Shown here: piece by piece, positions 1 to 64,000 of the stretch
How positions within the stretch are numbered: position 1 is the first letter of the stretch
How the letters are laid out: the number at the start of each line of letters is the position of its first letter
Source: Paenirhizobium selenitireducens ATCC BAA-1503
Lineage (GTDB): Bacteria; Pseudomonadota; Alphaproteobacteria; Rhizobiales; Rhizobiaceae
DNA length: 64,000 bases
Direction: 5' to 3'
Assembly (NCBI RefSeq): GCF_000518785.1
Contig: NZ_JAEG01000006.1
Coordinates: 124,001-188,000, forward strand
Notes under the pieces: generated by a model
Databases searched by the model: none
What the model was told of the DNA's origin: nothing
What the model saw: only the letters and a program-made list of their open reading frames with translations
Program-made: the position numbers and the translations under genes

Positions 1-127
1 CGATTGGCGGAACCCGCCCATCGGCCACCAACCGCTGTCTCGAACGAGATGCGAGGTCGCCGGCATGTTCAATGACTGCGCGCCAAGGGTCCCATCCTGG
101 CCATCTGCCAAACGGCTGGCGGGGTCC

Positions 128-173
128 GATCTCCCCCCTTGAGGGGGAGATGTCCGGCAGGACAGAGGGGGGT
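128..173 (+). repeat. RIME/REP-like intergenic palindrome
   Basis: Reads GATCTCCCCCC-TTGA-GGGGGAGAT followed by GTCCGGCAGGACAGAGGGGGGT. The same 46-base unit recurs at 1724-1770, 1840-1885, 21408-21453 and 21558-21603, and in part at 32245-32287. Composition and intergenic placement match rhizobial RIME/REP families. Confidence 0.8.
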
Positions 174-195
174 GAAGCGCCCACAGCCGAAGCCA

Positions 196-218
196 ACTTC
201 TCCCCCACGGGGAGAAGT
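196..218. repeat. Short hairpin after cupin gene
   Basis: ACTTCTCCCC-CAC-GGGGAGAAGT forms a perfect 10-bp stem a few bases past the cupin stop codon (minus strand). No T-run follows on either strand, so it is more likely a repeat or mRNA 3'-end stabiliser than a classic terminator. Confidence 0.55.
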
Positions 219-224
219 GGAGCC

Positions 225-638
225 TCAAACCTCCACCAGCGCGTCGAGCTCCGGCAGAAGCACGACGCTTTCCTGTTCGTTGGGATCTGTCCGGGCGATC
301 AGCGCCGTGCAGGGCGCGTTGGAGAGGTTCGCCGGCAGGTGCGGCACGCCGGCCGGGATGTACATCAGTTCCCCGGCATGCAGGATCACGTGGTTTTCCA
401 GCCGGTCGCCGTACCAGGTATGCGCCTGGCCCGACAGGCAGTAGATCGCCGTCTCGTGGTTCTCGTGCAGATGGGCCTTGGCTCTCGCGCCCGGCGGCAT
501 GGTCAGAAGGTGCATGCAGATGGCCTGCGAGCCGACCGTTTCGGCCGAAATGCCGGCGAAATAGCTCAGGCCCTGCTTGCCGTCATAGGTGCTTCCGGGC
601 CGAACGATCCGGCAGGTGGGTTTCAATGACGTATCCAT
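225..638 (-). CDS. Cupin-domain protein
   Basis: A 137-residue single-domain cupin. The metal-binding cupin motif 1 is visible around residues 55-75 (AHLHENHETAIYCLSG: two His, a Glu and the conserved Gly) and motif 2 around residues 89-101 (GELMYIPAGVPHLP with the final His). Such proteins are small beta-barrel enzymes or ligand sensors; the substrate is unknown. The ATG at 638 is chosen because GGAGGA lies about nine bases upstream; a longer open frame continues upstream but overlaps the divergent ABC gene. It is transcribed away from the ABC importer at 763-4672 and shares a 124-bp intergenic region with it, so a joint role in handling the imported compound is possible but inferred. Confidence 0.8.
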   Translation of the reverse strand: MDTSLKPTCRIVRPGSTYDGKQGLSYFAGISAETVGSQAICMHLLTMPPGARAKAHLHENHETAIYCLSGQAHTWYGDRLENHVILHAGELMYIPAGVPHLPANLSNAPCTALIARTDPNEQESVVLLPELDALVEV

Positions 639-762
639 GCTGGCACTCCTCCATGATCTCCGAAATTCCCGCAAAGTCCGATAGGCCGGCCCGCGCCGGC
701 CATGTATTGATAGTGTGCAAGAGGCTTGGCGCCTTTGCAAGAAAGCCCATAGGTTCCCATCG

Positions 763-1551
763 ATGACCGCTCCCTTTTCCGTCGTGTCCGCCAAGGACCT
801 CTGTCTCACCTTCCAGACGGGAGACGGGCCGGTCCACGCGCTGTCCAATGTCGATCTCGAGGTGAAGAAGGGCGACTTCGTCTCCTTCATCGGCCCCTCC
901 GGCTGCGGCAAGACCACCTTCCTGCGCGTCATCGCCGATCTCGAAAAACACACCTCGGGCACGATCACCGTCAACGGCATGACGCCGGAAAACGCCCGCA
1001 AGGACCGCTCCTACGGCTATGTCTTCCAGGCGGCGGCGCTCTATCCCTGGCGCACGATCGAAAAGAACATCGCCCTGCCTCTGGAGATCATGGGCTTTTC
1101 CAAGGAGGAGCAGAAGAAGCGGGTGGAGCAGACGCTGGAGCTCGTCAACCTCACCGGCTTCGGCAAGAAATTCCCCTGGCAGCTGTCGGGCGGCATGCAG
1201 CAGCGCGCCTCGATTGCCCGCGCGCTCGCCTTCGACGCCGACCTTCTGCTGATGGACGAGCCCTTCGGCGCGCTCGACGAAATCGTCCGCGACCATCTCA
1301 ATTCCGAACTGCTGAAACTCTGGGACCGCACCGACAAGACGATCTGCTTCGTCACCCATTCGATCCCGGAAGCGGTCTATCTGTCGACCAAGATCGTCGT
1401 CATGAGCCCCCGCCCCGGCCGCGTCACCGACATCATCGAATCGACGCTGCCACGCGAGCGCCCGCTGGAGATCCGCGAGACCCCGGAATTCCTCGCAATC
1501 GCCCACCGCGTCCGCGAGGGCCTGAAGGCGGGGCACTCTTATGAGGAATAG
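763..1551 (+). CDS. ABC transporter ATP-binding protein (nitrate/taurine/thiamine-precursor type)
   Basis: A 262-residue ATPase subunit of a NitT/TauT-type importer. Walker A GPSGCGKTT lies at residues 44-52, the signature LSGGMQQR near residue 145, Walker B LLLMDEPFGALDE just after, and the switch His in FVTHS. The ATG at 763 gives the usual N-terminus for the family (MTAPFSVVSAKDL); an ATG 48 bases upstream is in frame but less typical. It energises the two permeases at 1912 and 2793, which are separated from it by 360 bp of palindromic repeats. The binding protein at 3680 suggests an NMT1/THI5-like ligand such as a pyrimidine, but substrates of this family cannot be read from the ATPase. 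Confidence 0.88.
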   Translation: MTAPFSVVSAKDLCLTFQTGDGPVHALSNVDLEVKKGDFVSFIGPSGCGKTTFLRVIADLEKHTSGTITVNGMTPENARKDRSYGYVFQAAALYPWRTIEKNIALPLEIMGFSKEEQKKRVEQTLELVNLTGFGKKFPWQLSGGMQQRASIARALAFDADLLLMDEPFGALDEIVRDHLNSELLKLWDRTDKTICFVTHSIPEAVYLSTKIVVMSPRPGRVTDIIESTLPRERPLEIRETPEFLAIAHRVREGLKAGHSYEE

Positions 1552-1569
1552 TGTTTCCCTCTTCCACGC

Positions 1570-1693
1570 CATGAAGATGCCCCTCACCCTGACCCTCTCC
1601 CCGCAGGCGGGGAGAGGGAACGGCCACGGCGGTGCCACGCGTCCCTTCTCCCCGTCAAGACGGGGAGAAGGTGCCGGCAGGCGGATGAGGGGC
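1570..1693. repeat. Palindromic intergenic repeat, type 2
   Basis: Nested hairpins: CCTCTCCCCGC-AGG-CGGGGAGAGG near 1590-1615 and CTTCTCCCCGTC-AA-GACGGGGAGAAG near 1646-1671, framed by CCCCTCA..TGAGGGG outer arms. Related hairpins are at 25381-25438 and 60598-60723. Confidence 0.7.
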
Positions 1694-1723
1694 ACTGGAA
1701 TCTTCCACGTGGCAGAGAGGGTT

Positions 1724-1885
1724 ACCCCCCTCTGTCACTTCGTGACATCTCCCCCTCAAGGGGGGAGATCGGGAGCACACCGTTTCCGTTCGACCATCGC
1801 AAACCACGCCAGAGGAAGGGCGAGCGTCGTCCGCACATCGATCTCCCCCCTTGAGGGGGAGATGCCCGGCAGGGCAGAGGGGGGT
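1724..1885. repeat. Inverted pair of RIME-like units
   Basis: One unit in minus orientation (1724-1770, ACCCCCCTCTGTC..GGGGGGAGATC) faces one in plus orientation (1840-1885, GATCTCCCCCC..CAGAGGGGGGT), with about 70 bp between. The arrangement could fold into one long stem. The same paired layout occurs between urtE and urtD. Confidence 0.8.
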
Positions 1886-1911
1886 AAAAGCCTGAAGATC
1901 GGAGGCCGCCC

Positions 1912-2796
1912 ATGACCTCCCCCTCCCTCTTCCGCGACCGTATCCTGCCGGTCCTCACCGTCATCCTCGCCATCCTCGTCGTCTGGCACATCTTCGTCGT
2001 CTACCTCAACGCACCCTTCGTGCGCGACCAGGCGGCGCGGGCGGGGGAAGAGATCACCTTTTCCCAGGTGGTCGAGCGTACCTTTGCCCAGGAGCGGCCG
2101 GTGCTGCCCGCCCCGCACCAGATCTTCGTCGAACTGTGGGACACCACGGTGAACAAGGCGGTCACCTCCAAGCGCAGTCTCGTCTACCATGCCGGCGTCA
2201 CGCTTTCGGCGACCCTGCTCGGCTTCGTGATCGGCACCGTGCTCGGCATCCTGCTGGCCGTCGGCATCGTCCACAACCGGGCCATGGACCGGTCGCTGAT
2301 GCCCTGGGTGATCGCCAGCCAGACCATTCCGATTCTCGCCATCGCGCCGATGGTCATCGTCGTCCTGAACTCGGTCGGCATATCGGGCATCCTGCCCAAG
2401 GCGCTGATCTCGACCTATCTGTCCTTCTTCCCGATCGTCGTCGGCATGGTGAAGGGACTTAGAAGCCCCGACACCATTCTGCTCGACCTCATGCACACCT
2501 ATCATGCGAGCCCCTCCCAGACCTTCTGGAAGCTGCGGTGGCCGGCCTCGATGCCCTATCTCTTCACCTCGCTCAAGGTGGCGATCGCCATCTCGCTGCT
2601 CGGCGCCATCGTCGCCGAACTGCCGACCGGCGCCATTGCCGGCCTTGGCGCGCGGCTGCTCTCCGGCTCCTATTACGGCCAGACCATCCAGATCTGGGCG
2701 GCGCTGTTCATGGCCGCCGGCCTTGCCGCCATCCTGGTGTCGATCGTCGGCGTCGCCCACGCCCGGGTGCTCGCTCGCATGGGGGCCAAGCCATGA
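1912..2796 (+). CDS. ABC transporter permease 1 (BPD type)
   Basis: A 294-residue inner-membrane permease. An N-terminal membrane segment (about residues 10-30) is followed by an unusual hydrophilic stretch of about 40 residues, then the core of five segments. The coupling-helix region for the ATPase falls in LLDLMHTYHASPSQTFWKLRWPASMPYL (two-part EAA-like loop, about residues 193-220). Homologues are SsuC/TauC/ThiX-like. The ATG overlaps nothing upstream and is preceded by GGAGG. Its stop overlaps the start of the second permease (ATGA), so the two are translationally coupled and probably form a heterodimer, whereas most relatives are homodimers. Confidence 0.85.
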   Translation: MTSPSLFRDRILPVLTVILAILVVWHIFVVYLNAPFVRDQAARAGEEITFSQVVERTFAQERPVLPAPHQIFVELWDTTVNKAVTSKRSLVYHAGVTLSATLLGFVIGTVLGILLAVGIVHNRAMDRSLMPWVIASQTIPILAIAPMVIVVLNSVGISGILPKALISTYLSFFPIVVGMVKGLRSPDTILLDLMHTYHASPSQTFWKLRWPASMPYLFTSLKVAIAISLLGAIVAELPTGAIAGLGARLLSGSYYGQTIQIWAALFMAAGLAAILVSIVGVAHARVLARMGAKP

Positions 2797-3659
2797 ACGG
2801 ATATCTCGTCTTCGCCCTCGTCTTCTGGCTGTCCGCCTGGGGCCTCAACGAATGGCTGGTGCGCCGGACCTTCAAGGACCGCATGGTGCGCCGCATCGTC
2901 AACATCGCCGTGCCGCTGATCTTCGGGACGACGCTGCTGGTCATCTGGGAATGCCTGGTGCACGGCTTCAACATCCCCTCGATCCTGCTGCCGGCACCGT
3001 CGATGATCTGGGCCAGGCTCATTACCTCGGTGCCGACGCTGTGGGCCGATTTCCAGCAGACCTTCCTCAAGTCGGTGATCACCGGCTATGCGCTCGGCTG
3101 CGGCCTCGGCTTTGCCGTCGCCATCCTGGTCGACCGCTCGCCCTTCCTGCAAAAGGGCCTGCTGCCGATCGGCAATTTCGTCTCGGCCCTGCCGATGGTC
3201 GGCGTCGCGCCGATCATGGTCATGTGGTTCGGCTTCGACTGGCAGTCCAAGGTCGCCGTGGTGGTCATCATGACCTTCTTCCCCATGCTGGTGAACACCG
3301 TGCAGGGGCTGTCGGCCGCGAGCCACATGGAACGCGACCTGATGCGCACCTATGCGGCATCGTGGTGGCAGACGCTGGTGAAGCTTCGCCTGCCGGCCGC
3401 CTGGCCGTTCATCTTCAACGCGCTCAAGATCAATTCCACGCTGGCTCTGATCGGCGCGATCGTGGCGGAGTTCTTCGGCACCCCGATCGTCGGCATGGGG
3501 TTTCGCATCTCCACGGAAGTGGGGCGCAGCAATGTCGACATGGTCTGGGCGGAGATTGCGGTTGCCGCGCTCGCCGGATCGATCTTTTATGGGGTGGTGG
3601 CGCTCGCCGAGCGCGCCGTCACCTTCTGGCATCCGTCTGTCCGTGGTGGACAGGCGTAA
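2793..3659 (+). CDS. ABC transporter permease 2 (BPD type)
   Basis: A 288-residue permease, start ATG at 2793 overlapping the previous stop by four bases. It has six predicted membrane segments and an EAA-type loop around LMRTYAASWWQTLVKLRLPAAWPF (about residues 183-206) that docks on the ATPase. It is clearly related to permease 1 but divergent, fitting a heterodimeric channel. The binding protein starts 20 bases after its stop, so subunits are co-transcribed. The compound transported is not known; relatives carry sulfonates, nitrate or pyrimidine precursors. Confidence 0.87.
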   Translation: MNGYLVFALVFWLSAWGLNEWLVRRTFKDRMVRRIVNIAVPLIFGTTLLVIWECLVHGFNIPSILLPAPSMIWARLITSVPTLWADFQQTFLKSVITGYALGCGLGFAVAILVDRSPFLQKGLLPIGNFVSALPMVGVAPIMVMWFGFDWQSKVAVVVIMTFFPMLVNTVQGLSAASHMERDLMRTYAASWWQTLVKLRLPAAWPFIFNALKINSTLALIGAIVAEFFGTPIVGMGFRISTEVGRSNVDMVWAEIAVAALAGSIFYGVVALAERAVTFWHPSVRGGQA

Positions 3660-3679
3660 ATAAGAAAGAGGGAACCAAA

Positions 3680-4672
3680 ATGACATTGAAACTCGCATCC
3701 CTGCTGCTGGCCGGCGCCGTCTCGCTGACCGCCATGCAGGCGGCCGCTGCCGACAAGGTGACGCTGCAGCTGAAATGGGTCACCCAGGCCCAGTTCGCCG
3801 GCTACTACGTCGCCAAGGACAAGGGCTTCTACGAAGCCGAAGGTCTCGACGTCGAAATCAAGCCGGGCGGCCCGGACATCGCCCCCCCGCAGGTTCTCGC
3901 CGGCGGCGGCGCCGACGTGATCGTCGACTGGATGCCGTCCGCTCTCGCCACCCGCGAAAAGGGCGTTCCGCTGGTCAACATCGCCCAGCCGTTCAAGGCC
4001 TCGGGCATGATGCTGACCTGCCTCAAGGAAACCGGCATCACCAAGCCGGAAGACTTCAAGGGCAAGACGCTCGGCGTCTGGTTCTTCGGCAATGAATATC
4101 CGTTCCTGTCCTGGATGGCGACGCTCGGCATCAAGACCGACGGCTCGGAAGGTGGCGTCACCGTCCTCAAGCAGGGCTTCAACGTCGACCCGCTGCTGCA
4201 GAAGCAGGCCGCCTGCATCTCGACCATGACCTACAACGAATACTGGCAGGTCATCGACGCCGGCATCAAGGCCGAAGACCTGGTGACGTTCCAGTACGAG
4301 AAGGAAGGCGTAGCCACCCTCGAAGACGGCCTCTACGTCCTCGAGGATTCGCTCAAGGATGCCGCCTTCAAGGAAAAGATGGTCAAGTTCGTCCGCGCCT
4401 CGATGAAGGGCTGGAAGTGGGCCGAAGAGAACCCGGATGACGCAGCCGGGATCGTCCTCGAAAACGACGCCTCGGGCGCCCAGACAGAAACCCACCAGAA
4501 GCGCATGATGGGCGAAGTCGCCAAGCTCACCGCCGGCTCGAACGGCGCGCTCGACGAAGCCGACTACAAGCGCACCGTCGCCACCCTGCTCGGCGGCGGT
4601 TCCGACCCGGTCATCACCAAGGAGCCGGTCGGCGCCTACACGCTCGACATCACCAACGAAGCCCTTAAGTAA
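3680..4672 (+). CDS. ABC substrate-binding protein, NMT1/THI5-like
   Basis: A 330-residue periplasmic binding protein. A Sec signal peptide (residues 1-24, ending AMQAAAA) is followed by the family hallmark LQLKWVTQAQFAGYYVAKD and GFYEAEGLDVEI (residues 28-60). NMT1/THI5-like proteins bind pyrimidine precursors of thiamine, riboflavin-like or other small heterocycles. A GAGGGA ribosome site precedes the ATG. It closes the operon and is followed by a strong terminator at 4698-4727. A distant relative with a single-permease partner is at 59570, so the window carries two importers of the same class. Confidence 0.87.
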   Translation: MTLKLASLLLAGAVSLTAMQAAAADKVTLQLKWVTQAQFAGYYVAKDKGFYEAEGLDVEIKPGGPDIAPPQVLAGGGADVIVDWMPSALATREKGVPLVNIAQPFKASGMMLTCLKETGITKPEDFKGKTLGVWFFGNEYPFLSWMATLGIKTDGSEGGVTVLKQGFNVDPLLQKQAACISTMTYNEYWQVIDAGIKAEDLVTFQYEKEGVATLEDGLYVLEDSLKDAAFKEKMVKFVRASMKGWKWAEENPDDAAGIVLENDASGAQTETHQKRMMGEVAKLTAGSNGALDEADYKRTVATLLGGGSDPVITKEPVGAYTLDITNEALK

Positions 4673-4697
4673 AACCAGGGCTGGCATTCGAAACGAA

Positions 4698-4727
4698 GGC
4701 GTCCGGATCCAGGTCCGGGCGCCTTTT
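4698..4727 (+). terminator. Rho-independent terminator of ABC operon
   Basis: GGCGTCCGGA-TCCAGG-TCCGGGCGCC followed by TTTT: a 10-bp stem with one G-T pair, 25 bases after the binding-protein stop. Confidence 0.9.
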
Positions 4728-5025
4728 CGCGTGAATAGCATAGCGTTTCCAGTGCCGGAGCCGCCCGTAATTCGGAAACGCATTGCACATTGATTTGTGC
4801 GCCGCAGCAGACTAAAAAATTAGAGGCTTCGAGATCCCTTGCCGGGACTTGTATCAGGCCGCGTCGATACCAACTAAAGTTCCAGACGATACAATCCGTA
4901 GAATTGTCGTTCGGCTGCAAAGACGCTATACCGGCCTCCTTGAGGCGGGAACCGTACGTTCCGGCCGGTAATGCCCGCATTCCATGATTTTTTGATAGCC
5001 TGTCCAGAAAACTCGGAAGGGACAC
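4728..5025. other. Promoter region of RND pump, no gene
   Basis: No supported coding sequence. An open frame at 4790-4987 has no recognisable product. The region is less GC-rich than the flanks and holds a dyad at 4929-4970 that may be an operator for the efflux genes. Confidence 0.55.
4929..4970. promoter_or_regulatory. Candidate operator upstream of RND efflux genes
   Basis: Outer inverted repeat TACCGGCC (4929-4936) / GGCCGGTA (4963-4970) encloses a near-palindrome GGAACCGTACGTTCC (4948-4962). It lies 55 bp before the adaptor start. RND pumps are often repressed by TetR or MarR proteins, but no such gene is adjacent, so the binding protein is unknown. Confidence 0.4.
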
Positions 5026-6216
5026 ATGGTCCGCTCTACGAACGTCACTGCCGGATTGCTTGTTTTGTCCGTCGCCCTTTTCCCGTTTGCCGCCGCCGCC
5101 GAAGATGTGCCGGCGAGCCAGCCGAAGCCGTCCTTGCCGTCCATCATCGTGACCGAGGCGAGCACGCGTGCGCTGGTCGACCGGATCGTCGCAACGGGGA
5201 CGATCAAGGCCACCGAGGAAATCTACGTGCAGCCGCAGGTCGAAGGCCTGTCGATCCGCTCGCTCGAAGCCGATGTGGGCGACCGCGTCGCGGCAGAAGC
5301 GGTCGTGGCGCGGCTGAACGATGACAGCCTGCTTCTGCAGAAGAGCCAGCTGGTGGCGACCAAGGCCAAGGCCGAAGCATCGCTTGCCCAGTACAAGGTA
5401 CAGCTCGGCGACGCGAAGTCCGGAGCCGCCGAAGCCGAACGCCAGTACAAGCGCGCCCAGACCCTGGGCAAGTCGGGAACGCTGTCCAAGGCCTCGATCG
5501 AGCAGGCCGAAACCACGGCAACCAGCGCCATTGCCAAGGTGGACAGCACGGTGCAGGCCATCGCGATTGCGGAAGCCGACATCAAGGTTGTCGAGAGCCA
5601 GCTTGCCGACATCGACCTGAAGCTCGCCCGCACCGATGTGAAGACCCCGGTCGCCGGCCTGATCGCCGATCGCAACGCCAAGGTCGGCGGGATCGCCAGC
5701 GGCGCCGGTGAGCCGATGTTCACCATCATCCGTGACGGCGAGATCGAACTCGTGGCCGATGTTTCGGAAACCGACATCCTGAAGATGCGGCTCGGACAGA
5801 AGGCCAGGATCAAGGTCGCCGGCGGCAGCACGACGCTCGACGGTTCCGTGCGGCTGATCTCGCCGGTGATCGACCCGCAGACGCGCCTCGGCGCAGTCCA
5901 CGTCGCCATCGACGACGACCAGGGCGCGCGCTCCGGCATGTATGCGAGCGCCGAGATCATCATTGCCGAGGCCGATGGCGTGGCCCTGCCCCTGTCGGCA
6001 ATCACCACCGACAAGCACGGCACGACGACGCGCCTGGTCACCGACAACGTGGTCAAGCAGGTCAAGATTGAGACCGGCATCCAGGATGGCGCCTTCATCG
6101 AGATCAAGGACGGGCTGAAGCAGGGTGACGTCGTCGTCGCCAAGGCCGGCGCCTTCGTCCGCGACGGCGACCACATCAATCCCGTCCGCGACGAGACGTC
6201 GGCAGAGTCGAACTGA
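5026..6216 (+). CDS. RND efflux periplasmic adaptor (membrane-fusion protein)
   Basis: A 396-residue adaptor linking an RND pump to an outer-membrane channel. A signal peptide covers about residues 1-26 (LLVLSVALFPFAAAA). It then has a half-lipoyl domain (VQPQVEGLSIRSLEADVGDRV region, about 65-90), a coiled-coil hairpin (about 100-185, rich in Ala, Lys, Glu, Gln), the second lipoyl half (TDVKTPVAGLIADRNAKVGG, about 204-224) and beta-barrel and membrane-proximal domains. An AAGGGA site precedes the ATG. The pump gene follows after 13 bases. No TolC-like gene is present, so it must use a channel encoded elsewhere. Confidence 0.9.
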   Translation: MVRSTNVTAGLLVLSVALFPFAAAAEDVPASQPKPSLPSIIVTEASTRALVDRIVATGTIKATEEIYVQPQVEGLSIRSLEADVGDRVAAEAVVARLNDDSLLLQKSQLVATKAKAEASLAQYKVQLGDAKSGAAEAERQYKRAQTLGKSGTLSKASIEQAETTATSAIAKVDSTVQAIAIAEADIKVVESQLADIDLKLARTDVKTPVAGLIADRNAKVGGIASGAGEPMFTIIRDGEIELVADVSETDILKMRLGQKARIKVAGGSTTLDGSVRLISPVIDPQTRLGAVHVAIDDDQGARSGMYASAEIIIAEADGVALPLSAITTDKHGTTTRLVTDNVVKQVKIETGIQDGAFIEIKDGLKQGDVVVAKAGAFVRDGDHINPVRDETSAESN

Positions 6217-6229
6217 GCAGGAGCACGCC

Positions 6230-9200
6230 GTGAATTTTTCCGCCTGGTCCATTCGCAATCCGATCGCACCGATCCTCGGCTTCTTCCTGCTGATGGTCGT
6301 GGGCGTGCAGTCGTTCCTTGCCCTGCCGATCACCCGCTTCCCGAACATCGATGTGCCGCTGGTCGCCATCACCGTTCAGCAGAGCGGGGCTTCTCCGGCC
6401 GAACTGGAAATGCAGGTGACGAAGGAGATCGAGGACGCCGTCGCCAGCATCACCGGCGTCGACGAACTGTCCTCGACCGTCACCGATGGCCAGTCGCAGA
6501 CGGTCGTGATGTTCCGCATGGAAATTCCGACGGAACAGGCGGTTCAGGACGTCAAGGACGCCATCGATGGCATCCGCGGCGACCTGCCGGCCTCCGTCGA
6601 GGAACCGATCGTCACCAAGGTCGACGTCGAAGGGCAGGCGATCCAGACCTTTGCCGTCTCCTCGCCCAACATGTCGCTCGAGGAATTGTCCTGGTTCGTC
6701 GATGACACGATCAAGCGCGCGCTGCAGGGCCAGCCCGGCATCGGCCGTATCGACCGCTACGGCGGCGCCGACCGGGAAATCCGGGTCGAGCTCAACCCCG
6801 ACCGGTTGAACGCCTACGGGATCACCGCCGCCGACGTCAACGGACAGTTGCGCGGCACCAATGTCGATATCGGCTCCGGCCGTGGCCAGGTGGCCGGCGC
6901 AGAGCAGGCGATCCGCACGCTGGGCGATGCGCGCAACGTCTCCGACCTTGCCGACACCACGATCGCGCTTTCCGGCGGCCGTTTCGTCAAGCTGTCCGAT
7001 CTCGGCACCGTCCAGGATACCTACGAAGAACAGAAGTCGTTCTCCCGCTACAACGGCGAGCCGGTCGTCACCTTCGCCGTGTTCCGCGCCAAGGGCGCCA
7101 GCGAAGTGTCGGTGGCCGAAACCGTCGGTGCCAGCCTCGCCCAGGTCCGCAGCGAATACCCGAATGTAGACATCGAGCTGATCAACGACTCGGTCTACTT
7201 CACCTACGGCAATTACGAAGCCGCCATGCACACGCTTCTGGAAGGGGCGCTCCTTGCCGTCATCGTGGTCTTCCTGTTCCTGCGCAACTGGCGCGCCACG
7301 CTGATCTCCGCCGTCGCCCTGCCCCTGTCCGCGATCCCGACCTTCTGGATCATGGACATGATGGGCTTCTCGCTCAACCTCGTCAGCTTCCTGGCACTGA
7401 CGCTCGCGACCGGCATCCTCGTCGACGATGCGATCGTCGAGATCGAGAACATCGCGCGCCACATCAAGATGGGCAAGACGCCCTATAGAGCGGCCATCGA
7501 GGCGGCGGACGAGATCGGCCTTGCCGTCATCGCCACGACCTTCACCATCATCGCCGTCTTCGTGCCGGTGTCGTTCATGCCGGGCATTCCCGGCCAGTAC
7601 TTCATCCAGTTCGGCCTGACCGTCGCCTTCTCGGTGTTCTTCTCGCTAATGGTGGCGCGCCTGATCACGCCGCTGATGGCCGCCTATCTGATGCGCTCCG
7701 AAGACGCGATGGACGACCATCACGACAACGATAGCGCCTTCATGAAGGGTTATACGCGGCTGGTGCGCACCACCACGACGCACTGGTATGCCCGCTATGC
7801 CACGCTGATCGGCGCCTTCGCCTTCCTCGTCGGATCGGTGATGCTGCTCGCGCAGGTTCCGGGCAGCTTCCTGCCGCCGGAAGATGCCGGCCGCGTTACG
7901 CTCTCCGTCGAACTGCCGCCGAACGCGACACTTGCCGAAACCGAGGCCAAGACCGATGAGATCTACGCCGCGGTCAAGGATCTCGACGGCGTGGAAAGCA
8001 CCTTCATCCTCGGCGGCGCCTCGCCGAAGGGCGACATGGAACTGCGCCGCGCCAGCGTGACGCTGAACCTGATCAAGATCGAGCATTCCCTGCTGAAGAC
8101 CATCGTCAACAAGGGTATCGGCGGCATTCCGCTGGTCGGCGATTATCTGCCGAAATTGCCGGTCGAGGGCCGCACCCGTCCGCAATGGGACATCGAGCGC
8201 GAAGTCTTCGAAAGGCTGAGGCCGATCGCCGACATCCGCGTGCTCAAGCTCAACGACCGCGGCGAACGCGACCTTGCCTTCAACTTCCTGTCGAAGAACG
8301 AGGAAGAGCTGAACGATGCCGTGGGCCTGCTGGAAGCCAAGCTCCGCACAGTGCCATCGCTGGCCAATGTCAGCGCCGAAGGTGCCCTGCCCCGGCCCGA
8401 GCTGCAGATCCGCCCGCGCAAGGACGAAATGGCCCGCCTCGGCATCACGCCGAGCCAGATCGCCGAGACCGTTCGGGTCGCCACGATCGGCGACATCGAT
8501 GCCGCGCTGTCGAAGATATCGCTCGACAACCGCCTGATCCCGATCCGGGTCCAGGCCGCGCTCGACCTTAGAACCGATCTGGCCGCCATCCGGGCTTTGA
8601 AGATACAGACCGCGACCGGCGCTACCGTGCCGCTCGCCAGCGTCGCCGACATCGACTATTCCGAAGGTGTCAGCTCGATCAAGCGCAACAACCGCAACCG
8701 CGTCGTCACCATCGGCGCCGACCTGCCCCAGGGCGTGGCGCTCGACACGGCGTCCGCAGCCTTCCGCCAGGCGGTGGATGAGGCCGATATTCCGGCAAGC
8801 GTGCGACTGGCCGAAAGCGGCGACACCAAAGTGCAGAACGAAATGCAGCAGAGCTTCCTCAATGCCATGCTGCTCGGCCTGCTGCTCGTGCTGACCGTCT
8901 TGATCCTGCTGTTCAAGGACGTGATCCAGCCGTTCACCATCCTCTTGTCGCTGCCGCTGGCCATCGGCGGTGTGGCGGTGGCGCTGATCGTCACGAACAA
9001 CGCGCTCTCCATGCCCGTGCTGATCGGCATCCTCATGCTGATGGGCATCGTGACGAAGAACGCCATCCTGCTCGTCGACTTCGCCATCGAGATGCGCCAC
9101 CAGGGCGTGGCGCGCGTCGAAGCCATGGTCGAGGCGGGCCGCAAGCGTGCCCGGCCGATCATCATGACCTCAATCGCCATGTCGGCGGGCATGCTGCCCT

Positions 9201-9556
9201 CGGCGCTCGGGGTCGGCGAAGGCGGCTCGTTCCGCGCGCCGATGGCAATCGCGGTCATCGGCGGCATCATCGTCTCGACGGTGATGAGCCTGCTCGTGGT
9301 GCCCGCCTTCTTCCTCATCATGGACGACTTGTCGCGCCTGCTCGGCTGGCTGTTCAGCCGCATGGTCGGCAAGAAGGAGGAGGAGCGCCTTCCCCTCTCC
9401 GCCGAAACGTTGACGGACATCTCCGAACGCAACAGCGCGACCCTTTCGACCATGGAAGAGCGCCTTGCCGCAGTGGAGAAGCGCCTGCCCGAACCGCCGC
9501 GCAAGAGCGGTGAGAGCGCCAAGCTCATCTCCCTGCCGCCGCTCGCGGCGGAGTGA
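6230..9556 (+). CDS. RND efflux transporter permease (HAE1/AcrB-like)
   Basis: A 1108-residue inner-membrane proton-driven drug or solute exporter. It has the 12-segment RND layout with two large periplasmic loops. Proton-relay aspartates are in GILVDDAIVEIENIARH of segment 4 (about residues 398-414), and the second-half counterpart GIVTKNAILLVDFAIE is at about 940-955. Start is GTG at 6230 with GCAGGAG upstream; the first residues (NFSAWSIRNPIAPI) are typical of the family. The C-terminus carries an extra cytoplasmic tail of about 65 residues, Glu/Lys-rich and possibly coiled-coil. It is co-transcribed with the adaptor at 5026 and followed by a terminator. The exported compounds are unknown. 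Confidence 0.93.
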   Translation: MNFSAWSIRNPIAPILGFFLLMVVGVQSFLALPITRFPNIDVPLVAITVQQSGASPAELEMQVTKEIEDAVASITGVDELSSTVTDGQSQTVVMFRMEIPTEQAVQDVKDAIDGIRGDLPASVEEPIVTKVDVEGQAIQTFAVSSPNMSLEELSWFVDDTIKRALQGQPGIGRIDRYGGADREIRVELNPDRLNAYGITAADVNGQLRGTNVDIGSGRGQVAGAEQAIRTLGDARNVSDLADTTIALSGGRFVKLSDLGTVQDTYEEQKSFSRYNGEPVVTFAVFRAKGASEVSVAETVGASLAQVRSEYPNVDIELINDSVYFTYGNYEAAMHTLLEGALLAVIVVFLFLRNWRATLISAVALPLSAIPTFWIMDMMGFSLNLVSFLALTLATGILVDDAIVEIENIARHIKMGKTPYRAAIEAADEIGLAVIATTFTIIAVFVPVSFMPGIPGQYFIQFGLTVAFSVFFSLMVARLITPLMAAYLMRSEDAMDDHHDNDSAFMKGYTRLVRTTTTHWYARYATLIGAFAFLVGSVMLLAQVPGSFLPPEDAGRVTLSVELPPNATLAETEAKTDEIYAAVKDLDGVESTFILGGASPKGDMELRRASVTLNLIKIEHSLLKTIVNKGIGGIPLVGDYLPKLPVEGRTRPQWDIEREVFERLRPIADIRVLKLNDRGERDLAFNFLSKNEEELNDAVGLLEAKLRTVPSLANVSAEGALPRPELQIRPRKDEMARLGITPSQIAETVRVATIGDIDAALSKISLDNRLIPIRVQAALDLRTDLAAIRALKIQTATGATVPLASVADIDYSEGVSSIKRNNRNRVVTIGADLPQGVALDTASAAFRQAVDEADIPASVRLAESGDTKVQNEMQQSFLNAMLLGLLLVLTVLILLFKDVIQPFTILLSLPLAIGGVAVALIVTNNALSMPVLIGILMLMGIVTKNAILLVDFAIEMRHQGVARVEAMVEAGRKRARPIIMTSIAMSAGMLPSALGVGEGGSFRAPMAIAVIGGIIVSTVMSLLVVPAFFLIMDDLSRLLGWLFSRMVGKKEEERLPLSAETLTDISERNSATLSTMEERLAAVEKRLPEPPRKSGESAKLISLPPLAAE

Positions 9557-9578
9557 ACGACCAACAAACAAGAAGATG

Positions 9579-9602
9579 GCCGGGCAAACGCCCGGCTTTT
9601 TC
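9579..9602 (+). terminator. Terminator of RND operon
   Basis: GCCGGGC-AAAC-GCCCGGC with TTTTTCT following; a 7-bp perfect GC stem 22 bases after the pump stop. Confidence 0.9.
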
Positions 9603-9649
9603 TGTGTTTCATGTAAATTTCGGCCAAAATCGCTGTATCGGGCAAGGTG

Positions 9650-9665
9650 ATTGATCGAAATCAAT
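9650..9665. promoter_or_regulatory. Perfect FNR/Anr-type binding site
   Basis: ATTGAT-CGAA-ATCAAT is a perfect match to TTGAT-N4-ATCAA, the box bound by Fnr, FixK, Dnr and NnrR proteins. It lies 276 bp before the Crp/Fnr regulator at 9941, whose recognition helix has the E-x-x-S-R pattern expected to read this box. Autoregulation is the simplest reading, though the distance is long. Confidence 0.65.
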
Positions 9666-9940
9666 TCACCCGTTCCCCGCCTTGCCTATCGTTACCTTGC
9701 TGAGAAACAAGCGAGGTGAGGGTGGTTTCTTGGCCAGGGAGCGAGACGGGACGCAATTGCCAGTCCCACCCTTTCCGGCCACGGAACACCGGAGTTGCGT
9801 GACGGATCGTGTGCCGAATGCCGGCATGGCGGAGCCGTCGGCCGGACGAGGCGAGCACGTTCGCGTCATCCCCGCCTTGCCGTTTTTCACCGAGACTGGC
9901 CAACGCGCTCCACCAGGAACGCAATCTGGAGCCGAAAACC

Positions 9941-10624
9941 GTGAACAAGATTTTGAAATTGAACACACGCGACAAAAACACCCTGCTCAGGACGCCCTTC
10001 ATGGCATCACTCGGTGCGAGCGCGCAGGCGCGCATGCTCGAGATCGCCACGGTGATGAACTATGAAGCGCGGGACATCCTCTTTCGCGAAGGCGAGGCGG
10101 CGGAAAGTTTCTACTGCGTGCTGAACGGCTATGTCCGGCTGTTCCGGCTGAACAAGGACGGCCGCGAGGCGGATATCCGCATCTGCGGCCCCGGCGACAC
10201 CTTTGCCGAATGCCTGCTGGCGATGGGCGACCAGTATCTCTACAATTCGCAGGCCGCCGAGACCATCACGGTCGCGCGCTTCGAGCTGCAGAAGGTACGG
10301 GCGCTGGCCGAACAGGAGAAGGACGTGGCCAAGGCCATCATCCAGTGCCTGTCGAACCACCTTCGCAACACGATGGACTGCATCGCCAACGACCGGCTGC
10401 AGACCGCGCCGCAGCGCGTCGCCCACTACCTGCTCGACAACTGCCCGCAGGAGGGCAGCTCGGCCTCGATCCGCCTGCCCTTCCAGAAGAGTCTGCTGGC
10501 CGGAAAGCTGGGCCTTGCCCCTGAAGCCCTGTCGCGGGCCTTTTCGTCGCTGAAGCGCGCCGGCGTGACGGTTCGCGGCCGGATCATCCAGATCGCCGAC
10601 ATCAGCGCGCTGAAGCAGATCTGA
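9941..10624 (+). CDS. Crp/Fnr-family regulator lacking an Fe-S cysteine cluster
   Basis: A 227-residue regulator with an N-terminal cyclic-nucleotide-binding fold (about residues 20-140, ILFREGEAAESFYCVLNGYVRLF) and a C-terminal winged HTH. The recognition helix reads PEALSRAFSSLKRAGV (about 188-203); the E-x-x-S-R signature is that of FNR-type readers of TTGAT-N4-ATCAA. There is no N-terminal Cys cluster as in Fnr, so it resembles the Dnr/NnrR/FixK branch, which respond to NO, heme or expression level. The GTG at 9941 is chosen for its GGAG upstream and domain fit. It is convergent with ureG. Targets are unknown; a matching box is at 9650. Confidence 0.85.
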   Translation: MNKILKLNTRDKNTLLRTPFMASLGASAQARMLEIATVMNYEARDILFREGEAAESFYCVLNGYVRLFRLNKDGREADIRICGPGDTFAECLLAMGDQYLYNSQAAETITVARFELQKVRALAEQEKDVAKAIIQCLSNHLRNTMDCIANDRLQTAPQRVAHYLLDNCPQEGSSASIRLPFQKSLLAGKLGLAPEALSRAFSSLKRAGVTVRGRIIQIADISALKQI

Positions 10625-10663
10625 TCAGACGCACCGTCTCCAGCCATTCGAACGGGCGGGCCC

Positions 10664-11271
<608 letters not shown>

Positions 11272-11275
<4 letters not shown>

Positions 11276-11709
11276 GCCGTGTATCCTGTTGCAAGAAGAG
11301 TGAAGCCCACGCCGATGACGAGGCAGAGCGGCCCATAATAGCGCCGGTCGAGGCTCGCGAAAGGCTCCTGCGGAACCAGTGCACGCCAGGCCGGGACATA
11401 GGCCGCGACGCCGCGGGCGAGGAAGACGAAAGCCACAACCACGCCTGCCGCCGGCAATGACCAGGTCCAGAACGGCCAGCCGCAGACGGAGCCAAGCGCC
11501 AGCGCGACATAGGCGACGACGCCGAGCGCCCCGGCGACCAGCGCGGAAGCCGGACGCGGCGGCATATGGTCCCGGTCGGCAAAGCCCGCGACCATCCGGG
11601 CAAGATCCCCTTCGCTCGTCGCGGGAAAGGTGGAGCCTGCGGCCCATGCAAGATGCAGCACGGCGATCGCCAGAAGCACAACGGCGAGGAAGACGGCGAG
11701 CGTGCTCAT
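11272..11709 (-). CDS. DUF3995-like membrane protein in urease operon
   Basis: A 145-residue protein with four predicted membrane segments (about residues 5-25, 54-75, 82-103, 125-143). It resembles DUF3995 proteins, whose function is not known. Four-base ATGA overlaps on both sides (ureF stop/this start and this stop/ureG start) show it is an integral part of the operon. A role in nickel or urea passage is possible but unproven; it has no His-rich nickel motif typical of HupE/UreJ or UreH. Confidence 0.75.
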
Positions 11710-12389
11710 GACTGGAACAACCGAGAATACTGGGTTTCGTGGCGCATCGACAGCAGGTCGGCGAGCACCGTCGCCGAACCGAGATCCTCGAGCCCCATGG
11801 GCTCGACGGCCTGCGCCTTTGCGATCAACTGCCCCTCCAGCCCGGCGAGGATCGCCACGGCCTGACGCTGGCCGATGACGCTGAGCCGGATGGCGGCGGA
11901 GACAAGTTGCGCGCACTGCGCCTGCAGGAACGCGACCAGCGCATCGGCGAGCGCGACGCCGTTGGCTGCGGCGACCGCCCCCACCGCGATGCTGTAGGCC
12001 GTGCTTGGGTCAAGCAAGGCCAGGACCGGCTGCGGCCAGGCGGAAACAGCGGCGACGAACGCATCGCCCTGGTTGACCGCCTCATGGTAGCGCTCGGCCG
12101 AGCCGGCCAGCGCCGCGGCCAGGGCCGCCACTTCCGCCAGCCGGTCGGCATCGGCGAAGGCGCGGTGCGCTTCGGCAAGCAGGATGGCATCATTGCGCAG
12201 CGACCCCGCGTCAAGCAGGGTTTCGAGCCAAATGGCGAGATCGTCGGCGCCAGACACATGCCCCTCGGCGACCGCCGCCTCCAGCCCGCCGGAATAGGCA
12301 AAACCGCCGACCGGAAAGCCCGGCGACAGCCAGGTCATCAGCCGGACCAGGCTCTGCGGATTGCCGGTGCCGGAAGGGCGTTCAGGCAT
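11706..12389 (-). CDS. ureF: Urease accessory protein UreF
   Basis: A 227-residue all-helical protein that forms the UreD-UreF-UreG activation complex on the urease apoprotein. Family motifs seen are [20 protein letters not shown] near residues 16-35 and the conserved Leu/Ala-rich helices after it. The ATG at 12389 overlaps the end of ureE by eight bases; two upstream in-frame ATGs would overlap ureE further. Its stop overlaps the DUF3995 start. Confidence 0.93.
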
Positions 12390-12852
12390 GATCGTGATTG
12401 TGGTTCGCATGTCCGCCACCATGGGAATGATAGGCGCCGTGCATCGGCTGGAAGCGTTCCGTGACCTCCGTGACGGTCGCGCCGAGGCCGGTCAGCATGT
12501 CCCGGATCACATGATCCCTGAGGATGAGGATACGCTCCTCCTCGATCTGCGCCGGCAGGTGCCGGTTGCCGAGATGCCAGGCCAGTTCGATCAGGTGCAG
12601 CCGGTCGCGCGGCCGGATCGCGAAGAGCTTTTCCTCGGCCGCCCTGACTTCGATCGCCTGACCGTCGTCCATCAGCAGCAGGTCGCCATGGGCGAGAAGC
12701 ACGGGCTGCTTGAGGTCGAGCATCACCATGTCGCCGTCCTCGAGATGCAGCAGCTTGCGCCTCAGATGCCGCTCGTCATGGCCAAGCGTGACGGAGCCGA
12801 CGATGGTTTCTTCGGACGTCCCGGCGGGGAGATAGGTGGTAACGCGGCGCAT
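12382..12852 (-). CDS. ureE: Urease nickel metallochaperone UreE
   Basis: A 156-residue nickel-binding chaperone. The N-terminal peptide-binding domain begins [15 protein letters not shown]; the metal-binding domain contains [18 protein letters not shown] (about 84-101), with the conserved His of the dimeric nickel site. The C-terminus is His-rich ([19 protein letters not shown]), the extra nickel tail seen in Klebsiella and many rhizobial UreE proteins. It starts the accessory run ureE-F-G; 65 bases upstream lies the GGDEF gene that separates it from ureC. Confidence 0.94.
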
Positions 12853-12917
12853 GGCTTTCCCGAACTGGTTATTTTTCAACCATGCAAAAACAAGAGGCAA
12901 ACAGCAAGGCTGAAGTT

Positions 12918-13787
12918 TCAGCCGGCCGCCGGGACCTGCTCGCCGGAGAAGTGCATCATGCCGATATGCATGGTCTCGTTGCCATGGCTCTCGAGAGGAC
13001 CCGCCTCCGCTTGCTCGGCCTCGTGGACCACGCGGTTACGCCCCCCGGCCTTCGCCCGGTAGAGGGCACTGTCGGCAGCAGAATAGACACTCTCCGGACG
13101 CCGCTCGGGGCCGAACTCGGCGATGCCGGCCGAAACCGTCGTGCTGATGGCGACACCGTCGCAATAGATCGCCCGTGCTTCGACCAGGTTGCGGGCCCGC
13201 TCCACCAGCGCGATCCGCTGCGCGACGCCCCCGCCCCGGACGATTACGCCGAACTCCTCGCCACCGAGCCGTGCCATCAGATGCTGGTCGCCGAATACCT
13301 CGCGCAGGACTTCCGCCACCGCCTTGATCACCTCATCGCCGGCGCAGTGGCCGTGGCAGTCGTTGACGGCCTTGAAGCGGTCGAGGTCCAGGATCGCCAG
13401 CGAAGCCCCGGCACCGGTCTCGGCCAAAGTTGCGTTGAAGGCGCGCCGGTTCAACAGGCCGGACAACATGTCAGTGAGGCTGAGACGCTCGAACTCGGCG
13501 CGAGACACCGTCAGGTCTCGAATGACATGCCCCGTGATCAGCGCAAGCGCACCGGACACCGCACCGCCGAACAGCCACGAGCAGGCGACGGACAACTTGA
13601 CCGAGTCGGCCAGCGACAACGGCAAGAGTCCCAGCGCATATCCCAGCGGCAGCAAGGCGATGTTGAAGGTAAAGGCCAGCAGAACGGCGCGAAACGTCAT
13701 CTTCAAGGCAAAATTATAGACCGCCGCACGGCTGTCGAAATTGCCGAGATCGACCTGAAGCGACATCCATCTCTTAAGAATATCCAC
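12918..13787 (-). CDS. Membrane-anchored GGDEF protein (diguanylate cyclase)
   Basis: A 289-residue protein with two predicted membrane segments (about 28-55 and 62-90) and one GGDEF domain. The active-site signature is GGEEF (about residue 177) and the substrate region [18 protein letters not shown] is intact at about 130-147, so it should make cyclic di-GMP. There is no clear inhibitory RxxD motif five residues before the signature. Start is GTG at 13787, preceded by AGGGGG; an ATG at 13766 is an alternative. It sits between ureE and the peroxiredoxin, breaking the urease gene set. A link to urease is not expected from family knowledge. Confidence 0.88.
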
Positions 13788-14128
13788 CGCGCCGCCCCCT
13801 GTTCATGCAGCACTGATCGAATAGGCCCGTTCTCTTGGCTTATTGCTAATCAAAACACTAAAATGCCGACGAATGCCAAAATACAATTGAAATACCGAAA
13901 GGCGATTATTTATAACCTTTGATTGCAGGCATTACAATATTCTCCCGGGCACAAACGTACTTGCGGAGCCGCTCAAACAGCCGAAATCCGCCCTATTTTG
14001 GTCGATGAGCCAGCTAGTACTATGATTTGCATACTGCATTTAAGTTGTCTCATGAACGACAGTCGCGGCGGAAAGAGTGTTAACGGCGAGGTGCGTCCTG
14101 CTGCAACGACAACCCTGCCGCGTTAACG
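13788..14128. other. Promoter region of GGDEF gene, no gene
   Basis: About 340 bp with lower GC content and no supported coding sequence. It most likely holds the promoter of the minus-strand GGDEF gene, and so perhaps of ureEFG. No known operator was recognised. Confidence 0.55.
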
Positions 14129-14154
14129 AAAAAAGGCCCGGGTACGCCCGGGCC
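14129..14154 (-). terminator. Terminator of peroxiredoxin gene
   Basis: On the minus strand GGCCCGGG-CGTA-CCCGGGCC followed by TTTTTT; a perfect 8-bp stem, 31 bases after the peroxiredoxin stop. It separates transcripts coming from the ureDABC side from the GGDEF-ureEFG side. Confidence 0.92.
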
Positions 14155-14184
14155 TGTCCGATACGAATTCTGTGGCGAATTGCC

Positions 14185-14724
14185 TCAGGCGGCAATCTTC
14201 GCCTTCAGCTTTTCCATGATGTTCTGCGGCGAGGAGACGCCATAGGGATCGCTGTCGCAATTGTCCGAATAGCCTTCTTCCTCGAACCACTGTTCGATCA
14301 GGCCATCATTGATGATGGCGGCATAACGCCAGGAGCGCATGCCGAAGCCGAGATTGTCCTTGTGGACCAGCATGCCCATCTTGCGCGTGAACTCGCCCGA
14401 ACCGTCCGGGATCAGCTTGACGTGGTCGAGGTTCTGCGACTTGCCCCAGGCGTTCATGACGAAGGCGTCGTTGACCGAGATGCAATAGATCTCGTCGATG
14501 CCTTCGGCCTTGAACTCCGGATACATCTTTTCGAAGTCCGGCAGCTGGTAGGTCGAGCAGGTCGGCGTAAAGGCGCCCGGCAGCGAGAAGAGGATGACCC
14601 GCTTGCCCTTGAAGTAGTCAGCCGACGTCATGTCCTGCCAGCGAAACGGATTGGGGCCACCCACCGATTCGTCGCGAACGCGGGTACGGAAGGTGACATC
14701 GGGAACTTTCTTACCGATCAACAT
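14185..14724 (-). CDS. Peroxiredoxin of the Prx5 type
   Basis: A 179-residue thiol peroxidase that reduces hydrogen peroxide and alkyl hydroperoxides. The peroxidatic Cys is in PGAFTPTCSTYQLPDF (about residues 50-65) with the P-x3-T-x2-C pattern of the AhpE/Prx5 group; a further Cys near the C-terminus (SDNCDSD) may resolve it or use glutathione/glutaredoxin. Start ATG at 14724 with AAGGAG upstream; an extended frame upstream is not needed. It lies downstream of ureC but has a 221-bp gap, so it may have its own promoter. A strong terminator follows. Confidence 0.92.
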   Translation of the reverse strand: MLIGKKVPDVTFRTRVRDESVGGPNPFRWQDMTSADYFKGKRVILFSLPGAFTPTCSTYQLPDFEKMYPEFKAEGIDEIYCISVNDAFVMNAWGKSQNLDHVKLIPDGSGEFTRKMGMLVHKDNLGFGMRSWRYAAIINDGLIEQWFEEEGYSDNCDSDPYGVSSPQNIMEKLKAKIAA

Positions 14725-14945
14725 GGCAATCTCCTTAGAAATCAAAAAAACGGCCGCCCCGCCGGAACGGGACATAAAGGCACTGGTGCTTAGAACTAAC
14801 GCAAAATGGGTTGCAGCGCAGCATGAAACCGCCGCAACGAGCCGGCGCATGGCAGCAATGCGCCAAACGCATGGCTATCCGGCCCTGGGCACGCCTTGGC
14901 ACAGCTCCATCGGCATACCTCGGAAAGCGGTGGAGCGGGAGAAGC

Positions 14946-16655
14946 TCAGAACAGGAAGTAGCGCTGCGCCATCGGCAGGACGGTCGCCGGTTCGCAGGTC
15001 AGCAATTCCCCGTCGGCCCGCACCTCGTAGGTTTCCGGATCGACCTCGATCTCCGGCGTCAGGTCGTTGTGGATCATCGACGCCTTGGAAATGCCGCCGC
15101 GGGTGTTCTTGACGGCCAGCAACTGCTTGGCAACGCCCAGACGACCGGCAAGACCGGCATCGAGCGAGGCCTGGCTGACAAAGGTCACCGAGGAATTGGT
15201 GCGCGCCTTGCCGTAGGCGCCGAACATCGGCCGGTAGTGCATCGGCTGCGGCGTCGGGATCGAGGCGTTTGGGTCGCCCATCGGCGCCGCGGCGATCATG
15301 CCGCCGAGCAGTACCATGCTCGGCTTGACGCCGAAAAACGCCGGGTCCCAGAGCACCAGGTCGGCCCGCTTGCCGATCTCGATCGAGCCGATCTCATGGG
15401 ACAGCCCCTGCGCGATGGCCGGGTTGATCGTGTATTTGGCGATGTAGCGCTTGACGCGGAAATTGTCGTTGTCGCCCACTTCCTGAGCGAGCCGCCCCCG
15501 CTGCCGCTTCATCTTGTCGGCGGTCTGCCAGGTGCGGATGGCGACCTCGCCGACGCGGCCCATGGCCTGGCTGTCCGACGAGATGATCGAGAAGGCGCCG
15601 ATATCGTGCAGAATGTCTTCCGCCGCAATCGTTTCCTTGCGGATGCGGCTTTCGGCAAAGGCGATGTCTTCCGGGATCGACGAGGACAGGTGATGGCAGA
15701 CCATCAGCATGTCGAGATGCTCGGCAACCGTATTGACCGTGTAGGGCCTGGTCGGATTGGTCGACGACGGGATGACATTCGTCTGGCCGCAGATCTTGAT
15801 GATGTCCGGCGCATGGCCGCCGCCGGCCCCTTCGGTGTGGAAGGCGTGGATGGTGCGGCCGCGGATCGCGCCGATCGAGTCCTCGACGAAGCCGCTCTCG
15901 TTCAGCGTATCGGTATGGATCATCACCTGCACGTCGTACTGGTCGGCGACCGAGAGGCAGCAATCGATGGCGGCCGGCGTGGTGCCCCAATCCTCGTGCA
16001 GTTTCAGGCTGGAGGCGCCGGCGAGAATCATTTCTTCCAGCGGCGCCGGCAACGAGGCATTGCCCTTGCCGGCCAGCGCCAGGTTCATCGGGAAGGCATC
16101 AAAACTCTCGATCATGCGCTCGATATGCCAGGCGCCGGTGCAGGTGGTGGCCAGCGTGCCATGGGCCGGGCCGGAGCCGCCGCCCAGCATGGTCGTCATG
16201 CCGGACATCAGCGCTTCCTCGATCTGCTGCGGGCAGATGAAGTGGATATGGGCATCCATGCCGCCCGACGTCAGAATCTTGCCTTCGCCGGCAATCACCT
16301 CGGTCGATGGCCCGACAATGATCGTCACATTCGGCTGGGTATCGGGATTGCCCGCCTTGCCGATCCCATGGATGCGACCGTTCCTCAGACCGACATCGGC
16401 CTTGACGATCCCCCAGTGGTCGACGATCAGCGCATTGGTGATGACGGTATCCACCGCACCATTGGCCCGCGTCACCTGGCTCTGGCCCATGCCGTCGCGA
16501 ATGACCTTGCCGCCGCCGAACTTCACCTCGTCGCCATAGGTGGTGAAATCCTTCTCGACCTCGATGAACAGTTCGGTATCGGCGAGCCGAACCTTGTCGC
16601 CGGTGGTCGGACCGAACATCGAGGCATAGGCCTTGCGGGACATCTTGTAGGGCAT
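14946..16655 (-). CDS. ureC: Urease alpha subunit (catalytic)
   Basis: A 569-residue catalytic subunit hydrolysing urea to ammonia and carbamate, in the cytoplasm. The di-nickel site is complete: the HxH in [11 protein letters not shown] (about 133-143), the carbamylated Lys in [12 protein letters not shown] (about 212-223), metal His residues in [12 protein letters not shown], the flap and catalytic His in [20 protein letters not shown], and the Asp in [10 protein letters not shown]. The start [10 protein letters not shown] is normal for the family. It follows a GT29-like gene by six bases and is the last urease structural gene. UreA and UreB are separate proteins, as in most proteobacteria. 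Confidence 0.98.
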
Positions 16656-16660
16656 GACGA

Positions 16661-17314
16661 TCAGACTCCTTGGGAGGGGGAGGACGCAGTGTCTGGATTG
16701 AGCCGAACCAGCTTGCCGGAAGCCACATGGGCCTCGATCAGCTGGCGCTCGGCGGCAAATGGGTGGCCGTCCCAGCCCTGATGGCTGAAGCCGGCAAGAA
16801 AGATCTGGTCCCGGTCATGGCCCGGATCGGCCAGCACATCGGCGAGAACCTGCGCCACGAGGATCATGCCGCTGCTCGGCACCACATAGGGCCCTGGCTC
16901 ATAGGCCAGAAGCGCCTGGTCGACCGCCTCGTGCACATCGCGCGACAAGACCCGGTGGCGCTTGTCGCAGACCTCGGCAGCCGCAGCGAAACCGGCCGTG
17001 TAATCGTCGCAGAAATCGTCGAGCTCCGGATGGCTGACAAGCAGCGACTGGCGCATCTCGCCGAACTTTTCCGGATCGCGCACCGACCATATCTCCGAGC
17101 AGGCGCTGACCGGCGGGCTGTCGAGCCAGGCGCCGGACAGCATGGCCCGCGCCGGCCGGCCGGTATTGCACACGGCCACGACGTCGGTGCGGCTGCCGGC
17201 AGCTCCGAAGTTGCGGCACTCGTTGAAACGGATGACCCGGTCGGCGGCATCGATGCGTGCCGCAGCGCCTTCCGGTACTTCTCCGTTTCCGACGATCATG
17301 ATGCGCTGTCCCAT
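16661..17314 (-). CDS. Urease-operon accessory protein, GT29/sialyltransferase-like fold
   Basis: A 217-residue protein. It begins with [20 protein letters not shown] and [11 protein letters not shown] (residues 6-40), the pattern of a nucleotide-sugar-binding N-terminus in GT29/GT42-like proteins; a His-Pro pair near [14 protein letters not shown] (about 176-189) resembles the late sialyl-motif region. In rhizobia such genes sit in urease operons and are named urease-operon accessory protein with no proven activity. The six-base spacing to ureC and 13-base spacing from the LprI-like gene show it is co-transcribed. Confidence 0.65.
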
Positions 17315-17327
17315 CTCTCTCCGATCG

Positions 17328-17741
17328 TCAGTTGCCGAAGCCCTTGATGAGCTCTTCGAGCTCGACGGTGCGCTTGCGCGTCACTTCGGCCAGGCAAAGC
17401 TCGATGATGGCGGGCTCGAGGGTGCCGCCACGCACGGAGAAGCCCTCCACGTCGCAATGGGCGTCGCGATACTGGATCCACGCCCTCTGCGCCTTCATCA
17501 GGGCATCGACGCCGCCGCGCTGATCGGCGTCAAGCGCGGCATCCCAGTCGGCGACCGCCTTCTTGGTCTTTGGCCACTGTTCGTTGAGCTTCTTGTCGGC
17601 CGCCTCGTGCTCCTGCACGGCGCAGAGGATCATGTCCGACTGGGTGACGGCATCCTCGCACTTGATGATCGGCTCATCCTCGGCCGAGGCCGGCACGGCC
17701 ATGAGAGCAGCAAGGCCGCCGATCGCCAACAGTCTCTTCAT
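17328..17741 (-). CDS. LprI-family (DUF1311) secreted protein
   Basis: A 137-residue exported protein with a signal peptide (MKRLLAIGGLAALMAVPASA) and a four-Cys LprI/DUF1311 domain: Cys at KCEDA, ILCAVQ, AHCDVE and LCLAEV. This domain occurs in lysozyme-inhibitor-like periplasmic proteins. The ATG at 17741 gives the best signal peptide; an ATG at 17759 overlaps the ureB stop as TGATG. Between ureB and ureC it is an odd neighbour for cytoplasmic urease, but similar insertions occur in rhizobial urease operons. Confidence 0.8.
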   Translation of the reverse strand: MKRLLAIGGLAALMAVPASAEDEPIIKCEDAVTQSDMILCAVQEHEAADKKLNEQWPKTKKAVADWDAALDADQRGGVDALMKAQRAWIQYRDAHCDVEGFSVRGGTLEPAIIELCLAEVTRKRTVELEELIKGFGN

Positions 17742-17758
17742 CGTCTTCACCTGCCGCA

Positions 17759-18064
17759 TCACAGCGCTCCCATGACCTTCTGCCTGAAACCATAGACCTC
17801 CCGCTTGCCGGCAAGCGGGATCAGGGTGACCTGCCGCGTCTGGCCGGGTTCGAAGCGCACGGCGGTTCCGGCCGGAATGTCGAGCCGCATGCCACGCGCC
17901 GTGTCGCGGTCGAAGGAAAGCCCCGCATTGGTCTCGAAAAAATGGTAGTGGCTACCGACCTGCACCGGCCGGTCGCCGGTATTGGACACCTCGATCGTCA
18001 CGGTCGGCTGACCGGCATTGAGTTCGATCTCGCCGTCTGCGGCAATGATTTCACCGGGGATCAT
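17759..18064 (-). CDS. ureB: Urease beta subunit
   Basis: A 101-residue structural subunit. It begins [18 protein letters not shown] and contains the conserved [19 protein letters not shown] (about residues 31-49), both diagnostic. Together with UreA and UreC it forms the urease core. It is separated from ureA by the DUF1272 gene. Confidence 0.97.
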
Positions 18065-18082
18065 GGATAGTCCCTCCCTTGT

Positions 18083-18337
18083 TCAGGCGGCCTTGACGGG
18101 CTTGCAGCCCTCGGCCTTGAAGACGCGTATAGTCGACGCTGGATTGTTTACGAGTTTCGCGGCCGGCCGGATCGGTCGGCGCACCAGTTCGCCGCCGCAG
18201 TTCGGGCAGAAACCGCCGAGCACGGTCGCCGCACAGTCGCTGCAGAAGGTGCATTCGAAGCTGCAGATCAGCGCATCGCCGCTCTCCGGCGGCAGGTCGC
18301 GGTCGCAGCATTCGCAGTTCGGCCGGAGTTCCAGCAT
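18083..18337 (-). CDS. DUF1272 small zinc-binding-like protein
   Basis: An 84-residue protein rich in cysteines: PNCECCDRDLP, CSFECTFCSDCA and GFCPNCGGEL, giving several Cys pairs suited to bind zinc. The sequence matches DUF1272, function unknown. It starts eight bases after the ureA stop and 18 bases before ureB, so it is translated with the urease structural genes. It might buffer metal for the pathway, but that is a guess. Confidence 0.82.
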   Translation of the reverse strand: MLELRPNCECCDRDLPPESGDALICSFECTFCSDCAATVLGGFCPNCGGELVRRPIRPAAKLVNNPASTIRVFKAEGCKPVKAA

Positions 18338-18345
18338 GGGACGCC

Positions 18346-18648
18346 TCAGCGGATCGGTTCGTGGACGGTCACCAGCTTGGTGCCGTCGGGAAAGGTCGCC
18401 TCGACCTGCACGTCGTGGATCATCTCAGCAATGCCCTCCATGACCTGGTCGCGGGTGATGACATGGGCGCCGGCCTCCATCAGTTCGGCGACCGGACGTC
18501 CGTCGCGTGCGCCCTCGACGACGAAATCGCTGATCAGGGCGATGGCTTCCGGGTAGTTGAGCTTGACGCCCCGCTCCAGCCGGCGCCGGGCCACGATGGC
18601 CGCCATGGCGATCAGCAGTTTGTCTTTTTCCCTCGGGCTCAGGTTCAT
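18346..18648 (-). CDS. ureA: Urease gamma subunit
   Basis: A 100-residue subunit starting [20 protein letters not shown] and containing [21 protein letters not shown] (about residues 30-50), diagnostic of UreA. It lies 25 bases downstream of ureD and precedes DUF1272 and ureB. Confidence 0.97.
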
Positions 18649-18673
18649 GACCGCTCCACGTTCTTGATCACTG

Positions 18674-19492
18674 TCATAGATTCCAGACTTTCGGCACTGA
18701 CGCCCCGCCGCGCAAGACGGAAATCACCGGGATCAGGCTTTTTCTCAAAGTGTACCCATCTTCGGCCGCAAGCCGGGCCACCAGTTTCCCGTTCCACTGG
18801 CTGGCGCCTCCGGGGTTATCGCCAAGCGCCGCGCGAACCTTCGGCAGAAGTGCCTCGCACAGCGGTCCGGTGTAGAGCACGGTGGCGAAGGCGACCTTGC
18901 CGGCGAGCACGGCCGCCGAGGCCGTAAGATCGGCGACGTTTCCCTCCAAACGCAGGTCCTCGGCATGGATCAGCCGGCCGCCGCGGCGGATGCGCCAGCG
19001 GTCGCGCACCATGCCCTGCGCCATGGCCTCGCCCATGGCCTTGCGCCCGAGCAGGATCGCCTCGACGGCGACAAATTCGGCGCTCTCGTCAAGATCGACC
19101 ACGAGCCGGCGCGACAGCGCGGCATTGTCGAAGAGGATAGATTCCTGCGGCAGCCAGTGGACTTTTGCGCCTGGGGCGGCCTCGATGCGGGTGACGACCT
19201 CGGCCGCCCCGGCGGACGCCTTGTAGACCTTCTCGCAGGCCTGGGTCGTGGCGGTCAGAAACGTGTCGGGGCCGGCGGAAAACGACCAGTCCAAACGGTC
19301 GCCGCCGGTGAGCCCGCCGGCGGTGTTGATGATCACCGCTTCCATCTCGCCGGTGAAGGTCTCGGGTAGCCGGATCTTGGCCGCCCCCTCCTGATAAAGC
19401 TCGGCGAGGCGCGTGCGCCCGCCGAACGGCTTGGTCACAAGCCTTCCGACGCCCCGGGCGCGCTGAGGTCTGGTTGCACTGGCTGTCTGCAC
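18674..19492 (-). CDS. ureD: Urease accessory protein UreD
   Basis: A 272-residue accessory protein that binds apo-urease and provides a nickel-conducting path with UreF. Family motifs are [20 protein letters not shown] (about 50-69) and [11 protein letters not shown] (about 77-87). The start is GTG at 19492 with GGGAAC upstream, and it overlaps the 3' end of the esterase gene by 58 bases; a later start is possible but would cut the normal N-terminus. Confidence 0.93.
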
Positions 19493-20580
19493 GCTGTTCC
19501 CTGCCCGCCTTTGTTATTTGTGGCGGTTGTTGTCGTGTCGGTGCAGGTCGCCTTGGCGCTCGACGCCATCAGCTCCCCTCCCGCACTGCGAAAGAAGTCC
19601 CACATTCTGCCGGTCGCATCAACCTCCCGGATGGCTTCGTCCCCGGCCGAGGCGAGCCGGAAGCGGATGTTCTTTCCCGGCCAGTCATGTGTGGCGTCGG
19701 CAATCACGTAGGACATGACGCTCGCACCCGCGCGGCAGCCGGGATAGGTGGTGACCGTCAGCGTGTCGCCCTTGTCGGTCAGCGCCCGGCCGTCGCAGCC
19801 GTTTAGCTCGGCCCAGCGCTTCACCGCGACCTCGCCGCCATATTGCCAATAGGCCTTGCCGCCGCCGGCAAACGGATTGACGTGGTCCTTGAGGCCGGAA
19901 AAGGCGATGATCGAGACCGGCTTGGCCGGCTGGCAGCTCGCCTTGCGCGGCCGCCACACGCCGTCTTCCTGCTCCGGATAGCCGGCGCGCAGGCCCATGA
20001 CGAAGCCGGCGGCAGCGAAGTCGCCGTGACCGTCGCAGACATATTGCGACAGCATGCGCCCGCCGCCGGAATAGCCTGACGCATAGATGCGGGCCGGATC
20101 GACGCAGAAGGTTTCCTTTGCCGTCTCGACTGCGTCGCGGATGAAATCGCCCTCGTCGAGGCCATTGCCGCGGCTGACGCCCGGCAGCGGGTTGACGCCC
20201 GGCACGTTCCACGCATGGGTGCCCGGCACGCTGCCGTCGAGGCTGCCCTGAAGCGCCATGACGATGAAGCCTTCGCGTTCCGCGACCTCGTCCCAGTGGC
20301 TGCGGTTCATCTGCCCGTCGGGATGACTGTTGGAGCCATGGAAATCGAAGACCAGCGGCAGCTTGCGCTTGCCGTCATAGGCCGAAGGAATGAAATAGAC
20401 CGCCGACCGCTCGACCCCGCCAGACTGGATGGACAGGTCGTTCCGGCCGGCCGGCAGCGCCGCGCCGCAGCCCGAAGCCGATGCGCCTCCCGCAAGACCA
20501 AGAAGGGAAAATATCGCCGTCGCGAGCAGGCCAACGGATTTGCCGCCCCGCAGACGGCGCAGGGCCGTGCTGGTTGTCAT
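19435..20580 (-). CDS. Secreted PHB-depolymerase-like esterase (LpqC family)
   Basis: A 381-residue alpha/beta-hydrolase with a signal peptide ([18 protein letters not shown], about 16-33). The nucleophile elbow GYSGG is in [13 protein letters not shown] (about 171-183), with the oxyanion region [11 protein letters not shown] (about 78-88) and the late His in ATHDWPG. It belongs with poly(3-hydroxybutyrate) depolymerases and feruloyl esterases. The last 40 residues are Thr/Asn-rich and look poorly ordered; the gene overlaps ureD by 58 bases. Start ATG at 20580. It is first of a run into ureD, though a functional tie to urease is unlikely. Confidence 0.85.
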
Positions 20581-20676
20581 GGCTACGCCTTCTATTTGCA
20601 GATGCGTGTGCATACCACGCGGACCCGAAGCATCAACCATATTTCACTAATAATTCATCAACCCTGCTGTGCAGGA

Positions 20677-21372
20677 TCATACGGTCAGGTGGCGGCGCGC
20701 TTCCGCCGTGTCCAGCGTTTCGGCCGCGCCTTCGTGAACGATTTCCCCGCGATCCATGATGTAGACATGGTCGGCAAGCTCGCGGCAGAAGTCGAGATAT
20801 TGCTCGACCAGCAGGATCGCCATGCCGGTGGAATCCCGCAGATACTGGATCGCCCGGCCGATATCCTTGATGATCGACGGCTGGATGCCCTCGGTCGGCT
20901 CGTCGAGCACGAGGATTTTTGGCCGCGTCACCATGGCCCGGCCGATGGCGAGCTGCTGCTGCTGCCCGCCCGACAGGTCGCCGCCCCGCCGCGACAGCAT
21001 GGTGTTGAGCACCGGAAACAGGCTGAAGATCTCGTCGGGGATGAACCGCTCCTTGCGCGGCAGCGGCGCATAGCCGGTCTCGAGGTTTTCCTTGACGGTG
21101 AGCAGCGGGAAGATTTCCCGCCCCTGCGGCACATAGCCGATACCCGTACGCGCCCGGTTGAACGGCGCCATGCCGTTAAGCGTCACGCCGTCAAACGCGA
21201 TCGTGCCCGCCGAGACGCCGTGCTGGCCGGTGACGGCACGCAGCAGCGACGACTTGCCGACGCCGTTTCGCCCCAGCACGCAGGTGATCTTGCCCATCTC
21301 CGCCTTGATGGAGACCCCGCGAAGGGCTTGAGCTGCGCCGTAGTGGAGGTTGATGTTGTCGACTGTCAGCAT
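20677..21372 (-). CDS. urtE: Urea ABC transporter ATP-binding protein UrtE
   Basis: A 231-residue LivF-type ATPase of the urea importer. Walker A is GRNGVGKSSLL (about 34-44), the signature LSGGQQQQLAIGRAM (about 134-148) and Walker B KILVLDEPTEGIQPSII (about 154-170); EGIQPSI is the form typical of UrtE. It is the last gene of urtABCDE, separated from urtD by 262 bp of repeats. Confidence 0.95.
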   Translation of the reverse strand: MLTVDNINLHYGAAQALRGVSIKAEMGKITCVLGRNGVGKSSLLRAVTGQHGVSAGTIAFDGVTLNGMAPFNRARTGIGYVPQGREIFPLLTVKENLETGYAPLPRKERFIPDEIFSLFPVLNTMLSRRGGDLSGGQQQQLAIGRAMVTRPKILVLDEPTEGIQPSIIKDIGRAIQYLRDSTGMAILLVEQYLDFCRELADHVYIMDRGEIVHEGAAETLDTAEARRHLTV

Positions 21373-21407
21373 GATGTGTGTTCCCCGAAATGTTTACGGG
21401 GTGCGGC

Positions 21408-21603
21408 ACCCCCCTCTGCCCTGCCGGGCATCTCCCCCACAAGGGGGGAGATCGGCGCGGGGCCGGCCTCTTGCCTGCCAACCATCCTTGCGGGACGATA
21501 CCGCCCGTAAACCCCGAACCTTCGCTTTGATGTTGGGCAGGCGGGTTGCCAAGATCCGATCTCCCCCCTTGTGGGGGAGATGGCCGGTAGGCCAGAGGGG
21601 GGT
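21408..21603. repeat. Inverted pair of RIME-like units between urtD and urtE
   Basis: A minus-oriented unit (21408-21453) and a plus-oriented unit (21558-21603) flank about 100 bp. They share the 46-base core described at 128-173. The 262-bp gap 21373-21634 otherwise holds no gene. Confidence 0.82.
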
Positions 21604-21634
21604 ATGCAGACCTGAGCGTAAGACATGGTCATCC

Positions 21635-22387
21635 TCACCGCCCCAGATAATTCTCGATCACCTTCGGATCGGCCGAGACGAAATCGATCGAGCCTTCGGC
21701 CAGCACCGAACCTTCGGCAAGGCAGGTCACCTTGACGCCGAGATCGCGGATGAAGCCCATATCGTGTTCGACGACGACGACCGAACGGGTCTTGGCGATC
21801 TGCTTGAGCAGGATCGCCGTCTCGGCGGTCTCCGCATCGGTCATGCCGGCCACCGGCTCGTCGACCAGCAGCAGCTTGGGTTCCTGCGCCAGAAGCATGC
21901 CGATCTCGAGCCATTGCTTCTGGCCGTGACTGAGATTGGCGGCGAGGTCCTTGGCGCGGGCGGTCAGCCGCACCGTATCGAGGATCTCCTCGATGCGCAG
22001 CTTGTCCTCCGCCGTCAGCCGGTAGAACAGCGTGCCGAAAACGCCGCGGTCGCGGTTGAGCGCCAGTTCGAGATTGTCCCACACGGTATGGCTCTCGAAC
22101 ACGGTCGGCTTCTGGAACTTGCGGCCGATGCCGAGCTGGGCGATTTCGGCCTCGTCCTTCTTCGTCAGGTCCACCTCGCCGTTGAAGAAGACCTCGCCGC
22201 TGTCGGGTCTTGTCTTGCCGGTGATGATGTCCATCATCGTCGTCTTGCCGGCGCCGTTCGGGCCGATGATGGCGCGCAGCTCGCCCGGCTCGACGACGAA
22301 GGACAGCGAATTCAGCGCCTTGAAGCCGTCGAAGGAGACGGACACGCCGTCGAGATAGAGGATGCTTGTCGGTTTCTTGTCGTTCAT
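21635..22387 (-). CDS. urtD: Urea ABC transporter ATP-binding protein UrtD
   Basis: A 250-residue LivG-type ATPase. Walker [17 protein letters not shown] (about 42-57), signature LSHGQKQWLEIGMLLAQ (about 155-171; SHGQKQ is characteristic of UrtD) and Walker B LLLVDEPVAGMTDAET are present. The ATG at 22387 is preferred because GGAG lies eight bases ahead; a GTG at 22396 would overlap the urtC stop. Confidence 0.95.
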   Translation of the reverse strand: MNDKKPTSILYLDGVSVSFDGFKALNSLSFVVEPGELRAIIGPNGAGKTTMMDIITGKTRPDSGEVFFNGEVDLTKKDEAEIAQLGIGRKFQKPTVFESHTVWDNLELALNRDRGVFGTLFYRLTAEDKLRIEEILDTVRLTARAKDLAANLSHGQKQWLEIGMLLAQEPKLLLVDEPVAGMTDAETAETAILLKQIAKTRSVVVVEHDMGFIRDLGVKVTCLAEGSVLAEGSIDFVSADPKVIENYLGR

Positions 22388-22392
22388 GACAT

Positions 22393-23565
22393 TCACTCCG
22401 CAGCCTGACCGAGCGGCAGCGCCGCATCGGATGCCTTGTCATTGTTGGCGGCAGCGTCCGCCGCCTTGCGGTCCCGGCGTGCCGCATAGCGCTGCTGGAT
22501 CGTGCCCACCACGCCCTTCGGCAGGAACAGGGTGACGCCGATGAACAGGCCACCCAGCGCGAACAGCCAGAGTTCCGGGAAGGCGCCGGTGAAATAGCTC
22601 TTGCCCGCATTGACCATCAGCGCGCCGATGATCGGACCGATCAGCGTGCCGCGCCCGCCGACCGCGGTCCACACCACCACCTCGATCGAGTTGGCGGGTG
22701 CGAACTCGCCGGGATTGATGATGCCGACCTGCGGCACGAACAGCGCCCCGGCAATGCCCGCCATCATCGCCGAGACGACGAAGGTGAAGAGCTTGATGTT
22801 CTCGACCCGGTAGCCGAGAAAGCGCACCCGGCTCTCGGCATCGCGCACCCCGACCAGAACCTTGCCGAACTTGGAGCGCACGATCGCGGAGGAAATCACC
22901 AGGCAGAGCGACAGCATGATCGACGACAGGGCGAACAGCACGGCGCGTGTTCCGTCGGCCTGGACGTTGAAGCCGATGATTTCCTTGAAGTCGGTCAGCC
23001 CGTTATTGCCGCCGAAGCCCATGTCGTTGCGGAAGAAGGCCAAGAGCAGCGCATAGGTCATCGCCTGGGTGATGATCGACAGATAGACGCCGTTCACGCG
23101 CGAGCGGAAGGCGAACCAGCCGAAGACGAAGGCGAGCAGACCGGGCACGACCAGCACCATGATCATGGCGAACCAGAACATGTCCATGCCGTGCCAGAAC
23201 CACGGCAATTCCTTCCAGTTGAGGAAGACCATGAAGTCCGGCAGGACCGGATTGCCATAGACGCCGCGCGAGCCGATCTGGCGCATCAGGTACATGCCCA
23301 TGGCATAGCCGCCGAGCGCGAAGAAGGCGCCGTGGCCGAGCGACAGGATGCCGCAATAGCCCCAGACCAGATCGAGCGCCAGCGCCAGCAGTGCGTAGCA
23401 GAGATATTTGCCCATCAGCGACACGGCATAGGTCGGGATGTGGAAGACGCTGTCCGGCGGGGTCAGCAGGTTGAGCGCCGGCACAAGAAGCGCCACGCCG
23501 AGAAGAATGGCGACGGCGACGACGATCTTGCCTTCGAGTGCCCTGAAGATGAAGCCCGTGATCAT
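22393..23565 (-). CDS. urtC: Urea ABC transporter permease UrtC
   Basis: A 390-residue LivM-type permease with about ten membrane segments. Conserved parts are DLVWGYCGILSLGHGAFFAL (about 68-87) and WTAVGGRGTLIGPIIGAL (about 309-326). The C-terminal 40 residues are charged and Ala-rich. It overlaps the urtB stop with ATGA. The open frame that continues upstream in this frame is a shadow of urtB. Confidence 0.95.
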   Translation of the reverse strand: MITGFIFRALEGKIVVAVAILLGVALLVPALNLLTPPDSVFHIPTYAVSLMGKYLCYALLALALDLVWGYCGILSLGHGAFFALGGYAMGMYLMRQIGSRGVYGNPVLPDFMVFLNWKELPWFWHGMDMFWFAMIMVLVVPGLLAFVFGWFAFRSRVNGVYLSIITQAMTYALLLAFFRNDMGFGGNNGLTDFKEIIGFNVQADGTRAVLFALSSIMLSLCLVISSAIVRSKFGKVLVGVRDAESRVRFLGYRVENIKLFTFVVSAMMAGIAGALFVPQVGIINPGEFAPANSIEVVVWTAVGGRGTLIGPIIGALMVNAGKSYFTGAFPELWLFALGGLFIGVTLFLPKGVVGTIQQRYAARRDRKAADAAANNDKASDAALPLGQAAE

Positions 23566-25175
23566 GCTTCCACCGCCCGTCCCTTGAGCGCGAAGAGGCC
23601 GCGCGGTCGTTTCTGGATGAAGAGAATGATCAGCACGAGCACGAGGATCTTGCCCAGCACCGCGCCGACCGAGGGTTCGAGGAACTTGTTGAGAATGCCG
23701 AGCGACAGCGCGCCGACAAACGTGCCCCAGAGATTGCCGACACCGCCGAACACGACCACCATGAATGAGTCGATGATGTAGGCCTGGCCGAGATTGGGCG
23801 AGACGTTGTCGATCTGGGAAAGCGCCACGCCGGCGATCCCGGCGATGCCGGAACCGAGCGCGAAGGTGAAGGCGTCGACCCAGGGGGTGCGGATGCCCAT
23901 GGAGGACGCCATGCGGCGGTTCTGCGTGACGGCGCGCATCTGCAGGCCGAAGGCCGAGCGCTTCATCAGCGTCAGAAGGGCGAAGAAGATGGTCAGCGAG
24001 AAGAGCACGATCCACATGCGGTTCCAGGTGATCGTCAGCCCGCCCAGCGCAAACGATCCGGACATCCAGGACGGATTGCCGACCTCCTGGTTGGTCGGGC
24101 CGAATATGGTGCGGATCGCCTGCTGCAGGATGAGCGAAATGCCCCAGGTGGCGAGCAGGGTTTCGAGCGGCCGGCCGTAGAGGAAGCGGATGACGCCGCG
24201 CTCGATCACGAGGCCGATGACGGCGGTGACGAGGAAGGCGACCGGCAGGGCAATCGCCAGCGACCAGTCGAACAGGTCGGGATAGGAGGTGCGGATCACC
24301 TGCTGGACCATGAAGGTGGAATAGGCGCCGATCATCACCATCTCGCCATGCGCCATGTTGATGATGCCCATCACGCCGAAGGTGATGGCAAGTCCGATGG
24401 CGGCGAGGAGCAGGACGGAGCCGAGCGAGATGCCGTACCAGATGTTCTGCGCCGCATCCCACAGCGCCAGATCGCCCTCGATGCCGGCGATCGCCTTGTC
24501 GAGATCGGGTTTCAGGCTCTCGTCGATCGACGAGGACACAGTCATCAGGATGCCGATCGCCTCGCGTCCGCCGAGCGAGGCGACCCGTTCGATCGCGGCA
24601 CGCTTTTCCTCGACGGAGCGGTCGGAGGCCAACAGCGACACGGCGCGCGCCTCTTCCATGCGGGCCTTGACTTCCGGATCGGTTTCCTTGGCAAGGGCGG
24701 TCTCGACGAGGTCGAGGTTTTCGGCGCTCGGCGATTGCAGAACCTGCTGCGCCGCCTGCAGCCGGACCTCACGATCGGGGCTCAGCAGCGTCAGCCCGCC
24801 AAGCGCGGAACGGATGGCGCGGCGGAGAGTGTTGTTGACCTTGATCTTGGTGAAGGCGCCCTTCGCTTCCTCGCCGATCACCTCGCCGGTCAGCGGATCG
24901 ATGGCGGAAAGCTTGGCACCGGCGGCCTTGGTGATGACCACGGCACCGTCCGACTTGCGGACATAGAGATCGCCCTCGGCAAAGGCTTCGAGCGCCGGCA
25001 CGACGCGGGCATCGCCGGTCGCAGCGATCTGCGTCAGCAGTTCCTCGGCCTGCTTGAAATTGGCCTTGCCGAGCGCGTCGATCAGGTCCTTCGGATCGCT
25101 CTGCGCCAGGGAGGGCGCGGCGAAGCCCATCGTCAGCAGGATAAAAATGAACTGTAGCCAGTATCGCATCGTCAT
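23562..25175 (-). CDS. urtB: Urea ABC transporter permease UrtB
   Basis: A 537-residue LivH-type permease. A signal peptide (RYWLQFIFILLTMGFAAPSLAQ) and an extra periplasmic helical-repeat domain of about 220 residues precede the membrane part, as is normal for UrtB. The permease core begins near residue 245 with LAITFGVMGIINMAHGEMVMIGAY and includes GVALSQIDNVSPNLGQAYI. The ATG at 25175 has GAGGGG about eight bases upstream. Between it and urtA lies a 269-bp mosaic of palindromes. Confidence 0.94.
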   Translation of the reverse strand: MTMRYWLQFIFILLTMGFAAPSLAQSDPKDLIDALGKANFKQAEELLTQIAATGDARVVPALEAFAEGDLYVRKSDGAVVITKAAGAKLSAIDPLTGEVIGEEAKGAFTKIKVNNTLRRAIRSALGGLTLLSPDREVRLQAAQQVLQSPSAENLDLVETALAKETDPEVKARMEEARAVSLLASDRSVEEKRAAIERVASLGGREAIGILMTVSSSIDESLKPDLDKAIAGIEGDLALWDAAQNIWYGISLGSVLLLAAIGLAITFGVMGIINMAHGEMVMIGAYSTFMVQQVIRTSYPDLFDWSLAIALPVAFLVTAVIGLVIERGVIRFLYGRPLETLLATWGISLILQQAIRTIFGPTNQEVGNPSWMSGSFALGGLTITWNRMWIVLFSLTIFFALLTLMKRSAFGLQMRAVTQNRRMASSMGIRTPWVDAFTFALGSGIAGIAGVALSQIDNVSPNLGQAYIIDSFMVVVFGGVGNLWGTFVGALSLGILNKFLEPSVGAVLGKILVLVLIILFIQKRPRGLFALKGRAVEA

Positions 25176-25219
25176 CACGCAGCCCCTCGTTCGTGCGCGT
25201 TGCCGTTCGACCCCCTCAC

Positions 25220-25440
25220 CTGCGATTTCTAACACTTAGCTACGCTAAATGTTAGAAATCGCTTCCTCTCCCACAAGGGGAGAGGTGGAAGCGGCAAACT
25301 CGGCACCCGCCTCTCCCCTTGTGGGAGAGGATACAAAATCGCGATCCTAGCGTTCGCTAAGTCGCAGATTTTGTTGGTGAGGGGGAATGTTCCCCCTCAT
25401 CCGGTCCTTCGGACCACCTTCTCCCCGAAGGGAGAAGGAG
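25220..25440. repeat. Mosaic of nested palindromes between urtA and urtB
   Basis: At least five hairpins in a row: GCGATTTCTAACA/TGTTAGAAATCGC (25222-25262, with TAGC/GCTA inside), a facing pair CCTCTCCCACAAGGGGAGAGG and CCTCTCCCCTTGTGGGAGAGG (about 25264-25330), ACAAAATC/GATTTTGT (about 25334-25375), GGGGGAA/TTCCCCC (25381-25395), GGTCC/GGACC (25403-25415) and CCTTCTCCC/GGGAGAAGG (25417-25438). Confidence 0.8.
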
Positions 25441-25444
25441 ATGA

Positions 25445-26734
25445 TCAGCTGCCCTTGCCGCCGCACTTGCCGGTGGCGACGTTGAAGTTGCCGCATTCCA
25501 TCGGCTTGCGCCAATCGGAGATCAGGTCCTTCGAGTCGGGCAGGTAGTCGGACCATTCGTCGCCGACGACGGCGGGCGTTTCCTGGACGATTTCAAACTG
25601 GCCGTCGGCCTGGATTTCGCCGATCAGCACCGGCTTGGTGATGTGGTGGTTCGGCATGACGGTGGAATTGCCACCCGAAAGGTTCGGCACGGCGACGCCG
25701 ATGATCGAGTCCAGAACGGCGTCGGTGTCGGTGGTGCCGGCGGCTTCGACGGCCTTGACCCAGGCGTTGAAGCCGATATAGGCGGCTTCCATCGGGTCGT
25801 TGGTGACGCGCTTGTCGTTCTTGGTGAAGGCATGCCACTGCTCGATGAACTCGGCATTGACGTCGGCGTCGACGGACTGGAAGTAGTTCCAGGCGGCGAG
25901 ATGGCCGACGAGCGGTGCGGTGTCGAGACCGGCGAGCTCTTCTTCACCGACGGAGAAGGCGACGACCGGAATGTCCTCGGCCTTGATGCCCTGGTTGCCC
26001 AGTTCCTTGTAGAACGGAACGTTGGCGTCGCCGTTGATGGTCGAGACGACGGCGGTCTTCTTGCCGGCCGAGCCGAACTTCTTGATGTCGGAGACGATGG
26101 TCTGCCAGTCGGAATGACCGAACGGCGTATAGTTGATCATGATGTCCTCTTCGGCAACGCCCTTGGACATCAGATAGGCCTTGAGGATCTTGTTCGTCGT
26201 CTGCGGATAGACATAGTCGGTGCCGGCGAGCACCCAGCGCTCGACGCCTTCTTCAGCGGCCAGATAGTCGACGGCCGGGATCGCCTGCTGGTTCGGCGCG
26301 GCACCGGTGTAGAAGATGTTGCGCGAGGATTCTTCCCCCTCGTACTGGACCGGGTAGAACAGGATCGAATTCAGTTCTTCGAAGACCGGCAGGACCGACT
26401 TGCGCGACGACGAGGTCCAGCAGCCGAACACGGCGGCGACCTTGTCCTGGGAAATCAGCTGGCGGGCCTTTTCAGCAAACAGCGGCCAGTCGGAGGCCGG
26501 GTCGACGACGACGGCCTCGAGCTTCTTGCCGAGCACGCCGCCCTTCTTGTTCTGCTCTTCGACGAGCATCAGCATGGCGTCCTTCAGCGTCGTCTCCGAG
26601 ATCGCCATGGTGCCGGAAAGCGAATGCAGGACACCGATCTTGATCGTGTCGTCGGCGGCAAACGCGCCGCTGAATGCCGTCGAGGACAGCATGGCGCCGA
26701 GCACTGCGCCGGTGAGTTTTGCCTTCAGTTTCAT
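25445..26734 (-). CDS. urtA: Urea ABC transporter substrate-binding protein UrtA
   Basis: A 429-residue periplasmic protein with signal peptide (LTGAVLGAMLSSTAFSGAFA). Diagnostic motifs for UrtA include KIGVLHSLSGTMAISET (about 31-47), VFGCWTSSSRKSVLPVFEE (about 103-121) and LFYPVQYEGEESSRNIFYTGAAPNQQ region (about 126-151). It captures urea (or short-chain amides) with high affinity. The C-terminus holds two Cys (ECGNFNVATGKCGG). Start ATG at 26734 with GAGGGG upstream. It is first in urtABCDE; a perfect dyad at 26831-26848 lies 97 bp before the start. Confidence 0.96.
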   Translation of the reverse strand: MKLKAKLTGAVLGAMLSSTAFSGAFAADDTIKIGVLHSLSGTMAISETTLKDAMLMLVEEQNKKGGVLGKKLEAVVVDPASDWPLFAEKARQLISQDKVAAVFGCWTSSSRKSVLPVFEELNSILFYPVQYEGEESSRNIFYTGAAPNQQAIPAVDYLAAEEGVERWVLAGTDYVYPQTTNKILKAYLMSKGVAEEDIMINYTPFGHSDWQTIVSDIKKFGSAGKKTAVVSTINGDANVPFYKELGNQGIKAEDIPVVAFSVGEEELAGLDTAPLVGHLAAWNYFQSVDADVNAEFIEQWHAFTKNDKRVTNDPMEAAYIGFNAWVKAVEAAGTTDTDAVLDSIIGVAVPNLSGGNSTVMPNHHITKPVLIGEIQADGQFEIVQETPAVVGDEWSDYLPDSKDLISDWRKPMECGNFNVATGKCGGKGS

Positions 26735-26830
26735 CTGGTTGAACCCCTCTTCTTGTTCCCGCAACCGGTGGGTAAAGAAAACTTTAACCGTTGCTGCGAG
26801 GGACTATCCGATGCTGCGGCGCAAAACCGT

Positions 26831-26848
26831 ATACGTCGTTTGACGTAT
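26831..26848. promoter_or_regulatory. Candidate operator in front of urtA
   Basis: ATACGTC-GTTT-GACGTAT is a perfect 7-4-7 inverted repeat located 97 bp before urtA and 40 bp beyond the TerC terminator. No sigma-54 promoter was recognised around it. The protein that binds it is unknown; a LuxR-type response regulator of the neighbouring two-component system is one candidate. Confidence 0.5.
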
Positions 26849-26887
26849 GCCAGGGGGGAAAGACGGCGCGGGGGCTCCGTGCGCGCC

Positions 26888-26923
26888 AAAAAGAAACGCC
26901 GGGCTCCAGCATGGGACCCGGCG
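26888..26923 (-). terminator. Terminator of TerC-family gene
   Basis: On the minus strand CGCCGGG..CCCGGCG followed by TTTCTTTTT; a 7-bp outer stem about 40 bases after the gene. Confidence 0.85.
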
Positions 26924-26962
26924 CAGGGGCCGCCTGTCAGGCGGCGAAAGAAGGTTTACGGC

Positions 26963-27598
26963 TCAGGCGAGAAACGCGGCCGCGTAAGGCCAGACCTCGA
27001 CCAGGCCATGATAGACCATGGTGACGGTGACGTAGGCAATGACGCCCAGACCGACATAGGCGATCCAGCGATGCTTGTGCAGCAGGCGCGCAACCAGGTT
27101 GGCGGCAAGGCCCATCAGACCGATCGACAGGATCAGGCCGATGATCAGGACACTGGTGTGTTCCTTCGCCGCGCCGGCAACGGCCAGCACATTGTCGAGC
27201 GACATGGAAACGTCGGCGACCACGATTTCGGTGGCGGCCATCATGAAGGTCTTCTGCTTGACCGTGAATTCGGTGTCGTCGGTCTCGCCCTGCTTGTGCG
27301 GCTCGTGCGCCACCGCACGCAGTTCGGTCCACATCTTCCAGCACACCCAGGCGAGCATCAGGCCGCCGATCAGCTGCAGGCCGACGACGCTGAGCAGATA
27401 GGCGGTGGCCGTGGCGAAGGTGACGCGCAGAACGGTCGCCGCGGCGATACCGACGAGGATGGCCTTCTGCCGCAAATGGTCCGGCAGGCCGGCAGCCGCG
27501 AGGCCGATGACGATCGCATTGTCGCCCGCCAGAACGAGATCGACCGCGATAACCTGAAGAAGCGCCGCGAAGCCCGCAGCGGTAAAGATTTCCATCAT
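26963..27598 (-). CDS. TerC-family membrane protein
   Basis: A 211-residue integral membrane protein with about seven segments. The two family motifs with paired Asp are VDLVLAGDNAIVIGLA (about 19-34) and IVVADVSMSLDNVLAVAGAA (about 124-143). TerC proteins are linked to metal-ion export (manganese) and tellurite resistance. An ATG at 27598 is followed by a second ATG codon; either may be used. The frame stays open upstream to 27883 but that part has no family similarity. It has its own terminator. No manganese riboswitch was recognised upstream. Confidence 0.87.
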   Translation of the reverse strand: MMEIFTAAGFAALLQVIAVDLVLAGDNAIVIGLAAAGLPDHLRQKAILVGIAAATVLRVTFATATAYLLSVVGLQLIGGLMLAWVCWKMWTELRAVAHEPHKQGETDDTEFTVKQKTFMMAATEIVVADVSMSLDNVLAVAGAAKEHTSVLIIGLILSIGLMGLAANLVARLLHKHRWIAYVGLGVIAYVTVTMVYHGLVEVWPYAAAFLA

Positions 27599-27913
27599 GA
27601 TATTTGAACCTAACGCAATGGCAATTGAATGGGTCTGGTCCTCGCTACAGAGGTGGAGCCCCGCATGGCAAGGAAAAGCTGCGAGAAAGGCGGAAAATAT
27701 CCCATTTTTCTCATGATCAAGGTCGCGGGTTGAGGCGGCTGGCTCCCGCAGCCTGGCGGGCAGCGTCGGTTGCACCGCCAGAACAGAAGACTGGGCCGGC
27801 AAAAGGACGCCGAAGAGGATCAAAAGGCCCCGGCCCTCCCCTTGCCTTTCAGGCCATTCCCGTGAAGATTGCCCAATAGACAATCATCTTTTCAAGGGCG
27901 CTAGAAATTAGGC
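27599..27913. other. Divergent promoter region, no gene
   Basis: A 315-bp gap between TerC and the large sensor kinase. It presumably holds both promoters. No gene, riboswitch or known operator was recognised. Confidence 0.5.
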
Positions 27914-30900
27914 ATGGCCGCACGCCAACGCATCATTCCGGTCCGGCGCGAGTATAATCGCTGGGTCGCCAATCAGACGCTGGAAGACTATGCGCTGCGC
28001 TTCACCGCCAAGAGCGCCCGGCAGTTTTCCTCGAGCCGGATTTCGCAGACGGCGATCGGGGCGATCTCCTTTCTGGCGCTGGAGGCCATTGGCGGCACGA
28101 TCACGCTCTCCTACGGCACCACCAACGCCTTCTTCGCCATCATCGCCGCCGCCGTCCTGATGCTGCTCGTCGGCCTGCCGATCAGCCGTTACGCCATCCG
28201 CCACGGCGTCGACATCGACCTTCTGACCCGCGGCGCCGGCTTCGGCTATATCGGCTCGACGATCACCTCGCTGATCTATGCCAGCTTCACCTTCATGCTG
28301 TTCGCCATCGAGGCGTCGATCATGACCGGCGCGCTGGAACTCGCCTTCGGCATTCCGCTGTGGATCGGCTACATCATCTCGGCCATGGTGGTCATCCCGC
28401 TGGTCACCTACGGCGTGCGGCTGATCTCGAAATTCCAGCTTTGGACCCAGCCCTTCTGGATCGTCCTCAACATCCTGCCCTTCATCTTCATCGCCTTTTC
28501 CGACTGGGAGAAGATCGACCTCTGGCGCGCCTTCGCCGGCATCGGCCACTCCAATGCCGAGGCCGGAGGGGCAGCCCCCTTCGACCTGATCGAGTTCGGC
28601 GCCGCCTCCGCCGTCATCCTCGCGCTGATGCCGCAGATCGGCGAACAGGTCGACTTCCTGCGCTTCCTGCCGCCGGAGGGCGGGCGAAAGCTCCGCCATC
28701 GCTTTGCCGTGTTCCTCGCCGGCTCCGGCTGGGTCGTGCTCGGCGTACCGAAACTGCTCGCCGGTTCCTTCCTTGCCGTGCTCACGCTCTCTTCCGGCGT
28801 TCCCGCGCGCGAAGCGGCCGATCCGGCCCACATGTATCTCGCCGCCTTCGGCTACATGATCCCGAACGACACCGCGGCCATGCTGCTCATGGCGTGCTTC
28901 GTTGTGGTTTCGCAGCTCAAGATCAACGTGATGAACGCCTATGCCGGCTCGCTCGCCTGGTCGAACTTCTTCTCGCGGCTGACCCACAGCCATCCCGGCC
29001 GCGTCGTCTGGCTGGTGTTCAACGTGGCGATCGCCCTGCTGCTGATGGAACTCGGCATCTACCGGCTGCTCGAAGAAACGCTCGGCATCTTCTCGATCAT
29101 CGCCATGAGCTGGCTCTGCACGCTCTCGGCCGACCTTTTCATCAACAAGTCGCTCGGCCTCGCCCCGCCCGGCATCGAGTTCAAGCGTGCCCATCTCTAC
29201 GACATCAACCCGGTCGGTTGCGGCACGCTGGTGCTGTCCGCCGGCATCGCGCTCGCCGCCCATTTCGGCCTGTTCGGGCCGCTGATGGCCTCGCTCGCCA
29301 CCTATGTGACGCTGATCGCCTTCGTGATCTCGCCGCTGATCGCCTGGGGCACGAAGGGCAAGTACTATCTCGCCCGCAAGCCGCGCCACAGCTGGAAGAA
29401 CCTCACCTCGATCACCTGCTCGATCTGCGAACACCCGTTCGAGCCGGAGGACATGGCCTGGTGCCCGGCCTATGCCGCGCCGATCTGCTCGTTGTGCTGC
29501 TCGCTCGACAGCCGCTGCCACGACATGTGCAAGCCGCACGCCAAGCTCAACGCGCAGGCGACCTTCGTCGCCGCCCGCTTCCTGCCCGAACCGGCGCTGG
29601 CATGGCTCTCCACCCGCCTCGGCCGCTATGCGGTGACCGCGGTCGTCGCCGTATCGCTGATCGGCGCGATCCTCGCGCTCATCGCCCACCAGGTCTCCAC
29701 CGCCTCACCGGAAACGGCCGATGTCGTCAACCGCACGGTGCTGATCGTCTTCATCGTCTCCGCCGTGATCTCCGGCGTGGCCAGCTGGTTCTACGTGCTC
29801 GCCCATGACAGCCGGGTGGTGGCGGAAGAGGAATCCTCGCGCCAGAACACGCTGCTGCTCAAGGAGATCGCCGCTCATCGCAAGACCGATGCGGCGCTGC
29901 AGACGGCCAAGGAAACGGCGGAGGCCGCCAACCGGGCGAAGAGCCGCTATGTCGTCGGCCTCAGCCACGAGCTGCGCACGCCGCTCAACGCCGTCCTCGG
30001 CTATGCCCAGATCCTCGAGCGCGACGAGACGATCCCGCCCGCCCGCCAGTCGGCGATCAAGGTCATCCGCCGTTCCGCCGACCATCTCTCCGGACTGATC
30101 GACGGGCTGCTGGACATTTCCAAGATCGAGGCCGGTCGCCTGCAGGTCTTTTCCAACGAGCTGAACATCCAGGATTTCCTCGACCAGCTGGTGGATATGT
30201 TCGCCCCCCAGGCGGCGGCAAAGGGGTTGGTCTTCGAACATGAGCGCTCGCGCGCCCTGCCGCTCTATGTCCGCACCGACGAGAAGCGGCTGCGCCAGAT
30301 CCTCGTCAATCTCCTGTCGAACGCCATCAAGTTCACCGAGCGGGGCACGGTGCGCTTCGAGGTCGGCTATCGCAGCCAGGTGGCGACCTTCACCGTGTCC
30401 GACACCGGCGCCGGCATCGCGGAGAAGGACCTGAAGCGCATCTACGAGCCGTTCCAGCGCGGCGAGGCGGACAGTATCCGCCCCCGGCCGGGCCTCGGCC
30501 TCGGGCTGACCATCACCAAGCTCCTGACCAACACGCTCGGCGGCGAGATCTCGGTGGAAAGCGAGCGCGACAAGGGGTCGACCTTCAAGGTCCGGCTGAT
30601 GCTGTCGGCGATCGACCGCCCGAGTACAGCCCCTGCCCCCGAGCGCAAGATCGTTTCCTATACCGGCCCGCGCCGCACCATCGTCGTCGTCGACGACAAC
30701 GAGGACCATCGCGACCTGATGCGCGAGGTGTTGGGCCCGCTCGACTTCGTCGTGCTGACGGCGGCCGGCGGGCCGGAATGCCTGACGCTGATCGAGGGTG
30801 TCAGGCCCGACCTCTTCCTCGTCGACATCCAGATGCCCGGCATGAACGGCTGGCAGCTGGTCGAGAAGCTGCGCGACGCCGGCCAGACGGCGCCAATCAT

Positions 30901-31303
30901 CATGCTGTCGGCCAATATCGGCGACGCACCCGGTCCCGGCGGCGAGGGCCATGACGATGCGATCGCCAAGCCGGTCGACGTGCAGCGGCTGCGCGACAAG
31001 CTCGCCATGTATCTCGGCCTCGAGTGGATCTATGCCGACGAGCTGGCCGCCCTGCCTGCGCTAGTGACGGAGGCAGGGCGGCCACTCGCCTCGCCCGGCC
31101 CCGCCCACCTCGCCGAACTGTCGCGCCTGAGCGAAATCGGTTATGTGCGCGGCATCGAGGCCAAGCTTGCGGACCTGTCGAAAATCGAGGAGAACGGCGC
31201 CTTCGTCGACGCCTCGCGCGGTTTCGTCCAGGCCTTCGACCTGGCCGGCTTCGCCGCCTTCCTGAAGGATGTCGACCGCCGGGAGGAAAAGAGCCATGGC
31301 TGA
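27914..31303 (+). CDS. NCS1-type transporter fused to hybrid histidine kinase and receiver
   Basis: A 1129-residue membrane sensor. Residues 1-490 form a 12-segment nucleobase/cation symporter-1 (purine-cytosine permease-like) module, starting with RREYNRWVANQTLEDYALR. Residues 502-539 hold eight Cys plus a His (CSIC..WC..ICSLCC..C..CKPH), likely a metal site. Two more membrane segments follow (about 570-650), then the kinase with phosphoacceptor His685 in SHELRTPLNAVLGY, N-box LLSNAIKFTE, and G-boxes DTGAGI and GLGLGLTI. A receiver with Asp971 (LVDIQMPGMNGW) and a C-terminal Ala/Leu-rich segment of about 85 residues end the protein. The layout parallels CbrA and CrbS/MxtR, which carry an SLC5 transporter instead. 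Its stop overlaps the start of the response regulator. Confidence 0.9.
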   Translation: MAARQRIIPVRREYNRWVANQTLEDYALRFTAKSARQFSSSRISQTAIGAISFLALEAIGGTITLSYGTTNAFFAIIAAAVLMLLVGLPISRYAIRHGVDIDLLTRGAGFGYIGSTITSLIYASFTFMLFAIEASIMTGALELAFGIPLWIGYIISAMVVIPLVTYGVRLISKFQLWTQPFWIVLNILPFIFIAFSDWEKIDLWRAFAGIGHSNAEAGGAAPFDLIEFGAASAVILALMPQIGEQVDFLRFLPPEGGRKLRHRFAVFLAGSGWVVLGVPKLLAGSFLAVLTLSSGVPAREAADPAHMYLAAFGYMIPNDTAAMLLMACFVVVSQLKINVMNAYAGSLAWSNFFSRLTHSHPGRVVWLVFNVAIALLLMELGIYRLLEETLGIFSIIAMSWLCTLSADLFINKSLGLAPPGIEFKRAHLYDINPVGCGTLVLSAGIALAAHFGLFGPLMASLATYVTLIAFVISPLIAWGTKGKYYLARKPRHSWKNLTSITCSICEHPFEPEDMAWCPAYAAPICSLCCSLDSRCHDMCKPHAKLNAQATFVAARFLPEPALAWLSTRLGRYAVTAVVAVSLIGAILALIAHQVSTASPETADVVNRTVLIVFIVSAVISGVASWFYVLAHDSRVVAEEESSRQNTLLLKEIAAHRKTDAALQTAKETAEAANRAKSRYVVGLSHELRTPLNAVLGYAQILERDETIPPARQSAIKVIRRSADHLSGLIDGLLDISKIEAGRLQVFSNELNIQDFLDQLVDMFAPQAAAKGLVFEHERSRALPLYVRTDEKRLRQILVNLLSNAIKFTERGTVRFEVGYRSQVATFTVSDTGAGIAEKDLKRIYEPFQRGEADSIRPRPGLGLGLTITKLLTNTLGGEISVESERDKGSTFKVRLMLSAIDRPSTAPAPERKIVSYTGPRRTIVVVDDNEDHRDLMREVLGPLDFVVLTAAGGPECLTLIEGVRPDLFLVDIQMPGMNGWQLVEKLRDAGQTAPIIMLSANIGDAPGPGGEGHDDAIAKPVDVQRLRDKLAMYLGLEWIYADELAALPALVTEAGRPLASPGPAHLAELSRLSEIGYVRGIEAKLADLSKIEENGAFVDASRGFVQAFDLAGFAAFLKDVDRREEKSHG

Positions 31304-32219
31304 CGTTAACCGTCCGCGCGACATCGTGCTGCTCGTCGACGACAGCCCCGAGGCGCTCGGCTTCCTCACCGACGCGCTGGAGCAATCCGGCTTCTCCGTG
31401 CTGATCGCCACGTCGGGCCAGGTGGCGCTGTCGATCGTCGACAAGATCAGTCCCGATCTCATCCTGCTCGACGCCATGATGCCGGGAATGGACGGCTTCG
31501 AGACGTGCCGCAGGCTGAAAGCCGATCCGGTCGTCGCCCAGGTGCCGGTGATCTTCATGACCGGGCTGACCGAGACCGAGCATGTGGTCCACGCCCTCGA
31601 TTCAGGCGGGGTCGACTACCTCACCAAGCCGATCAATATCGATGAGCTGCGCGCCCGCATTCGTGTCCACCTGTCGAACGCCCGCTCGGCCCAGAGCGCC
31701 CGCGTCGCGCTCGATGCCGCCGGGCGCCATCTGCTGGCGGTCCGCGCCGACGGCACGATCCACTGGTCGACGCCCCAGGCCACACGGCTGGCCGACAGCG
31801 CCACGGGCAGCGCCAGCGGGCTCGACCTGGTTGCCGGCGCCATTGCCGGCTGGATGGCGCGGCGCGACGCGCTCGCCCACGGCGCAGAAACCGCCTTCTG
31901 CTTCACTCCTGCGGGCGGCACCGAGCTGCAACTCGGCTTCCTCGGCGGGCTCGGCCCGGACGAATACCTGTTCCGCCTGACGGTGGCCAACCGCAAGCAC
32001 GAGGACGAGATCCTGCGTGGCCAGTTCGGCCTGACGCAGCGCGAGGCCGAGGTGCTGCTGTGGATCGCCAAGGGCAAGGCGAACCGCGACATCGCCGATA
32101 TCCTGGGACTTTCAGCCCGCACGGTGAACAAGCATCTGGAACAGATCTACGTGAAGCTCGGCGTGGAAAACCGCGCCTCGGCGGCCGTCAAGGCGGCCCA
32201 TGTGCTGCATGTGGATTAG
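31296..32219 (+). CDS. LuxR-type (REC-HTH) response regulator
   Basis: A 307-residue response regulator. The receiver domain has Asp pair VDDS (14-17), phospho-Asp59 in LILLDAMMPGMDGF and Lys in YLTKP. A middle region of about 100 residues (125-225) has no clear domain. The C-terminal LuxR HTH is LTQREAEVLLWIAKGKANRD onward (about 245-305). The ATG at 31296 follows GGGAGG and overlaps the kinase gene by eight bases, so the two are a cognate pair. The arrangement equals CrbS/CrbR or MxtR/ErdR, whose target is acetyl-CoA synthetase; here an acyl-CoA synthetase gene is convergent just downstream. Confidence 0.9.
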   Translation: MADVNRPRDIVLLVDDSPEALGFLTDALEQSGFSVLIATSGQVALSIVDKISPDLILLDAMMPGMDGFETCRRLKADPVVAQVPVIFMTGLTETEHVVHALDSGGVDYLTKPINIDELRARIRVHLSNARSAQSARVALDAAGRHLLAVRADGTIHWSTPQATRLADSATGSASGLDLVAGAIAGWMARRDALAHGAETAFCFTPAGGTELQLGFLGGLGPDEYLFRLTVANRKHEDEILRGQFGLTQREAEVLLWIAKGKANRDIADILGLSARTVNKHLEQIYVKLGVENRASAAVKAAHVLHVD

Positions 32220-32244
32220 GGGCGCACATCTGAGCGCAACCGAG

Positions 32245-32377
32245 GCCCCCTCTGGCCTGCCGGCCATCTCCCCCACAAGGGGGGAGAAGACTCGCGGCGC
32301 CGCTCTGCCTGCATGAGACGATGGCGCCGGGGCATCAAAGCCCCTCCCCCTTGTGCGGAGGGGTTGGGGAGGGGTTT
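32245..32377. repeat. RIME-like unit and second hairpin at convergent gene ends
   Basis: GCCCCCTCTGGCCTGCCGGC..AAGGGGGGAGA (32245-32287) is a variant of the 46-base unit; CCCCTCCCCC..GGGGAGGGG (about 32341-32377) adds a second hairpin. They lie between the response regulator and the acyl-CoA synthetase and may end both transcripts. Confidence 0.7.
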
Positions 32378-32385
32378 CTTACCCC

Positions 32386-34032
32386 CTAAAGCGCCTTGGC
32401 CTTCTCGCGCAGCACGTATTTCTGGATCTTGCCGGTCGAGGTCTTCGGCAGCGGCCCGAACACCACCGTCTTCGGCGCCTTGAAATGCGCCATGTTGGCG
32501 CGGCAGAACGCGATCAGTTCCTGTTCGGTCACCGTCGCGCCGGGTTTGAGCCCGACGAAGGCGCAAGGCGTTTCGCCCCACTTCTCGTCCGGCCTAGCCA
32601 CGATCGCCGCCTCCATGACGGCCGGGTGGCGGTAGAGTACCCCTTCGACCTCGATCGACGAAATATTCTCGCCGCCGGAAATGATGATGTCCTTGGAACG
32701 GTCCTTGATCTCGATATAGCCGTCGGCGTGGCAGACCGCGAGATCGCCCGAGTGGAACCAGCCGCCGGCAAAGGCCTTGGCCGAGGAGGACGGGTTCTTC
32801 AGGTAGCCGCGCATGACGTTGTTGCCGCGGAAGAAGATCTCGCCCATCGTCTCGCCGTCGCTCGGCACCGGCTCCAGGGTCTCCGGGTCCGCGACCATCA
32901 GCCCGTCGAGCACCGAATAGCGCACGCCCTGACGGGCCTTGAGCCGGGCCTTCTCCGAAATGTCGAGTTCGTTCCACTCGTCATGCCAGGCGCAGACCAC
33001 GGCCGGGCCATAGGTCTCGGTGAGGCCATAGGCGTGGGTCACATCGAAGCCCAGTTCCTCCATCGACTGGATGACGGCCGCCGGAGGGGCCGCACCCGCC
33101 GTCATCACGCTGACCTTGTGATCGATGCCGGCCTTCATTTCGTCCGGCGCGTGGGCGATCAGGTTCAGCACGATCGGCGCGCCGCAGAAATGCGTCACCT
33201 GCTCGCTCTTGATCAGTTCGTAGATCGGCTCGACGCGCACCGCGCGCAGGCACACGGAGGTGCCGGCCGCAGCCGCGATCGTCCAGGGGAAGCACCAGCC
33301 GTTGCAGTGGAACATCGGCAGGGTCCACAGATAGACCGGGTGGTTGGCCATGTTCCAGGTGAGGATATTGCCGATGGCGTTGAGGTAGGCGCCGCGGTGA
33401 TGGTAGACGACGCCCTTCGGATCACCGGTCGTGCCCGACGTGTAGTTGAGGCTGATCGCATCCCATTCGTCGGCAGGCCGTTCCCAGCGGAAATCGGCAT
33501 TGCCCTCCGCCAGCAGCTCGTCATAGGTGGTGGCCCCCACGCGGTGGCCGCCCTCGAAGCTCGGGTCGAGAATGTCGATAACCTCGATCGGCCGCCCGGC
33601 AATGTGCACGGCGCGCTCGGCGACATCGGCAAATTCCGGATCGACGATGAGCATCCGCGCTTCGCCGTGATTGAGGATGAAGGCGATGGCCTCCGCGTCG
33701 AGACGCGTATTGATCGCATTGAGCACGGCGCCGACCATGGGCACGGCGAAATGGCATTCGAATATCTCGGGAATGTTGGCGCAGATCACGGCAACCGTGT
33801 CGCCCTTGCCGATACCCCGCCCGGAGAGCGCACTGGCCAGCCGGCGGACCCGATCATAGGTCTGCGCCCAGTTGCGGCGGACATCGCCGTAGACGACGGC
33901 GGTACGGCCCGGATAGACGGACGCGGCACGTTCGATGAAGCTGAGCGGCGTCATCTGCGAAAAGTTCGCGGCGTTCTTGTCGAGTTCGCGATCGTAGATC
34001 CCGTCGCCGGGCGCCACTGCTGAAATCTGCAT
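32386..34032 (-). CDS. Acyl-CoA synthetase (AMP-binding enzyme)
   Basis: A 548-residue adenylate-forming ligase that activates a carboxylic acid to its CoA thioester through an acyl-AMP. The P-loop is YTSGTTGDPKGVVYHH (about 185-200), followed by AYGLTETYGPAV (about 328-339), the GWFHSGDLAV hinge region (about 424-433) and the C-terminal KDIIISGGENISSIEVE (about 446-462). It resembles medium-chain and 3-methylmercaptopropionyl-CoA ligases rather than acetyl-CoA synthetase (which is about 650 residues). Start ATG at 34032 with GGGAGG upstream. It is convergent with the two-component pair and is a plausible target of it. Confidence 0.9.
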   Translation of the reverse strand: MQISAVAPGDGIYDRELDKNAANFSQMTPLSFIERAASVYPGRTAVVYGDVRRNWAQTYDRVRRLASALSGRGIGKGDTVAVICANIPEIFECHFAVPMVGAVLNAINTRLDAEAIAFILNHGEARMLIVDPEFADVAERAVHIAGRPIEVIDILDPSFEGGHRVGATTYDELLAEGNADFRWERPADEWDAISLNYTSGTTGDPKGVVYHHRGAYLNAIGNILTWNMANHPVYLWTLPMFHCNGWCFPWTIAAAAGTSVCLRAVRVEPIYELIKSEQVTHFCGAPIVLNLIAHAPDEMKAGIDHKVSVMTAGAAPPAAVIQSMEELGFDVTHAYGLTETYGPAVVCAWHDEWNELDISEKARLKARQGVRYSVLDGLMVADPETLEPVPSDGETMGEIFFRGNNVMRGYLKNPSSSAKAFAGGWFHSGDLAVCHADGYIEIKDRSKDIIISGGENISSIEVEGVLYRHPAVMEAAIVARPDEKWGETPCAFVGLKPGATVTEQELIAFCRANMAHFKAPKTVVFGPLPKTSTGKIQKYVLREKAKAL

Positions 34033-34145
34033 GCTGGTCGAGCCTCCCACTCCATTCGAGGTGGGCAGTATTACCCAAACCGCGGCCACCGCAATCCTAA
34101 TATTCGCGGAATGCGACCAAGGATGAAGGTGCCGCGGGATTGGCC

Positions 34146-34181
34146 AAGAAAACAGATGGCCCGGCGCAAGGCCGGGCCATC
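34146..34181 (-). terminator. Terminator of branched-chain amino-acid operon
   Basis: On the minus strand GATGGCCCGGC-CTTGC-GCCGGGCCATC then TGTTTTC; a perfect 11-bp stem 43 bases after the binding-protein stop. Confidence 0.92.
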
Positions 34182-34224
34182 CGATGCAGGTCATACGCTC
34201 AGGCCGAAAGCTCGGCCGACGCGA

Positions 34225-35343
34225 TTACTTGTTCTGCAGGTAGGTGTACTTGCCGTCGGCACCCTTCTGCCAGGTGTACATGACGTAGTCCGGACGGGTG
34301 ATGTCGCCCTTGGCGTCGAAGCCGAGTTCGCCGATAACGGTCGTGTACGGACCCTTTTCCTTCAGCGCTGCAGCAACAGCTTCAGCATCGTTCGAGCCGG
34401 CCTTCTTGGCAGCTTCGGCGATGACCTGGAGAGCTGCGTAGGAGTACAGCGTGTAGGCTTCCGGTTCGAAGCCGGCGTCGCGGAACTTCTTGACGGCTTC
34501 AGCAGCGTTCGGGTTCAGGCGCGGATCCGGCGGGAAGGTCATCAGGGTGCCGTTGACTGCGTCGCCAGCGATCGAAGCAAGTTCGTTCGAGGTGATGCCG
34601 TCGCCCGACATCAGGACAGCCTTGAGGCCGCCGTCAGCCATCTGACGCATGATGAGACCGGCTTCGGTGTGCAGACCGCCGAAGTAAACGAGCGTTACGC
34701 CGGCTTCCTTCATCTTGGAGATCAGAGCCGAGTAGTCCTTGTCGCCGGCGGTGATGCCTTCGTACATGACTTCGGTGATGCCGAGGCCGTTCATGGCCTT
34801 CTTGGTTTCGTCGGCAAGGCCCTGGCCGTACGGGGTCTTGTCGTGAACGACGGCAACCTTGCCGTCCTTGAAGTTGTCGGCGATGTACTTGCCGGCAACA
34901 GCGCCCTGCTGGTCGTCACGACCGCAGACGCGGAAGGTGTTCCACATGCCGCGCTCGGTGAAGACCGGGTTGGTTGCAGCCGGGGTGACTTCGAGGATGC
35001 CGTTTTCGGCGTAGACTTCCGAAGCCGGGATCGAAACGCCCGAGTTGAAGTGACCGACAACGAACTTGACGCCGTCAGCTGCGAACTTGTTGGCAACCGA
35101 AACGCCCTGCTTGGCGTCGGATACGTCGTCGCCGAGGACGATCTTGACCTGTTCGCCGTTGATGCCGCCAGCTGCGTTGATGTCGGCAGCAGCCTGTTCA
35201 GCACCCTTCTGGAGCTGTGCGCCGAAAGCGGCGTTCGGACCGGTCATCGGGCCGCCGACGCCGACCAGAAGGTCAGCCCAAGCGGTACCGCTGAAGGCAA
35301 CCATTGCCGTCAGCGCCACGGCCGAAAGAAGAGACTTCTTCAT
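34225..35343 (-). CDS. Branched-chain amino-acid ABC binding protein (LivJ/BraC-like)
   Basis: A 372-residue periplasmic binding protein with signal peptide ([19 protein letters not shown]). Type I fold with [18 protein letters not shown] (about 28-45) and [19 protein letters not shown] (about 95-113; the HFNSG segment binds the amino-acid group). A disulfide-type Cys is in [11 protein letters not shown]. Start ATG with GGGAG upstream. Codon use is strongly biased (many GCC, AAG, GTT), consistent with high expression. It is the last gene of the liv cluster and has a strong terminator; 139 bp separate it from DUF6867, so it may also have its own promoter. Confidence 0.93.
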
Positions 35344-35482
35344 TTTGTTACTCCCAATTTTTTAGGCGGGTTAGGTTTCGAAACCCTGCGCAATACCCAC
35401 CATGACTGCGCCGGAAAAGCTGTTCCACTCTTATGAAAGCTCACGCTCTTCTCGCCCATGTGAGACAAGAAAAACGCGGCTG

Positions 35483-35836
35483 TCAATCTTTCTTCTTCCA
35501 AGAGAAGGCCGAGGTCTTCTCATAAAGCCAATAGTAGTTATCGGCCATCTGCGTGGTCCGCCGCGTCCGGAAGCCGGCCGTGGAAAACACAAGCAAAATC
35601 AAAACGTCAATCCCGTAAAGCAGCGGGCTGAGCATAGGTCCCTGGAACAGCGCGTAGTGCAGAAAACGCATCACGACGCCGAGCAGCAGGGTGTAGACGA
35701 GAACCGTCGAATAGCCCTGCCAGCCCTCGGCCGTCGCCTTGCCGGCCCGCCATGCGGTCCAGAAGCCGAGGAGAAGAACCAGGAAGCGCAAAACGTAGCG
35801 GACGCCGGTATCGCTTTCGAAAAACAAGCCTTGCAT
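35483..35836 (-). CDS. Small membrane protein in liv operon (DUF6867-like)
   Basis: A 117-residue protein with three predicted membrane segments (about 14-32, 43-63, 70-88). Its position between livF and the binding-protein gene is shared by many rhizobia. The name DUF6867 is given from memory of the family and is tentative. Function unknown; it could assist the transporter. Confidence 0.65.
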   Translation of the reverse strand: MQGLFFESDTGVRYVLRFLVLLLGFWTAWRAGKATAEGWQGYSTVLVYTLLLGVVMRFLHYALFQGPMLSPLLYGIDVLILLVFSTAGFRTRRTTQMADNYYWLYEKTSAFSWKKKD

Positions 35837-35855
35837 ATCTATTCTCCCTGCCCGC

Positions 35856-36584
35856 TCAGTGGTGGCCGCCTTCGAGATAGGCTGCCCGGACCTGCGGATC
35901 GGCGAGCAGTTCCTTGCCGGTTCCGCTCATGGTGACCTTGCCGTTGACCATGACATAGGCACGGTCGGAGAGTTTCAGCGCCGCGAAGGCGTTCTGCTCG
36001 ACGAGGAAGACGGTCAGCCCCTCTTCCTTGTTGAGCTTCTTGATCGCCTCGAAGATGCCCTTGACGATCAGCGGCGCAAGACCGAGCGACGGCTCGTCGA
36101 GCAAAAGCAGCTTCGGACGGGCCATCAGCGCGCGGCCTATCGACAGCATCTGCTGTTCGCCGCCCGAAAGCGTGCCGCCACGCTGGCTCTGACGCTCCTT
36201 CAGACGGGGAAACAGCGTGAAGATCTTCTCCACGTCCTCGTTGAAGTGCTTCAGATTGTCGAGGCCGGCGCCCATCTGCAGGTTTTCCAGCACGGTCATG
36301 CGCGGGAAGATGCGACGGCCTTCCGGCGACTGGGCGATGCGGCGGCGGGCGATCAGATGGGTCGGCATCTTGGTGATGTCGGTCCCGTCGAAGGTGATCG
36401 TGCCGGTGCGGGCCTGCGGGCTGCCGCAGATGGTCATCATCAGCGTCGACTTGCCGGCGCCGTTGGCGCCGATCAGGCTGACGATTTCGCCCTGGCGGAC
36501 TTCGACATCGACCCCGCTGAGCGCGCGGATATTGCCGTAATAGGTCTCGACGCCCTGTACTTTGAGAAGCGGTTCAGCAGACAT
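35856..36584 (-). CDS. livF: Branched-chain amino-acid ABC ATPase LivF
   Basis: A 242-residue ATPase. Walker A GANGAGKSTLM (about 38-48), signature LSGGEQQMLSIGRALMARP (about 139-157), Walker B LLLLDEPSLGLAPLI (about 159-173) and switch FLVEQNAF. The ATG overlaps the livG stop by one base (TGATG). Confidence 0.95.
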   Translation of the reverse strand: MSAEPLLKVQGVETYYGNIRALSGVDVEVRQGEIVSLIGANGAGKSTLMMTICGSPQARTGTITFDGTDITKMPTHLIARRRIAQSPEGRRIFPRMTVLENLQMGAGLDNLKHFNEDVEKIFTLFPRLKERQSQRGGTLSGGEQQMLSIGRALMARPKLLLLDEPSLGLAPLIVKGIFEAIKKLNKEEGLTVFLVEQNAFAALKLSDRAYVMVNGKVTMSGTGKELLADPQVRAAYLEGGHH

Positions 36585-37456
36585 CAGACCTGTCCTCCCG
36601 CAACGGCTTCGACCTCTGAGATCGCTTCATCCAATTCTTCATCCTCGACACCCAGATAGGCCGCGATGACCTTCGGGTCGTTCTTCACATGATCCGGCGT
36701 GCCGTCGGAGATCTTCTGCCCGTATTCGAGCACCACGACGTGGTCGGAGATTTCCATGACCACCGACATGTCGTGCTCGATCAGCAGCACCGAGGTGCCT
36801 TCGTCGCGGATGCTGCGCAACAGGGCGTTGAGCGTCAGCGACTCTTTCGGATTGAGACCGGCAGCCGGTTCGTCGAGGCAGAGCAGTTCGGGCTCCGTGC
36901 ACATGGCGCGGGCGATTTCCAGACGGCGCTGGGCGCCGTAGGGCAGGTCGCCGGCCGGATCGTCGGCGCGTTCCATCAGGTCGGCCTTGTCGAGCCAGTA
37001 CTTGGCCTTCTCGATTGCCGCCGCCGCCGCCCGCTTGTAGGCGGGAAGGCCGAGCAGGCCGAGAACCGTGTAGCCCGACGCCCGCATCAGGGCGTTGTGC
37101 TGGGCGACCAGAAGGTTCTCCAGAACGGTCAGACCCGAGAAGAGCCGGATATTCTGGAAGGTACGGGCGACCTTCGCCTTCTTGGTGATCTCGAAGTCGG
37201 GCAGACGCTCGAGCAGAAACTCGGGCCCCGCCTTCTGGCGCAGCGTGATCATTCCCATCGTCGGCTTGTAGAAGCCGGTGATGCAGTTGAACACGGTCGT
37301 CTTGCCGGCGCCGTTCGGTCCGATCAGCGCGGTGATCTCACCGCGCCTGGCTTCGAAGGAGAAGTCGTTGATGGCCATCAGGCCGCCGAACTTCATCGAC
37401 AGGTGTTCGACCTTGAGAAGGGTGTCGTTGGTCATCGTGTTCGTTCCGGAAGTCAT
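36584..37456 (-). CDS. livG: Branched-chain amino-acid ABC ATPase LivG
   Basis: A 290-residue ATPase. Walker [19 protein letters not shown] (about 42-59), the LivG-specific [19 protein letters not shown] (about 92-110), signature [15 protein letters not shown] (about 173-187) and Walker [16 protein letters not shown]. The start at 37456 overlaps the livM stop as TGATG; a second ATG seven codons later (37435) is equally plausible. The C-terminus has an acidic extension ([15 protein letters not shown]). Confidence 0.94.
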
Positions 37457-38847
37457 CAGCCGTGACCTTCCTTGGTAAAGCTTCCCGAGACGGCCTTGCT
37501 CTCCTTGAGGAAGGCTGTCGGTTGACGCGAGCCGACGAAGCCGCGCGGCTTGAACAGCATGACCACGATCATGGCCAGGCCGAAGAGCAGCATGCGGTAC
37601 AGTTCCGGCGTGAAGTCAGGCCCGAAGACGTGCTTCAGGAACTCCATCTCGCGCAGCATTTCCGTGCCGCCGACCATGACGATAGCGGCAATCGCGATAC
37701 CGGTCAGCGAACCCATGCCGCCAAGGACGACAATGGCGAGGATGACGGCCGATTCCAGGAAAACGAAGCTTTCCGGAGAGACGAAACCCTGGCGGGCGGC
37801 GAAGAAGGAGCCGGCGAAACCACCGAACATCGCACCGATGGCAAAAGCCGTGAGCTTGGTCGTGACCGTGTTGATGCCGAGCGAACGGCAGGCGATCTCG
37901 TCTTCGCGCAGGGCTTCCCAGGCGCGGCCGATCGGCATGCGACGAAGCCTGATCGTCACATAGGCCGTCAGCATGCAGAGGGCCAGGATGAGATAGAAGA
38001 GGAAGATCTTGTAATAGGCCGAGGACATCGGCAGATCGAACATCTTGGCAAAGCCGGTCGGCGAGGCGTCGAACTTGATGCCGAACAGGGTGGCCTTCGG
38101 GATCCCGGAGATACCGAAGGTACCCTTGGTGACGTCCGTCCAGTTGATCAGCACGAGACGGATGATTTCACCGAAGGCGAGCGTCACGATGGCCAGGTAG
38201 TCGCCGCGAAGGCGGAGAACCGGGAAGCCGAGGATGATGCCCCAGAAGGCAGCCAGAATACCCGACAGCGGCAGGAGTACCCAGAAGGACAGACCGAAAT
38301 GCTGGGACATCAGCGCGTAGGAATAGGCGCCGACCGCGTAGAAGGCGACATAGCCGAGGTCGAGCAGACCGGCCAGACCGACGACGATGTTGAGGCCCCA
38401 GGCCAGCATCACGTAGATCAGGATCTGGATACCGAAATTGTCGACGAACTTCAGCGCACCCTGGATACCGGTGAGCCAGATGACGACCGGCGGATAGAGC
38501 AGCAGCGCGAGAAGCGCGATCTTGAGGAAATGCTGGTGGAAGAACGAGGGCTTGGCCTCGATCTCGTGCACCGGCATTTCCGAAAGGCGCTCCTTGCGGG
38601 CGCGGCTCCACGGATGGAAGAAGCCGACGATCAGGAAGCGGCCGACGGCGGCGACAGCGACGAAGATCGCCAGCAACCCCCAGCGCGGATACCAGATCGG
38701 AGCGTTGTTGATGTCCTGATCGGTCTTGATACCGACATAGAGGACGAACAGACCGAGCGCGAGCACACCCGCGAAGAGGCCTTCCTTGAGCGCGCGCGCA
38801 AGGGTACCGGATTGAGACGTGCCGGTCACGTTTGCAGGATTTGCCAT
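37456..38847 (-). CDS. livM: Branched-chain amino-acid ABC permease LivM
   Basis: A 463-residue permease, longer than UrtC because of an N-terminal part with two extra segments (about 30-75) before the core. Core motifs are [26 protein letters not shown] region (about 150-175), [19 protein letters not shown] (about 204-222) and [16 protein letters not shown] (about 380-395). It ends with a Lys/Ser-rich tail. Spacing to livH is four bases. Confidence 0.94.
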
Positions 38848-38851
38848 GGGA

Positions 38852-39754
38852 TCAGACCTTCTCGACTTCCGGCCGGCCGAGGATACCGGTGGGCTTGAAG
38901 ATCAGCACGAATGCCAGCAGACCGAAGGTTGCGACATCCTTGTAGGCGATGCTGAAATAGGCCGACCAGAGCGACTCGATGAGACCGATCAGCAGACCGC
39001 CGAGCACAGCACCTGGAAGCGATCCGATGCCGCCGAGAACCGCGGCTGTAAACGCCTTGACGCCCGGAATGAAGCCGTCGTTGAACGAAGCCACGCCGTA
39101 ATACATCAGGTACATCGTGCCGGCGACCGCGGCGAGCGCCGCACCCATCACGAAGGTGATGGAAATGGTCTTGTCGACGTCGACGCCGAGAAGAGCCGCC
39201 ATCTTGCGGTCCTGTTCGGTGGCGCGCTGGGCGCGGCCGAGCGGCGTCTTGTTGACGATGTACCAGAAGGCGGCGAGCAGCACCGTGGTGATGACGACGA
39301 TGAGCAGCTGCTTCAGCGAGATCGTGATCGCACCGAAATGGAACACATCGTTGACCAGCGCCGGGATCGGCTTGTTGCGCGGACCCTGGGTGACCTGGAT
39401 GAAGTTCGACAGGGCGATCGACATGCCGATCGCCGTGATCAGCGGTGCCAGGCGGAAGGATCCGCGCAGCGGCCGATAGGCGACCCGTTCGATCGTCCAG
39501 TTCCACAAACCTGTCATCAGCATCGCGATGACCAGCATGATCAGCAGCGCAAGCGCCACCGGAATGCCGGCAAAGAACGATGTCAGGATGAGATACACGA
39601 TGAGAGCGGCGAAGCCGCCGAGCATGAAGATATCGCCATGGGCGAAATTGATCATGCCGATGATGCCGTAGACCATCGTATAGCCGATTGCCACCAGGCC
39701 ATAGATGGATCCAAGAGTCAGCCCGTTGATGAGCTGCTGGATGAAGTACTCCAT
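38852..39754 (-). CDS. livH: Branched-chain amino-acid ABC permease LivH
   Basis: A 300-residue permease with eight or so segments. Motifs are [20 protein letters not shown] (about 18-37), FAHGD and [21 protein letters not shown] (about 236-256). The ATG at 39754 has GGGGGA six bases upstream; a TTG six bases earlier is also in frame but less likely. It is the first gene of livHMGF and the 617-bp upstream gap should hold the promoter. Confidence 0.95.
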
Positions 39755-40371
39755 TACCAATCCCCCGGACGCAGATTTTTGGCGCGTCCCTTTTTATGTT
39801 GTCCCCTAGCGGGGTTCTTAACATGCTCGGATTTGATAGCGTTTTCGGCAAAAATGTGAAGTCCAAAAACTAGGCAGCGCGCATTTTACCGCCATTTGCT
39901 CACAGTTTGGTGCTTTAATCGGCAAAATCATCAAAATAACGCCACAAGATGCCGAAAAATTGGATGGCGCCGTGCTTTTCACTGAGGGGATTTGGCCATC
40001 ATTCGGCCGCGAGCAAGGCTGAATTCCGCCGAAAGTGTGAACCCGCCGCCTCCGACAACAGGAGGTAGCACCAAGGGAATTGCCAGACTGAAAAGATCAT
40101 AACGTTGAAATCGCCGGCAGGCCAATCACAAAGCGACACCGGGCACAGCTGAATCCGCCCCCGGTGTGGCCGCGCCAGGACGGGGAATATCGTGCATCCG
40201 GCTCCCGTCCGGCGAATTTCGACATCCCGACATCCTCCGGTGAAGCGGGAAACGGGGAAGTCCACACGAGAAACGCCAGCCCTTTCAATCCGCACATCCG
40301 TCATTCGTCCCCGCCACCGGAAACCGGTGCAGGATCGGGGCATCGAACCGATCGCAGCGGAGAATGCAGTC
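39755..40371. other. Promoter region of liv operon, no gene
   Basis: A 617-bp divergent gap. The part near livH (39770-39960) is AT-richer and should carry its promoter. The rest contains no supported gene; the frame before 40372 is open but shows no similarity or ribosome site. Confidence 0.55.
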
Positions 40372-41397
40372 ATGTCGGATACAACGGTCAATCTTGCCCT
40401 GCCCTATATCAAGCCGGCCCAGGCGCAGAAGCATGTCACCCATAACGAGGCCCTCCAACGGCTGGATGCCACGGTCAATCTGGTGATCGCCGCGCGGCTG
40501 GCCATCCCGCCGGCAATGCCGGCCGAGGGCGAGTGCTTCTGGGTTCTGCCGGGAGCGACGGACGCCTGGACCGGCAAGGCGGGACGCCTCGCCTTTCGCC
40601 AGGACGAGGCCTGGATCTTCATTGCACCCGGCACAGGGTGGTGCGCCTTTGATCGCGCGGAGGAACGGCTGAAGGTCTTTACCGGAACGGACTGGGGCGA
40701 CATCCCCCTGCCCGCCACGCTGCAGGTATCCGCGCTTGGGATCGGCGCCACACCCGATGCGACGAACCGGCTTGCGGTATCGGGAGCCGCAACCCTGCTG
40801 ACCCATACGGGCGGCGATCATCGCCTGAAGATCAACAAGGCCACGGCTTCGGATACCGCATCGCTGCTGTTTCAGTCGGGCTGGCAAGGCAGGGCGGAAA
40901 TGGGACTTGCCGGCGACGACCGGTTTGCCATCAAGGTCAGCGGAGACGGCGCAGCCTGGACGACGGCCCTGACGATATCGCCGCAAGGCGTGGTGCGCAC
41001 CGGCCAGCGTCCGCTGGTTCGCGCCTCGCGGGCCGCTGGCAGCCTTTCACCGTCCGCAGGCATGGTGACGGGCTTCGACGATCTTCATCTGGCGGCGGGA
41101 GGATTTGCCCTCGGCGCGGCGTTGCCGTCCGGTCACGGGCGTGAACTGTTGGTACCGGTGGACGGGACCTATCTCGTCACGCTCAACGTCGAGGCACAGA
41201 CCTCGTCCGGCCATGAGACGACCCTTCGCCTGAACGGGACGAGTGACGTTGCTGCGGTCAAGGGAGGGGTTGGTACACAGTCATCCGCGGTGCTCGCTTC
41301 GCTGCTGGCCGGTGATGTTCTCACCCTGCTGCACGCAGGCAGCGCTCAACTGCTGTTCGGCTATGCCCACACGGAGATCTCGGCGCATATGCTTTAA
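40372..41397 (+). CDS. DUF2793 phage-tail-like protein
   Basis: A 341-residue protein. Residues 8-100 match the DUF2793 pattern (ALPYIKPAQAQKHVTHNEAL at 9-28, then GECFWVLPGATDAWTGKAG), found in tail-fibre modules of alphaproteobacterial phages and gene-transfer agents. The rest is beta-rich, ending with a C1q/TNF-like-looking jelly-roll section (VPVDGTYLVTLNVEAQT, LFGYAHTEISAHML). The ATG at 40372 is used; the frame is open earlier without support. No other phage gene is nearby, so it is an isolated cargo or remnant. Its role here is unknown. Confidence 0.75.
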   Translation: MSDTTVNLALPYIKPAQAQKHVTHNEALQRLDATVNLVIAARLAIPPAMPAEGECFWVLPGATDAWTGKAGRLAFRQDEAWIFIAPGTGWCAFDRAEERLKVFTGTDWGDIPLPATLQVSALGIGATPDATNRLAVSGAATLLTHTGGDHRLKINKATASDTASLLFQSGWQGRAEMGLAGDDRFAIKVSGDGAAWTTALTISPQGVVRTGQRPLVRASRAAGSLSPSAGMVTGFDDLHLAAGGFALGAALPSGHGRELLVPVDGTYLVTLNVEAQTSSGHETTLRLNGTSDVAAVKGGVGTQSSAVLASLLAGDVLTLLHAGSAQLLFGYAHTEISAHML

Positions 41398-41462
41398 CGT
41401 TCGCGCCGCCCGCCCACGTCCCCGCCGCTCGTCCATCCTGGCGGGCGGGACGGCCCAGACGG

Positions 41463-42203
41463 TCAGAGCAGCCGGAAACGGCAGGCCCGGGCCACCGCCT
41501 GCATGCGGTTGACCGAATCCAGCTTGCGCATGGCGCTCTTCAGATAGCTGACGACCGTGTGGCTGGAGATCGACAGGATGATGGCGATCTCGTCGCTGCT
41601 CTTGCCAGCGGCCGACCAGCGCAGGCACTCGATCTCCCGGGCCGACAGCTTTTCGCGCGGGCCGTCCTTCTGTGCGATCCGGCTGGAGCAATTGTCCAGC
41701 AGTTCGAGGCTTTCGAAATAGAAGCTCGCGATCTCCTGGCGGTCGAGCTCGGCCCGTTCGCCGGAAAAGACGAAGAGATAATGGGCAAGCTCGGAATCAT
41801 GGATGGCGAAGGCAAGGCTGGCACCCATGCCGAAATCGCGGAAGGCGCCGGCGATGCCGCCCTCGGCTTCCTTGTCCTTGCTGTCGGTAAGCACGCATTC
41901 GTCGGACTGGAACGGCAGGATGCTCTGCTTCAGCCGCGCCACAAGCCGGCTCGCCGCGAACTGATCTTCCGTCCGATAGCGCGCCTTGAGCTCGTGCGGC
42001 CAGTTGCAGAACAGGATGTTCGCCGAAAACTCGGGCTTGTCGGCTTTGGGAAAGGTGCTGACGAGGAAGTAGTCGAAACCGTAGCGTCGACCGAGGGCCG
42101 CAAACTGCCGGCCCAGAGGGCAAAGGCCCGCGTCGTCGACAGGAATCGCCGAAACGCCTTTGCCTTCTTCTTCGCGACAGATCGACTCGGACACCCTGAA
42201 CAT
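41463..42203 (-). CDS. LuxR-family regulator without LuxI partner
   Basis: A 246-residue regulator: an N-terminal region of about 170 residues with the layout of the autoinducer-binding domain (FDYFLVSTFP, NWPHELKARYRTEDQFAASR, FRDFGMGASLAFAIHD) and a C-terminal LuxR HTH (LSAREIECLRWSAAGKSSDE, about 181-240). The key Trp/Asp/Gly set of AHL binders is only partly visible, so the ligand is uncertain. No luxI gene is in the window. Start ATG with AAGGAG upstream. It is divergent from sciP. Confidence 0.82.
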   Translation of the reverse strand: MFRVSESICREEEGKGVSAIPVDDAGLCPLGRQFAALGRRYGFDYFLVSTFPKADKPEFSANILFCNWPHELKARYRTEDQFAASRLVARLKQSILPFQSDECVLTDSKDKEAEGGIAGAFRDFGMGASLAFAIHDSELAHYLFVFSGERAELDRQEIASFYFESLELLDNCSSRIAQKDGPREKLSAREIECLRWSAAGKSSDEIAIILSISSHTVVSYLKSAMRKLDSVNRMQAVARACRFRLL

Positions 42204-42612
42204 TGCGCTCCTTTCGACCGAAGCTATTCGGCCGCACCTGAGAGATTATGTATCGAACGAATATGTCTGGAACAGTAGAGAACGGAACTGGCGCCGATCT
42301 TTCAGTTCTGGCTCGGGGCGGGACAATCTCGCACGCCCGGAGTTCACGGCGACGAAAGATCCAACATACACCCTGTCCTTCTTCGAAGCTTCTACTACAT
42401 TTTTGAATCTGGAAAATTTCTAAATCAGCATAACTCCTATGCAGTTGCCGCAAGTTTACGCAACGGCAGGCAAGATTCGGTCGCGACGTCCATTTCTTGC
42501 CCGCCGCCGGTCGTGAAAATTATTATCAAATGCTTACAAGGCGCTTAGGCAAATTTTAAAGGTGGGCAGCTACGATGCGCTCGTGTGGTCTTGAGTATGT
42601 ATAGAGAGTCCA
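42204..42612. other. Divergent region between LuxR solo and sciP
   Basis: No gene was recognised in these 409 bp. It is AT-richer than its surroundings, holds a dyad (42285-42308), and three GANTC sites (42405, 42474, 42606), the last directly in front of sciP. Confidence 0.55.
42285..42308. promoter_or_regulatory. Dyad upstream of LuxR solo
   Basis: GAACTG-N12-CAGTTC, 82-105 bp before the LuxR start. LuxR proteins bind inverted repeats of about 18-20 bp, so this could be an autoregulatory site, though it does not match the classical lux box. Confidence 0.3.
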
Positions 42613-42888
42613 ATGACCGAAATGATCCGCCCCCGAGTGAAATATGTCATCGGCCCCGATGGCAGCCCGCTTACCATAGCCGATCTACCGCCGGCCAATA
42701 CGCGCCGTTGGGTGATCCGCCGGAAGGCAGAGGTTGTCGCCGCGGTGCGCGGCGGCCTGTTGAGCCTGGAAGAAGCCTGCGAGCGCTATACCCTGACGGT
42801 CGAGGAATTCCTCTCATGGCAGGCTTCCATCAACGACCACGGCCTGCCGGGCCTGCGCACCACGCGCATCCAGCAATATCGCCATTGA
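42613..42888 (+). CDS. sciP: CtrA inhibitor SciP (DUF1153)
   Basis: A 91-residue helix-turn-helix protein. The sequence MTEMIRPRVKYVIGPDGSPL and TRRWVIRRKAEVVAAVRGGL (about 30-49) is strongly conserved in SciP. In Caulobacter it binds CtrA and blocks its transcription activation in G1 cells. It is about 1.9 kb from ctrA, with which it shares the neighbourhood. A GAGTC site overlaps its 5' leader. Confidence 0.94.
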   Translation: MTEMIRPRVKYVIGPDGSPLTIADLPPANTRRWVIRRKAEVVAAVRGGLLSLEEACERYTLTVEEFLSWQASINDHGLPGLRTTRIQQYRH

Positions 42889-42975
42889 CGAGAATACGGG
42901 CCGGCAATCGCTGCCGCCCTGCATCTCTGTCCGATCCATCGTGCGCGCGGGAATTCCTCCTTGCGCGCACTTTGT

Positions 42976-43437
42976 CTATTCTGCCCTCCCCTGCGCCTGA
43001 AGCAAATGGTGCAGCACTCCGGCCAGCACCGACGATGCCGCATAGAACCACAGGCCCGGCTGCGTGAAGGCCTCGGCAAGGCCGCTCGATTTGGCCGCGA
43101 AAATGACGATCGCCACCAGCAACACGTCCATCATCGACCACTTCGACAGGAACGGGACCAGCGCATGCAGCAGGCCGCTGCGCGCACCGGCACTCGAGGC
43201 CGTGAAGGCCTCGGCCCCAAGCCCGACCAGCTTGATCGCCGGAAAGGCGATCGATAACAGACCCACCAGCAAGGCAAGCCCGGCATTTCCGTCCCGCCAG
43301 AGTGCGCCGACGATGTCGACCAGCGACGGGTTTTCAGTGAAAAAGTAGAGTTTTTCGAAGCGAACCAGCGGAAGCACGATGCCAAGCGCCAGAAACATCG
43401 GGGCCAGCACCAGCATCGCCGCCTTCAGCCAGATCAT
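42976..43437 (-). CDS. PqiA-family membrane protein
   Basis: A 153-residue protein with four membrane segments and the PqiA pattern: VLPLVRFEKLYFFTENPSLVD near 21-41, FPAIKLVGLGAEAF (about 64-77) and LVPFLSKWSMMDVLLVAIVIF (about 93-113; KWSM-DV is diagnostic). E. coli PqiA is larger and acts with lipid-transport MCE proteins; the single-module form has no assigned job. Convergent with sciP. Confidence 0.85.
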   Translation of the reverse strand: MIWLKAAMLVLAPMFLALGIVLPLVRFEKLYFFTENPSLVDIVGALWRDGNAGLALLVGLLSIAFPAIKLVGLGAEAFTASSAGARSGLLHALVPFLSKWSMMDVLLVAIVIFAAKSSGLAEAFTQPGLWFYAASSVLAGVLHHLLQAQGRAE

Positions 43438-43553
43438 CGCCTACGCCCCTCGCTCGAATCGCCACCGGGACGGCCGGCCGCGCGCACGGCCATCATTGCC
43501 GCGAAAAGCAGCCGATGTTAAGCCATCGGCATCTCGATTTCGAAAGGACACCC

Positions 43554-43841
43554 ATGGATATTGCAAGTGAGGAAGCCGGCTCGGGCGGCCGCTATGTCGG
43601 ACGGTTCGTCGAAGGCGAGACACCGGCGGTGATGACCTATTCCCGCGCTTCGCCGAGCCTGATCATTGTCGATCACACCGAGGTGCCCGAAAGCATGCGC
43701 GGCAAGGGCGCCGGCCAGGCGCTGGCGCTCTTCGCGATCGAGCAGGCGCGCAACGGCGGCTGGAAGATCATCCCGCTCTGCCCGTTTTTCCGCGCCCAGG
43801 CGCAGCGTCACCCCGACTGGGCTGACGTCATCAAGTTCTGA
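43554..43841 (+). CDS. Small GNAT-type N-acetyltransferase (YidJ/COG2388 type)
   Basis: A 95-residue acetyl-CoA-binding protein. The fold core reads LIIVDHTEVPESMRGKGAGQ (about 39-58; the R-G-K-G-A-G loop binds acetyl-CoA) and KIIPLCPFFRAQAQRHPDW (about 73-91; the Cys-Pro-Phe is typical). Human GTLF3B/NATD1 and bacterial relatives belong here; substrate unknown. ATG at 43554 with AAGGA upstream. Confidence 0.9.
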   Translation: MDIASEEAGSGGRYVGRFVEGETPAVMTYSRASPSLIIVDHTEVPESMRGKGAGQALALFAIEQARNGGWKIIPLCPFFRAQAQRHPDWADVIKF

Positions 43842-43954
43842 TTCTGTCCGGCCGGCGGTTCGCCGGCCGGACAAGTTTCAACGAACGGCTCGACAGCGGT
43901 CGCGGATCTCTCCGCACCGCCACCGACCGCGTCTGGTCTAGAACGCTCCGGGGC

Positions 43955-44305
43955 CTAGGCCCGGATGCGCATCTGGCCGTCGCGCTCCTCGAGCGCCGCG
44001 GCCTTGGCATGCTCGGCCTCAGCTGCCTCAAGCAGAAGCTCGGCCGCTTCCTGCTGAACCTTCAGTTCGCGAATCGAAACCTGGAGATTGTCGGCCCGCT
44101 GCCGGGCCGCCTTGGCAAAGGTTGGATAGGCGAAATGGTTCGGATCGGTGATCCCGGACTTCTTCTCCTCGATGGCGATCTGGTTTTCCAGTTCCTTCGC
44201 CATCCGCTCGAACTCCGCCATCATTGACTGCAACTGCTGCAATTGCCGACGTTTTTCAGTGACCTGAAATCCTTTCAGGCGCACTAGGCTCTCACGCGAC
44301 TTCAT
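43955..44305 (-). CDS. fliJ: FliJ-like flagellar export chaperone
   Basis: A 116-residue, almost entirely helical coiled-coil protein: SLVRLKGFQVTEKRRQLQQL (6-25) and later heptads rich in Glu, Gln, Ala and Lys. Length and N-terminal pattern match FliJ, the stalk-like subunit of the flagellar export ATPase FliI; CtrA-regulated fliJ in Caulobacter adds support. Start ATG at 44305 with GGGAG upstream. It is divergent from ctrA and not in a flagellar cluster here. Confidence 0.72.
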   Translation of the reverse strand: MKSRESLVRLKGFQVTEKRRQLQQLQSMMAEFERMAKELENQIAIEEKKSGITDPNHFAYPTFAKAARQRADNLQVSIRELKVQQEAAELLLEAAEAEHAKAAALEERDGQMRIRA

Positions 44306-44750
44306 ACGCAATACTCCCGTGATGCGAGACCCCCCGCCACACTTACTGACAAAATGCCAAGCCGCTCTTCCCGACGAATCATTCTCGAAAAAAAGCGGCG
44401 GCGTTAACAAAAAGCTACCCTTGGTAACCTTTCGTTTACGGGCATCGTTAATGATAGGTGAGATCATTTAAGGGTCAGTAAATGCCACGGCCTTAAAAAG
44501 CCCATGACAATGATGAGTCAAATGAATCGGTTAGAGGGGAAATCTCATCTTCTGATTCAATTGTGGCAATGCCGGAAACAGATGAAAAATCAGGAGACTG
44601 GTATCTTTGTTTAATAAATTCGATACACCTTGCCAGAAGGAATCAGAATTTGTTAACCATTTGGTGGCAGCCTTCAAATCAGGCAACGACTGGATCCGTA
44701 TCGCGTAGGGGGCCAAGTACGACCTTTCGGCGGCGGTAAAGGGGATAATT
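44306..44750. promoter_or_regulatory. ctrA upstream region with GANTC and CtrA half-site
   Basis: A 445-bp AT-rich region between fliJ and ctrA. Four GANTC sites (44376, 44524, 44554, 44640), the CcrM methylation target, are present, three within 120 bp. A TTAACCAT half-site, the alphaproteobacterial CtrA signal, is at 44653-44660, 90 bp before the ctrA start. In Caulobacter, ctrA promoters are controlled by methylation, GcrA and CtrA itself. Confidence 0.65.
44653..44660 (+). promoter_or_regulatory. CtrA half-site TTAACCAT
   Basis: Exact TTAACCAT, 91 bp before the ctrA start, in an AT-rich promoter. Suggests autoregulation as in other alphaproteobacteria. Confidence 0.55.
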
Positions 44751-45452
44751 ATGCGGGTTCTACTCATTGAAGACGATAGCGCCACGGCGCAGAGCATCGA
44801 ACTGATGCTTAAATCGGAGAGTTTCAACGTCTACACGACCGACCTGGGCGAGGAAGGCGTGGATCTCGGAAAGCTCTACGACTACGATATCATTCTACTC
44901 GACCTCAATCTCCCGGACATGTCGGGCTATGAAGTGCTGCGCACGCTGCGGCTTTCGAAGGTCAAGACGCCGATCCTCATCCTCTCCGGCATGGCCGGCA
45001 TCGAGGACAAGGTTCGCGGTCTGGGCTTCGGCGCCGACGACTACATGACCAAGCCGTTCCACAAGGACGAACTGGTCGCGCGCATTCATGCCATCGTCCG
45101 CCGTTCCAAGGGCCATGCCCAGTCGATCATCACCACCGGCGAACTGATCGTGAACCTCGATGCGAAGACCGTCGAAGTCGGCGGCCAGCGCGTTCACCTG
45201 ACCGGCAAGGAATACCAGATGCTGGAGCTGCTTTCGCTCCGCAAGGGTACCACGCTGACGAAGGAAATGTTCCTGAACCACCTCTATGGCGGCATGGACG
45301 AACCGGAACTGAAGATCATCGACGTCTTCATCTGCAAGCTGCGCAAGAAGCTTGCCAATGCCGCAGGCGGCGCCAACTACATCGAAACCGTCTGGGGCCG
45401 CGGCTATGTGCTGCGCGAGCCGGATGGCGCCGAATACATGGAAACCGCCTGA
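44751..45452 (+). CDS. ctrA: Cell-cycle response regulator CtrA
   Basis: A 233-residue OmpR-class regulator. The receiver has LIEDDSA (5-11), phospho-Asp51 in [16 protein letters not shown] and Lys in [20 protein letters not shown] (about 99-118). The winged-helix part includes [20 protein letters not shown] (about 150-169) and [11 protein letters not shown] (about 215-225), nearly invariant in CtrA. CtrA controls replication, division and flagellar genes and is phosphorylated through CckA and ChpT. AAGGGG precedes the ATG. The C-terminus META differs from Caulobacter's degradation-related AA end. Confidence 0.97.
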
Positions 45453-45487
45453 CACCCGCTTTAGCGCATCCCCCGCGCTGCATTCGA

Positions 45488-45514
45488 CCTGCCCCTCACC
45501 CGGGCAGGTTTTTT
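45488..45514 (+). terminator. Terminator of ctrA
   Basis: CCTGCCC-CTCACCC-GGGCAGG then TTTTTT; 7-bp stem, 35 bases after the stop. Confidence 0.93.
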
Positions 45515-45574
45515 GTTTCCGTCCCTTCGCCCCTCCCTGCCCACGCCTCGTCAACCACGGGAAGTTCCGCAACG

Positions 45575-45600
45575 AAAAACGCCCCGGACATGCGGGGCGT
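45575..45600 (-). terminator. Terminator of single-domain receiver
   Basis: On the minus strand ACGCCCC..GGGGCGT followed by TTTTC; 7-bp stem, 28 bases after the stop codon of the receiver gene. Confidence 0.85.
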
Positions 45601-45628
45601 GGAGTTCAGTGCCGAATTTCAGGAAGTG

Positions 45629-45991
45629 TCAGGCAGCGATCGCCTTGTCGGTGAACATCTGGGTAAGGATCTTGCGATCGAACGGCTTCAGCAGGAAGTC
45701 GTTGGCGCCGGCACGCTTGCCCGCCATCATCGTCTTCAGGTCGGCCTCCACCACGCAATAGTAGATCAGCACGCTCTTGCCATCCGGCAGCGCACGAATG
45801 TTGGCGATGAGGTCCAGCGCGCCGTCCAGGCCGGCATCGACGATGATGATGTTCGGCAGTTCCGTATCGCTGCGCGTCAGAGCTTCGCGTGCGGTTCCGG
45901 CCTCAAGGACGAGAAAGCCGATCTCGGACAGGATCTTCTTGCCGACCTTGCGGACCACGTCAGAACTGTCCGCAATCATCAAACGCTGCAT
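45629..45991 (-). CDS. Single-domain receiver protein
   Basis: A 120-residue receiver with no output domain. Phospho-Asp52 lies in NIIIVDAGLDGALDLI, the Lys in NDFLLKPFDRKILTQMF (about 97-113). The usual acidic pair is reduced to one Asp (IADSSD), so metal binding may be altered. Between ctrA and chpT it is positioned like CpdR/DivK-type regulators, but the sequence does not clearly match either, so no symbol is given. ATG at 45991 with GAG upstream. Confidence 0.82.
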   Translation of the reverse strand: MQRLMIADSSDVVRKVGKKILSEIGFLVLEAGTAREALTRSDTELPNIIIVDAGLDGALDLIANIRALPDGKSVLIYYCVVEADLKTMMAGKRAGANDFLLKPFDRKILTQMFTDKAIAA

Positions 45992-46105
45992 CGTGCACTC
46001 CCATGTCACTACCCCACCCGTCATAGGAAGGGGGAACCTGCCTGCGACAATAAGCGCTTTCAACTAATGAAACGTTACCGCTCTCCAGTGCGCCGTGCAC
46101 GCAAG

Positions 46106-46140
46106 ACGAAGAAGCACGCCGAGGTGGCGTGCTTCTTCGT
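46106..46140. terminator. Strong inverted repeat after chpT
   Basis: ACGAAGAAGCACGCC-GAGGT-GGCGTGCTTCTTCGT: a perfect 15-bp stem 32 bases beyond the chpT stop. There is no long T-run, so it may act as terminator or as mRNA-end protection. Confidence 0.6.
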
Positions 46141-46171
46141 CGATTTAGGTGACGTCAGAAAGGCGAACCCG

Positions 46172-46822
46172 TCAGGCCGCGGCCACGGTCTCGGCGGTAA
46201 AGACGATCTCGTCCTCGGTGGCGAAATACTTCAGTTCCATGCCGCATTCGTCGGCAAGCAGGACCGTGTAATAGGGCTGGATCGAATGGGCATCGATCGC
46301 CTCCTCGATGGTGCCGCTGCAGATTTCGGCGAACTTCGGCGGCACGCGCATCATCCGCCCCTTGGCGGCGAGCCTGAACTTGGCTTCGTATTCGGGGTTT
46401 TCCAGGGTGATGTCGATCTGGCCGCCGCGCGGGATCGCACCATAGGCGACGAGGAAGAGGTTGAGCAGCAGCTTGACCCGGTTCTTGGCGATGATCGCGC
46501 GCGGACCGTTCCAGCTGACCTCGGTCTTCTTTTCCGCCGCGGCGAAGTCCTTGGCGGCCTTCTCGGCCTCGCCGGTGTCGATCGACGCGCCGACCGAGCC
46601 GGAGGCGCCGAAGGCAAGCCGGGCGAATTTCAGCCGGACCGAGGCGTTGAGCGCGCTGGTACGGATCAGGTCCATTGCATCGGCGTCGGCACCGCCCTCG
46701 TCGAGCAGTTCGAGGCCGTTGTTGATCGCGCCCACGGGCGAAATCACGTCATGGCAGACGCGGCTGCACAACAGCGCAGCGAGGTCGGGACCAGCAAGGG
46801 TCAAGTTCGGATTTTTCGGCAT
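46172..46822 (-). CDS. chpT: Histidine phosphotransferase ChpT
   Basis: A 216-residue protein with a kinase-like fold but no ATP use. The phosphoacceptor His24 is in LLCSRVCHDVISPVGAINNG (18-37), diagnostic of ChpT. It passes phosphate from CckA to CtrA and CpdR. A degenerate ATPase-like second half follows (KLLLNLFLVAYGAIPRGGQI). ATG at 46822 with CAGGAG upstream. Its closeness to ctrA and sciP forms a cell-cycle cluster. Confidence 0.95.
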   Translation of the reverse strand: MPKNPNLTLAGPDLAALLCSRVCHDVISPVGAINNGLELLDEGGADADAMDLIRTSALNASVRLKFARLAFGASGSVGASIDTGEAEKAAKDFAAAEKKTEVSWNGPRAIIAKNRVKLLLNLFLVAYGAIPRGGQIDITLENPEYEAKFRLAAKGRMMRVPPKFAEICSGTIEEAIDAHSIQPYYTVLLADECGMELKYFATEDEIVFTAETVAAA

Positions 46823-46923
46823 CGGTCGCTCCTGAAGATCGATCCCCACGGAAGGGCCGGATGCGCACTAGAGGGCGCCCGGTGTGGTCGGATTCCTTTC
46901 GGCCATAATGACACCATATTTGG

Positions 46924-46967
46924 TAAACCGATTATTAATAGGATGATCGCTAAATAGCATTAACCGC
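46924..46967. promoter_or_regulatory. Candidate CtrA box before DUF1134 gene
   Basis: TAAA-N7-TTAA at 46924-46938 is one base off the full CtrA box TTAA-N7-TTAA, and TTAACCGC at 46960-46967 resembles the half-site TTAACCAT. They lie 45-87 bp before the DUF1134 start. In Brucella the EipA gene of this family is directly activated by CtrA. Confidence 0.5.
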
Positions 46968-47010
46968 ATTGGACATGCCAATTGCGCCGATTACGGATGG
47001 AGGAGACCCC

Positions 47011-47601
47011 ATGCGCTTTGTGACGACCCGCGATTTCGCTGCCTTCCGGATGTTTCTGGTGGCCATGATACTCTCCGTTGCCGGCTTCGGGCTGGCGACC
47101 CGGGAAGCGAGAGCCGAAGGCGAATACAGCGTCCAGGAAATCGTCGATGCCGGCCACGGCTTTTTCGGTTCCACCAGCGGCGCGCTTGCCAAGGTGATCG
47201 AGGAGGCGTTCCAGCAGCACGGCTTGCCGAACGGCTACATTCTCGGGCAGGAAGGCTCGGGCGCTTTCGTCGCCGGCCTCACCTATGGCGAAGGCCAGCT
47301 CAACACCAAGAACGCCGGCCAGCACGACGTCTTCTGGCAGGGTCCCTCGCTTGGCATCGACTACGGCGGCAACGGCACGCGCGTGATGATGCTCGTCTAT
47401 GACCTGCCGTCGGTCGACGGCCTCTTTGCCCGCTATGGCGGCGTCAGCGGATCGGCCTATGTGGTCGCCGGCGTCGGCATGACGGTGCTGAAGAGCCGCA
47501 ATGTCGTCCTCGTGCCCATCCGCACCGGCCTCGGTGCCCGCCTCGGCGTGAATGTCGGCTATCTGAAGCTGACCCGCGCACCGACCTGGAATCCCTTCTG
47601 A
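47011..47601 (+). CDS. eipA: DUF1134 periplasmic envelope protein (EipA-like)
   Basis: A 196-residue exported protein: signal peptide about residues 1-34 (FLVAMILSVAGFGLATREARA) and a DUF1134 domain with DAGHGFFGSTSGALAKVIEE (about 45-64), NAGQHDVFWQGPSLGIDYGG (about 99-118) and a Gly-rich beta-barrel end. In Brucella abortus EipA is a soluble periplasmic beta-barrel needed for envelope stress resistance and is under CtrA control. The ATG at 47011 has GGAGGAG six bases upstream. Candidate CtrA sites lie upstream. Confidence 0.88.
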   Translation: MRFVTTRDFAAFRMFLVAMILSVAGFGLATREARAEGEYSVQEIVDAGHGFFGSTSGALAKVIEEAFQQHGLPNGYILGQEGSGAFVAGLTYGEGQLNTKNAGQHDVFWQGPSLGIDYGGNGTRVMMLVYDLPSVDGLFARYGGVSGSAYVVAGVGMTVLKSRNVVLVPIRTGLGARLGVNVGYLKLTRAPTWNPF

Positions 47602-47752
47602 GCCGCACCGCGCAGGGTCCGCGCAAGCTCGCGCCGCTCTTCTCGTGACTGCGAAAGATTCATGATCCGCGCAGGCGCGCGCCGCTTGTCCTGACACGCG
47701 GCGCATGTTTATTGATTGCGGATCTTCGAATGAACTCAAAAGTGGCTCACCC

Positions 47753-48931
47753 GTGATCGAATACGCCCTGCTTTTTGGAATGGGTTTCCTCGCCGCCGCC
47801 CTGCTCGTGATGCTGGTCGCCCCGGCCATCCATAGGCGCATCGTGCTCTACACGGAGAACCGGTTGAAGGCCACGATGCCGCTCAGCCCGCAGGAAATCC
47901 GCGCGCAGAAGGACATGGTGCGCGCGGTCTACGCCGCCGAAAATGCAAGGACCACCCAGGAACTGCTGCGCGAGCGGGAGGCGTCCATTTCCCTGAAACT
48001 GGCCAACGCGACACTTTCCAAGGACGCCAGCCACCTGATGGCGGACAATCAGGACCTCAGGGCGCAGATCCACGACATGAGCGTCGAGGCCGCGGACTTC
48101 CGCTCGAAGGTTCGGCGCGCCGAGGTCGAAGCCGACAATCTCAAGGAAGCGCTGCGCCGCACGGAGGAGTCGCTCGCCGCCAAGGACCTCGAGATCACAG
48201 CCCTCGCCCGGCGCATCGAACGCATCATGGGCGACGTCGACAACCTCAAGATCGAACGCACGACGCGCGAGACCGAGATCGAGAACCTCAAGATGCGGGT
48301 CCAGGCCCTGCGCGACGAACGCGAGGAACTGCGCCGCGAGACCAAGCTCGTCACCAAGCGGGCCAAGGACGCCGAAATCCGGCTGGCACAGGAAGAACAC
48401 AAGCTGTTGCGGCTCGATGACCGCCTCGTCCGCGAGATGGCAGAAAATGTTGACAAGGATGCTCTCCTCGAGCGGCGCGCCAAGGAGATCGCACGCCTCA
48501 AGCAGGGCGTGAAATTGGCCAACAGCCAGGTGCGCACTGCCATCAAGTCGCTTCGGGCGGGGAACCTACCAGTGCCGGATTTCAAGGAAATCACCATCGT
48601 CGAGGACGTGCCTGTTGCCGCAAAGAGGGAAGCCGACGCGACTGAGATGGAAGAAGAGCTGCGCCACCGTCACACCGCACTGACCGAACGGCTGCTCAAG
48701 GCGAAGACGGCGACCAACGACAAGGCGCTGCGTGAGGAAATCGCCGACATCGCCGCCAAGATGATCGTGCTGACCGCCGCCCGCGAGGGTGAGAAGTCGC
48801 CGATCCCGGAGCTGCTGCGGGCCAAGTCGGCGAAGGGACCCGGCAAGGGGCTGACCTTGGCAGAACGCGTGCTGGCGATCGACCCGTCGCTGGCCGGCTC
48901 CGCCGCGCCCCGGAATCCGCTCGCCGAATAG
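47753..48931 (+). CDS. Membrane-anchored coiled-coil protein, function unknown
   Basis: A 392-residue protein with one N-terminal membrane segment (IEYALLFGMGFLAAALLVML) followed by a conserved block HRRIVLYTENRLKATMPLSP and a coiled coil of about 200 residues (about 60-260), rich in Glu, Arg, Ala and Leu heptads. A short conserved region (LLKAKTATNDKALREEIADI, about 310-330) follows. GTG at 47753 is preferred as relatives begin at this residue; a start 16 codons upstream (ATG) is possible. Known only in rhizobia and relatives; perhaps a structural or division-linked factor. No function should be assumed. Confidence 0.75.
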   Translation: MIEYALLFGMGFLAAALLVMLVAPAIHRRIVLYTENRLKATMPLSPQEIRAQKDMVRAVYAAENARTTQELLREREASISLKLANATLSKDASHLMADNQDLRAQIHDMSVEAADFRSKVRRAEVEADNLKEALRRTEESLAAKDLEITALARRIERIMGDVDNLKIERTTRETEIENLKMRVQALRDEREELRRETKLVTKRAKDAEIRLAQEEHKLLRLDDRLVREMAENVDKDALLERRAKEIARLKQGVKLANSQVRTAIKSLRAGNLPVPDFKEITIVEDVPVAAKREADATEMEEELRHRHTALTERLLKAKTATNDKALREEIADIAAKMIVLTAAREGEKSPIPELLRAKSAKGPGKGLTLAERVLAIDPSLAGSAAPRNPLAE

Positions 48932-48977
48932 AGCCGCTGGCACGGGCGAAGGGCATCCGGTGCCGCAAAGACCCGAC

Positions 48978-49814
48978 TTACCCCCGCAAGCGTCCCATCG
49001 ACTTCGCCAGGCTGTAGAGGGCGATGCCGCTTGCCGTTCCCACATTCAGGCTGTCGAGACCCGGCATCTGGGCGATCCGCGCCGTGTGGAAACGCTCAAG
49101 GATGGCCCTGGGCAGCCCCTCGCCTTCCGTGCCCATGACCAGCGCCATGCGCGGCGCCGGCGCGATCTCGCCGATCTCGGCCTCCCCGGCCGGAGAAAGC
49201 GCCCAGATGGCAAATCCAGCCTGCGCAAGAGCGCCGAGCAGCGCCTCGCTCGAACCATCACGCGCATAGGGCATGGTCAGCACCGAGCCGACCGAGACGC
49301 GCAGTGCCTTGCGATAGAGCGGGTCGCAGCAGGTTTCGTCGAGCAGAACGGCGTCCGCGCCAAAGCCCGCGGCATTGCGAAACAGAGCACCGATATTGTC
49401 GTGATTGGAAATGCCGCAGCCGACCAGCACCAGCGCATCCTGCGGCAGGTTCGCGATCAGATTCGCTGTTTCCGCCGTGCCGTCGCGCCGGCCGAGCGCC
49501 AGCACGCCGCGATGGAGATGAAAACCGGCAATGGCATCGAGCACCGGCGCTTCGGCCACATAGATCGGCACGTCCTCGGGAAAGGCCGCGAGCAGTTCGG
49601 ACACACCTTCGACCCGGTTGCGCAGCAGCAGCAGCTTCTCCGCCCGGATACCCCGCCCGGCCGCATGAGCTGCGGCGAGCATCCTGAGGACCACCGTGCC
49701 CTCGGCGATAAACCGGCCGCCGCGACCGGTGAGGTCGCGCTCGCGGATCTGCGAGAACTCGGCAATCCGCGGATCGGCCGGGTCCTCGATGGCGATCAGC
49801 CCGCGTTCGCTCAT
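48978..49814 (-). CDS. TrmH/SpoU-family RNA 2'-O-methyltransferase
   Basis: A 278-residue SPOUT enzyme. Motif 1 is GISNHDNIGALFRNAAGFGA (about 134-153), motif 2 LVMGTEGEGLP (about 225-235) and motif 3 IPMPG-like QMPGLDSLNVGTASGIALYS (about 246-265), which form the knotted SAM site. An N-terminal region (about 1-110) binds RNA. It methylates a ribose in rRNA or tRNA; the exact site is unknown. It ends 14 bases before DUF6476. Confidence 0.92.
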   Translation of the reverse strand: MSERGLIAIEDPADPRIAEFSQIRERDLTGRGGRFIAEGTVVLRMLAAAHAAGRGIRAEKLLLLRNRVEGVSELLAAFPEDVPIYVAEAPVLDAIAGFHLHRGVLALGRRDGTAETANLIANLPQDALVLVGCGISNHDNIGALFRNAAGFGADAVLLDETCCDPLYRKALRVSVGSVLTMPYARDGSSEALLGALAQAGFAIWALSPAGEAEIGEIAPAPRMALVMGTEGEGLPRAILERFHTARIAQMPGLDSLNVGTASGIALYSLAKSMGRLRG

Positions 49815-49828
49815 CGACGGCGACGCGC

Positions 49829-50215
49829 TCAGTTGCCGGAAACGGCGACGTCGGCGATGATGCGTCCGACCGAGAGATCATAGACGAGCGCCTTCCTGGC
49901 ACCGTCGGCCGTCGTGCCGAAGAACAGGATCTGGTTGTTCGACAGGTCTGTCGACAGAACCGTGAAGCCGGCCGGCAGGCTGGCCGTGAGGTTCAGCGGC
50001 TGGTCCGCGGGAATGGCAAGGCCGGAGGAAGCCACCGGCTTCTCGCTGCCGTCCGGCCGGGTCACCTTGTAGACGATCGCGGCCAGCACGGCCATGAACA
50101 TCAGAAGCATGATGCCGCCGGAGACCAGTTGCAGCTTCACCATCTTGCGACGGACGTTTTCCATCGCCGGATCGAGCGGCTTTTCTTCCTGTTCGTCGGG
50201 TTCGACATGAGCCAT
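49829..50215 (-). CDS. Small membrane protein (DUF6476-like)
   Basis: A 128-residue protein with an acidic N-terminus, one membrane segment (LVSGGIMLLMFMAVLAAIVY, about 31-50) and an exterior domain of about 75 residues with SLPAGFTVLSTDLSNNQILF. The DUF number is from memory and tentative. No function is known. Start at 50215. Confidence 0.7.
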   Translation of the reverse strand: MAHVEPDEQEEKPLDPAMENVRRKMVKLQLVSGGIMLLMFMAVLAAIVYKVTRPDGSEKPVASSGLAIPADQPLNLTASLPAGFTVLSTDLSNNQILFFGTTADGARKALVYDLSVGRIIADVAVSGN

Positions 50216-50394
50216 GGTGGTCGTCTCTGTTCCTGAAGTCCGCAAGGTCTGGTCTTTTTCCCTGATGCGAACCATTGTTCAGGGAAAAACAGCCATGAAA
50301 CATGGCTGACGATTGTCGAAGGCCGCAGTCTGTGCCAAGTGGCAGCGAAACCAATGAGCCGCAACGCCGGTGGTTCTACACGCGGGATGACAGA

Positions 50395-51420
50395 ATGACA
50401 GACCCCTTTAACGAAGCCGAGCCGGCAAGAAAAGACCTGATTGCCGGGGACGACGCCGAAGGGCGGCTCGATGCGTGGCTGGCGGCGGCGCTGGAGGGCG
50501 AGTTCTCGCGCAATCGCGTCAAGGCGCTGATCGAACAGGGTGCCGTCACCATCAACGACGTGGCCGTCACCGAACCGAAGCGCAAGGTGCGCCCCGGCGA
50601 CCGCCTGTCGATCGTCCTGCCCGAGCCGGAGGATCCCGAGCCGAAGGGCGAGGACATCCCGCTCGAAGTGCTCTACGAGGATGCCGACCTGATCGTCATC
50701 GCCAAGCCGCCGGGCCTCGTCGTCCATCCGGGCGCCGGCAACTGGACGGGCACGCTGGTCAATGCTCTCATCCACCATTGCGGCGACAGCCTGTCGGGAA
50801 TCGGCGGCGTCAAGCGCCCGGGCATCGTGCACCGGCTCGACAAGGACACGTCCGGCGTCATGGTCGTCGCCAAGAACGATCTTGCCCACCGCCATCTCGC
50901 CGACCAGTTCGCCGACCACGGCCGCACTGGCCCCCTGGAGCGCGCCTATCAGGCGATCGTCTGGGGGCGCCCGCGCGGCCTCACCGGCACGATCGACGCG
51001 CCGCTCGGACGGGCCGGCGACCGCACCAAGCGCACGGTCAAGAAAGAAGACACCGACGACGCGCGCGAGGCGATCACGCATTACCAGGTGCTCGAACGTT
51101 ATGGCGAGAAGCCGGATGCGACCTGCATCGCATCGCTGGTGGAGTGCCGGCTGGAAACCGGCCGCACCCACCAGATCCGCGTGCACATGGCCCATATCGG
51201 CCACCCGCTGATCGGCGACCAGGACTATGGCGCGGCCTTCAAGACCAAGGCCAATCTCCTGCCCGAACCGGCACAGACCACGGTCAAGAACTTCCCGCGC
51301 CAGGCTCTGCACGCCTACCTGCTCGCTTTCGAGCATCCGTCCACCGGCGAAACCATGCATTTCACCGCACCGATCCCCGCCGACATGCAGGAGATCATCG
51401 ACGCGCTGCGATCGATCTGA
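50395..51420 (+). CDS. rluD: RluA-family 23S rRNA pseudouridine synthase (RluD-like)
   Basis: A 341-residue enzyme with an N-terminal S4 RNA-binding domain (about 20-75, RNRVKALIEQGAVTINDVAV) and a catalytic domain. The catalytic Asp is in GIVHRLDKDTSGVMVVAK (about 144-161); LVECRLETGRTHQIRVHMAH (about 245-264) is the second family motif. RluD makes pseudouridines in helix 69 of 23S rRNA; the exact target here is inferred. ATG at 50395 is used; upstream frame is open but not conserved. Precedes rpoH, 173 bp away. Confidence 0.9.
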   Translation: MTDPFNEAEPARKDLIAGDDAEGRLDAWLAAALEGEFSRNRVKALIEQGAVTINDVAVTEPKRKVRPGDRLSIVLPEPEDPEPKGEDIPLEVLYEDADLIVIAKPPGLVVHPGAGNWTGTLVNALIHHCGDSLSGIGGVKRPGIVHRLDKDTSGVMVVAKNDLAHRHLADQFADHGRTGPLERAYQAIVWGRPRGLTGTIDAPLGRAGDRTKRTVKKEDTDDAREAITHYQVLERYGEKPDATCIASLVECRLETGRTHQIRVHMAHIGHPLIGDQDYGAAFKTKANLLPEPAQTTVKNFPRQALHAYLLAFEHPSTGETMHFTAPIPADMQEIIDALRSI

Positions 51421-51472
51421 AGGCCAGGCAAAGGCTCCCTTTCCCCTCACGGCCTCGTGATGCGACGGCGCC

Positions 51473-51501
51473 CTTGTATCCGGGTTTTGCCACACTTATC
51501 T
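51473..51501 (+). promoter_or_regulatory. Candidate heat-shock (sigma-32) promoter of rpoH
   Basis: CTTG (51473) and CTTATCT (51495) spaced by 18 bases resemble the alphaproteobacterial RpoH pattern CTTG-N17/18-CYTATNT. It lies 92 bp before the rpoH start, suggesting self-activation. Confidence 0.4.
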
Positions 51502-51511
51502 GTTAGCCGGG

Positions 51512-51541
51512 TTTCTGTGGGATTTTGGAAATCCACAGAAA
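51512..51541 (+). promoter_or_regulatory. Leader hairpin of rpoH
   Basis: TTTCTGTGG(G)ATTT-TGG-AAATCCACAGAAA is a 13-bp stem with one bulged G in the rpoH leader, 52 bp before the ATG. It has no T-run. It could be a regulatory RNA structure. Confidence 0.5.
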
Positions 51542-51592
51542 TCAGGCTCGCCCACTCGCCACGGGGGGCCGAAACTTTTAAGGGGGTGCTCT

Positions 51593-52495
51593 ATGGCCCG
51601 CAATAATTTGCCTTCCATTACCGCCGGCGAGGCCGGCCTCAATCGTTACCTCGACGAAATCCGCAAGTTCCCGATGCTGGAACCGCAGCAGGAATACATG
51701 CTCGCCAAGCGTTATGCCGAGCATGGTGATCGCGATGCGGCCCACAAGCTCGTGACCAGCCACCTGCGTCTCGTCGCCAAGATCGCCATGGGCTATCGCG
51801 GCTACGGCCTGCCGATCGGCGAAGTCGTGTCCGAGGGCAATGTCGGCCTGATGCAGGCGGTCAAGAAATTCGACCCGGAACGCGGCTTCCGCCTGGCGAC
51901 CTATGCCATGTGGTGGATCAAGGCATCGATCCAAGAATACATCCTGCGTTCGTGGTCGCTCGTGAAGATGGGCACGACCGCCAACCAGAAGCGGCTGTTC
52001 TTCAACCTGCGTCGCCTCAAGGGCAAGATCCAGGCGATCGAGGAAGGCGACCTCAAGCCCGATCAGGTCACCGAGATCGCCACCAAGCTCAGGGTCTCGG
52101 AAGAGGAAGTCGTGTCGATGAACCGGCGCCTGTCCGGTGACGCGTCGCTGAACGCCCCGATCCGGGCCGCCGAAGGCGAGTCCGGCCAGTGGCAGGACTG
52201 GCTGGTCGACGACCACGAAAGCCAGGAAGCCGTGCTGATCGAGCAGGACGAGCTCGATACCCGCCGCCGCATGCTGGCCAAGGCGATGAGCGTGTTGAAC
52301 GATCGCGAGCGCCGCATCTTCCAGGCACGCCGCCTGGCCGAAGACCCGGTGACGCTCGAAGAGCTGTCCGCCGAGTTCGACATCAGCCGCGAACGCGTCC
52401 GCCAGATCGAGGTTCGCGCCTTCGAGAAGGTGCAGGAAGCTGTGCAGAAGGAAGCGCTGGAGCGCGCCTCGGCGCTTCGCGTTGTCGAGGCCTGA
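51593..52495 (+). CDS. rpoH: RNA polymerase heat-shock sigma factor RpoH
   Basis: A 300-residue sigma-32-type factor. Region 2 holds EVVSEGNVGLMQAVKKFDPE and RGFRLATYAMWWIKASIQEY (about 82-117); the RpoH box QKRLFFNLRRL (about 132-142) is diagnostic; region 4 holds LEELSAEFDISRERVRQIEV (about 247-266). It directs heat-shock and stress genes. AAGGGGG precedes the ATG. Sequence matches the RpoH1 type of rhizobia. The hairpin at 51512 and candidate promoter at 51473 are upstream. Confidence 0.95.
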   Translation: MARNNLPSITAGEAGLNRYLDEIRKFPMLEPQQEYMLAKRYAEHGDRDAAHKLVTSHLRLVAKIAMGYRGYGLPIGEVVSEGNVGLMQAVKKFDPERGFRLATYAMWWIKASIQEYILRSWSLVKMGTTANQKRLFFNLRRLKGKIQAIEEGDLKPDQVTEIATKLRVSEEEVVSMNRRLSGDASLNAPIRAAEGESGQWQDWLVDDHESQEAVLIEQDELDTRRRMLAKAMSVLNDRERRIFQARRLAEDPVTLEELSAEFDISRERVRQIEVRAFEKVQEAVQKEALERASALRVVEA

Positions 52496-52548
52496 GCGCG
52501 GCGATCAAGCTGTATCCACCGATCACGCGGCAACCAATTGCCGACAAA

Positions 52549-52580
52549 GAAAAACCCGGGTCTCGCGATCCGGGTTTTCT
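52549..52580. terminator. Bidirectional terminator between rpoH and 52607 gene
   Basis: AAAACCCGG-N10-CCGGGTTTT gives a symmetrical stem with T-runs on both strands, serving the convergent genes. Confidence 0.9.
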
Positions 52581-52606
52581 ATTGGTGGGTTGTTGACGGC
52601 GGAAGA

Positions 52607-55018
52607 TCAGTTGCCCGGCTTGCCGAGCGCTGCCCATTCCTTGATGACCTGATCGAATACGGCCTTGCCCGCCGCGCCCTTGTCGAGCGTCAGTAGCGCG
52701 CGGCGACCGTTGCGATAGCTGATCGGCATGTCGATCCACCCGCGCGTCGACAAGAGGTCGAGATTGGCCTTCATCACGTCTTCAAAGTCGTTCAGCGCCA
52801 CGAGATAGGTGTCGTCTGTCACCTTGGCCGAGACCGCGACCAGCGGATCGCCGCGGTCCTGCTCGGTCCGCTTCATGGCGATGCGCTCCAGCTTGTCGAT
52901 CGCCCCGCCTTCGAAATCGGCCGGCAGGGAGAACACCACCTCGATCAGGTGGCTGGCCGGCAGCGAACTGTCGGAATTGCGCTTGATGGTGATCAGCGCG
53001 GTCAGCCCGCGGTCCGGAATGGTGATCTTGCCCTGAATCTCCGGATTGGGCTTGCCGTCCTCGCCGGTCTCGCGCAGCGCCGTCCAGGCCACCGTTCCGG
53101 GCACCGCCGTCGGCGAGGTCTGGCCGAGGCGTTCCTCGTAGAGGAAGACCCGTTCGCCATTGGCGGCCGCAGCAATGGTATCGCCTGCTGCCGGGGTTGT
53201 ACCGGCCGGCGTCGTGCCCGCGGGCGTCGCCGCTTGCGGAAGGCCGGCATTGGTGCCGACGGCCGGCTGATCGGTCGGCTCGACGGTCGAGGCAACGTTC
53301 TGTTCGGCGACCGACTTGCCTTCGCTCGAAGCCCCGCCGGGTGCCGTGGTGCCGACCCCCTCGTCCACCTCGGTACCGTCCGGCATCAGGCGCTGGGTAA
53401 ATTTCTGTCCGGTCACCGAACCGTCGTCCGGCGTGCCGTTGACCGGCACATTGGTGTCGGCAGCGGGCGTCGGCTGGCTTGTCGCGGTCTCGGCGGTCGG
53501 CGACGTCCCGGGCGGGGTCTGCTCGGTGACGGCGGACGGCGGGGAGCCGGTCAGGTCGGTTACGAACTGCGTGACCTGATCGCGATAGGTCCAGGCGGCA
53601 AAGCCGCCACCGGCGACCAGCACGATGCCGAGGAGACCCAGAACGATCGGGGCATAGTTACGGCCCTGCTTGGGTTCGATCCGATAGGCGCGCTGCTGCG
53701 ATTCGGCGAGGAACGCATCGACATCCTCTATGCCCCGTGCCGGCGCGGCAGGGGCCGCAGCCAAGGCCTCGGGCGGTATGCTTCTCGGCTCGACGACCCC
53801 CGGTGCGATTGCCGCAGCTTCGGCAGCGGGCGTCTTCGGCTTGTCGTATTCGGCGAACCAGTCGGAGAAATCGTCGGCAGCCGGCATGTCGCGCGACTGG
53901 CCGTCCACCGGCTTCGCGGTGGGCTCGGCATAGGCCGAGCTTTCCCAGTCGAGCAGGTCCAGCGAAGCAGGGACGGCGGGCTTGGTTGTCGCGGCAACAT
54001 CGGGTACGGCCGGCTCGGTCCAAGCCGAGGTCTCAGCCGGAGATGCGGCGGCTGATTCGGGCCAATGCGGCGCCTCGGCCGGAAGCTCCCAGGATTCGTA
54101 GGCCGGCGCCTGGACCGGTTCCGCCGCGGCTTCCGCTTGCGGCGGCGCAACTGTGGTCGGGGGGGCACCGAAATCCGTGCCGCGCGTGGGCATCCAGCCG
54201 TCGCCGCTGGTGAGCGGCATTTCGACCAGGCGATTATAGGCGGGGACGGTCGGGGTCGGTTCGGCGACCACCGTCTCGGCTGCGGCAACCTCGGCCTCGG
54301 CAGCCCTCACGCTCTCGCGATGTTCTTCCGGCTCCTCGTCCACCGCAGGCGCGGCATAGGCTTCCTCCGGCTCGATCACCGGCACTGCATAGTGGTCGAC
54401 GTCCAGATAAGCGGGCGTTGCGGACAGGGCCGGTTCCGCAACGGGTTCCACCGGCTCTTCGGCCCAATGGACAGGGCCGTTGCGAACAGGCTCCTCGAAG
54501 AACGGCTCTGGTGCGGCGACACGCTCCGGCTCCTGCACCGGTGCAAAGTAGGGTTCCGGTTCGGCGCGATATTCCGGCTCGGGTTCGCTCTGCGCCCGAT
54601 ACTCCGGCTCCGCCGGCTCAGCCCAGGGATCTTCGACTTCGTCGGACGGCGTCTGGCTCACGACTTCCGGCACCGCCTCGGCCACCGGCTGCGGCTCGTC
54701 GGCAGGTGCCTCGGAGACCGGCGGCTGCTCCTCACGCCATTCCTCCTCGACAGGCTGAGGCGTCATCGCCTCCTCGAAGGTGTTGGCGGCTTGCTCGTCC
54801 GGCAAGGCCTCGGCATGCTCCGCCTCGACCTCGAGGATGGCGGCATCCAGCTTGGCCAGCTGCCGCTGGAGCATCTGCTCCGGCGGGCGCGGATTCATGT
54901 TCTCCAGCTGCCGCAGCACGGCGCTGCGTGCCTTGTCATAGACCTTGGCACGCATCTCAGGTGTATTGTTCGACAGGCCGTCCACGGCACGCCGGATAAC
55001 CGCTATGAAGTCAGCCAT
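52607..55018 (-). CDS. Large acidic membrane protein, function unknown
   Basis: An 803-residue protein. Residues 1-75 form a helical conserved N-terminus (ADFIAVIRRAVDGLSNNTPE, EMRAKVYDKARSAVLRQLEN). Residues 80-470 are low-complexity and very rich in Pro, Glu and Ala (PEYRA.., EPEPYFAPVQEPE), likely disordered. One membrane segment follows (APIVLGLLGIVLVAGGGFAAW, about 487-507), then a Thr/Pro-rich linker and a compact C-terminal domain (about 640-803; VFLYEERLGQ, SHLIEVVFSLPADFEGGAID). Similar proteins are found near purA in rhizobia; role unknown. Start at 55018. Confidence 0.72.
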   Translation of the reverse strand: MADFIAVIRRAVDGLSNNTPEMRAKVYDKARSAVLRQLENMNPRPPEQMLQRQLAKLDAAILEVEAEHAEALPDEQAANTFEEAMTPQPVEEEWREEQPPVSEAPADEPQPVAEAVPEVVSQTPSDEVEDPWAEPAEPEYRAQSEPEPEYRAEPEPYFAPVQEPERVAAPEPFFEEPVRNGPVHWAEEPVEPVAEPALSATPAYLDVDHYAVPVIEPEEAYAAPAVDEEPEEHRESVRAAEAEVAAAETVVAEPTPTVPAYNRLVEMPLTSGDGWMPTRGTDFGAPPTTVAPPQAEAAAEPVQAPAYESWELPAEAPHWPESAAASPAETSAWTEPAVPDVAATTKPAVPASLDLLDWESSAYAEPTAKPVDGQSRDMPAADDFSDWFAEYDKPKTPAAEAAAIAPGVVEPRSIPPEALAAAPAAPARGIEDVDAFLAESQQRAYRIEPKQGRNYAPIVLGLLGIVLVAGGGFAAWTYRDQVTQFVTDLTGSPPSAVTEQTPPGTSPTAETATSQPTPAADTNVPVNGTPDDGSVTGQKFTQRLMPDGTEVDEGVGTTAPGGASSEGKSVAEQNVASTVEPTDQPAVGTNAGLPQAATPAGTTPAGTTPAAGDTIAAAANGERVFLYEERLGQTSPTAVPGTVAWTALRETGEDGKPNPEIQGKITIPDRGLTALITIKRNSDSSLPASHLIEVVFSLPADFEGGAIDKLERIAMKRTEQDRGDPLVAVSAKVTDDTYLVALNDFEDVMKANLDLLSTRGWIDMPISYRNGRRALLTLDKGAAGKAVFDQVIKEWAALGKPGN

Positions 55019-55078
55019 CAGCACTTTCTCGTTGTCGCCGGCGCGCGCCGGCTGGCAAAAGCTTAACGAAATCCAAGC

Positions 55079-56377
55079 TTAGTCTTCAAATGGATCAGTC
55101 ACAAGTATGGTGTCATCGCGCTCCGGGCTGGTCGAAAGCAGCGCCACCGGCGCGCCGATCAGTTCCTCGACCTGGCGAACATATTTGATCGCCTGAGCCG
55201 GGAGATCGGCCCATTTGCGGGCGCCGACCGTCGATTCCTTCCAGCCTTCGAGCGTGATGTAGATCGGCTCGACACGGGCCTGCGCCGCCTGCGAAGCCGG
55301 CAGATGCTCGATCTCCTCGCCGTCAAGCTTGTAGCCGACGCAGATCTTCAGCTCTTCGAGACCGTCGAGAACATCGAGCTTGGTGAGCGCGATGCCGGTG
55401 ATTCCGTTGGTCGCGACCGACTGGCGCACCAGCGCGGCATCGAACCAGCCGCAGCGACGCTTGCGGCCCGTCACGGTGCCGAACTCATGGCCCTTCTCGC
55501 CAAGGAACTGGCCGATTTCGTCGGTCAGTTCGGTCGGGAACGGGCCCTCGCCGACGCGGGTCGTATAGGCCTTGGTGATGCCGAGAATATAGCCGAGCGC
55601 GCCCGGGCCCATGCCCGAGCCGGCAGCGGCCTGGCCGGCCACCGTGTTCGACGAGGTGACGAACGGATAGGTGCCATGGTCGATATCGAGCAGCGAGCCC
55701 TGGGCGCCTTCGAACAGGATGCGCGAACCCTTGCGGCGTTCCTTGTCCAGCATCAGCCAGACGGTGTCGCGGAACGGCAGCACGCGATCGGCGACGGAGG
55801 TCAGTTCCTCCATGATCGTCTTGTGCTCGACTTCGGGCGCGCCGAAGCCGCGACGAAGGGCGTTGTGATGGGTCAGGATGCGCTCGACCTTGCCTTCCAG
55901 CGCGTCGATGTCGGCGAGGTCCATCAGGCGAATCGCCCGACGGCCGACCTTGTCTTCATAGGCCGGGCCGATGCCGCGGCGGGTGGTGCCGATCTTGGTG
56001 CCGCTGTTGGTCGCCGCATCCTCGCGCATGCCGTCGAGCTCACGGTGCAGCGACAGGATGAGCGTCGCATTGTCGGCGATTCGCAAGTTGTCCGGAGTGA
56101 CGGTGACGCCCTGCGCCTTCAGCCGCTCGATTTCGGCCAGCAGTGCATGCGGATCGACGACGACGCCGTTGCCGATCACGGCCTTTTTGCCCGGACGTAC
56201 GACGCCGGAGGGCAGCAGCGACAGCTTGTAGCTGATGCCGTCGATCACCAGGGTGTGGCCGGCATTATGGCCGCCCTGGAACCGGACGACGATATCCGCC
56301 CGCTCGGAGAGCCAGTCGACGATCTTGCCCTTGCCCTCGTCTCCCCACTGCGAACCCACAACCACGACATTCGTCAT
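55079..56377 (-). CDS. purA: Adenylosuccinate synthetase
   Basis: A 432-residue enzyme making adenylosuccinate from IMP, aspartate and GTP in AMP synthesis. Motifs are [18 protein letters not shown] (8-25; P-loop and catalytic Asp), GHNAGHTL (about 38-45), [14 protein letters not shown] (about 127-140) and [14 protein letters not shown] (about 299-312). Normal length. ATG at 56377. Confidence 0.97.
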
Positions 56378-56575
56378 TTCGAAATCCTGTCTATCGCGCA
56401 AACGCTCTGCGCCTTATCCAAACCCGCGCATCTATACTGTGTTGTTTTTATGAAATCGACCCGTTTATGAGAGGAGAAACGGCTTTTTGCGTGACAAAGC
56501 ACGGCCCCTCACCTATCCCATGCGGCAAATCAACGCCTCCCCGCGTCCACCCTCCCAACCTGTCGGTGAAATCCC

Positions 56576-57466
56576 TTGCTTCTCAGAGCCTATTTCTTTC
56601 TGACCGTCGCAACGCTTTTCTGGGGTGGAAATACCGTGGTCGGCAAGCTCGCCGTCGGTCATGTCAGCCCGATGGTGCTGAATTTCTCCCGCTGGACGAT
56701 CGCCCTCCTCATCATCTGCGCCATCTCGGTTCCGCAACTGAAGAAGGACTGGCCGACGCTCAAGCGCAACTGGTTGCTGATGCTCGCCTTCGGCGCGATC
56801 GGCTACACCGCGTTCAACGGCTTTCTCTATACCGCGCTCAAATACACCAGTGCCGTCAATGGAGCGATTGAGCAGGGCGGCATTCCCGTGCTGATCTTCA
56901 TTCTCAACTTCCTGCTGTTCCGCATTCCAGTCTCGTTCGTCCAGATCATCGGTTTCGCCATCAGCTTCGTCGGCGTGGCGCTGACGGCGACCCGCGGCGA
57001 CATCAACGTGCTCCTGTCGCTGTCGATGAACTTCGGCGATGCGCTGCTGCTGCTCGCGGTCGTCGCCTATGCGGTCTATACCATCGCGCTGCGCTGGCGG
57101 CCGCCGATCCACTGGAAGAGCATGATGGCGGGTTCGGCTCTCGGCGCCTCGCTGTCCGCCATCCCGCTGGTCATCTGGGAGGAAACCAACGGCAACCTGA
57201 TCCTGCCGGACCTGATGGGCTGGGGTATCATCGCCTATGCCGCGCTTCTGCCCTCGCTGATCTCGCAGGTCTTCTACATCATGGGCGTGGAAGGCATCGG
57301 CGCGAATCGCGCCGGCCTCTTCATCAACCTCGTTCCGGTGTTCGGCACCCTGCTGTCGCTCTCCCTGCTCGGCGAGGCGCTCCAGCCGCTGCATCTGATC
57401 GCTCTGGCGCTGGTGCTCGGCGGCATTGCCATCGCCGAATGGGGAAAGCCGAAGCTGAAGACCTGA
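56576..57466 (+). CDS. EamA-family (DMT) transporter
   Basis: A 296-residue protein with ten membrane segments in two EamA repeats (LTVATLFWGGNTVVGKLAVG at 9-28; second repeat near GDALLLLAVVAYAVYTIALR). Drug/metabolite transporters usually export amino acids or metabolites. The start appears to be TTG at 56576, placed just before the first segment; the ribosome site is weak and no in-frame ATG lies upstream. Unrelated divergent neighbour: purA. Confidence 0.88.
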   Translation: MLLRAYFFLTVATLFWGGNTVVGKLAVGHVSPMVLNFSRWTIALLIICAISVPQLKKDWPTLKRNWLLMLAFGAIGYTAFNGFLYTALKYTSAVNGAIEQGGIPVLIFILNFLLFRIPVSFVQIIGFAISFVGVALTATRGDINVLLSLSMNFGDALLLLAVVAYAVYTIALRWRPPIHWKSMMAGSALGASLSAIPLVIWEETNGNLILPDLMGWGIIAYAALLPSLISQVFYIMGVEGIGANRAGLFINLVPVFGTLLSLSLLGEALQPLHLIALALVLGGIAIAEWGKPKLKT

Positions 57467-57545
57467 GGCGGCGCTCAGGCCGCACGCTCACTTTGGCTAG
57501 GCCATACCCTGCCGCTCGCTTTAAGGCAGCGCCCTGCACGCAATA

Positions 57546-57571
57546 TGATGCTTTTCCAAGCCCGCATTATT
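57546..57571 (+). promoter_or_regulatory. Shared motif upstream of creatininase gene
   Basis: TGATGCTTTTCCAAGC at 57546-57561 matches TGATGCTTTTCAAAGC at 59477-59492 in 15 of 16 positions; both stand 50-80 bp before a plus-strand gene of this locus. GCATTATT at 57564-57571 also recurs at 59418-59425. Probably the operator of a common regulator. Confidence 0.6.
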
Positions 57572-57611
57572 GCCTACTCCATTGGATGAGGCTCACATGA
57601 GGGAAACAGCC

Positions 57612-58409
57612 ATGGCCAAGCCATTCTTCTGGAACGAACTGAACACCGCCGACTTCGCCGGGCTTTCCCCTGAAACGACCGTCGCCATCCTGCCGATCGC
57701 CTCGACCGAACAGCATGGCCCCCATCTGCCGATCGCCACCGACGTCGCCATCGCCAACGGCATGCTGGCGGAACTGAAAAACCAGCGTCCCGACGATCTC
57801 GACTTCCTCGTCCTGCCGACCCAGGAGATCGGCAAGGCCAATGAACACATCTACGGTCCGGGCACCCTGTCCTTCGGCCCCGAGATCCTGATCCCCGCCT
57901 GGACGGCGATCGGCACCAAGGTGGCAGAGGCCGGCATCCGCAAGATGGTCATCGTCAATTCGCATGGCGGCAATGTCGATGTGATGAGCATCGTCGCCCG
58001 CGAGCTGCGTGTGCGCCACCAGATGGCCGTGGTCTCCACCCAGTGGGGCCGCTTCGGCAATCCGGACGGCATGATCTCCGAACACGAGAGCCGCTACGGC
58101 ATCCATGGCGGCGAGGTCGAGACCTCGCTGATGCTCCATTTCCGCCCCGACCTCGTGCGCATGGACAAGGCCGAGAACTTCGTCTCGCGCGCCGAAGAGA
58201 TGAAGGCCAGCTCGAAATATCTGACCCCGCTGCCGCCGCATTCGCTCGCCTGGATCGCCCACGACCTCAATCCCAACGGCGTGGTCGGCGATGCCTCCAA
58301 GGGCACGGCGGAGAAGGGCGAACAGATCTGCAAGCACCAGGTGAAGGGCTTCGTCGAACTGCTGCGCGACCTCACGCGCTATCCGCTATCGAACCTCTAC
58401 ACGCGCTAA
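57612..58409 (+). CDS. Creatininase-family amidohydrolase
   Basis: A 265-residue metal-dependent hydrolase. Metal ligands are visible: Glu and His in STEQHGPHLPIATD (about 35-48), His in VIVNSHGGNVDVM (about 115-127) and Glu in GIHGGEVETSLM (about 162-173). The family includes creatininase (cyclic amide opening), the formamidopyrimidine deformylase ArfB and MftE. The ATG at 57612 is chosen for AGGGAA upstream; an ATG at 57597 is also in frame. Its stop overlaps that of the convergent LysR gene by four bases. A role in opening or deformylating an imported heterocycle is inferred. Confidence 0.88.
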   Translation: MAKPFFWNELNTADFAGLSPETTVAILPIASTEQHGPHLPIATDVAIANGMLAELKNQRPDDLDFLVLPTQEIGKANEHIYGPGTLSFGPEILIPAWTAIGTKVAEAGIRKMVIVNSHGGNVDVMSIVARELRVRHQMAVVSTQWGRFGNPDGMISEHESRYGIHGGEVETSLMLHFRPDLVRMDKAENFVSRAEEMKASSKYLTPLPPHSLAWIAHDLNPNGVVGDASKGTAEKGEQICKHQVKGFVELLRDLTRYPLSNLYTR

Positions 58410-59386
58410 TCCTCGTCGCGGGCCGCAAGGGTCCGCTCGCCCGGCTTTTCGCTCGGCGGGATATGGCCCTTGCCCTGCAGTTCGAGAACCAGCACCAGCA
58501 GTTCCTGCATCAGGTATTCGACGAAGAGGCTGGTCGCCGCATCGAGCGGCGCCCGCGCCCGGGCAAAGAGCTTCATCGGCTGATGACGCAATTGCCCTTC
58601 GAGCAGCGGCCGGAACATCAGCTCGCCGGCACGGCACTCGCTGATCACGTCGAGCGGGTTGAGCAGCGTCAGGCCGGCCCCGCATTTGACCAGTTGCTTC
58701 ATCAACTCGGACGAATTGGTCTCCAGCACCGGCTCGACCGGCAGCGGCACCGGCGCCAGCGCCAGGTCGATGATGTTGCGCAGGCTGGTGCCGGACTGGG
58801 CGAGCACCAGTTTCTCCTGCACCACGTCGACGAGGTCGATCGGCCCGGCCTCGTGCGACAACGGATGGCCGGGCGGCAGTACGACGCCGACCGGGACGTC
58901 GAAATTGGCGAGCGTCCGGATGCCGGGGGTGGCGGGAATGTTGAAACCGAGGCCGATATCGACCTCGCCGGTCAGCACCGGATTGATGGTCGTGGAACCG
59001 CCGTCATTGCGCAACTGGATACGGACCCGCGGATGCGCTTCGAGAAAGCGCGCCAGAATCAGCGGCAGCGGCCCGGAAGCGAGACCGACCGTCGTCACCA
59101 GCGTCACCTTGCCGGCCTGCGGCATTTTCAGGCCGCGGATGCGGGATTCGAGCTTTTCGTAGTTCTTCAGCACGTCGCGGATGTGTTCGACGCAAAGCTC
59201 GCCGGCCGCCGTCAGCCGAAGACCGCGCGGCAGCCGCTCGAACAGCGGCGCACCGAGTTCTTCCTCGAGCGCCAGGATCTGCCGGTTGACGGCCGACGAG
59301 GCGACGTTGAGTCGGGCTGCGGCCTTGCGGATCGAGCCGCAACGGACGATTTCGTTGATGTACTGGAGTTTTCGCGAATGCAGCAT
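58406..59386 (-). CDS. LysR-type transcriptional regulator
   Basis: A 326-residue regulator. The HTH is at the N-terminus (IVRCGSIRKAAARLNVASSA and VNRQILALEEELGAPLFERL, about 13-52), followed by a periplasmic-binding-like effector domain (about 90-300). The ATG at 59386 is the standard start; an ATG five codons upstream is possible. It lies between the creatininase and ABC genes and is divergent from the importer, the classical layout for a LysR controlling its neighbours. The shared motif in front of both transcription units supports this. Confidence 0.92.
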   Translation of the reverse strand: MLHSRKLQYINEIVRCGSIRKAAARLNVASSAVNRQILALEEELGAPLFERLPRGLRLTAAGELCVEHIRDVLKNYEKLESRIRGLKMPQAGKVTLVTTVGLASGPLPLILARFLEAHPRVRIQLRNDGGSTTINPVLTGEVDIGLGFNIPATPGIRTLANFDVPVGVVLPPGHPLSHEAGPIDLVDVVQEKLVLAQSGTSLRNIIDLALAPVPLPVEPVLETNSSELMKQLVKCGAGLTLLNPLDVISECRAGELMFRPLLEGQLRHQPMKLFARARAPLDAATSLFVEYLMQELLVLVLELQGKGHIPPSEKPGERTLAARDED

Positions 59387-59406
59387 GGAGCACCATTGCA
59401 TAAAAT

Positions 59407-59492
59407 TTGTTCAACAAGCATTATTTGTGCACCAAACTCAGTGCGATGCAAAAAAGGCATCAATGCGGACGAATTTTGATGCTTTTCAAAGC
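59407..59492. promoter_or_regulatory. Divergent operator region of LysR/ABC genes
   Basis: Three signals: a perfect palindrome TTGTTCAACAA (59407-59417), an inverted repeat GATGC-N7-GCATC (59445-59461, the size of a LysR T-N11-A box) and TGATGCTTTTCAAAGC (59477-59492) shared with the creatininase promoter. They fill the 183-bp gap between LysR and the binding-protein gene. Confidence 0.6.
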
Positions 59493-59569
59493 GCAAGGCA
59501 ACCGCTCAAATGAAGGAAATGGAGCCCCATGGCGGAGTTCCAGACCAAGGACAGGGGAACCCGATCGAC

Positions 59570-60583
59570 ATGCGCGACACTCTCAGCAAGACCACCTTCC
59601 TCGCCCTTCTTGGGCTCGGAACGGCGCTTTCAGCTCAGCAGGCCTATGCTCTCGATGAAGTCAGCTACGGCACCAACTGGCTCGCCCAGGCCGAGCATGG
59701 CGGCTTCTACCAGGCTGTCGCCGACGGCACCTATGAGAAACACGGCCTCAAGGTCACCATCGTCCAGGGCGGACCGAACGCCGCCAACCGCTCGCTTCTG
59801 ATCGCCGGCAAGGTCGAATTCTACATGGGCAGCCCACTCGGCGAGATGGACGCCGTGAAGGAAGGCATCCCGCTGGTCGACGTCGCCGCGATCTTCCAGA
59901 AGGATCCGCAGGTCCTGCTCGCCCATCCCGACCAGGGCGTGGAAAAGTTCGCCGACCTCGCCAAGCTCGACGCGATCTTCATGGGCAAGGACGGCTACGT
60001 CACCTATTTCGAGTGGATGAAGAAGAACTACGAGGGCTTCAAGGACGAGCAGTACAAGCCCTACACCTTCAACCCCGCGCCCTTCATCGCCGATCCGAAA
60101 TCCGCGCAGCAGGGCTACCTGACCTCGGAACCCTTCGAGATCGAGAAGCAGGCCGGCTGGGCACCGAAGGTCTTCCTGCTCGCCGACAACGGCTACAACC
60201 CCTATTCGACGATGATCACCACGACCGCCACCATGGTCGAGACCAAGTCCGACGTGGTTCAGCGCTTCGTCGATGCCTCTCTCGAAGGCTGGTACAACTA
60301 CCTCTACGGCGACAACAAGGCTGCCAACGACCTCATCAAGAAGGACAATCCGGAAATGACGGATGGCCAGATCGAGTACTCGATCGCCAAGATGAAGGAA
60401 TACGGCATCCTCGAATCCGGCGAAGCGCTCGACAAGGGCATCGGCTGCATGACTGAAGCGCGCTACAAGAAGTTCTTCGACGACATGGTTTCGATCGGTG
60501 TCCAGACCGCCGACCTCGACTACACCAAGGCGTTCACCACCAAGTACGTCTGCAAGGGCGTCGGCATGGCGCTGAAGAAGTAA
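59570..60583 (+). CDS. ABC substrate-binding protein, NMT1/THI5-like
   Basis: A 337-residue periplasmic binding protein with a signal peptide (FLALLGLGTALSAQQAYA, about 9-26). The family pattern YGTNWLAQAEHGGFYQAVAD (about 32-51) and a Gly-rich IVQGGPNAANRSLLIAG (about 63-79) are present. It is related to ThiY-type proteins that bind pyrimidine precursors. ATG at 59570 with AGGGGA upstream. It is followed by palindromic repeats, then the ATPase and permease genes. Only distantly similar to the binding protein at 3680. Confidence 0.87.
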   Translation: MRDTLSKTTFLALLGLGTALSAQQAYALDEVSYGTNWLAQAEHGGFYQAVADGTYEKHGLKVTIVQGGPNAANRSLLIAGKVEFYMGSPLGEMDAVKEGIPLVDVAAIFQKDPQVLLAHPDQGVEKFADLAKLDAIFMGKDGYVTYFEWMKKNYEGFKDEQYKPYTFNPAPFIADPKSAQQGYLTSEPFEIEKQAGWAPKVFLLADNGYNPYSTMITTTATMVETKSDVVQRFVDASLEGWYNYLYGDNKAANDLIKKDNPEMTDGQIEYSIAKMKEYGILESGEALDKGIGCMTEARYKKFFDDMVSIGVQTADLDYTKAFTTKYVCKGVGMALKK

Positions 60584-60597
60584 GGCAAGCCGGCCGC

Positions 60598-60723
60598 AGC
60601 ACTTTCTTCTCCCCGGCGGGGAGAAAGTGCTGAGCGGATGCGAGGCGATGAGGGGGAGGCCGGAGGCCTTGCTGACGCCCCCCTCATCCGGTCCTTCGGA
60701 CCACCTCTCCCCGATGGGGAGAA
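60598..60723. repeat. Palindromic repeats between SBP and ATPase genes
   Basis: AGCACTTTC..AGTGCT with CTCCCC-GGC-GGGGAG inside (60598-60631), then a second-type unit with GGTCC-TTC-GGACC and TCTCCCC-GAT-GGGGAGA (about 60688-60722). The latter is nearly the same as 25396-25438. They may lower expression of the later genes relative to the binding protein. Confidence 0.75.
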
Positions 60724-60770
60724 GCGGGAATACGCCGATCCCGACCAACAAGAAGCAATCAAGGCCCGCA

Positions 60771-61619
60771 ATGACACCTTCAGACGCCGAGACGGCAACC
60801 TCCTCCGCCCAGAACGGCGCATCGCCGACCGACGCGCGGCGGCGCCCGCTCGTCGTCATGGATCAGGTGACGAAGATGTTCTCGAGCGGCACCGTGGCGC
60901 TCTCCGACATGTCGCTCACCGTCAACGGCGGCGAGTTCGTCAGCCTGCTCGGCCCGTCGGGCTGCGGCAAGTCGACGGCGCTCAGGATCATCGCCGGGCT
61001 TGGCGACGTCTCCACCGGCACGATCGACTGGCCAAGCTCGCGCATCAATTCCAAGGGCCTGCCGGAGGGCGACATTTCCTTCGTCTTCCAGGAGCCGACG
61101 CTGATGCCGTGGCAGACGGTGTTCGGCAATGTCCACCTGCCGCTCAAGCTCAAGGGCGTCTCCAAGGCAGCCGCCCGCGACGAGATCATGGCGACGCTTG
61201 CGACCGTCGGCCTCAAGGATTTCGCTGAGGCCTATCCGCGCGAACTCTCCGGCGGCATGAAGATGCGCGTCTCGATCGCCCGCGCGCTGGTGACCAAGCC
61301 GAAGCTGCTTTTGATGGACGAGCCGTTCGCCGCGCTCGACGAGATCACCCGGCAGAAGCTCAACGACGACGTGCTTCGGCTGTGGAAGCAGACCGGCATT
61401 ACCGTCATTTTCGTCACCCATTCCGTCTTCGAGAGCGCCTATCTCTCGAGCCGCATCGTCGTGATGAAGTCGCGGCCCGGCCGGGTGCACGCCGACTTCC
61501 CGCTGCACACCAGCCTCGAACGCGACGCCCATTACCGAACCTCGGAAGAATATCGCCAGGCCTGTGAGACGGTGTCGGAAACACTGCTGGAAGCCATGGG
61601 CGGAGAGGACGCACACTGA
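60771..61619 (+). CDS. ABC transporter ATP-binding protein
   Basis: A 282-residue NitT/TauT-type ATPase with a 25-residue Ser/Ala-rich N-terminal extension. Walker A is GPSGCGKSTALRI (61-73), signature LSGGMKMRVSIARALVTKP (about 160-178), Walker B LLLMDEPFAALDE (about 180-192) and VTHSVFE (switch). ATG at 60771; the frame upstream has no family similarity. Its stop overlaps the permease start (TGATG). Confidence 0.9.
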   Translation: MTPSDAETATSSAQNGASPTDARRRPLVVMDQVTKMFSSGTVALSDMSLTVNGGEFVSLLGPSGCGKSTALRIIAGLGDVSTGTIDWPSSRINSKGLPEGDISFVFQEPTLMPWQTVFGNVHLPLKLKGVSKAAARDEIMATLATVGLKDFAEAYPRELSGGMKMRVSIARALVTKPKLLLMDEPFAALDEITRQKLNDDVLRLWKQTGITVIFVTHSVFESAYLSSRIVVMKSRPGRVHADFPLHTSLERDAHYRTSEEYRQACETVSETLLEAMGGEDAH

Positions 61620-62458
61620 TGACCACGAGCCCCCGCTCCCCCGTTGCCCTGAAACCTGCCATGCCTTCGCGAACCCGCGAGACGCTGTTGAAGATCCTCG
61701 TGCCGGTCCTTGTCGTGTTCGCCCTCCTTGCGCTGTGGCACATCGGCGTGACCGTCTCGGGCGTGCCGCAATATATCCTGCCGAGCCCGCTTGCCGCGGC
61801 GAACGCGCTGGTCAAGGACTGGGGCACGCTGTCGCCGGCCCTCTGGGTGACCACCAAGATTACGCTCGCCTCGCTGGCGCTGGCGCTGATCGGCGGTGTC
61901 GGCATTGCCGTCTTCCTCGTCCAGTCGCGCTGGATCGAACTCGCCTTCTATCCGATCACCGTCATCCTGCAGGTGACCCCGATCGTCGCGGTCGCCCCGC
62001 TCATCCTCATCTACGCGCCATCGACCCAGGTGGCGCTGTTGATCTGCGCCTTCCTCGTCGCCTTCTTCCCGATCCTGTCGAACATGGTGCAGGGCCTGAA
62101 GAGCGTCGACCATAACCTGCTGAACCTCTTCGACCTCTACGGCGCCTCGCGACTTCAGACGCTGCTGTACCTGAAGCTGCCGGCTTCGCTTCCCTATTTC
62201 ATGACCGGGCTTCGGATCGGCGGCGGCCTCGCCCTGATCGCCGCCGTGGTCGCCGAATTTGCCGCAGGCTCGGCCGGCGCCGGTTCCGGCCTCGCCTTCC
62301 GCCTGCTGGAGGCCCAGTACCGCCTCAATATTCCCCGGCTGTTTGCCGCCCTCTTCCTGCTCTCCTGCCTCGGCGTGCTGATCTTCGCCGTCACCTCGTT
62401 CATTTCCTGGCTGACCCTGCACCGTTGGCACGAAAGCAGCCTGAGAAGAGAGAATTGA
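61619..62458 (+). CDS. ABC transporter permease
   Basis: A 279-residue permease with six segments. The EAA-like loop is in NLFDLYGASRLQTLLYLKLP (about 163-182) and ends with the usual SLPYFMTGLRI. The ATG overlaps the ATPase stop and its own stop overlaps the amidohydrolase start (TGATG), so importer and enzyme are translationally coupled. A single permease is encoded, expected to form a homodimer. Confidence 0.9.
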   Translation: MTTSPRSPVALKPAMPSRTRETLLKILVPVLVVFALLALWHIGVTVSGVPQYILPSPLAAANALVKDWGTLSPALWVTTKITLASLALALIGGVGIAVFLVQSRWIELAFYPITVILQVTPIVAVAPLILIYAPSTQVALLICAFLVAFFPILSNMVQGLKSVDHNLLNLFDLYGASRLQTLLYLKLPASLPYFMTGLRIGGGLALIAAVVAEFAAGSAGAGSGLAFRLLEAQYRLNIPRLFAALFLLSCLGVLIFAVTSFISWLTLHRWHESSLRREN

Positions 62459-63774
62459 TGCCGTTTCCCGCATTTTCCCTGCCCGAAGCCGACCGCTATG
62501 AGCTCAGGAACGCCACCCTGCCGGCGGTCGCCGTCGACGGCTTTGCAGGACCCGTCGGGCGCGAGGGCCTGATCGATGCGGATATCGTCATCGCAGGCGG
62601 CAAGATCGAAGCCGTCCTGCCGGCCGGTACGGCTCCACAGGATCTGCCGGCGGCCGATCTCGACGGCGGCATGGCATGGCCGTGCTTCGCCGACATGCAC
62701 ACCCATCTCGACAAGGGCCATATCTGGGACCGCCGGCCTAACCCGACGGGTGATTTCTTCGGCGCGCTCGATGCGGTCCGCACCGACCGCGAGGCCTGCT
62801 GGTCGGCTGCCGACGTGCGCACCCGCATGGAATTCTCGCTGAAGACGGCCTATGCGCACGGCACGGGCCTCATCCGCACCCATCTCGACAGTCTGCCGCC
62901 GCAGCACCGCATTTCCTTCGAGGTCTTCTCCGAACTGCGCGACGCCTGGAAGGACAGGATCACCCTCCAGGCCGTCGCCCTCTTCCCCCTCGACATGATC
63001 ACCGACGAGGCATTCTTCGGCGACCTGACCGACGTGGTCGCCAGCCATGGCGGGCTGCTCGGCGGGGTGACCTACCTGATGCCCGACCTTGAGGCCCATC
63101 TCGACAAGCTGTTCCGCACCGCCTCCGAACGCGGCCTCGACATCGACCTGCATGTCGACGAGACCCAGGACCACGAAGTCCTGACCCTCAAGACCATTGC
63201 CGAGGCGAAGATCCGCAACGGCTTTGAAGGTGCCGTCACCGTCGGCCATTGCTGCTCGCTCGCCCGCCAGAATGACGAGCTTGCCAAGGCGACGATCGAT
63301 GTCGTGGCGAAAGCCGGGCTCTCCGTCGTATCCTTGCCGATGTGCAACATGTACCTGCAGGACCGGGCGCCGAACCGCACCCCGCGCTATCGCGGCGTCA
63401 CGCTGTTCCACGAACTGGCGGCGGCCGGCATCCCGACCGCGATCTCCTCCGACAATACCCGCGACCCGTTCTACGCCTATGGCGACCTCGACCCGGTCGA
63501 AGTGTTCCGCGAGGGCGTGCGCATCCTGCATCTCGACCATCCGCTCGACGAGGCAGCGCGCGTCGTCACCCGCACGCCGGCCGATATTCTCGGCAGCGCC
63601 GACCACGGGCGCATCGCCGCCGGCCTCCCCGCCGACCTCGTGCTGTTTTCGGCACGGCGCTGGAGCGAATTCCTTTCCCGTCCGCAGGCTGACCGCATCG
63701 TTGTGCGGAATGGCAAGGGCATCGACCGTAGCCTGCCGGATTATCGTGACCTGGACCCGCTGATGAAAGACTGA
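62458..63774 (+). CDS. Cytosine-deaminase-like amidohydrolase
   Basis: A 438-residue metal-dependent amidohydrolase. Ligands of the single-metal subtype are present: HxH in ADMHTHLDKGHIWD (about 79-92), His-x-x-Glu in DLHVDETQDHE (about 230-240), His in VTVGHCCSLA (about 260-269) and Asp in SSDNTRDPFYAYGDLDP (about 329-345). Cytosine deaminase (CodA), creatinine deaminase and AtzC-type enzymes belong here. It probably hydrolyses an imine or amide of a nitrogen ring. The start overlaps the permease stop, so substrate uptake and conversion are coupled. Not a known pathway to me. Confidence 0.88.
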   Translation: MPFPAFSLPEADRYELRNATLPAVAVDGFAGPVGREGLIDADIVIAGGKIEAVLPAGTAPQDLPAADLDGGMAWPCFADMHTHLDKGHIWDRRPNPTGDFFGALDAVRTDREACWSAADVRTRMEFSLKTAYAHGTGLIRTHLDSLPPQHRISFEVFSELRDAWKDRITLQAVALFPLDMITDEAFFGDLTDVVASHGGLLGGVTYLMPDLEAHLDKLFRTASERGLDIDLHVDETQDHEVLTLKTIAEAKIRNGFEGAVTVGHCCSLARQNDELAKATIDVVAKAGLSVVSLPMCNMYLQDRAPNRTPRYRGVTLFHELAAAGIPTAISSDNTRDPFYAYGDLDPVEVFREGVRILHLDHPLDEAARVVTRTPADILGSADHGRIAAGLPADLVLFSARRWSEFLSRPQADRIVVRNGKGIDRSLPDYRDLDPLMKD

Positions 63775-63776
63775 CC

Positions 63777-64000
63777 ATGCCGGACTACCAGCAGATCAAG
63801 AAGGAACTCGAGGGCATCGCGGTTGAGGACAATCCGGCGCTCGTGAAGCAGAAGAGCCGCGACTTCTATTGGTACTCGCCGATCCTGAAAGCCCAGCTCG
63901 ACAACGTCGTCGGCGACCTCGTCGTTTCGCCGAAGAACGAAGAGGAAGTGATCCGTACGCTGAAGGTCGCCTATGCCCATGGCGTGCCGGTCACGGCGCG
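63777..64000 (+). CDS. FAD-linked oxidase, 5' part only
   Basis: The first 74 codons of a gene cut by the window end. SRDFYWYSPILKAQLDN and VVSPKNEEEVIRTLKVAYAH (about 50-69) followed by GVPVTAR match the start of the FAD-binding type 4 (GlcD/D-lactate dehydrogenase-like) domain. It begins two bases after the amidohydrolase stop, so it belongs to the same operon and probably oxidises a product of that pathway. The rest of the gene is outside the window. Confidence 0.75.
   Translation, partial: MPDYQQIKKELEGIAVEDNPALVKQKSRDFYWYSPILKAQLDNVVGDLVVSPKNEEEVIRTLKVAYAHGVPVTA

Follow-up and report, generated by a model that had tools for sequence, protein, structure and literature searches.

A conserved Rhizobiaceae operon with a probable role in the uptake and catabolism of pterins

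The locus analysed in this study lies at the end of the window, that is, the whole stretch of 64,000 nucleotides that was analysed, and all genes that a first-pass annotation had named there, from 57612 to 64000, were recovered with Pfam and NCBIfam profile evidence. A creatininase-family hydrolase gene (57612..58409, + strand; PF02633, E 1.9e-72) is followed by a LysR-type regulator gene (58406..59401, - strand; PF00126 and PF03466), which is divergent from the importer operon. This operon comprises genes for an NMT1/THI5-type periplasmic binding protein (59570..60583, + strand; PF09084, E 9.8e-24), an ABC transporter ATPase (60771..61619, + strand; PF00005, E 4e-33), an ABC transporter permease (61619..62458, + strand; PF00528, E 8.9e-23), an amidohydrolase (62458..63774, + strand) and the start of an FAD-binding oxygenase (63777..64000, + strand). 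The one-base overlaps reported earlier between the ATPase and permease genes at 61619 and between the permease and amidohydrolase genes at 62458 were confirmed. The FAD-linked oxidase noted earlier is also present, but it is cut by the window end, with 224 of its 1407 bases inside. When the operon was extended past 64000 on the genome contig (L009), the remaining 1183 bases were found (whole gene, G000:C4:187777-189183), followed outside the window by an NAD(P)H reductase gene of flavodoxin fold (G000:C4:189382-189963, + strand) and, about 3 kb after the reductase, by a Rid-family gene (G000:C4:192730-193119, - strand).

The comparison of gene neighbourhoods across genomes demonstrated that these genes, hereafter the module, do co-occur. 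Of 80 Rhizobiaceae loci, 76 carry all eight core genes with order and orientation unchanged, and the remaining four are cut by contig ends. By comparison, LtrA, whose gene comes right after that of the reductase in the studied genome, was found in 11 of the 80 loci, so that the gene set is kept together beyond chance. Rearranged and sometimes partial sets were also observed in other alpha-, beta- and gammaproteobacteria. NF005759 scored above its cut-off in 27 of 398 genomes, of which 26 also carried the FAD gene, and the two matches were 2 to 162 bases apart in each of these 26 genomes. No published description of the gene cluster was found in the open-licence PMC literature; a subscription paper on the structure 6V42, discussed below, may describe it.

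The LysR gene was present in 77 of the 80 loci, and the intergenic region next to it contains a conserved block that is a candidate LysR operator (59445..59491, no strand assigned), with GATGC/GCATC half-sites at 59445, 59457 and 59478. Among 78 intergenic sequences (the window and 77 loci), the mean identity to the window base was 0.92 at 59447-59491 versus 0.55 at the other 123 intergenic positions, and GCATCAA-N12-TTGATGC occurred in 50 of the 78. A promoter and terminator scan of the gap between the LysR and importer genes gave nothing. The LysR protein would control the operon via this conserved block.

Concerning the FAD oxygenase, the module protein matches PDB 6V42 over nearly its full length (693 bits, 64.3% identity over 457 aa), and 6V42 falls inside a supported seven-row clade with the FAD proteins L128 and L130-L134, all from module loci. 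The title of 6V42, from which the folate link is taken, reads 'flavin oxygenase with cofactor bound involved in folate catabolism'. The homology was assigned by sequence; the structure predicted for the FAD protein by AlphaFold was poor (mean pLDDT 57, pTM 0.57), and VIA-align of this model mainly provided the 6V42 title. The module FAD proteins thus resemble the 6V42/6V43 oxygenase, which by PDB title belongs to folate catabolism, in both sequence and clade. The oxygenase of the rut uracil pathway of E. coli, a pathway considered below, belongs to a different family from the module FAD oxygenase.

The amidohydrolase passed the curated threshold of NF005759, a model named 'cytosine deaminase', with 675 bits against a cut-off of 403; several distant module amidohydrolases score below this cut-off. 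Its catalytic HxH, His, Glu and His were kept in all 106 rows of the module alignment and the following Asp in 105, the exception being L126, in which the amidohydrolase frame is disrupted and which was left as found in the counts. The enzyme is homologous to CodA of E. coli and keeps these catalytic residues, but differs from CodA at positions of the pocket. We take Gln156 and Asp314 of CodA to be substrate-pocket residues. The residue aligned with Gln156 in the FPQ motif was not Gln in any of the 106 rows and was mostly hydrophobic, a loss that depends on the alignment by one column, as 21 of the 106 rows have Gln two residues further on, which weighs against the pterin reading developed here. 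CodA Asp313-Asp314 reads Asp-Asn, with Asn for Asp314 in 105 of 106 rows (L126 being unreadable), and Trp319 reads Phe in 105 rows, the exception again being the frame-disrupted one. In a 42-row tree, which included L158, the intact copy of the L126 amidohydrolase from another record, 25 rows formed a module side split with 100/100 support from CodA and 16 other homologues. The name 'cytosine deaminase' looks wrong for this clade. The module side consisted of 20 module rows, a pterin-deaminase-like pair from genomes G512 and G379, and three rows from outside modules. One clade member, on plasmid pADP-1, sits beside cyanuric-acid genes and lacks the module around it, and L192 and L208 likewise have no adjoining FAD gene, so that the clade may not be pterin-only.

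The pair from G512 and G379 provides a probable link between the module and published pterin deaminases. According to the accessible text of PMC9513972, the pterin deaminase of Variovorax sp. F1 has 399 aa, a gene start encoding MKLEAVR as given by the printed primer, an 'endoribonuclease' gene downstream, and 37.0% identity to the Agrobacterium radiobacter pterin deaminase Arad3529. The G512 relative has 398 aa and starts with MKLQALR; directly after it lies a gene of the Rid family, whose Pfam name is Endoribonuclease L-PSP, and over 355 aa it shares 36.6-37.7% identity with three module amidohydrolases of Rhizobium rhizogenes. Judged by gene start, length, neighbouring gene and identity level, this module-side protein therefore appears to be a near match to the Variovorax deaminase. 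In these four respects the Variovorax F1/Arad3529 deaminases resemble a module-side member of betaproteobacterial type, and the module enzymes keep the catalytic residues expected of such a deaminase. Allowing up to 2 mismatches, the printed primer matched in 33 of 250 family genomes, and none of the sites listed was the start of the G512 deaminase gene. This gene was identified by a protein search, and its start then agreed with the primer at 17 of 21 bases. At the Rid gene downstream, the second printed primer had no match with 4 or fewer mismatches; it matched at one place each in L026 and L030. In G379, a genus-mate of G512, one 16-kb locus contains the amidohydrolase-Rid pair together with the genes for the importer, the FAD protein, the reductase and the creatininase-family protein. 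Against the pterin reading, the amidohydrolase-Rid pair is all that was found of the module in the 15 kb examined of G512. Moreover, on the module side of the tree the two pterin-deaminase-like proteins of G512 and G379 belong to a 12-row group with poor support (89/41), which leaves their nearest module relatives unsettled. For pteroate, the Km of the Variovorax deaminase is 1.5 mM (PMC9513972, accessible text), so that the natural substrate of this enzyme may be another compound, which also speaks against pterins. On folate degradation, the accessible text of that paper names genes for the first steps only and leaves the steps after deamination open, and the paper does not contain the words 'gene cluster'.

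The metal ligands of both hydrolases had been described as intact; this is true of the amidohydrolase (HxH, followed by His, Glu, His and Asp), but one glutamate is missing in the creatininase-family protein. There, Glu, His, Asp and His are kept, and the creatininase motif HYEN, whose glutamate is presumably the metal ligand Glu122, reads HGGN. The protein reached 93 bits against a cut-off of 235 for the creatininase model TIGR04448, and was likewise below the NCBIfam cut-offs for MftE, IolN and ArfB. It is 43.6% identical over 243 aa to the second PF02633 protein of the genome, which is encoded near a CobW gene, a setting also described for BrbF (PMC9478397), and is probably the formamidase BrbF. 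BrbF of riboflavin synthesis, a creatininase-family enzyme, deformylates a 5-formamido-6-aminopyrimidinone (PMC9478397, accessible text); the module protein shares its family and is a paralogue of the BrbF-like protein, whereas BrbF has a biosynthetic role and a phosphorylated formamidopyrimidine as its substrate, and the module protein is tied to an importer.

The Rid protein has Ser in place of the deaminase arginine at RidA position 105 in all 106 module rows, some loci being counted twice. A simple RidA enamine-hydrolysis step was therefore dropped, and this also counts against the pterin reading. In the E. coli rut uracil pathway, as described in the accessible text of PMC8113886, a flavin oxygenase, a hydrolase, a Rid protein and a reductase open a pyrimidine for nitrogen, a logic comparable with that proposed here; unlike the module Rid proteins, RutC keeps the arginine.

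Taken together, the locus is probably an operon for the uptake and catabolism of pterins (folate pteridines), a reading based on sequence comparison to which we assign a probability of roughly 0.73. Most likely, the operon takes up the pterin moiety of folate-type vitamins and dismantles it for nitrogen. What was established directly for the operon itself is which genes it contains, their synteny, the clades in which the proteins fall and the residues that are changed. The relatives of two of its enzymes, the FAD oxygenase and the amidohydrolase, are already tied to folate breakdown, so that for part of the locus relatives assigned to a known pathway do exist, and it is through such relatives that pterin deamination and the action of a flavin oxygenase in folate catabolism are supported. 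We infer that the host uses the released nitrogen. Two further observations run counter to this reading: no folate carboxypeptidase was named in the annotated module neighbourhoods, and among 26 distant loci chosen by the FAD protein, the amidohydrolase was not detected in two and the creatininase-family gene was missing in four.

In the proposed mechanism, the NMT1-type ABC importer, with the 59570 protein as putative pterin binder, would bring in a pterin, and the amidohydrolase, as the proposed pterin deaminase, would take off its 2-amino group, leaving a lumazine-type dione. Next, the FAD oxygenase would attack the pyrazine ring, in a presumed order of ring opening, with electrons that the neighbouring NAD(P)H reductase might supply. 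By analogy with BrbF, the creatininase-family protein would hydrolyse the resulting N-acyl or amide bond on an aminopyrimidine, and the Rid protein would take part at some point of the pathway. That these genes form a complete lower pteridine-ring pathway, from import through deamination, flavin-driven pyrazine opening and BrbF-related creatininase-family hydrolysis, with the arginine-less Rid protein at a step that would be new for its subfamily, is a tentative proposal with slightly less than an even chance. The first-pass annotation had suggested import, deamination and oxidation of a nitrogen heterocycle; the gene set supports this outline, but its specific candidates are disfavoured. Its aminopyrimidine substrate came near, since a pterin is a fused 2-amino-4-oxopyrimidine.

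It is rather unlikely that the true substrate is another 2-amino-4-oxo bicyclic ring, e.g., an oxidised purine, and that pterins serve as side substrates. In Klebsiella and Rahnella the module copies adjoin a PRK12393 amidohydrolase, accompanied by a 2OG-Fe oxygenase and a second binding protein; the next best model for this amidohydrolase, 8-oxoguanine deaminase, stays under its own cut-off. These features agree with such a substrate, as does the millimolar Km of the Variovorax enzyme (PMC9513972, accessible text). However, an allantoin-type gene was named only in Nitratireductor among the annotated module neighbourhoods, and the 6V42 title names folate.

Catabolism of the thiamine pyrimidine, 4-amino-5-hydroxymethyl-2-methylpyrimidine, by ThiY-like import, C4 deamination, hydroxymethyl oxidation and ring opening appears improbable. 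The binding protein belongs to the NMT1 family, in line with the earlier comparison with ThiXYZ-type importers, and its solved relatives by sequence are ThiY, THI5 and 4NMY, but these matches are weak (E 6e-5 to 6e-4). The mostly hydrophobic residue replacing CodA Gln156 would suit a 2-methyl instead of a 2-carbonyl group. However, the two enzymes whose relatives are informative indicate folate and pterins, and because the 6V42 title names folate catabolism, the thiamine reading was demoted to a rival. Moreover, as the earlier report of no THI-box had indicated, no Rfam family, including the TPP element, reached its gathering score in 20 kb of L009 (window 56000-64000 and 12 kb beyond), and no thiamine gene was named in the annotated module neighbourhoods. 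Creatinine or cytosine use by a creatininase and a creatinine/cytosine deaminase, suggested by family names only, is highly improbable and was dropped on the creatininase cut-off and HGGN motif, the changed amidohydrolase pocket and the tree position apart from CodA.

The pterin reading raises the question of what job an arginine-less Rid protein performs in such an operon, and brings with it the proposal of a pterin importer and of a catabolic role for a creatininase-family protein. It provides a testable substrate class for a gene set that in many Proteobacteria currently bears the names cytosine deaminase, creatininase and FAD-binding oxidoreductase. If the complete-pathway proposal is true, the lower pteridine-ring pathway would be carried by diverse Proteobacteria, partly under the wrong label 'cytosine deaminase'.

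The genes of the first-pass annotation are all present as described at the 3' end of the window, which represents bases 124001–188000 of C4, a 500-kb contig of the 5.0-Mb source genome. They comprise a creatininase-family gene (57612–58409), a divergent LysR gene (58406–59401, minus strand), an NMT1-type importer whose binding protein is encoded at 59570–60583, and an amidohydrolase gene (62458–63774). Contig sequence past the window (locus L009) completes the FAD-binding oxygenase gene (C4:187777–189183). It also contains genes for a flavodoxin-fold NAD(P)H reductase (C4:189382–189963) and, on the opposite strand, a Rid-family protein (C4:192730–193119), with an LtrA gene between these two. 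Between the binding-protein and ATPase genes (window ~60603–60740) sits a dispersed repeat, about 125 bases long, with dozens of partial or full copies genome-wide. The window also holds a second NMT1-type ABC importer (225–4672) adjoining a cupin gene, with an ATPase (757–1551), two permeases (1912–2796 and 2793–3659) and a binding protein (3680–4672).

Using the FAD protein as query over named genomes, the best 80 of the 140 relatives listed were kept as loci, the most similar among them being labelled Rhizobium sp. (FAD protein 98–99%). Eight core genes (creatininase family, LysR, binding protein, ATPase, permease, amidohydrolase, FAD and reductase) were complete in 76 of these best 80 loci, with identical order and orientation in all 76, and the four others were cut by contig ends; Rid and LtrA genes occurred in 72 and 11 of the 80, respectively. 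The gap between the LysR and binding-protein genes, compared in 78 sequences (the window and 77 loci), contains a block at 59447–59491 with a mean identity of 0.92 versus 0.55 elsewhere, and GCATCAA-N12-TTGATGC was found in 50 of the 78 gap sequences. An Rfam search over 20 kb of L009 gave no family at gathering score.

The NCBIfam name of the amidohydrolase is cytosine deaminase (675 bits vs a cut-off of 403), and its alignment to E. coli CodA demonstrated that the catalytic residues are retained. Three further sites with roles in CodA were compared: Gln156, Asp313–Asp314 and Trp319. The Gln156 position is non-Gln in all 106 amidohydrolase rows, although different alignments place it one column apart and a Gln lies two residues beyond it in 21 rows; in every row but the frame-disrupted L126 (105 of 106), Asp313–Asp314 is Asp-Asn and Trp319 is Phe. 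In a 42-row tree, a 100/100 split set CodA and 16 further homologues apart from the remaining 25 rows, which comprise 20 module rows, the proteins of genomes G379 and G512 and three proteins from outside modules; all 17 rows on the CodA side retained the glutamine. The branching point of the G379/G512 pair inside its own side was poorly supported (89/41).

According to You et al. 2022 (PMC9513972), a cloned Variovorax pterin deaminase has 399 aa and 37.0% identity to Arad3529, the A. radiobacter pterin deaminase; its gene starts with MKLEAVR per the printed primer and is followed downstream by an endoribonuclease gene. The G512 amidohydrolase has 398 aa, starts with MKLQALR, shares 17 of 21 primer bases, is directly followed by a Rid gene, and shows 36.6–37.7% identity to its counterparts in three Rhizobium rhizogenes loci; the module amidohydrolase of R. 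rhizogenes may be Arad3529 itself. In G379, of the same genus, the amidohydrolase–Rid pair lies in one locus with importer, FAD, reductase and creatininase-family genes. Because of this likeness in length, start, neighbour and identity, together with the module linkage, pterin deaminase would be the best function for the module amidohydrolase, as judged from likely orthology.

The FAD protein matched PDB 6V42 with 693 bits (64.3% identity over 457 aa), an entry titled 'Crystal structure of the flavin oxygenase with cofactor bound involved in folate catabolism', for which our literature search found no open-access paper. In a 30-row tree, 6V42 and the FAD proteins of L128 and L130–L134 formed a supported seven-row clade (96/95), and these six loci all carry creatininase-family, importer, amidohydrolase and Rid genes.

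The creatininase-family protein fell below the cut-off in each of the four NCBIfam models matched. A second gene of this family (C4:416135–416830; L154, L210), whose product is 43.6% identical to the module protein, has a CobW gene nearby, as reported in PMC9478397 for the rhizobial BrbF gene, and is probably the riboflavin formamidase BrbF. The same source describes BrbF as taking formate off a 5-formamido-6-aminopyrimidinone. Oxidative opening of the pteridine pyrazine ring would yield an N-acyl diaminopyrimidine comparable with the BrbF substrate, and we therefore propose that the module protein hydrolyses it.

PMC8113886 states that deaminase activity was not detected in Rid proteins without the position-105 arginine, which is present in E. 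coli RidA and RutC. Serine replaces it in 106/106 module Rid rows, among which several loci appear twice, and therefore the usual enamine-deaminating role is unsupported.

Among 398 genomes sampled across the phylum, the FAD protein (E <= 1e-80) occurred in 32 and NF005759, above its own cut-off, in 27; both were found together in 26, always 2 to 162 bases apart, and only G095 had NF005759 without FAD. Module-clade amidohydrolases without an adjoining FAD gene match were seen in G095 (L192) and G107 (L208), and atrazine plasmid pADP-1 (L156 8941–10272) carries one near cyanuric-acid genes, the rest of the module being absent. A further 26, more distant loci were chosen by the FAD protein (20 from genomes, 6 from plasmid records). 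Counting matches at any position in a locus that covered at least half of the query, 24 of them had the amidohydrolase, 23 Rid, 23 the ATPase and permease, 22 each the creatininase-family and binding proteins, and 19 the reductase. Named carriers of the module are Paroceanicella, Nitratireductor, Alloyangia, Rahnella, Klebsiella, Ruegeria, Pantoea, Mameliella and a Comamonadaceae plasmid, but some of their sets are incomplete: no importer match was found in the Ruegeria locus, no binding-protein match in that of Nitratireductor, and no flavodoxin-fold reductase in those of Rahnella, Pantoea and Klebsiella. These last three carry a PDR/VanB reductase gene and G379 carries both types, which may be interchangeable as electron suppliers. 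Next to the module of Rahnella and Klebsiella (L148, L158) lie genes for a PRK12393 amidohydrolase, another NMT1-like binding protein and a 2OG-Fe oxygenase; these may form a second branch, for pterins or purines.

Two of the steps already have known relatives, which limits the novelty; no published description of the full module came up in the open-access literature searched. The original observation is sound, and its general idea, uptake and catabolism of a nitrogen heterocycle, is correct, but creatinine, cytosine and thiamine pyrimidine are disfavoured as substrates; the compound handled by this module is likely a pterin instead.
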